Virus record (IMG/VR): IMGVR_UViG_3300030110_000494
Coordinates: 1-22,764 of that record
Direction: 5' to 3' (one strand)
Length of the DNA: 22,764 nucleotides
From: a virus
In this document: one piece after another, positions 1-22,764 of the stretch
Position numbering within the stretch: the first letter of the stretch is position 1
Layout: the number at the start of each line of letters is the position of its first letter
Translations under genes and position numbers: made by a program
The notes under the pieces: generated by a model
Databases searched by the model: none
What the model was told of the DNA's origin: nothing
The model's input: the letters and a program-made list of their open reading frames with translations, nothing else

Positions 1-1002
1 ACCAGTGACAGCCATGGGGCGATAGAAGCGGTCACCCGAGAAGCCGACATTGGGTAGTTCCTTATGGGCGAGGCTAGGCTCTGCGGCCCACACGACCTTC
101 TCCGGGGCATTCTCCGGATTAAGGTTCATAACTACGAGGTCTGACAGTTTAAGCGGGTACCGCCCAGCATCACTGAGAGATGTGTCTAGCATGAACTGGA
201 GGTCAAAGCCTGACCGGCCATAGGAGGCCTCACGCTCTAGGAGATCGAACTCGTCAAACCGTCCGGGGTCAGTCGGCTCCCCCTGCTTCTCCTCTTCCCA
301 ATTGTCCTCAATAATGGGGGCTAGTTTGTCTCCGTACAGGATCTTCTGCTTTTCCTTCGGATACCTAGCAGGCCAGATGCGGATATCGTAGCCGCGTTGG
401 GGGAGAGCGTTGTAGATCGACTGCTCAGTCTGGGGGGTGCCCAGATACAGCACGTGGCCTCCGGGCTTCAAGACAGCATCGAACTCCTTGATGGTCTCGC
501 TGAGTTTGTCTCTCATTGCCTGCGTGGCTGAGTTGTTCCAACTTTCCACATCGTCCGCTACGATCAGGTCCGCACGGCTGCCCGTAATTGCACTCGTTAT
601 TCCCTTGGATGTTACCGAGGGTGCGTGGGCGTTGGGAGCCGGGCCTACATCGAAAGCGATCTTTGAATTTCGCTGGTGATCTCCGGGTCTCAAGTGTTGG
701 AGCAGGGGCATTTCCGAGATTAATCGCAGAGTAAAAGTAGAGAAATCATCTGCTCGCTGCTTGGACGCGGAGACCACCAGAATGTTTTTGTCGGGCTGTA
801 GTAGCAACTGATGGCATACATAGGCCGACGTAATCCATGACTTGCCGACCCCACGGAATGCCTGCACACACCGACGCTTGGGGCCGTTCTGAACATAGTC
901 CGCAATATCATACTGGACCGTAGTCGGCTCTGGAAGTCCGAGTTGGTCCCACGCAAGATACAGGAAGTTGCGGAAGTCTCTAAGTCTTGGATCTATTTCC
1001 AT
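1..1002 (-). CDS. terL: Terminase large subunit (T7 gp19-like), 3' end cut by window edge
   Basis: Packaging motor ATPase and nuclease that translocates phage DNA into the prohead through the portal. I translated 334 open codons from the ATG at 1002 to the window edge. The missing C-terminus should carry the nuclease domain (T7 gp19 is 586 aa). The N-terminal block, with LGLPEPTTVQYDIA at residues 24-37, is typical of T7-type terminases. The Walker A motif is AFRGVGKS at residues 48-55, Walker B is LIVADDVE at 146-153 with the acidic pair D150/D151 and E153, and the coupling motif LYLGTP is at 185-190. A weak GGAAA-type ribosome site lies in the preceding 40-codon ORF, whose stop codon overlaps this start, so translation is probably coupled. 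The family call is secure from these motifs and from the position after TerS. Confidence 0.95.
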   Translation of the reverse strand, partial: MEIDPRLRDFRNFLYLAWDQLGLPEPTTVQYDIADYVQNGPKRRCVQAFRGVGKSWITSAYVCHQLLLQPDKNILVVSASKQRADDFSTFTLRLISEMPLLQHLRPGDHQRNSKIAFDVGPAPNAHAPSVTSKGITSAITGSRADLIVADDVESWNNSATQAMRDKLSETIKEFDAVLKPGGHVLYLGTPQTEQSIYNALPQRGYDIRIWPARYPKEKQKILYGDKLAPIIEDNWEEEKQGEPTDPGRFDEFDLLEREASYGRSGFDLQFMLDTSLSDAGRYPLKLSDLVVMNLNPENAPEKVVWAAEPSLAHKELPNVGFSGDRFYRPMAVTG

Positions 1003-1115
1003 TTAATCTTTTTCCAGAGGATCTTGAAGGGCTTGACCAAACAAGCAGCCTTGCTTAGTATAGTCATAATAGCCCCGAGAATCGAGATATCCGTTGTCTT
1101 CTTTAGGAAAATCAT
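993..1115 (-). CDS. Tiny 40-aa cationic hydrophobic peptide ORF between terS and terL
   Basis: This ORF is easily missed because of its size. Its ATG overlaps the terS stop (ATGA at 1112-1115), and a GAGG ribosome site lies about 7 bases upstream inside terS. Its TAG stop lies just inside the terL start. The predicted peptide starts MIFLKKTTDISILGAIMTIL, has a hydrophobic stretch at about residues 10-27, and ends in a lysine/tryptophan-rich tail (PFKILWKKIKWK). It has nine lysines and one acidic residue. In T7 the gene between gp18 and gp19 is 18.5, a lysis (Rz/spanin) gene, so position and composition hint at a lysis or membrane role. That is inference, and no homology is recognised. The alternative is a purely translational-coupling leader for terL. 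Confidence 0.5.
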   Translation of the reverse strand: MIFLKKTTDISILGAIMTILSKAACLVKPFKILWKKIKWK

Positions 1116-1336
1116 ACTGCTTCCTCAATGGGTTCTTCTGGATCAAAGGGAAGAACCTTGGCTAGATTAAGAAGGGGTTCACTTTGGTTGGCCGAAGCGT
1201 CGATGCCGTTGTCCTTTAGGAACTGGCGAGCAACACTGAGGTCAGCCGATGTGGCCTCTCCAGTTTCAATTCGACGGAGCAGTTCCTCACCAATATTGTG
1301 GTGAAGAGTCTCCATAAGTTTCTTCATGTCAACCAA
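1112..1336 (-). CDS. terS: Terminase small subunit (T7 gp18-like)
   Basis: DNA-recognition subunit of the packaging terminase, partner of TerL. It has 74 residues (T7 gp18 is 89). The central segment ATSADLSVARQFLKDNGI at about residues 28-45 is the signature seen in small terminases of T7-like environmental phages, recognised from memory rather than searched. The start chosen is TTG at 1334-1336, because an AAGGAG site at 1344-1349 sits 7 bases upstream of it. The next in-frame ATG at 1327 would be 16 bases from that site. The acidic C-terminal end (PFDPEEPIEEAV) fits a TerL-contacting tail. Its stop overlaps the following 40-codon ORF by four bases. Confidence 0.85.
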   Translation of the reverse strand: MVDMKKLMETLHHNIGEELLRRIETGEATSADLSVARQFLKDNGIDASANQSEPLLNLAKVLPFDPEEPIEEAV

Positions 1337-1343
1337 GAGATTA

Positions 1344-1349
1344 CTCCTT
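1344..1349 (-). promoter_or_regulatory. Ribosome binding site that decides a TTG start for terS
   Basis: AAGGAG on the minus strand, 7 bases before TTG at 1336 and overlapping the stop of the preceding 140-aa gene (TAA at 1348-1350). The spacing favours TTG over the downstream ATG. Confidence 0.7.
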
Positions 1350-1770
1350 AAGCCCTAACAGCGTACTTAAACTGGACCTTGCCTGAGGTTCCTACACTGA
1401 GTCCGCCAGTATTAAAATGGAATCGAACATAAGGAATGTCAGCATAAGAGGTAAGGTCAGCAACAAATACCTTAGGCCCGGTAACATTAGGGGTAGTATC
1501 CGAAGACAAAGTAGCAAGGGTAGCCCAAGAGTACGAGGCTCCGGGGTTGCTCAACGCTCCCTCAATAACAAGATCGGCATTTACATCGGAAAACCCAACT
1601 GTAACGTTCATTTCAGCAACAATTTTTTTACCGACAATCTCATCAGCAATATTAACACTAGCAAGGCTGGCGGTTGCTGAGCCAAGCACGTCGGACTCTG
1701 CCGAGGTTTTGACTGAAAAGTTTCCTACGGTAGCCGCAGAAAACGCTTTAGACTGAATTTCAATAGACAT
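1348..1770 (-). CDS. Hypothetical beta-rich protein, possibly virion-associated
   Basis: Not recognised with confidence. It is a 140-aa soluble-looking protein with no membrane segment or signal peptide, rich in Ala, Ser, Val, Thr and Gly in alternating patterns typical of beta sandwiches (for example KIVAEMNVTVGF near residue 50 and a C-terminal GKVQFKYAVRA). It has no cysteine. An AGGA ribosome site lies about 7 bases before the ATG. It sits between a holin-like gene and terS, downstream of an unusually short tail fiber, so a structural role such as tail tip or capsid decoration is plausible by context. This is inference only. Confidence 0.6.
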   Translation of the reverse strand: MSIEIQSKAFSAATVGNFSVKTSAESDVLGSATASLASVNIADEIVGKKIVAEMNVTVGFSDVNADLVIEGALSNPGASYSWATLATLSSDTTPNVTGPKVFVADLTSYADIPYVRFHFNTGGLSVGTSGKVQFKYAVRA

Positions 1771-1782
1771 GATTTTTCCTAA

Positions 1783-2001
1783 TTAAGACCAAGATTCAAA
1801 GATCCAAGAAACAACTGTCGCGGCAACCGAGCCGACAACCATAGCCCCTCCCAGAAGGGCTGCTCTTCCCTGCTCAAGAATGCGAATGCGACCGTCCATG
1901 TTATCCAGAGTTTCGGCATGGCTGTGCTGCATGTGCAATAGGGATTCTACTTTCCCCTCAAGTCTCCCTAGTGCCAGCAATATGTCACGTTCGCTATCCA
2001 T
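1783..2001 (-). CDS. Holin-like small membrane protein (coiled coil plus one TM segment)
   Basis: A 72-aa protein. Residues 1-45 form an amphipathic, charged helix with heptad-like leucines (ILLALGRLEGKVESLL). Residues about 47-68 are a single hydrophobic membrane span (ALLGGAMVVGSVAATVVSWI). This topology resembles XhlA-type phage lysis proteins. It lies between the tail fiber and terS, where T7 carries its holin gene 17.5, which supports a role in timing lysis by membrane permeabilisation. There is no sequence match to T7 gp17.5 itself. A GGGAG site lies 8 bases before the ATG. No endolysin gene is visible in this window, so the partner enzyme would be elsewhere. The membrane topology is solid, the holin function inferred. 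Confidence 0.65.
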   Translation of the reverse strand: MDSERDILLALGRLEGKVESLLHMQHSHAETLDNMDGRIRILEQGRAALLGGAMVVGSVAATVVSWIFESWS

Positions 2002-2015
2002 TGGTGTGCTCCCTG

Positions 2016-2843
2016 TTATGCGATTTCGACTGCGTGAAGAAGAGATCTGTCCGTCGCGCCGTGGACTAAGAAGTTCTCCCCAGCATCTACGATCAACTTT
2101 CCGGCAGCGTGGAGGCTAAACTGAGTCCTGTTCGACGTAGTCATTGTGATGCATACGGGAAACAAAATGTAGGTATTCTCGTTATCCTCTGAGTTACGGT
2201 CGGTCATGCGGTAGACGGGGCCTAAGGCGGTGCCGTCAATATTTTGGCCAACAGCAACCGTAGAGTCCTTAAACATTTTCAGAGTAATTCCTGAGTTGGA
2301 GGTGCCACCAGTGGGTGAATGTACTCTCGCTTGGATAGTACCCATAATCAACCAAGTAGAAGACCAAGCCTTGGGTGTGGCCACAATCTGGCAGGAACTC
2401 TTAATGTAGTTGCCGGTGCTAGTAGAAGTCGCCATTTCTGCATCATCTTGTTGCGTACTGGAGACAATCTGACGGATACCCCCCATGGGCAAAGCACCCT
2501 CGTAGTCCTTGGTAGACTCTGCCTTCTCCTGAGAGACGAACAAGAGGTACCGCTGGATGTCGTCGAGGTCAAGTGCCTTGAGGACAGAACCGTCGGCAAA
2601 GTCCTTGTACATTACCCCGGAGACATCGGTGTCCCGATAAATCTTTACTTTGTCCCCTGAACTTGTATTGGGGGAAAGTTCGACAGTGGCTTGGGAATAA
2701 GGGTACGAACCAACGGGGGTTACCGTTACTCCAGATGACTTTAGAGTTCCGTTTACTTCTACCTTAACGTCGCTAGTTCGGAGGAAAGGTTTTGTAAAAC
2801 TAAACGATCCTGCGCCTGTAAATAGTTGAAATGAATCTGCCAT
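2016..2843 (-). CDS. Tail fiber protein with T7 gp17-type N-terminal anchor
   Basis: Receptor-binding or adaptor fiber attached to the short tail. Residues about 1-125 match the T7 tail-fiber N-terminal domain pattern: FTGAGSFSFTKPFLRTSDVK at the start, then VKIYRDTDVSG and DGSVLKALDLDDIQRYLLFV with the following QE. The remaining 150 residues are beta-rich with no collagen-like repeats. At 275 aa it is about half the length of T7 gp17 (553 aa), so it may be an adaptor that carries another receptor-binding protein, or a short fiber ending in a compact domain. It starts four bases after the gp16 gene stop, with only a weak purine-rich ribosome site. The N-terminal family assignment is good; the receptor role of the C-terminus is inference. 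Confidence 0.85.
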   Translation of the reverse strand: MADSFQLFTGAGSFSFTKPFLRTSDVKVEVNGTLKSSGVTVTPVGSYPYSQATVELSPNTSSGDKVKIYRDTDVSGVMYKDFADGSVLKALDLDDIQRYLLFVSQEKAESTKDYEGALPMGGIRQIVSSTQQDDAEMATSTSTGNYIKSSCQIVATPKAWSSTWLIMGTIQARVHSPTGGTSNSGITLKMFKDSTVAVGQNIDGTALGPVYRMTDRNSEDNENTYILFPVCITMTTSNRTQFSLHAAGKLIVDAGENFLVHGATDRSLLHAVEIA

Positions 2844-2846
2844 GGT

Positions 2847-5800
2847 TTAATCTCTTGCTGGGAGTCCTGAGTTTTGAATAGAAATATTAGCAATGTTATC
2901 AAGGGGAAACGCTGTGTTTAGAGGTCCCATTCTTTTTAGTTTCTTTAAGTCTCGTTGAGTTACGCCTTTATAATCTCCCCTTAACGGGTCCATAACCCAT
3001 TCGTCAAACAAATCTATTCCCGTATTAAACGTATCGACAATAGGTATTGTATCTAGAACTGCCCCGCCAACACTGCTGTATCTATGGCCGCTTCCGAAAA
3101 GTCCCTCTTCAGGGTAGTTGTCGAATATCATTTCCCCAACAGGGTCAATAAACGGGGTAAACATCTGAGTAAAAGCGTGCTGCTGGGCTACTCGGGCAGC
3201 AAGGTTTTCTGGAGCAAGGGCATGATCGAGGTATTCTTTTCTTTCGTCTTCGTTCCAGCCCAGTGTTTTCTTAATAGCCTTTGCGTATACCAAAAGAGTT
3301 GTAGCCATAGCAAGCCCAACAAACTGACTTACGACAATTCTGTCGTGTCTTCTAATTCCGTATTTCGTCTGTTGAGCAATCGCAGAAAGACCAAAGGTCC
3401 TAAACTGCATAATAGTGTGTCCTACAGGATTATTCATAATCCAAGGAACTGAAGAAACTGAGGGCCTTTGGACTAATCGGTCACACTCTCTTTGAATGGC
3501 AAGAGCAAACAACTCTAGTTCAGGGCTTAGTTCCCACTTTTCGGGGTTAGCCACTAGGTATTTCTTTTTGAACCTATAGTTTCTTTTTGTAATCAACACA
3601 CCCGGTTCTTTTAGTTTAGCAATAATCTTTGTAATATCTTCATCCGCTAAACCAAGATCCTTAAGCCTAGAAACCGCATGGTTCAAGTGGCCTTCTTTGA
3701 ATACTCCAATGCCCCCCGCTTTATCGATTTTAAACATTACACTGATAAAACGCTGAAGAGAAGACAGTCCAGCCGCCCTTCTAGTAAGGGAATCAATAGG
3801 GCCAATTCCTGTGGGGTAATTATAAGTTGCGCTCCTTAGAGCCCCCATCGCCTGAGTATAGGCGTTCCTTAGCCTGCTCGCAGTCATGGGGTTAGTGGGG
3901 TCAAGCCTTTCTCTAATTCCTCGGCCTTCCGTAAGGGTTCTCTGGAGGGCTAGACTTGTAGACTGGGCTTGTCCCCCGCCCGCAAAGTCCATCCCGTCTT
4001 CCATCCGGTTACGGACAACACCCCTGTACTGAATAGTACCAACTGTAGTTAGTTCTTCCAGCACATCCATGGTAGCGTCGTCAAACCTTGCGGCACCGGT
4101 AAGTCGTGCCTCAACGGCCCTGCGGAGACTAGGGATTACTCCTCCCATAAACGCTTCAATAGCAATAAACCCATTGGTAGCAACCGCGTTAGCCAGTTCT
4201 ACTGAGTTGGTAAAACCGGCGTCAGCCATGTTCGTGACAAACGCAATGTCTTGACCGGCCCTCAGTGTTGCGTTCAACGCCTGAGCCCCTTCGCCTCCAG
4301 TAATTTGGGCTATGCCAAGCATACTCCTGTAGTGCTGTTGAATTGCCTGCTTCTCAGTATAGGACAAGGGACCTTGCCGTTCTAGGTATGTAATTACTTC
4401 TTCTAGAGTATACCCAGTAGGTGCGGTAGTTTTTACACTCGCAACCTTCCCAGAGGGCTGGGGGACATCGACTTCCTCGACAAGATTATCGACCATCTTT
4501 GTCCAGTAGCCCGCACCCCTATTGGCCTTTACCGAACGGTTCATAAGATCGTCGAGATCGTTGTTTAGGAAATCAGAAAACTGTAGGCCGCTTTCGGGAT
4601 CAACATAGTTTTCATCAATAGTTAGCCTAGACTTGCCTCCCCGAACAATCGACTTTGTGTTTTGGATAGGGGCAATTACTTCCATAAAGTCATCGAATTG
4701 TTTTTCGTCAATCAGACCGTCGTCAACTAGGTCCTTTTTGAGTTGATCCTTTAGAGCAAGCCATGCTTTAGTATTCCCCATCCTGCCAGTTCTGTAATTA
4801 GTTTTACTACCTGCTTCGATTACTCTTCGTGCCAACTCGTCGATAGCAGCATCAGATAGATCGGCAGTAGATCCAGACCTTAGTGCTCCCGCAAAAATAC
4901 GACGGAGTCCCTCTGGGTCTTTGAGGTTTACTTGTCGGATTACGGCAGAATTAAAGTCTCGCGGGAGGTACTGGTCGTTTCTTTCGAGATTCCAAATCCC
5001 CATTGAATTTCCGTATTCCCGCTCCCTGTTTATGAAACTGCGGACAAAGGTTACGGCTTCGCCGAGTGAGCCTTCGGGTGCTGGGCCGTCTCCCCTAACT
5101 GCTTTAGCAATAAGAGTATTAACTTGGCCTCTCCAGTTAGACCCGGGAGTTTGGGGAATATTAAGTTCAGCAGCAACCTTTCGCCGCAAGGGGTGGTATT
5201 TGTTTCTCCAGTTAATTACACGCCTTTTAGTTGCCTTGTCTGCGGCCCTCATTACCGAGTATCCGGTTCTATGCAGTGGATCGTCTACGGTCAATGTGGC
5301 AAACCGCCTAACACCGGGGTTCTTGGAGGAGAGAAGTTGACTAGCGGTTGTTCCGAATAGCCACCACTTGCTATCAACCCAATCTACTGCTTTCTGGACA
5401 AGGTCTCTTTCATCCGTTGCGGGGTCATAGGAAGGCGTTCGCTTAAGAATATCGTCAATACTTTCGCCAGTTAACTCCTCAAAGTTGTGGGCTGCATCCC
5501 TAATGCCATCTGCCCTTGCCCACTCAACCTTGGTTTCTTCCAATGCCTTATTAATCTTGGCGGCCTCAGATTGCTCGGCTGCTCTAATCGTTTGCTCCTG
5601 AGCCCTTCTGAGGTCTTCCTTAATTTTCTTTGTTGTCTTCTTACCGCCCCTAGGTCCCTCGAAAGAAATGCCCGCTTCCTGTGCTTCAAGTCTCGCGGTT
5701 TTTCCGTCAAGTTTAGCGACCCTAGTCGAGTTTGCGTCTAGAGCATTTTTGGTATTATCAATAAGCCCTTCTGCCTGTGCCCTCAGTGATGAGATTCTTT

Positions 5801-6806
5801 CCCTGTACTGCTCCGGAGTAGCCAAGGTCGGCTGATCTTCGGGAATAATCTGCTGCCCAAGGGTTGTCTTTCGGATTGTACCTTGGGCTACTTCTCTATT
5901 AATATCCCGAACAATCATGTTCTGAGCAATGTCCGTAGGATCTTTGTGGTATACCTTCTGTCCAAACTTGCCATACCCCATTCGACCCGCGTTTTTAGCA
6001 TAGGTCATCGCAAGGTCTTGGGCTTCTTCAATGGAGATTTCAGTGGTTTCGGCAAGAGCGTTAAACCTCTGCCTGTACAGTCTCTCTGTGGTTTCGTCCG
6101 CAACCTTCCTAGGAACTGTAATTTGAGGCCACCGTGCTCCAATAAAGCCTCCTACCCCAATACCCATAGCAGTAGCAATTGCGGCATCTTCCAAATCCCA
6201 TGTATCCGATAAGCCAGCACGCGCAGACTCAAGGGCTCCTACTTCTAATCCAGCAATAAGACCGGCTCTAGTAAAGCCCTGAAGCCTAGACATTCTACTA
6301 ATATTTTTAATTCCCTTACCAGCCTTCATGCCTACGCCTAGAAATGCTTGGCCTCCAGTAAGCATACCAGCGGTCAAGTAAGTGGGGTCTAAAAGGCCGC
6401 CAGTAACCATAGCAGCGGTGCCGCCTGTTGTATTGCTGAGTAACTCTCGATGATTGTTGATCTCCCTGATGTTCATAATTCGAGCATCTAATTCCGCACG
6501 GCTCTTAGCATTCATCAGGCTTTCGTGATTATCGGGAATATCAGAGGCAACCCTTTCTAGCATGGTTGGGGTTACGGAGAAGTCTGGATCATTGTCCATC
6601 CAAGCGTAAGTCATCCAGCGAGCAACGTCTCCGACAATAGTTTCGTAAATCATTGACTCGCCTACAGCACCAAACCAACTTTCGTACCCCTCCCCTTTTT
6701 CCTCTAGATGTGCGTACTCGATTTCCCTAAGACGATGATAGTGTTCACTATTGGTATTTAGTGCATCTCTAGCGGCTATATTGATTGAAGGATCGTGGTT
6801 ATTCAT
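2847..6806 (-). CDS. Internal virion protein D (T7 gp16-like ejection protein)
   Basis: Large internal core protein ejected at infection to form the DNA conduit across the envelope. Its 1319 aa is almost exactly the length of T7 gp16 (1318), and it is last in the gp13-14-15-16 block. I see a Gly/Ala-rich hydrophobic stretch at about residues 125-165, a long charged probable coiled coil at about 345-455 (a GGKKTTKKIKEDLRR segment), and another hydrophobic helix near 1150-1175 (VGLAMATTLLVYAKAI). T7 gp16 begins with a lytic transglycosylase domain. No such glutamate-serine and GLMQ-type motifs are visible in the first 150 residues here, so the murein-cutting activity seems absent or relocated. 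The ATG overlaps the gp15 gene stop (ATGA), implying translational coupling. Confidence 0.85.
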   Translation of the reverse strand: MNNHDPSINIAARDALNTNSEHYHRLREIEYAHLEEKGEGYESWFGAVGESMIYETIVGDVARWMTYAWMDNDPDFSVTPTMLERVASDIPDNHESLMNAKSRAELDARIMNIREINNHRELLSNTTGGTAAMVTGGLLDPTYLTAGMLTGGQAFLGVGMKAGKGIKNISRMSRLQGFTRAGLIAGLEVGALESARAGLSDTWDLEDAAIATAMGIGVGGFIGARWPQITVPRKVADETTERLYRQRFNALAETTEISIEEAQDLAMTYAKNAGRMGYGKFGQKVYHKDPTDIAQNMIVRDINREVAQGTIRKTTLGQQIIPEDQPTLATPEQYRERISSLRAQAEGLIDNTKNALDANSTRVAKLDGKTARLEAQEAGISFEGPRGGKKTTKKIKEDLRRAQEQTIRAAEQSEAAKINKALEETKVEWARADGIRDAAHNFEELTGESIDDILKRTPSYDPATDERDLVQKAVDWVDSKWWLFGTTASQLLSSKNPGVRRFATLTVDDPLHRTGYSVMRAADKATKRRVINWRNKYHPLRRKVAAELNIPQTPGSNWRGQVNTLIAKAVRGDGPAPEGSLGEAVTFVRSFINREREYGNSMGIWNLERNDQYLPRDFNSAVIRQVNLKDPEGLRRIFAGALRSGSTADLSDAAIDELARRVIEAGSKTNYRTGRMGNTKAWLALKDQLKKDLVDDGLIDEKQFDDFMEVIAPIQNTKSIVRGGKSRLTIDENYVDPESGLQFSDFLNNDLDDLMNRSVKANRGAGYWTKMVDNLVEEVDVPQPSGKVASVKTTAPTGYTLEEVITYLERQGPLSYTEKQAIQQHYRSMLGIAQITGGEGAQALNATLRAGQDIAFVTNMADAGFTNSVELANAVATNGFIAIEAFMGGVIPSLRRAVEARLTGAARFDDATMDVLEELTTVGTIQYRGVVRNRMEDGMDFAGGGQAQSTSLALQRTLTEGRGIRERLDPTNPMTASRLRNAYTQAMGALRSATYNYPTGIGPIDSLTRRAAGLSSLQRFISVMFKIDKAGGIGVFKEGHLNHAVSRLKDLGLADEDITKIIAKLKEPGVLITKRNYRFKKKYLVANPEKWELSPELELFALAIQRECDRLVQRPSVSSVPWIMNNPVGHTIMQFRTFGLSAIAQQTKYGIRRHDRIVVSQFVGLAMATTLLVYAKAIKKTLGWNEDERKEYLDHALAPENLAARVAQQHAFTQMFTPFIDPVGEMIFDNYPEEGLFGSGHRYSSVGGAVLDTIPIVDTFNTGIDLFDEWVMDPLRGDYKGVTQRDLKKLKRMGPLNTAFPLDNIANISIQNSGLPARD

Positions 6807-9800
6807 TCAGTAATCCCCAAGGTACTTTTGGCGTTATCGTCTAAGTAGGGCATCCAGTCCCTCTGCTCAATGCGATCTAGGTTAGACCAATAACTTACAA
6901 AATCCAATTTAGCATCTGCCTCGGCAAACACACGCTTAAGTTGCATGATGTCTCCTCCCTCATTTAGATCAGAAAGGATACCACCAAACCGTTTTTGTAC
7001 TTTTAAAATATTCTCAAGAGCCTTAGGACTTGAGTCAATAACGTGGGCCCCCCACAACTCATCAATTGAAATCCTGTCTGCGTATATGACTCCTCTTGCC
7101 CCATTCTTATCTACTGAGTAAATGTTAAAAGACCTAGGATTCGTGCCGTAGGGAAGGGTGTCAGCAACAGGGACAATCATAAAACTCATTTTACTTATGT
7201 CGCCCGGAATCCCACGCTTTTTCACAAGTTGTCTAAAGGCCGTATCACCTGCATCGCGGTGCAAATTCGTTGCTGCGCTAGTATAAAGGTCTTTATAAGT
7301 GATGTTGGCTAGTGCAGGATTATAACGAGTAATTGCTGCAACTTCACTGGAGTACGACACATTAGCCACTGAGGGGGTAGGAATATTCTTTCCGGCAATA
7401 TTATTCATAATCCAGAAAGGAGTACGGCCCGTGATGGCTACTCGGGTTGCAACGTTATCAATATTTTTTTCAACCCAATCCGCCTGCTGCCGTTCGTTTG
7501 CGGTGTCTGTGCGGAATCCCGCTAGATACTGCAACCGATTAATTACTTCCTGTCGGCCTGTTCCTTCCTGTATCCAGACAGCACCTTGAGTAGTAGTGTC
7601 ACCGCTGCTTGCTGCCAGCCTTACGGGAGGAACCTCTACGTCTGGCCTTCCTCCTATGTTGAACATGGCAAGACTAGAGTTAGCCATCTTGAGGGTCCCA
7701 AACCTAGTCTGCCCGCTTTGCTGTGGGTACAGATCGGACTCCAATCCTATTGCTAGGGTTGCCTCAAGAACTTCGGCGGCCTCTCCTTCAAAGAACATAT
7801 CCGGACGTTGCCGGTTTCGGCCTGAGATATACAACTCTTGGGCCTGAGCAAAGGACTCAAGTACACCGACCATACTACGAAACTTACTCGTTGAGGGGTA
7901 CTTCCCTAACAGTTCGTCTCTTTTTTCTTTTGCCAAGGCTACCTCATCTTCATTTTTGGAAGAAGCCATGGTATCAACCATTTCAGCGTAAAGCCGAAGG
8001 TCCTCTCGTTCAGTTGGGTCTGCACTTTGATATAGATCAATTGACTGTGAAAAAACCCTTGTGTTTGCCGCAATAATCGGAGGAACCTGACCAGTTGACG
8101 TAACGGCCTCAGCAGCCATCTCTGCTCGAACTCTATTAAAGCCTTGAGTAATAGTCACTATACTAGAGTCATTAATATCAGCAAGGTCAGGATAATCTGA
8201 CAGCAACTCCTGTCGTTCTGTGGGATTGCCTTTCGTCTCCATAAGTCGCTGAAGTAGACTATTGTCAGCATAGGGTGCAAACTTCATTTCGGACTTCTTG
8301 GTCTGATGCTGCTCCCAAACCTTACGAGTATCGATTGTTGCGGAATGGGGGCCTTCGAGTTCGATCTTCCCGTCAGCAGACGCCTTTACGTCATAAGAAG
8401 CGTTTTCGTAAATATAATTATCGTGATACACTTCCCGCGTTCTTTTATAGAAGTCTGCCTCATTGCCACCGTTAGCGGAAACCTGTGTGTAAATTTCGTC
8501 AACTGTTGATTTAACGCTTTCTCTGTGGAGAGGCCCGAGAGAGGGGGCATTCGGAATTAAATTCAACTGGTAGTTGTATAGTGTTTGGGCCATACTTTCG
8601 TGCTGTTCAACGCTTAGGTTGGGGAATCGAAGCCTAATGAGATCGTTTACCTGCGTTCGAGTCATTACGGTTTTGGGGGGAGCCTGCACAGAGACATGCA
8701 TCTCCTTCGCGTTGTCCCCCTCGCCAACCATCCTCAACTCTGTACCCATTGAGTGACCTTGTTCGTACTCTCTTTCGATCAGGTCGAACATTGCTGCTCG
8801 GTCGCCTTTGTTTATTTTACCTTCTCGAATAAAACGTGGGTCATTAAACTCTTGTGCATACTTATCAAACAGTTGGTTCCACTTTTTGCTTCCTTTTGGG
8901 AATCCAAAGCCTTCAAGAGCGTCACTGATTTCTTGGGTAGTAAGAGGGGGCCGCCCTGTTCTTACGAACTTTGCAATATTTTGTCTTTCCCACTCATGTC
9001 GTGCAGCACGTTGTTCAGGGTCCCTTCCCCCATCCCAGTATCGGCTTTCGTATGCGTCGAACCAAGCCTTTTCTTCCAGTGTTCGCCTGAATACCTTATC
9101 GTTGCCTGCGATAACGTCTAGCACTGGAGCGTATTCTTCAGAAATCCACGTATCGTAACTTACAGGTGGATTTTCAATATTAGCAAAATAAGATTCTGCT
9201 CGGTACTTTTCATCAGCGTCAATTTGCCCCCAGCCGTTGTACTGTGTTCGCAGTTTCCAATACTGTTGTTCTAACCCCTCAAGGACGAGCGGGTGAGACG
9301 AAACATTTGACTCGGCCCACTCGATAAACTCATCCCGTCCGCCTTCCAAGTTTGCCCCCATCCACCCGGCAATGTCCCTATTATTCTGCTTAGTTAGGGT
9401 TATGGATGCGGTCTTTCTTGCTCCCCGGGACGACTCTTCAAACGCTTTCCAGATACCTCCCGAAACCAATTTTGTTCCGTCGGGATTTGTAAGGTTCAGG
9501 AAGGCCTGCTCAAGAACGGGATCATAGGTTTCTGGATCGGATAGACGCTTAGCAATCTCTGAACCAACAACATTAAGAGCAGAATCAGGGTGTCCGCTTA
9601 GTCCAAATACTTCGGCACGCTTGCGGATAATGGACTCAAGTTCAACCATAGTATTTTCAAGAAGAGCCATGGATCGTTCCTGTCGTCCAACGCTTTCCTC
9701 AGGCGGGAGAACGGCTCCCCTGTTTTCCATTACACGATCAGGATTAACGCCTAGGTTGCCCTCGGAGTCTTGGGGAATAACAAATGACTCATTGGGATCA

Positions 9801-10528
9801 AGACTCATTTCATCTCTTCGCTCTTTTACGGTGGAAGCAAGGGAGGAAATCGAGGTCATTGTTTCTTGATTAAGCAGGTTTTTCCGGTGTTTTGCTGCGT
9901 GGGATACATGCTTGGCGTCGGTGCGTTGCTTAGATGCTCTGGCTGATGACGTAAACACTTGAACCTCAAGGGGGTCCGTCATCTTGTTTGAACTAATATA
10001 CTCAGCGTGCATCTCCCTGTATGCCTTGTCCCACTGGAGTTCGGTCATTGCGGGATCTTTGGTAATCATCTCATCATACCGAAGATTAACGTGCCTTTCC
10101 CAAGCCTGAGCCTGAAGGTAGCCGCTGGCCTTTCGTGCCCCGTAAATCAACCAAGGACTCTCTTCAACATCAATCTCTCCGTCAGCAACCAACTGAGCCA
10201 TAGTCTTCTGAGACTCAAGAACCATAGCCTCGCCTGCGGCGACAGCCTGTTCATTCCTCTGCTGAATCATTGGATTAAATGCTTGTTCAAGTCCTTTCTG
10301 AAGGACATCAAGCCTAGGGCTAAAGGAAGCCAGTTGGTCTCCATAACGAGTCAAAGCAGAGGCCAACTGTTGGTTTGCGTTAGGCCCGGTAGGGGGAGGA
10401 GCCGGAGCCATAGAAGTAGCAGGTGCCGTGGGGGCTTGACCGCCGGGAGTAATAAACCTATTAACAGGAGAAGCAGCGGGGTTCAACTGAATGTTCGCCG
10501 GTTCTTCTACTCGTTTCTGCTTAGCCAT
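6803..10528 (-). CDS. Internal virion protein C (T7 gp15-like ejection protein), enlarged
   Basis: Core/ejection protein assigned mainly by position between the gp14-like and gp16-like genes and by overall character. It is a long, soluble, largely helical protein rich in Gln, Glu and Arg. The first 60 residues are Pro/Ala-rich and disordered-looking (ATSMAPAPPPTGPNANQQ). At 1241 aa it is much longer than T7 gp15 (747 aa). I see no enzymatic motif, signal peptide or membrane span. An AGGA ribosome site lies about 8 bases before the ATG. In T7, gp15 and gp16 form the periplasmic tunnel, and the same role is inferred here. Extra length could mean added domains, since no internal repeat was noticed. 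The exact residue-level homology needs a profile search. Confidence 0.75.
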   Translation of the reverse strand: MAKQKRVEEPANIQLNPAASPVNRFITPGGQAPTAPATSMAPAPPPTGPNANQQLASALTRYGDQLASFSPRLDVLQKGLEQAFNPMIQQRNEQAVAAGEAMVLESQKTMAQLVADGEIDVEESPWLIYGARKASGYLQAQAWERHVNLRYDEMITKDPAMTELQWDKAYREMHAEYISSNKMTDPLEVQVFTSSARASKQRTDAKHVSHAAKHRKNLLNQETMTSISSLASTVKERRDEMSLDPNESFVIPQDSEGNLGVNPDRVMENRGAVLPPEESVGRQERSMALLENTMVELESIIRKRAEVFGLSGHPDSALNVVGSEIAKRLSDPETYDPVLEQAFLNLTNPDGTKLVSGGIWKAFEESSRGARKTASITLTKQNNRDIAGWMGANLEGGRDEFIEWAESNVSSHPLVLEGLEQQYWKLRTQYNGWGQIDADEKYRAESYFANIENPPVSYDTWISEEYAPVLDVIAGNDKVFRRTLEEKAWFDAYESRYWDGGRDPEQRAARHEWERQNIAKFVRTGRPPLTTQEISDALEGFGFPKGSKKWNQLFDKYAQEFNDPRFIREGKINKGDRAAMFDLIEREYEQGHSMGTELRMVGEGDNAKEMHVSVQAPPKTVMTRTQVNDLIRLRFPNLSVEQHESMAQTLYNYQLNLIPNAPSLGPLHRESVKSTVDEIYTQVSANGGNEADFYKRTREVYHDNYIYENASYDVKASADGKIELEGPHSATIDTRKVWEQHQTKKSEMKFAPYADNSLLQRLMETKGNPTERQELLSDYPDLADINDSSIVTITQGFNRVRAEMAAEAVTSTGQVPPIIAANTRVFSQSIDLYQSADPTEREDLRLYAEMVDTMASSKNEDEVALAKEKRDELLGKYPSTSKFRSMVGVLESFAQAQELYISGRNRQRPDMFFEGEAAEVLEATLAIGLESDLYPQQSGQTRFGTLKMANSSLAMFNIGGRPDVEVPPVRLAASSGDTTTQGAVWIQEGTGRQEVINRLQYLAGFRTDTANERQQADWVEKNIDNVATRVAITGRTPFWIMNNIAGKNIPTPSVANVSYSSEVAAITRYNPALANITYKDLYTSAATNLHRDAGDTAFRQLVKKRGIPGDISKMSFMIVPVADTLPYGTNPRSFNIYSVDKNGARGVIYADRISIDELWGAHVIDSSPKALENILKVQKRFGGILSDLNEGGDIMQLKRVFAEADAKLDFVSYWSNLDRIEQRDWMPYLDDNAKSTLGITE

Positions 10529-10543
10529 TTTTTAATCCTGATT

Positions 10544-11350
10544 TTAGGCAAGGTTGACGTTATAAGTGTAAGTCGGTGCCGGTGGGGTAGTTTGCTGGTA
10601 ATACTGACCGAAACTACCGAGGCCACCACTGACTCCGCCAATAAGTGCGTTCATGGAAGTGTTCATTCCTTGGGCTGCCCCTGCTTGTGCCTGTATTCCG
10701 TAAGGTGCCCAAGTCGGCATGTTAAGGTTGGGGCGGGGTGCGGGTGCGGCTACTTGAGCCATCGGTCCCGGTTCGGCCTGATTAATAGTTGACTGGCCTG
10801 CGGCCTGATAACCTACGGCCTGCCGCTGTCCTTGCTCCACGGCCCACTCTAGGTTGGTAAGGGCTGTTTCTTCTTTGACGTACATGGCACGAAGGGCTTC
10901 TGCTTGTTCTGCCTCTACGCTCGGACCTTCGACTCCTCGCCGATCTGCGTTAACTTTTCTAGTACCCTGTGATTTGTGGTGCGTTAGCCAGATATCCTGA
11001 AGAGAAGCCATTGTAGCCTGCCTCAACTGAAAGAGACCGGAACCGAGGTCCGCCAGTTTGCCTTCAAAGTCCTGACTAACAGCCGCAATTGTATCTTCCC
11101 ATCGAGTTAGATTAAAGTCAACAACCTCTTGACGATATGCGACCTGCCTCTGGTATTCGGACCACTTCCAGTCTTCTTGCCGGTTAATGAAGTCCATCTG
11201 CTGGTTGTATTCTTGCATTGCCCCAGCGTATCCGGAAGCAGCAGCAGCACTAGCATAAGCAGCCTGAGACTGCCCCTGCTGGTAGCCCATGATAGCCTGC
11301 GCTCCGGAAAGACCAAGGCCGCCAACCAGTAATCCAGTAGGTGTACACAT
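10544..11350 (-). CDS. Internal virion protein B (T7 gp14-like)
   Basis: Ejected core protein that in T7 forms the outer-membrane pore. It has 268 aa (T7 gp14 is 196). The N-terminus MCTPTGLLVGGLGLSGAQAI has the same start as T7 gp14: Met-Cys, then a hydrophobic stretch ending in SGAQAI. A long Ala/Gln-rich helical region follows, with aromatic heptad-like patches (NQQMDFINRQEDWKWSEYQ). The C-terminal third is Pro/Gly/Gln-rich. An AAGGA ribosome site lies about 9 bases before the ATG and overlaps the end of the gp13-like gene. The assignment rests on position, N-terminal pattern and composition. Confidence 0.8.
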   Translation of the reverse strand: MCTPTGLLVGGLGLSGAQAIMGYQQGQSQAAYASAAAASGYAGAMQEYNQQMDFINRQEDWKWSEYQRQVAYRQEVVDFNLTRWEDTIAAVSQDFEGKLADLGSGLFQLRQATMASLQDIWLTHHKSQGTRKVNADRRGVEGPSVEAEQAEALRAMYVKEETALTNLEWAVEQGQRQAVGYQAAGQSTINQAEPGPMAQVAAPAPRPNLNMPTWAPYGIQAQAGAAQGMNTSMNALIGGVSGGLGSFGQYYQQTTPPAPTYTYNVNLA

Positions 11351-11351
11351 A

Positions 11352-11822
11352 TTAATTAATCCTTACAAATTCTACGAATGGTAATTTCTCATGGCCGTAG
11401 TCGCGTATCTCTCTAATAAAAGAAAACTCTAACCATTTAAGCCATCGAATGTGAAGTTTGTTCCTTTTGTCTACGGCGTTGTGAACAAAGTCATAGCCCT
11501 CAGATATTTCTTTGACCAACCCTGCACACTGTCGGAGAAAACTAAACCTATACTCGGCAATCTCTGGAGTACCTAGTAGCCAGATTTTTCCCGTCTTAAT
11601 ATTTTTCCTATTTTCAGGTACTACTCCAAACATTGCTACCGGAGTATCCGGATACTTTACAGCAGTATATGGAGGAGCCGAGTGCACAAACCCGCAGGTT
11701 ATGGCCTGAAGGGGCGTCATGTTGTGACTAGCACGAACCTCTGCAACGTCTTCCTTCCGCATATTAGCAGAAATAATTTCGCAGTCTTCGGGCTTAGACT
11801 TTCTGGGGAAAAGGTGGCTCAA
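11352..11822 (-). CDS. gp13-like internal virion protein with acetyltransferase-like fold
   Basis: This 156-aa protein occupies the T7 gp13 position. It has the pattern of the GNAT-like gp13 family: an N-terminal segment KPEDCEIISANMRKEDVAEV, a middle IWLLGTPEI, and a C-terminal core AVDKRNKLHIRWLKWLEFSF that parallels the NTSHIRFLKTIGAVF region of T7 gp13. No catalytic acetyltransferase site can be asserted. The start is TTG at 11820-11822, four bases after the gp12 gene stop (TAG at 11826). An AGAAGG-like site lies about 9 bases upstream, and starting here keeps the conserved PED/NMR region. The first internal ATG would remove it. In T7, gp13 assists virion assembly. Confidence 0.75.
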   Translation of the reverse strand: MSHLFPRKSKPEDCEIISANMRKEDVAEVRASHNMTPLQAITCGFVHSAPPYTAVKYPDTPVAMFGVVPENRKNIKTGKIWLLGTPEIAEYRFSFLRQCAGLVKEISEGYDFVHNAVDKRNKLHIRWLKWLEFSFIREIRDYGHEKLPFVEFVRIN

Positions 11823-11825
11823 TTT

Positions 11826-13439
11826 CTACAGCCTTCTATTTCTTGTAGAGTAGTTTGCCTCAAACTCTGCTGACTCAAGCCTAGGACCAATCGGGTTATT
11901 AGACGTAACTTTGATCTCAACAGAATCGCTTTCAGAAAAGATGGGAAACCTAAAGTCTCCCGTGCTCAAAGTCATTGTACCCAAAACTGTGTCCGGTGAT
12001 CCAAGAATTTTACCACTAAATTGGTGTTCATACTTAGTTCCGTCAGCCTGAGTCACCTCAACATTAAACGAGCCACTATTGCTGAACATTAGGCTGCCAT
12101 ATCGAAGTTGGTGCCGACCGTCGATTGCTGTAGTTCTTCCTCCGCTTTCCGGCTTGAATAGGGGCTTAGAGAAAGTATATGACATTTCATAGTCTTCACC
12201 CACAAAGAAAGTCCTGCGGCTTACATCTGGAGAATCAGCAGCCCAGTTCCCCTTTACGTAAATGAATCGCCCAAGATACCCCTCAAGTGCGGGGGCACTC
12301 TCGCCATCTACAGCAGACACAATTTTGTAGGAGTTCCGTGGGGGAACTGAGTTATCGGGGTTTGTTCCGATATCAAAACTATCTGAAAGTGTAAACGCAT
12401 AGGGAAAACGAATAAGGGTTCTATTGGTCTCGGGATAGTAGGTCCTAGACACAACGTCTGCATCAGAGAATCGTCGGTCGAGTTTTACCTGAACACCTAG
12501 GGCTGCGTCGGTTTTATTAGGCTGAAAATCTAACGAAGAAATATTAGCATGATACTGAACGCTGGTGGCTGCTGCCCCGCCGGTTTTTGAAGAGTGTAAG
12601 ACGTAGGCTTTTTCGGCAATAAAGTCCACCGAGTGAATAATACTTCCCGGGAACGTGTACTTACTCCAAGCAAACTGCTCCCGTCCTTGTCCAGTTTCAA
12701 AGTAGTTAAAGCAATAAATCGTGTCCTTATTTGCGTCAGTAAGACAGAGGATAACATTCTCTTGGGGAGACGCTGCTATTTTTGTAATATTTCCCTCGAT
12801 ATACTGTGGAATGTGCGCAGTAATATCGTTGGTGTTAAAAGTTTGGCTACTTGCGTCGTTGGAAAACCACTCCCTAACTCCGCTAGACTGGCCTCTTTTA
12901 AACGGGAAGAACACAGAGCCCCCTTGAGATACTGGGGATGCGAGTTTACTGCTTTCAAAATTGGTAATAGGTGCAATTGAAATAGTCGAAGGACTTAACA
13001 CCGGGTTGCCGTAGGCAATAAATTGAGTTTGATCTGACAGCAGAACCAAACGGTCTTCATAGGAAATCATGTCCCTAAGAATAGAAATTTTAGAACTGGT
13101 TGTTGCTACATCAATTGGATCGGAGTCAAGAAGTGTAGTAACTGTTGTTCTGTAGAAATTCCATATATCCCCTGACTCAGACATGCACACGCTTTCATCT
13201 GTAGCAAAGATAAGCCTATTCTGATGAAAAGTCATTGCGTTGATGTGCACAGTATTGGCGTTAGTCTCCGAGAAAAATAATTGATCGTTATCGGTGTTGA
13301 CAAATGTTGGGTGAGGGTTGGTATCGTCATCCCCCGCGTCTCTGTCCTTCCAATTGAAAATCTCGTAATCATCCCCCGGGGATTCGTATGCACTCTGTAG
13401 AGAAGTCCCACCAAGGGGTGGTTCCGTTGGCCGTTTTAA
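11826..13439 (-). CDS. Tail tubular protein B (gp12 nozzle), C-terminal part in +1 frame
   Basis: C-terminal half of the tail nozzle protein. Its frame is open from 13439, just after a TAA, to the TAG at 11826. It carries the conserved gp12 core WKDRDAGDDDTNPHPTFV, then FHQNRLIFATDESVCMSESG and TTLLDSDPIDVA, which in one-piece gp12 homologues follows directly on the N-terminal half. There is no ribosome site before the first plausible start (GTG at 13250), and that start would omit the GDDDTNP region. Independent translation is therefore unlikely. Joining the two frames by skipping one base gives one uninterrupted protein of 1023 aa. The gene is therefore one coding unit broken by a +1 frame change, either programmed, a mutation, or a sequence error. 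Confidence 0.8.
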   Translation of the reverse strand, partial: LKRPTEPPLGGTSLQSAYESPGDDYEIFNWKDRDAGDDDTNPHPTFVNTDNDQLFFSETNANTVHINAMTFHQNRLIFATDESVCMSESGDIWNFYRTTVTTLLDSDPIDVATTSSKISILRDMISYEDRLVLLSDQTQFIAYGNPVLSPSTISIAPITNFESSKLASPVSQGGSVFFPFKRGQSSGVREWFSNDASSQTFNTNDITAHIPQYIEGNITKIAASPQENVILCLTDANKDTIYCFNYFETGQGREQFAWSKYTFPGSIIHSVDFIAEKAYVLHSSKTGGAAATSVQYHANISSLDFQPNKTDAALGVQVKLDRRFSDADVVSRTYYPETNRTLIRFPYAFTLSDSFDIGTNPDNSVPPRNSYKIVSAVDGESAPALEGYLGRFIYVKGNWAADSPDVSRRTFFVGEDYEMSYTFSKPLFKPESGGRTTAIDGRHQLRYGSLMFSNSGSFNVEVTQADGTKYEHQFSGKILGSPDTVLGTMTLSTGDFRFPIFSESDSVEIKVTSNNPIGPRLESAEFEANYSTRNRRL

Positions 13440-14898
13440 TTAACCAATTGCCGTCCGACTGCCTAAGTAAAATAAGAGGCATTCCGTATGCTTTGTATAT
13501 GCCTTTACCGGTGCCGGGAGCCCCGCATTCTTTCCACCGTCCCTTAAAGACTAGGTCGTTGCCGTTGTATTGTCCTAAAGTTTGAATTGCAGGTAGATCA
13601 CCGAGAGCACAGAGTTTCTGATCGTGGTCTTCTGCCCATCTTACCCAATAATCGTCTTCCTCAGAGGCTGGCGATGTAGTTACCTCTACTTTTCTGGCTC
13701 CAATTTCCTTGTTTGATAGTTTAGAAAAGGAGTCAACATCGTCTTTATACAGTGTCATAGACTCAGAGGTTGGCCCATAAACTTCAATTGAAATAGACTG
13801 TGCCGGGCCTGTGTATGTAAAGGGACGAGAGTAAACCCAAGTGTCCGTCACCGTTTGAGGCAAACCGTCGGGGCCGTTTGCGGGCATTGATCCCGGGTAA
13901 AAGTAGATACAGTCCCCTACTTGGAGAACTGCAACTCCCTTTTCGGCCAAGTTTTGAAGTCTGTTTACATAATTAAAGAGGGTTTCAGCGTCTGCCACGA
14001 GGCGATTCCCCGCAAGACTGGAAGCAATAAACTCGCAACTTAATTCGTGTGCACTGTCGTTGTAATCTACAACTGTAGTGCTGACGGTTTCGTCCCCGCT
14101 AGAATCAGTCGTAGTGGTTTGGCCGGTAGAGGTACTAGGAGGGGTGTTGACTATTAATGTTTCGGTACGATTAACATTGTTATAGTCTGTCCATTTGACG
14201 ACGATTTTATATTCTTGGTTAAACAATGCTTGACGTATCTGAACAGTGTGGCACATATCGTCGGCCACGAATTCCGAGTAGTCTCCAATCCTCGATGCCG
14301 TAGGGGGCCCGTGGGGGTGCACGTCCGAAGACCTGAGGCATCCTTCTTTTGTATTCAGAATCAAAGTAACGTCAGCAATAGAAGCAAATTTAATTTCAGG
14401 CTCATCTTCACCGGGAGGAATTGACGAAAACGGCAGGGCTCCAACAATATCCGCAATTGGAGCAAGGTATCCTAGCAATTGGTTTCGTGATCCCTCGGAA
14501 ATCCCGTTAGAGGTAATTTCTTTGTATATATCGGGGTCCCAATATACTTTTTGGGGTGTGCCGTCTACGTGAGTTACTGTAATCTCAGGACGATAGAAAC
14601 CATCTGAGTAACCGTGGTTGTTTTGTTTTTGGCTTACACTAACAATGTACTGCTCTTGAGTATCACGATTAATAGTATGAGTAAATGTCTTGTAGGGGCC
14701 TGTAACCAAGTCAATCATTTGACTACTTGTATCTGTAAGTTCAGCCACGTGTTCTAGTGGTGCTCTTTTTTGAAGCCCTCGGATGACAGAAGGATCTGCG
14801 TTAATCTGTTCGGTGCACTGGTTTTCAAACCTAAGGCTGTCTGACTGTTGAGAAACTCCGCCAACTAGATTAGGTTTCTTAGTGTTAACCAAAGCCAT
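13369..14898 (-). CDS. Tail tubular protein B (gp12 nozzle), N-terminal part
   Basis: Nozzle protein at the distal tail, bound to gp11 and the fibers. It begins MALVNTKKPNLVGGVSQQSD and continues with QINADPSVIRGLQKRAPLEH, both highly characteristic of T7 gp12. The frame runs 509 codons to a TGA at 13369-13371, right after a CCCCGGGGG run. That is only about half of a normal gp12 (T7 794 aa). The C-terminal half continues in the +1 frame. The start overlaps the gp11 gene stop by one base (TAATG), a coupled arrangement. The last residues in this frame, after about codon 492 (WWDFSTECIRIPGG), may not be part of the true protein if the shift occurs at the upstream CCCC run. Confidence 0.88.
   Translation of the reverse strand: MALVNTKKPNLVGGVSQQSDSLRFENQCTEQINADPSVIRGLQKRAPLEHVAELTDTSSQMIDLVTGPYKTFTHTINRDTQEQYIVSVSQKQNNHGYSDGFYRPEITVTHVDGTPQKVYWDPDIYKEITSNGISEGSRNQLLGYLAPIADIVGALPFSSIPPGEDEPEIKFASIADVTLILNTKEGCLRSSDVHPHGPPTASRIGDYSEFVADDMCHTVQIRQALFNQEYKIVVKWTDYNNVNRTETLIVNTPPSTSTGQTTTTDSSGDETVSTTVVDYNDSAHELSCEFIASSLAGNRLVADAETLFNYVNRLQNLAEKGVAVLQVGDCIYFYPGSMPANGPDGLPQTVTDTWVYSRPFTYTGPAQSISIEVYGPTSESMTLYKDDVDSFSKLSNKEIGARKVEVTTSPASEEDDYWVRWAEDHDQKLCALGDLPAIQTLGQYNGNDLVFKGRWKECGAPGTGKGIYKAYGMPLILLRQSDGNWLIKTANGTTPWWDFSTECIRIPGG
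13370..13439 (-). other. +1 frameshift window in the gp12 gene
   Basis: Both frames of the tail tubular B gene are open only here. Possible shift points are ACC-ACC-CCT-TGG at 13422-13411, which contains a CCCC run inside a small perfect hairpin (CCACC, loop CCTT, GGTGG; 13421-13408), and the C4G5 run at 13381-13373 just before the TGA. The net change needed is +1 (or -2). The features fit programmed slippage, but homopolymer runs and hairpins also favour sequencing error. Confidence 0.75.
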
Positions 14899-15509
14899 TA
14901 TCGACCCACCCTATTAATAACTGAATTACGGTCTACAACACGGTACACATCGTAGTTGTCAAAAATGCTGTGATCGCTAGTGTTGCTTTCAAACTCTTTG
15001 AGAATCGCAAGGGCACGGAATTCATCCATAGTGTTAAAACCGTGGTGTTCCCCAGATCCTACAAACCGATCCTGAAAGATTCTAGCCGCTCGAATAGTAA
15101 TGTATCTACGGGCTGGCTCCGGGAGTTCATCCCAATCCAGCACGTACATAACAGTTGCCTTTAGGCTGCCTGAGAAGGCGTCCGTCTGGCCCTTGCGGTC
15201 GTAGAGATACGAACCTCGTTGGACAATATCATACGATCCCGCATGCTGCCTTTCAAGGTCAACTCTTACAACATTATCTGCCACTTTAATCCGATCACTG
15301 TCGGCACCATCTGGAGTAAGAACGACTTCTCGAACTGTGTTGAAGTGCCAACCCTGAGTCTGGACCTCTCGTGAAACTTCGGTCAGAGTATTCTGTGCAA
15401 TTGAAGCGTCAGACTGGAGGGCATCGTCTAGGGTAGACACCGGCGGTTCACCCACGGTACTAAGGATGGTATTAACCGCGTCGATCTCAAGCGTTCTACT
15501 GGCAGCCAT
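14898..15509 (-). CDS. Tail tubular protein A (T7 gp11 adaptor)
   Basis: Gatekeeper/adaptor ring that joins the portal to the gp12 nozzle. It has 203 aa (T7 gp11 is 196). The N-terminus LEIDAVNTILSTVGEPPV and the following VQTQGWHFNTVREV are classic for this family, and the RYITIRAARIFQDRFVGS block is also typical. The frame is open upstream to 15614, but those codons cross the transcription terminator after the capsid gene. The ATG at 15507-15509 has an AAGGA site at 15517-15521 with 7-base spacing, so I take it as the start. The terminator's U-tract lies immediately before this ribosome site, so expression depends on read-through, as in T7. Confidence 0.93.
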   Translation of the reverse strand: MAASRTLEIDAVNTILSTVGEPPVSTLDDALQSDASIAQNTLTEVSREVQTQGWHFNTVREVVLTPDGADSDRIKVADNVVRVDLERQHAGSYDIVQRGSYLYDRKGQTDAFSGSLKATVMYVLDWDELPEPARRYITIRAARIFQDRFVGSGEHHGFNTMDEFRALAILKEFESNTSDHSIFDNYDVYRVVDRNSVINRVGR

Positions 15510-15524
15510 TTGGATTTCCTTTTT

Positions 15525-15560
15525 AAAAAAGGGGGCAACCCGCCGAAACGGGCTACCCCC
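15525..15560 (-). terminator. Intrinsic terminator after the capsid gene (T-phi equivalent)
   Basis: On the minus strand, a 12-bp stem (GGGGGTAGCCCG paired with CGGGTTGCCCCC, with two G-U pairs) closes on a loop containing UUCG and is followed by six Ts at 15530-15525. It starts 29 bases after the capsid stop and ends before the gp11 ribosome site. T7 has its only strong late terminator at the same place, which lowers tail gene transcription relative to capsid. Confidence 0.88.
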
Positions 15561-15589
15561 GGTCACAGGGAGACTAGACCTGTTCTTTA

Positions 15590-16720
15590 TTACGTCACGA
15601 CTTCGTAGCAGCACTCTTCGCGCAGGGCACCGTGACCCATGGCGTACTTCGCTACCATCATCGTTCCCTGCCGTTCAACAGAGTAATCCGTCTCGACGGC
15701 GAGGTCCATCAACTTGACGGTACCAATGCCTTCGCTCTGGAAGATGATGCCTTCGGTAGTGGTGTAGTTCTGAGCCGAGTAACCAGAACCAAGGGTTCCG
15801 GGCGGCACAGCAGTAGCACCAGCGGTGTCATTCATAACACCAGCGTCAGCGTGAGGTGAAACTCCGTTCGGGTCTGACTCATTGGCCTGAGCCGGAAGGT
15901 GGTTAGTCTTCATAACCTTAATTCCAGCAACCGAAATCATCTCGCCGGGGAATGCAACAGAGGGGTTACCTTCGTTACCGTAGTCACGGTTGATGGCATC
16001 CTTGTTGGTGGAGATGATGCTGTAATAGTCCGCAGGTCGCACAAGTGCGTAGCGGTCAGTCGAGGGGACGTTCTTTTCGTCCATCTTCTGAGCGGCTTGG
16101 AACAGGCAATCGACCCACTTGTCACCGGCAGTTCCCGAACCACCGTTAGCATCACTGTGGTCAATCTGGGCACCGAGGTACGTAGTGGAAGTTCCTGAAG
16201 CAACGCCAAAGCGGTCAGTGGTCTTACGGGCTGCTGCGATAGCAACACGAATAAGATTCTTGTCCGCGGCATAGGCCAAGGCACGCCCGATTTCGGTGGA
16301 ATAGATCGACCGGACATCGTAATGATTCTTGGCTTCGTCAATATTGGCGAGGAAGACCGAGGAGATAAGCATGTCATCAATCCAGATGATACGCTCAGCA
16401 GCATTGGGCTTGCTCAGGTACTTCGATGCATCAGCAAAGGCGGTGCCTCCGGTGTCAGTACCGGCGGCGAGGATGCTCTCACCCGGCGTGTGGTAGGATG
16501 CCGTTGCAACACCACTGGTCGGGAACTGTGCACTCTTACCACTGGTGATCGTGCGAACACGGGTCAGCGGCAGCATTGCGTTATTTTCCTCGAAGGTCGT
16601 GATGACTTCACCAGCGAAAACCTTCAGGAAAAGTTCGTTAGTCTTTCCGTCTGGAAAGTCATTATTGGTAGCAGCCGAGTCACCCATACGGGCGGGGTCT
16701 GCTCCATAATAAAGGGCCAT
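15590..16720 (-). CDS. Major capsid protein (T7 gp10A-like)
   Basis: HK97-fold shell protein. It has 376 aa (T7 gp10A is 345). The family pattern is visible as FLKVFAGEVITTFEENNAML and the following RTITSGKSAQFP near residues 32-68, and the segment IIWIDDMLISSVFLANIDEA around residue 115. The N-terminus has no extra domain. The gene has the strongest ribosome site in the window (GGAGG, 7-base spacing) and a 133-base noncoding leader, the longest gap here, consistent with high expression. A strong terminator follows. The stop-to-terminator gap is only 29 bases, so there is no room for a T7-like 10B frameshift extension. Order portal-scaffold-small membrane protein-capsid. Confidence 0.95.
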   Translation of the reverse strand: MALYYGADPARMGDSAATNNDFPDGKTNELFLKVFAGEVITTFEENNAMLPLTRVRTITSGKSAQFPTSGVATASYHTPGESILAAGTDTGGTAFADASKYLSKPNAAERIIWIDDMLISSVFLANIDEAKNHYDVRSIYSTEIGRALAYAADKNLIRVAIAAARKTTDRFGVASGTSTTYLGAQIDHSDANGGSGTAGDKWVDCLFQAAQKMDEKNVPSTDRYALVRPADYYSIISTNKDAINRDYGNEGNPSVAFPGEMISVAGIKVMKTNHLPAQANESDPNGVSPHADAGVMNDTAGATAVPPGTLGSGYSAQNYTTTEGIIFQSEGIGTVKLMDLAVETDYSVERQGTMMVAKYAMGHGALREECCYEVVT

Positions 16721-16727
16721 GATTAGG

Positions 16728-16732
16728 CCTCC
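16728..16732 (-). promoter_or_regulatory. Strong ribosome binding site of the capsid gene
   Basis: Perfect GGAGG, 7 bases before the capsid ATG, in an AT-rich leader (TTTAATTACTATATA just upstream). It is stronger than any other site seen in the window. Confidence 0.8.
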
Positions 16733-16792
16733 TATATAGTAATTAAATAAAACTAAACAAACTAATATCTTTGGGTCTTAACCGGAAGTTAT

Positions 16793-16806
16793 CCCACCGC
16801 AGTGGG
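16793..16806 (-). other. Short GC hairpin with UNCG-type tetraloop in the capsid gene leader
   Basis: On the minus strand CCCAC-TGCG-GTGGG forms a 5-bp stem with a UGCG loop closed by C-G. It is not followed by a T-run in the transcribed direction, so it is not a standard terminator. It lies in the only real noncoding gap (16721-16853), about 70 bases before the capsid ATG. It could be an mRNA-stabilising or RNase-processing element or part of a late promoter region. The function is unknown. Confidence 0.5.
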
Positions 16807-16853
16807 GCCGCCTTTTATTCGCCTCTGATAAATATTGGCATTACTGGTTCACA

Positions 16854-17333
16854 TTAGGTTTCCGCAGAAACGTGATTTCCAGCCTTCATGCCTGCGTTGA
16901 ACGACTTTTCTTTTTCTTTTGCCATCTTGTTTGCTGTACCCGGCTTGTTAAGAAACAAACCAGCGGTCAACGAAAGGCCAGTCAGTAGGAAGGTACCGCC
17001 CGGCAAAGCCGAAAGGGGTCCTTGGGCTGACTCAGCCCCCATGTTAACCACAGAAGCAAGACTGCTCCAGACAAAGTTAGCCCGATCAATACTGTCTTGA
17101 AATCTTGTGGTGTTCCCCTCGACAAACTCTACCCATTGGTTCCACGTATATTCAGAGTCATTAAGTGACACCTGAGAGGGAGCCGCAAGGGATTGCTGAA
17201 TCCCGGGGGGAACGTTTACTTTAACCATGTCGCCCAGCGAGCAACCGGAGGCGGCCAAAAGGCCTACCCCCAGTGCTCCAAGGATTACGACAAGAATCAT
17301 ACCTGTCTTGTTTTCTTTAATCCAGTCAATCAT
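16854..17333 (-). CDS. Small membrane protein or lipoprotein between scaffold and capsid genes
   Basis: A 159-aa protein with no family recognised. The N-terminus MIDWIKENKTGMILVVILGA is a charged start followed by a hydrophobic segment to about residue 30, ending in AASGC at 27-31, which is a loose lipobox. It could therefore be an anchored TM protein or a lipoprotein cleaved before Cys31. A second hydrophobic Gly/Leu segment lies near residues 105-126, and the Lys-rich C-terminus follows. The start is ATG at 17333, because GAGG lies 5 bases upstream. The frame's longer extension to 17384 runs back into the scaffold gene without such a site. Location in the head cassette, where T7 has no membrane protein, is unusual. 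A role in lysis or superinfection control is possible but unsupported. Confidence 0.75.
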   Translation of the reverse strand: MIDWIKENKTGMILVVILGALGVGLLAASGCSLGDMVKVNVPPGIQQSLAAPSQVSLNDSEYTWNQWVEFVEGNTTRFQDSIDRANFVWSSLASVVNMGAESAQGPLSALPGGTFLLTGLSLTAGLFLNKPGTANKMAKEKEKSFNAGMKAGNHVSAET

Positions 17334-17340
17334 ATTAACC

Positions 17341-18129
17341 TCAGATAGCCTTAGAGGACGCAAGACGCTTTTGAACTTCCGCACGGTAGGCGGGGTCCTT
17401 CTTGTAGCGTGGGTCCTTCATGGCCTCAGTAATTTCAGCGATAGACTGGAACGAGTTGCCGGTGCTTGCAGGAGTATTGCCTTGAATCAGTTTGCCGCGA
17501 GGGCCTCGATCCTGCTGCATTCGTGCCCAGACACCAGACACTGCTAGTTTAATTGAGTCAATGTTGCCTTCTGCAATCGTGGAATCGAAGGTCTTCTGCT
17601 CATCTTCTGAAAAGTTATTTTGACCCCACTGAATCATCTCAGCGTAGTTCTGCTCTCCGCCTACAGTACCCATAATGTCTGCAATCATCTGCTGCTGAAG
17701 GGCCATCTGGCCGTCAACATAAGCCTCAGCGACAGCACGGGGAATGCCGAACTTATCAGTAATCTCTCCGTAAGACTCTTCAGAAAGGTTGCCAGACTGG
17801 CCGAGTTCTTCGGTGTACCCAGCAAGGGATTCCGGAGTCATGGACTCGTAGTATTCCTCGCCTTCTTCCGTGGTTTCTGCCTTGGGCTCTTCCTCTTCCT
17901 CGTACTCGTATTCTTCTTCCTGAGTGCCCTGAGAAATCTTACGTTCGGCCTCGGCGTATGCGTTAGCCATCTCCTCTGGGGTATTGAACTTCTCTGGAAG
18001 CCAATCGGGTCGCTCTTCAGCCACCCCCTGAGCCTCCTGCTCATCGTCTGTAATAATCTCGTTAACGATGTTCTCGTCCTGCGGCCCCTCGGGACCCGTC
18101 TCGCCTGTTCGGATTTCAACCCTGTCCAT
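17341..18129 (-). CDS. Scaffolding (capsid assembly) protein (T7 gp9-like)
   Basis: Internal scaffold that directs prohead assembly and leaves before maturation. It has 262 aa (T7 gp9 is 307). It is very acidic in the first 100 residues, including an EEEYEYEEEEEPKAETTEEG stretch near residues 72-91, helical in the middle, and basic at the C-terminus (RYKKDPAYRAEVQKRLASSK), where scaffolds contact the capsid protein. It sits between portal and capsid as in T7. An AGGAAGG ribosome site is close to the ATG, and portal stop and scaffold start are separated by three bases. The assignment rests on position, charge pattern and the WLPEKFNTPEEMANAYAEAE segment shared by this family. Confidence 0.9.
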   Translation of the reverse strand: MDRVEIRTGETGPEGPQDENIVNEIITDDEQEAQGVAEERPDWLPEKFNTPEEMANAYAEAERKISQGTQEEEYEYEEEEEPKAETTEEGEEYYESMTPESLAGYTEELGQSGNLSEESYGEITDKFGIPRAVAEAYVDGQMALQQQMIADIMGTVGGEQNYAEMIQWGQNNFSEDEQKTFDSTIAEGNIDSIKLAVSGVWARMQQDRGPRGKLIQGNTPASTGNSFQSIAEITEAMKDPRYKKDPAYRAEVQKRLASSKAI

Positions 18130-18132
18130 TTA

Positions 18133-19692
18133 TTAACCTTCCTGTGGTGGCTGTTGTTCCATTTGTTGCTGTTGCATACCGCCCTGTACGGCTGCGTCTA
18201 GAACTTGAGGCCCATACTGCTGAGCCATTTGCATCATCATAGCCTGCTGCTGCTCTTGTGCGATCTGTTCTTCAGTTTTAATTAGACCATCAGTCTCGAT
18301 ACCCAAGGAAGCAGCACGGCGATCCATGTACTCCCTCATGTTCATAAACTGACCAAGTGCCTCCATGCCCATCATTTGAGCGAGGCCCTGCAAGAATACG
18401 TCTAGGCGGTTGAGGTCGTTGCCCCGGCCCAGAGCATCAATTCCAGTAACAATAGCCGGACTTACAAGGTCCTTGGGGATCTTGGGCAGGCGGCCTGAGT
18501 CGAGCATTCGGTCCATAAATCGATTAACAATAGGCAACTGGGCCTCTTGGCTGAGCAGGGAGTACACCCCACCCAACTGACGTTCAATCGACTGGGTAAC
18601 CAACCGTACTTCCTCGGCGGTCACTCGATCCGCATTACGAATAGTTGATTCAGTAAGGAGGAACGCATACGAAAGACGCTCTTGAATGGTCTGCATCGTA
18701 CTGAGTGCGACACCGAAATCCGCCTGTTTGTTAACCTGTAGAACTGAAACATCTGCCGCACTTCCTTCCCGAATGCCCCCATTAGGGGTCTGAGCCAAGG
18801 TACGGGCACGGGTGGTGCCATTGGGATTAACAAGAAAGAGGACCTTGGCAGCCGCCGCAGACCCCTCGACAATCGCCTGAGAAAGAGCCTCCAGAGAACG
18901 CAGGTCTCCCATGTACTGCTCGACGTAACTCCTGCCCCAGTCCTCCCCGTCTACTTGGATCATACGCAGGGCAAGGAATGGAGACTTGTCCTTGTCGTAT
19001 GTGGCCTCTGTGCCGGGGATGAGGACGCCGCTGGTTTCCTGATATACCTCGGCTTTGCCTTCTGGAGTAATGTGGACACACGTGTAGATGTCTACCGTCT
19101 TAGCAGTCCCAGTCATAGCAGCCTTAGCATGCTCTTGAATCTCTTCAGGCAGAGAATCTGGGGTTACTGACTCTTTGACAATAATCTTCCTGACATTACC
19201 CGCCGGGTCACGCATAATAGTGTACCGGTCCATCGGGAAGACACGGACCCTGCCCTCATCAGGGATGTGCAGCAGGACGTTGCCCGCAACAATAAGGTGC
19301 TTTAGAGCGGAGAATAGTGCGGTTCGTAGCCCGGACAGTTCGACCTCACGCATAATAGACCGTTCGATCTGTGACATCGTCTGGTCGATTTCGTTCTTAA
19401 TTGTGGGGTCAATTTGCTCTAGGTCCCTCTTGGCCTTCTCGTCGAGAACAAGTCGAAAGAACGGAGCGTTGGGCGGAAGCAGGGAAAGCAGAAGGGCACT
19501 AGCCAAGTTGTTGACGCCCCTAGCCCCTACGGACTGGAAGGGGGTGTCATAGGTCGAAGCACTATTGTTTCCCTCTTCTGGGATAAGCATGGGGATAGTA
19601 AGTTTGGACGCATCTCTAGCACGTTCCAAATAGGCATCTCTTTCGGAGCAGAGTTTTGTATAAAACCCCTCCGTTGACGTAGGCTTCTGCAT
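18133..19692 (-). CDS. Portal (head-tail connector) protein (T7 gp8-like)
   Basis: Dodecameric DNA gate at the packaging vertex, contacted by terminase, scaffold and gp11. It has 519 aa (T7 gp8 is 536). Family features include a helical N-terminus with ERDAYLERARDASKLTIPML, the PFQSVGARGVNNLASALLLS block followed by LPPNAPFFRL at about residues 50-80, and the central DRVTAEEVRLVTQSIERQLG segment. The last 45 residues are Gln/Met-rich (AQEQQQAMMMQMAQQYGPQV), longer and more repetitive than I would expect, and probably disordered. A weak AAAGG site precedes the ATG at 19692. The call is firm. Confidence 0.95.
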   Translation of the reverse strand: MQKPTSTEGFYTKLCSERDAYLERARDASKLTIPMLIPEEGNNSASTYDTPFQSVGARGVNNLASALLLSLLPPNAPFFRLVLDEKAKRDLEQIDPTIKNEIDQTMSQIERSIMREVELSGLRTALFSALKHLIVAGNVLLHIPDEGRVRVFPMDRYTIMRDPAGNVRKIIVKESVTPDSLPEEIQEHAKAAMTGTAKTVDIYTCVHITPEGKAEVYQETSGVLIPGTEATYDKDKSPFLALRMIQVDGEDWGRSYVEQYMGDLRSLEALSQAIVEGSAAAAKVLFLVNPNGTTRARTLAQTPNGGIREGSAADVSVLQVNKQADFGVALSTMQTIQERLSYAFLLTESTIRNADRVTAEEVRLVTQSIERQLGGVYSLLSQEAQLPIVNRFMDRMLDSGRLPKIPKDLVSPAIVTGIDALGRGNDLNRLDVFLQGLAQMMGMEALGQFMNMREYMDRRAASLGIETDGLIKTEEQIAQEQQQAMMMQMAQQYGPQVLDAAVQGGMQQQQMEQQPPQEG

Positions 19693-19703
19693 CTAATTAC
19701 CCT

Positions 19704-20123
19704 TTAATACTTGGGGATACGGGGTCCACGTGTCTTGCCGCTAGTTTGGCGACCAGACGTAGAAGCAGGGCTACCGCCGGGAACACGGACGCCCCCACCG
19801 GAACCGCCTCGGGAACCGCTTCGGGTAGTAGTCTTTCGGCGAATACGCAGGGACTTTCGGCCACGGCGACCCTGACGGGCTTCTGAGGCATCGTTCATTC
19901 CCGCCGTATCCGGAGAGGTCTGGTCGGTGTTGCTCAACTGATCCGAAACACTAGGGGGATCTTGGACAATATTAGCGACCTGAGCCTGATTCATCTCATT
20001 AAGTTGGTCTTGAAGGGCCTGATTCTGCATGGTCAAGGCATCCAGTTGAGCCGAATAATCGGGCATAACAGGAGCCGGGGCCGCAGGGGCCTGAACGTAG
20101 GTTGTTCCACCGCCTAAACACAT
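19704..20123 (-). CDS. Small basic virion-type protein resembling T7 gp6.7/gp7.3
   Basis: A 139-aa low-complexity protein placed just before the portal gene. It begins MCLGGG, has a Gln/Asn-rich helix near residues 24-50, a Ser/Asp-rich linker, then GRRGRKSLRI at about 85-94 and an Arg/Gly/Ser-rich tail with several RGG-like tripeptides. As I recall them, T7 virion proteins gp6.7 and gp7.3 share this design: a small protein with a G-R/K-K-x-L-x-V/I element near a basic, glycine-rich end, gp6.7 also starting Met-Cys. If so, it is ejected early or sits at the tail. No enzymatic motif is present. The ribosome site GGAG overlaps the preceding gene's stop. Family assignment is by pattern, not search. 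Confidence 0.65.
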   Translation of the reverse strand: MCLGGGTTYVQAPAAPAPVMPDYSAQLDALTMQNQALQDQLNEMNQAQVANIVQDPPSVSDQLSNTDQTSPDTAGMNDASEARQGRRGRKSLRIRRKTTTRSGSRGGSGGGVRVPGGSPASTSGRQTSGKTRGPRIPKY

Positions 20124-20125
20124 TT

Positions 20126-20323
20126 CTATTCTCCATTCGGAAATAAGGTTTCATTCTGTCTTTTATGCATCTCAACAAGGAAATCCACAACAGCCCTGCT
20201 ACCAGCAGCAAACCAAATCATACGGTCTTTCTCGTCTAGTTTAGGGCATTGATCGGGGAATCTTTCGTCAAGAGCCTCGATTAAATTAGCGGGTACTGGT
20301 GGGAATCTGTCGTTATCAATCAC
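20126..20323 (-). CDS. Conserved-looking small hypothetical phage protein (GTG start)
   Basis: A 65-aa soluble protein of unknown function. It contains IEALDERFPDQCPKLDEKDR and a helical AGSRAVVDFLVEM segment. It resembles small proteins I associate with T7-like environmental phages, but no function is known to me. The frame is open to an ATG at 20344, but the chosen start is GTG at 20321-20323: AAGGAG at 20331-20336 lies 7 bases upstream, and the GTG overlaps the preceding stop by eight bases (GTGATTGA). The ATG has no such site. Confidence 0.7.
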   Translation of the reverse strand: MIDNDRFPPVPANLIEALDERFPDQCPKLDEKDRMIWFAAGSRAVVDFLVEMHKRQNETLFPNGE

Positions 20324-20582
20324 CGTTGTACTCCTTAACCTCATCGAATGGATCTGTCAAACTCTTGAATTCGCTAGGACGAAGGTGCTCTTCCATCAAT
20401 TCACGGCTTTTTGGGTCCTTAAACAGGATCTTTAGGATCTTATCCAGTGCCCGATTGCACAGAACCCTCGCGTGAGACTCGGTAATCTCTTCATTATTCT
20501 CGTAATTAAAGATGTCAACTACGGCAGGCCAAGGCCTCAATTGCATCTCCTGCTCTAGATTTTGGGGTCTCCTTTTCGCCAT
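20316..20582 (-). CDS. Hypothetical 88-aa phage protein
   Basis: Function not recognised. It has a charged N-terminus (MAKRRPQNLEQEMQLRPWPA), a helical middle (RALDKILKILFKDPKSRELM) and an acidic end. It has no membrane segment, cysteine cluster or DNA-binding motif that I can name. The start is well supported: AAGGAG lies about 6 bases upstream of the ATG at 20582, even though this makes a 68-base overlap with the end of the preceding Nmad1-like gene in another frame. Such a long overlap is rare in this window and suggests the preceding gene's C-terminal tail is dispensable or recently extended. Confidence 0.65.
   Translation of the reverse strand: MAKRRPQNLEQEMQLRPWPAVVDIFNYENNEEITESHARVLCNRALDKILKILFKDPKSRELMEEHLRPSEFKSLTDPFDEVKEYNGD
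20331..20336 (-). promoter_or_regulatory. Ribosome binding site that decides a GTG start
   Basis: AAGGAG, 7 bases before GTG at 20323. It lies downstream of the alternative ATG at 20344, so that ATG cannot use it. Confidence 0.7.
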
Positions 20583-20907
20583 CGCTAGTCTCCTTCTTTG
20601 ACTGAATGTATCCGTAAAACAGGATTACATAGTTAATAATGTCCAGAATAGTATCCTCGACAGTCTCGTCTGCTACCTTTAGAACTCCTCCCTCACAAAA
20701 CGTAGACAGGCGTGACATCTTGTCAGTAAGTCTCACCCCAAACCCCTGTTCCGTGGTGCTAAACCCCATGGCTTCGCAGCGGGTAAAGTTAGCAAAGGGC
20801 ATTGACCGGTCTTGGCCCCCTGCATAATCGTGGTTTTTCTTTTTCATCAACTCAAAAGCCTTGGAAGACAAGTGGTTGTGAAGACTCAGTAGTTCATCCC
20901 TGTTCAT
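20515..20907 (-). CDS. Nmad1/DUF1599 MazG-like nucleotide-associated protein
   Basis: A 130-aa all-helical protein with the pattern of the nucleotide modification associated domain 1 family, related to MazG-like NTP pyrophosphohydrolases. The features are KKKNHDY at 22-28, FANF near 38-41, RLTDKMSR at 59-66, and DETVEDTILDIINY at 80-93 with acidic residues E81, E84, D85 and D89 in a metal-binding-type spacing. The likely role is hydrolysis or handling of a nucleotide, possibly linked to modified bases or to the alarmone/dNTP pool. No base-modification synthase is visible here. The C-terminal 28 residues are polar and overlap the next gene. An AAGGAG site lies 7 bases before the ATG, and the start overlaps the exonuclease gene end by 14 bases. 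Confidence 0.7.
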   Translation of the reverse strand: MNRDELLSLHNHLSSKAFELMKKKNHDYAGGQDRSMPFANFTRCEAMGFSTTEQGFGVRLTDKMSRLSTFCEGGVLKVADETVEDTILDIINYVILFYGYIQSKKETSDGEKETPKSRAGDAIEALACRS

Positions 20908-21661
20908 TTACGCACTCCTTGGGTGTCCACAGGATCACCTCTTGGTTATCAATGTCATACTCTCCATACCGCAGGATACGGGCTACCCTTGCCTGCACCA
21001 GTGCTTCTTCTTCGCACAGCCCAGCGTTCTCGTAGGCTTGAACCACTACGTCCCACGTGGGAGTGGAGAGTAACCTAGCGGCTCGCTTGGGGCCGATACC
21101 GGGGCAGCCAGAGTACCCGTCAGTAGCGTCTCCCATCAACGACTGGAGTAGATGATTGTAGTCAGCCTCTTTGTCGTCCACTTCTACCACGCCCTCGTCT
21201 GGTTTCTGTGGGTTGTAGTGCAAGCCGGGGATTGTGCGAAGGTCCTTGTCAATAGTAACAACAATCTTATCGCCTTCAATATCCTGCCACCCGCCAGCCA
21301 GCAAGCCTAGCACATCGTCCCCCTCTAGGTTGTCGAAGTAATAGGTCTCGAAGTTGTCCATAATGTGGTTACGCATAGGCAAGAAAGCCAAAGGTTTTCG
21401 ATGGACTTTCCTGTGGAGTTTGTAGGTAGGAAGAATGTCTTTGCGCCAGTTGTTTAGGCCTGACAAAGTCATTACTACCCGGTCTCCACCAGTGTGATCC
21501 TTGATGTTTCTTATCCAAGCATTGAGAATTGTCTTAGCCTCACCCGCGTCAGACACCAAAGACCACAGGTCATTGCCCCAGTGATACTCTTCTTCTACCG
21601 CCTTTGTGCAGTGGTAAAGAGCAACGTCCCCGTCAATTAGTAGTGTAGGTTTATTAGCCAT
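20894..21661 (-). CDS. 5'-3' exonuclease (T7 gp6-like, FEN family)
   Basis: Metal-dependent exonuclease and flap nuclease that removes RNA primers and degrades host DNA to supply nucleotides. It has 255 aa (T7 gp6 is 300). Acidic metal ligands are visible in order: LLIDGD at 7-12 (D10, D12), NLEGDD at 111-116 (E113, D115, D116), TIDKD at 136-140 (D138, D140), and GDATDG at 177-182 (D178, D181). The helix-three-turn-helix DNA-binding loop GCPGIGPKRAARLL is at 185-198, and the arch basic segment WRKDILPTYKLHRK is near 72-85. All key residues are present, so it should be active. It overlaps the preceding 73-aa gene by eight bases (ATGGCTAA). Confidence 0.92.
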   Translation of the reverse strand: MANKPTLLIDGDVALYHCTKAVEEEYHWGNDLWSLVSDAGEAKTILNAWIRNIKDHTGGDRVVMTLSGLNNWRKDILPTYKLHRKVHRKPLAFLPMRNHIMDNFETYYFDNLEGDDVLGLLAGGWQDIEGDKIVVTIDKDLRTIPGLHYNPQKPDEGVVEVDDKEADYNHLLQSLMGDATDGYSGCPGIGPKRAARLLSTPTWDVVVQAYENAGLCEEEALVQARVARILRYGEYDIDNQEVILWTPKECVNEQG

Positions 21662-21875
21662 CTATTTCCCCCGCCCCTCCTTCGAGAGACACCCTTGCAA
21701 TAGAGAGTAGTCCAAACACGCCGTGAAGCGACCCGCCAAAACAAACAGTTATTCCGTCCATTGTGTCTGTCTTGTGCTGTGCTGCCAGTAAAACAAAGTC
21801 ATCGTGACGCCTTTGTAATTCTTTAATCATCGCGTCGGTTGACTCATATTCCAGAGGGTTGTTCGTATCCGTCAT
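21654..21875 (-). CDS. Hypothetical 73-aa protein
   Basis: Function unknown. The N-terminal half is a charged helix (DAMIKELQRRHDDFVLLAAQ), and the C-terminal half is Gly-rich with a hydrophobic patch (GGSLHGVFGLLSIARVSLEG). It has no recognised motif. It overlaps the homing endonuclease gene by 32 bases upstream and the exonuclease gene by eight bases downstream, so it is translationally packed into the replication operon. The ribosome site is weak (AAGAG-like). The long overlap suggests that the endonuclease gene's 3' end grew into it or landed beside it. Confidence 0.6.
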   Translation of the reverse strand: MTDTNNPLEYESTDAMIKELQRRHDDFVLLAAQHKTDTMDGITVCFGGSLHGVFGLLSIARVSLEGGAGEIDG

Positions 21876-22257
21876 AGACTACTCTTTTCAGTTGCTTGAG
21901 TTTTTTCTTCATATCCGAACGCTCTGGCGACGACGCCTTATGGCTTAGTATATCAAGATTAATCAATGCCTGTTCTTTTTTCTCCATCAAATAAGGCATC
22001 ATTTTTCTCAAGGCGTTTCTTGCAGTATTCCCGTAAGCAACCCACCTGTACCCCGCTCTATTGTTAGGTCCAGCAGGACTCTTAAGGTATATCCTCCCGC
22101 CTTCGAACGCTATAAGATACTTCTCCAGAATATACGGGTTAGTGTTGTCAACCATTATACGGTCATACAATACACACCCCTCTCCGTCAAAGAAACCAGC
22201 GAGGTACGATAACTCAATGTGTTTCTGCCCAGTTATTTCCAATGGAATACTCCCCAT
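21844..22257 (-). CDS. Free-standing LAGLIDADG homing endonuclease
   Basis: A 137-aa protein with one LAGLIDADG helix, YLAGFFDGEG at residues 18-27; E26 is in the catalytic acid position by analogy with I-CreI. One motif implies a homodimer. The C-terminal part contains the family pattern RWVAYGNTARNALRKMMPYL, then a Lys-rich helical tail. It probably cuts a site in or near DNA polymerase alleles lacking this gene and spreads by repair. It overlaps the 3' end of the polymerase gene by 44 bases in another frame. The ATG at 22257 has no evident ribosome site. A TTG at 22242, 7 bases after GGGGAG, is a better-supported alternative start giving 132 aa. T7 has an HNH-type gene (5.3) in the same location. 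Confidence 0.85.
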   Translation of the reverse strand: MGSIPLEITGQKHIELSYLAGFFDGEGCVLYDRIMVDNTNPYILEKYLIAFEGGRIYLKSPAGPNNRAGYRWVAYGNTARNALRKMMPYLMEKKEQALINLDILSHKASSPERSDMKKKLKQLKRVVYDGYEQPSGI

Positions 22258-22764
22258 CTAGAGGACAACGGAAGTTGAAGAAGTCGCCCGCTCGTTGAAT
22301 GCAGGTGACGGCAACCTTTCCTACCATCTCTGCATCCTCTGGGTTGCATTCAAACTGAATCTCATCGTGTATATGGGCTACCTGTTTGAAGTCGATACCG
22401 GAGGCGGCAAGTTGTCTGTTCATGTAGACTGTAGCCTTTTTAACCACGACTGCTCCGGCTGATTGTAACAGAGTATTGAGGGCAGAGTGCTGTGATCTTA
22501 TTTTTAATACCCTACCGTCTATGCCCATAAGGTAACTCTTGGACTCTACTCGCATATCAATGGCTGCCTTGAGCCTTGCGAGAGCCGGGGTCTTAGCGAG
22601 GAACTGACGCCTGAGCCTGCGTCCTGCTTCGGCACCCTTGCCAATTACAGACCCAAGTTTCGTATCCCCAGCACCGTATAGGAAGGCGTAGATAAATACC
22701 TTTGACTCGTTCCTTTCGTTAAGCCCTGCCGCCAACTGATTAGCGGTATGGATATCTCCTTCAA
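22214..22764 (-). CDS. DNA polymerase (T7 gp5-like, family A), C-terminal part only
   Basis: Replicative polymerase. The last 182 codons are inside the window, and the gene continues beyond its edge (the frame is open to 22764). The visible part starts EGDIHTANQLAAGLNERNES, parallel to the T7 segment before the O helix. The O-helix residues are K-V-F-I-Y-A-F-L-Y-G-A-G-D, so the equivalents of T7 R518, K522 and Y526 are conserved. Motif C is HIHDEIQFE with the metal-binding HDE. The C-terminus IGNNWAETH parallels T7's GPNWAICH, so the 3' end is complete and functional despite the overlapping homing endonuclease gene. Helicase-primase and RNA polymerase genes are not in this window. Confidence 0.95.
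   Translation of the reverse strand, partial: EGDIHTANQLAAGLNERNESKVFIYAFLYGAGDTKLGSVIGKGAEAGRRLRRQFLAKTPALARLKAAIDMRVESKSYLMGIDGRVLKIRSQHSALNTLLQSAGAVVVKKATVYMNRQLAASGIDFKQVAHIHDEIQFECNPEDAEMVGKVAVTCIQRAGDFFNFRCPLDGEYSIGNNWAETH

Follow-up and report, generated by a model that had tools for sequence, protein, structure and literature searches.

A free-standing LAGLIDADG endonuclease gene, probably of the homing kind, at the 3' end of the DNA polymerase gene in a T7-like phage

How can an endonuclease gene be lodged across the end of an essential phage polymerase gene, and does it reside there as a homing element or as a settled inhabitant of the locus? The stretch of DNA analyzed here, a virus record of 22,764 bases (the window), derives from a T7-like phage that is read on the minus strand. 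The 3' part of a T7-type family A DNA polymerase gene (22214 to 22762, minus strand; PF00476, E 1.7e-21; phrog_15971, E 2.8e-57), the remainder of which lies outside the window, is followed by an endonuclease ORF (21844 to 22257, minus strand; 137 aa from its ATG), recognized by ORF calling, a Pfam/PHROG match and a predicted fold. Next come a 73-aa ORF (21654 to 21875, minus strand), a 5'-3' exonuclease of the T7 gene 6 type (20894 to 21661, minus strand; phrog_107, E 7e-59), and then small genes and a head-tail connector. Three of the small genes overlap in tandem after the exonuclease (20907-20515, 20582-20316 and 20344-20126), with overlaps of 68 and 29 nt. The endonuclease ORF is a real, intact and selected LAGLIDADG homing-type gene, and we consider it likely, with good but not complete confidence, that it is a free-standing, single-motif, I-CreI-like homing endonuclease gene resident just after the polymerase gene.

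The ORF shares sequence with both neighbors, as an earlier interpretation made from the window alone (the sequence-only reading) had proposed. Counted from its ATG, the first 44 nt belong also to the polymerase ORF, whose stop codon is at 22216-22214, and 32 nt (21844-21875) are common to the endonuclease gene and the 73-aa ORF; about 340 nt are free of overlap with either. The polymerase C-terminus, described as intact in that reading, is indeed complete: PF00476 is matched up to profile position 381 of 381, and the terminal residues ...IGNNWAETH before the stop are conserved. An Rfam search gave no match up to E 1 and the polymerase frame is unbroken with a normal end, so there is no sign of an intron. 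The endonuclease gene lies outside any intron or intein, that is, it is free-standing.

The protein carries the LAGLIDADG motif YLAGFFDGEG (22177 to 22206, minus strand), with the catalytic acid E26 at 22182-22180. In the PHROG search it matched phrog_5046 (E 6e-16), and against Pfam LAGLIDADG_3 it scored 20.1 bits (E 8e-4), just below the cut-off of 22.5, which is exceeded by the relatives L008, L094, L095 and L101, with L257 below it. With E values up to 1 allowed, the Pfam matches listed for this protein included neither PF11645 (PDDEXK_5) nor any HNH family. A structure predicted with AF2 from 55 homologues drawn from the loci found in this analysis (model m650060e8c70d; pLDDT 91.2, pTM 0.81) was most similar to I-CvuI (Z 14.7, 2.6 Å over 114 residues), followed by I-CreI (Z 13.4) and I-MsoI (Z 13.2), and the top matches were all LAGLIDADG enzymes. 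An earlier model built from six sequences was poor (pLDDT 63), yet its best match was already a member of this class. Eight columns are invariant in the 55-sequence alignment: A20, G21, F22, D24, G25, E26, G27 and K93. The last of these (21979 to 21981, minus strand; 55/55) aligns with the catalytic lysine of I-CreI, K98 in the numbering of that enzyme. The modeled fold together with the invariant E26 and K93 indicates an I-CreI-like, single-motif LAGLIDADG enzyme with its catalytic residues in place, for which a homing role is predicted; one motif per chain implies that the enzyme is presumably a dimer. The sequence-only reading had named a single-motif LAGLIDADG gene and suggested structure prediction as a check on the fold, and both the assignment and the check hold.

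The likeness to I-CreI, I-CvuI and I-MsoI covers residues 9-128 of the window protein (Z 13-14.7) and includes one motif per chain and an equivalent acid and lysine. Those enzymes are homodimeric and encoded in group I introns of organelles, whereas the gene of the window protein stands free in a phage genome, and its product is shorter (132-137 aa) and about 22% identical over the aligned part. The small LAGLIDADG proteins of phrog_5046 from actinophages, Caulobacter phages and cyanophage PP belong to the same family (27-34% identity) but, in the cases examined, occupy other places: the cyanophage PP copy lies between terminase and portal, and others stand beside methylase, capsid and other annotated genes. 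A count over the endonuclease family would put 38 of 77 loci, those at polymerases among them, at gene ends, but some of the frames called upstream appear spurious where the DNA is GC-rich, and we give this count no weight. The label 'HNH endonuclease', attached to the window protein through phrog_5046 and several RefSeq copies, is wrong, given the lack of an HNH match and the LAGLIDADG fold. RefSeq records such as NC_055774.1 and NC_022751.1 call LAGLIDADG proteins HNH endonuclease, while several GenBank versions of those genomes say LAGLIDADG.

In viral contigs, the gene was found at this position in all five of the nearest polymerase relatives (97, 84, 80, 71 and 69% identity), each time with the 73-aa ORF behind it. 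No recent insertion is therefore demonstrable in the window's clade, and these placements indicate that the insertion there is not recent. The reading frame is intact in 6/6 genomes of the clade, with dN/dS of 0.05-0.07 where estimable; against the 96%-identical L004 it is 0.05 (dN 0.021, dS 0.405), which shows that the gene is kept by selection. Endonuclease and polymerase trees broadly agree inside this six-genome clade, within which inheritance looks vertical. The sequence-only reading had called for a comparison with relatives lacking the gene. None exists among the nearest five, and it is not until polymerase identity falls to about 50% that empty or refilled slots are seen: in L040/L042 no gene separates the polymerase from the homologue of the 73-aa ORF, which begins 26 nt beyond the polymerase stop, whereas in L025 a PD-(D/E)XK gene occupies the exact gap between the polymerase and this homologue.

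Mismatches between the window and L004 rise across the polymerase/endonuclease junction from 16/551 to 28/337 (p 6e-4), a jump that would be a weak sign of an exchange boundary. In a recombination scan of the same pair, divergence increases past the polymerase and continues to increase further downstream, which means that the jump is not peculiar to the endonuclease. Along 22764-15964, identity between the window and its nearest relative, L001, is about 97% in the polymerase, drops to 65-75% downstream and returns to 96-98% at about 17164-16864, a pattern suggestive of mosaic relatives.

The same junction was then followed into other polymerase lineages. Loci came from two profile scans and from polymerase scans seeded with L101 and L095, both carriers; of the 151 unique polymerase loci, 144 had sufficient sequence for use, and reduction at 90% identity left 89. 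A LAGLIDADG gene was present at the polymerase junction in 17 of the 151, always in the +1 register and within 17 nt of the stop, with L299 as an additional case. Excluded as slot carriers were L138, L139 and L142, with the gene about 2.4 kb upstream, and L158 (2941-3495), in which the motif lies 239 nt past the stop of a distant polymerase and the ORF is open back into the polymerase gene. The polymerase tree (87 rows, 14 carriers) requires at least five state changes, four of them forced by well supported branches, and places the carriers in four lineages; three very long branches (L138, L158 and L266) were omitted from this tree, the second one computed. Presence at this one site is thus patchy among relatives, with carriers in four lineages and the empty slot of L040/L042. 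Downstream neighbors differ by lineage and comprise the 73-aa ORF plus exonuclease, the exonuclease alone, or genes that are holin-like by eye. In L177 and L178, a lineage nested among LAGLIDADG carriers, the polymerase stop is followed at once (TGATG) by a gene for a 298-aa protein resembling the 3'-5' exonuclease/RNase H fold.

In the endonuclease tree, which was computed without L299 and retains two rows lacking a recognized motif (L104 and L115), the slot enzymes fall into three clades, with the least number of forced changes being 1. Endonuclease identity mostly tracks polymerase identity across lineages (Spearman 0.67), a pattern equally compatible with repeated homing and with a single ancient insertion followed by many losses. 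An exception is the comparison of the window's clade with L299, where the polymerases are 44% and the endonucleases 42% identical, which may hint at transfer. Among named phages, megablast of the whole window against 50,697 phage records gave no match, and tblastn with the window protein and its L101 relative returned 44 and 41 phage records, respectively, with no polymerase among the features listed under the matches; no phage isolate with a LAGLIDADG gene after a T7-type polymerase was apparent among those records. The polymerase profile was found beside none of 25 relatives in bacterial genomes (25 plus 80 second-scan loci examined).

The explanation that we regard as most likely for these observations is that the gene is a free-standing homing endonuclease gene, predicted to be active, in a hotspot used by several nuclease classes. 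Observed here are the catalytic residues, purifying selection, the same-register placement in four lineages, empty and refilled slots and the absence of an intron, together with the modeled fold; from these we infer dimerization, cleavage, the position of the target and homing. The endonuclease would dimerize, and the dimer would cleave co-infecting phages without the gene at a long, near-symmetric target in or close to the 3' end of their polymerase gene; repair of the broken genome on the carrier template would then give it the gene together with adjoining polymerase sequence. Lying beyond the last polymerase codon, the endonuclease gene would require no splicing. Several points count against homing: the nearest five relatives offer no empty allele, the two trees agree in the six-genome clade and identities correlate across lineages, and no clear symmetric target is seen near the polymerase stop. 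In the search for a pseudo-palindromic target around the stop no center stood out, the best mean being 4.3/9 paired positions in carriers and 3.9 in non-carriers.

An alternative is an old resident, a gene that entered once in an ancestor, was inherited with the polymerase as a module through many losses or replacements, no longer homes, and now has another role such as DNA binding or regulation. Presence in all five nearest relatives, the correlated identities and an endonuclease tree compatible with one origin of the slot LAGLIDADG group (least forced changes 1) are all expected under such a history, but the invariance of the catalytic residues is not demanded by binding alone. Moreover, the carriers are spread over four polymerase lineages with many non-carriers between them, and their downstream neighbors are completely different between lineages. 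We therefore hold this alternative to be improbable, though deserving to be kept in view, and prefer a homing endonuclease gene.

The probable translation signals of the gene lie within polymerase codons. The ATG at 22257 lacks a Shine-Dalgarno sequence and is ACG in the relative L008. In contrast, a TTG at 22242-22240 (codon 6) is preceded, at a spacing of 7 nt, by the Shine-Dalgarno-like GGGGAG (22250 to 22255, minus strand) inside the polymerase codons Gly-Glu, and this TTG is kept in 6/6 close genomes. Since a Shine-Dalgarno sequence is present at the TTG and absent at the ATG, and since synonymous change in the polymerase is suppressed around the TTG, the true start is probably TTG 22242 rather than ATG 22257. 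The gene would then run from 21844 to 22242 (minus strand), encode 132 aa and share 29 nt with the polymerase; the overlap of 44 bases given in the sequence-only reading is correct for the ATG but is probably too long.

Suppression of synonymous change was evident from counts over five genomes of the window's clade, with the near-duplicate L004 left out and comparisons that share genomes and are not independent: 2/32 in polymerase codons -10 to -6, 10/45 in codons -15 to -11 and 19/33 in codons -5 to -1. The corresponding values in polymerases without an overlapping ORF were 285/504, 355/650 and 238/466. For the single pair of window and L005, synonymous change was 1/14 in the last 15 polymerase codons versus 37/73 in the preceding 90 (p 0.003). 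The protected stretch, codons -15 to -6 (22232 to 22261, minus strand), coincides with the putative ribosome-binding site, the TTG and the first endonuclease codons. Position -28 holds a TTG in 10 of 14 carriers versus 17 of 76 non-carriers (p 6e-4, ignoring relatedness), while start codons of any kind in register are not enriched (11/14 vs 53/76, p 0.75, likewise ignoring relatedness).

Three of the 14 carriers (L099, L133 and L299) have no ATG, GTG or TTG in register within 47 nt of the stop, and in L133/L137 none is found from -220 nt to the motif. The start-poor slot frames of L133, L137, L099 and L299 must have an unusual or distant start, be reached by a frameshift from the polymerase, or be dying. 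The last of these options leads to the idea of a decaying relic, a gene that has finished homing and drifts, for which the start-poor frames are the supporting evidence; for the window it is very unlikely, since in its clade dN/dS is 0.05-0.07, the frame is intact in 6/6 genomes and the initiation region is protected from synonymous change. That the ORF is a chance alternative frame of the polymerase/73-aa ORF region and no homing enzyme gene at all, as its overlaps at both ends might suggest, is refuted by the roughly 340 nt free of overlap, the PHROG match, the fold match (Z 14.7) and selection, and we give it practically no weight.

To place the homing endonuclease gene among other occupants of the slot, ORFs of at least 60 codons around the polymerase stop were collected at the 89 loci non-redundant at 90% (102 ORFs in 72 loci) and assigned to classes by clustering with Pfam and PHROG support. 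Nucleases were found at 37 of the 89 loci: 13 LAGLIDADG, 19 HNH/endonuclease VII (a cluster of 15, seven of which were checked individually, plus L231, L232, L250 and L065), 4 of the phrog_5018/PDDEXK_5 family (L025 above the Pfam cut-off; L041, L045 and L047 below) and 1 GIY-YIG of the T5orf172 type, assigned to L209 by deduction because Pfam gives one member among the 102 and L209 alone matches PHROGs of unknown function. The exonuclease 3' end, treated by the same procedure, served as control (51 ORFs at 53 loci) and yielded at most 3 homing-type nucleases per 53 loci by Pfam (two HNH_3, one zf-His_Me_endon) and one by comparison with the 37. Three Phage_endo_I matches at the control position, presumably of the T7 gene 3 resolvase type, were left uncounted, and none of the families listed there by the PHROG search (25 of 82) was an endonuclease. 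Windows set at fixed distances had first been considered as controls and were given up, since a gene seldom begins at a point chosen at random.

The polymerase slot is thus enriched in nucleases (37/89 vs 3/53, p 2e-6; 34/86 vs 3/52, p 7e-6, without loci seen solely by the endonuclease scan), a comparison in which two polymerase scans were seeded with carriers, the loci are related, and the control, scored by Pfam and pairwise comparison, is less sensitive to the endonuclease VII group. By these assignments, at least three and probably four classes of nuclease occupy the slot. The sequence-only reading, which had two endonuclease classes settling at one site, was right that unrelated endonucleases settle there and too low in their number. 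Among named phages, an endonuclease VII-like gene follows the polymerase at a distance of 16 nt in Caulobacter phage S2B and of 13 nt in Mycobacterium phage jiawei. In L012 (3320-3763) a gene that is HNH-like by eye directly follows the exonuclease gene, a second gene end holding a homing-type nuclease.

T7 itself occupies the slot with gene 5.3 (L267:2484-2840), which begins 15 nt after gene 5. Its product belongs by profile to the PD-(D/E)XK class (PF11645, 42.1 bits against a cut-off of 26.1; phrog_5018, E 1.5e-46) and not to HNH, as the sequence-only reading had it. HNH is correct for T3 and phiYeO3-12, whose gp5.3 proteins match HNH_3 (68.2 and 66.9 bits) and whose genes begin 10 and 9 nt after gene 5. 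By these profile matches, what is called gene 5.3 belongs to one nuclease class in T7 and to another, unrelated one in T3. Both kinds share the slot with the window's gene, and a family relative of T7 gene 5.3 is the gene found in L025 between the polymerase and the 73-aa ORF homologue; both differ from it in nuclease class, PD-(D/E)XK in T7 and HNH in T3 and phiYeO3-12, and in having no overlap with gene 5. One article (PMC4925675) describes gp5.3 as present in SH2 and phiYeO3-12 and absent from the close phage SH1.

Related arrangements are known from other phages. The classes of phage intron endonucleases given in PMC3984707 are GIY-YIG, HNH, PD-(D/E)xK and EDxHD; LAGLIDADG is missing from that list, in agreement with the remark in the sequence-only reading that this class is less usual in phages. 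The same article describes how a single site can attract both introns and free-standing enzymes. In T7-like phages, introns of the polymerase gene are reported to carry HNH enzymes (PMC3428280), and nuclease genes are reported near essential genes, with 29% of one HNH type near polymerases (PMC10448857). The ShiLan element, as presented in PMC11855218, resembles the window's gene in being a homing nuclease in another frame of a conserved gene, but it is of the HNH class and internal to a phage methylase gene rather than at its end. A LAGLIDADG gene situated at the end of a T7-type polymerase gene was not described in the literature titles and abstract beginnings searched, a coverage that most subscription journals fall outside. 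The kind of enzyme is known; new within this coverage are a LAGLIDADG gene in the polymerase slot, its fixed register in four lineages and start signals hidden in polymerase codons.

A joint reading of these features is possible, but we advance it tentatively and with doubt. A LAGLIDADG lineage may have specialized on the polymerase stop codon, with its ribosome-binding site and TTG shift-framed into the most conserved target codons (Gly-Glu ... Ile-Gly), and the slot may be a shared docking port in which LAGLIDADG, HNH/endonuclease VII, PD-(D/E)XK and GIY-YIG enzymes replace each other, all recognizing the invariant polymerase 3' end. If this were true, a recipient polymerase of the right codon usage would already supply the translation signals for a newly homed gene.

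Two misleading labels are corrected by this analysis, namely HNH for T7 5.3 and HNH for phrog_5046 and several RefSeq records. The window protein is a compact relative, encoded by a phage, of I-CreI, whose scaffold serves genome engineering, and the overlap of its start signals with polymerase codons provides a concrete hypothesis for how an endonuclease could be expressed without harm to an essential gene. As a third fold at one address, besides the HNH enzymes of the T3 type and, by profile match, the PD-(D/E)XK gp5.3 of T7, it offers in the polymerase slot a natural setting in which to study why nucleases of unrelated classes come to the same site and supplant each other.
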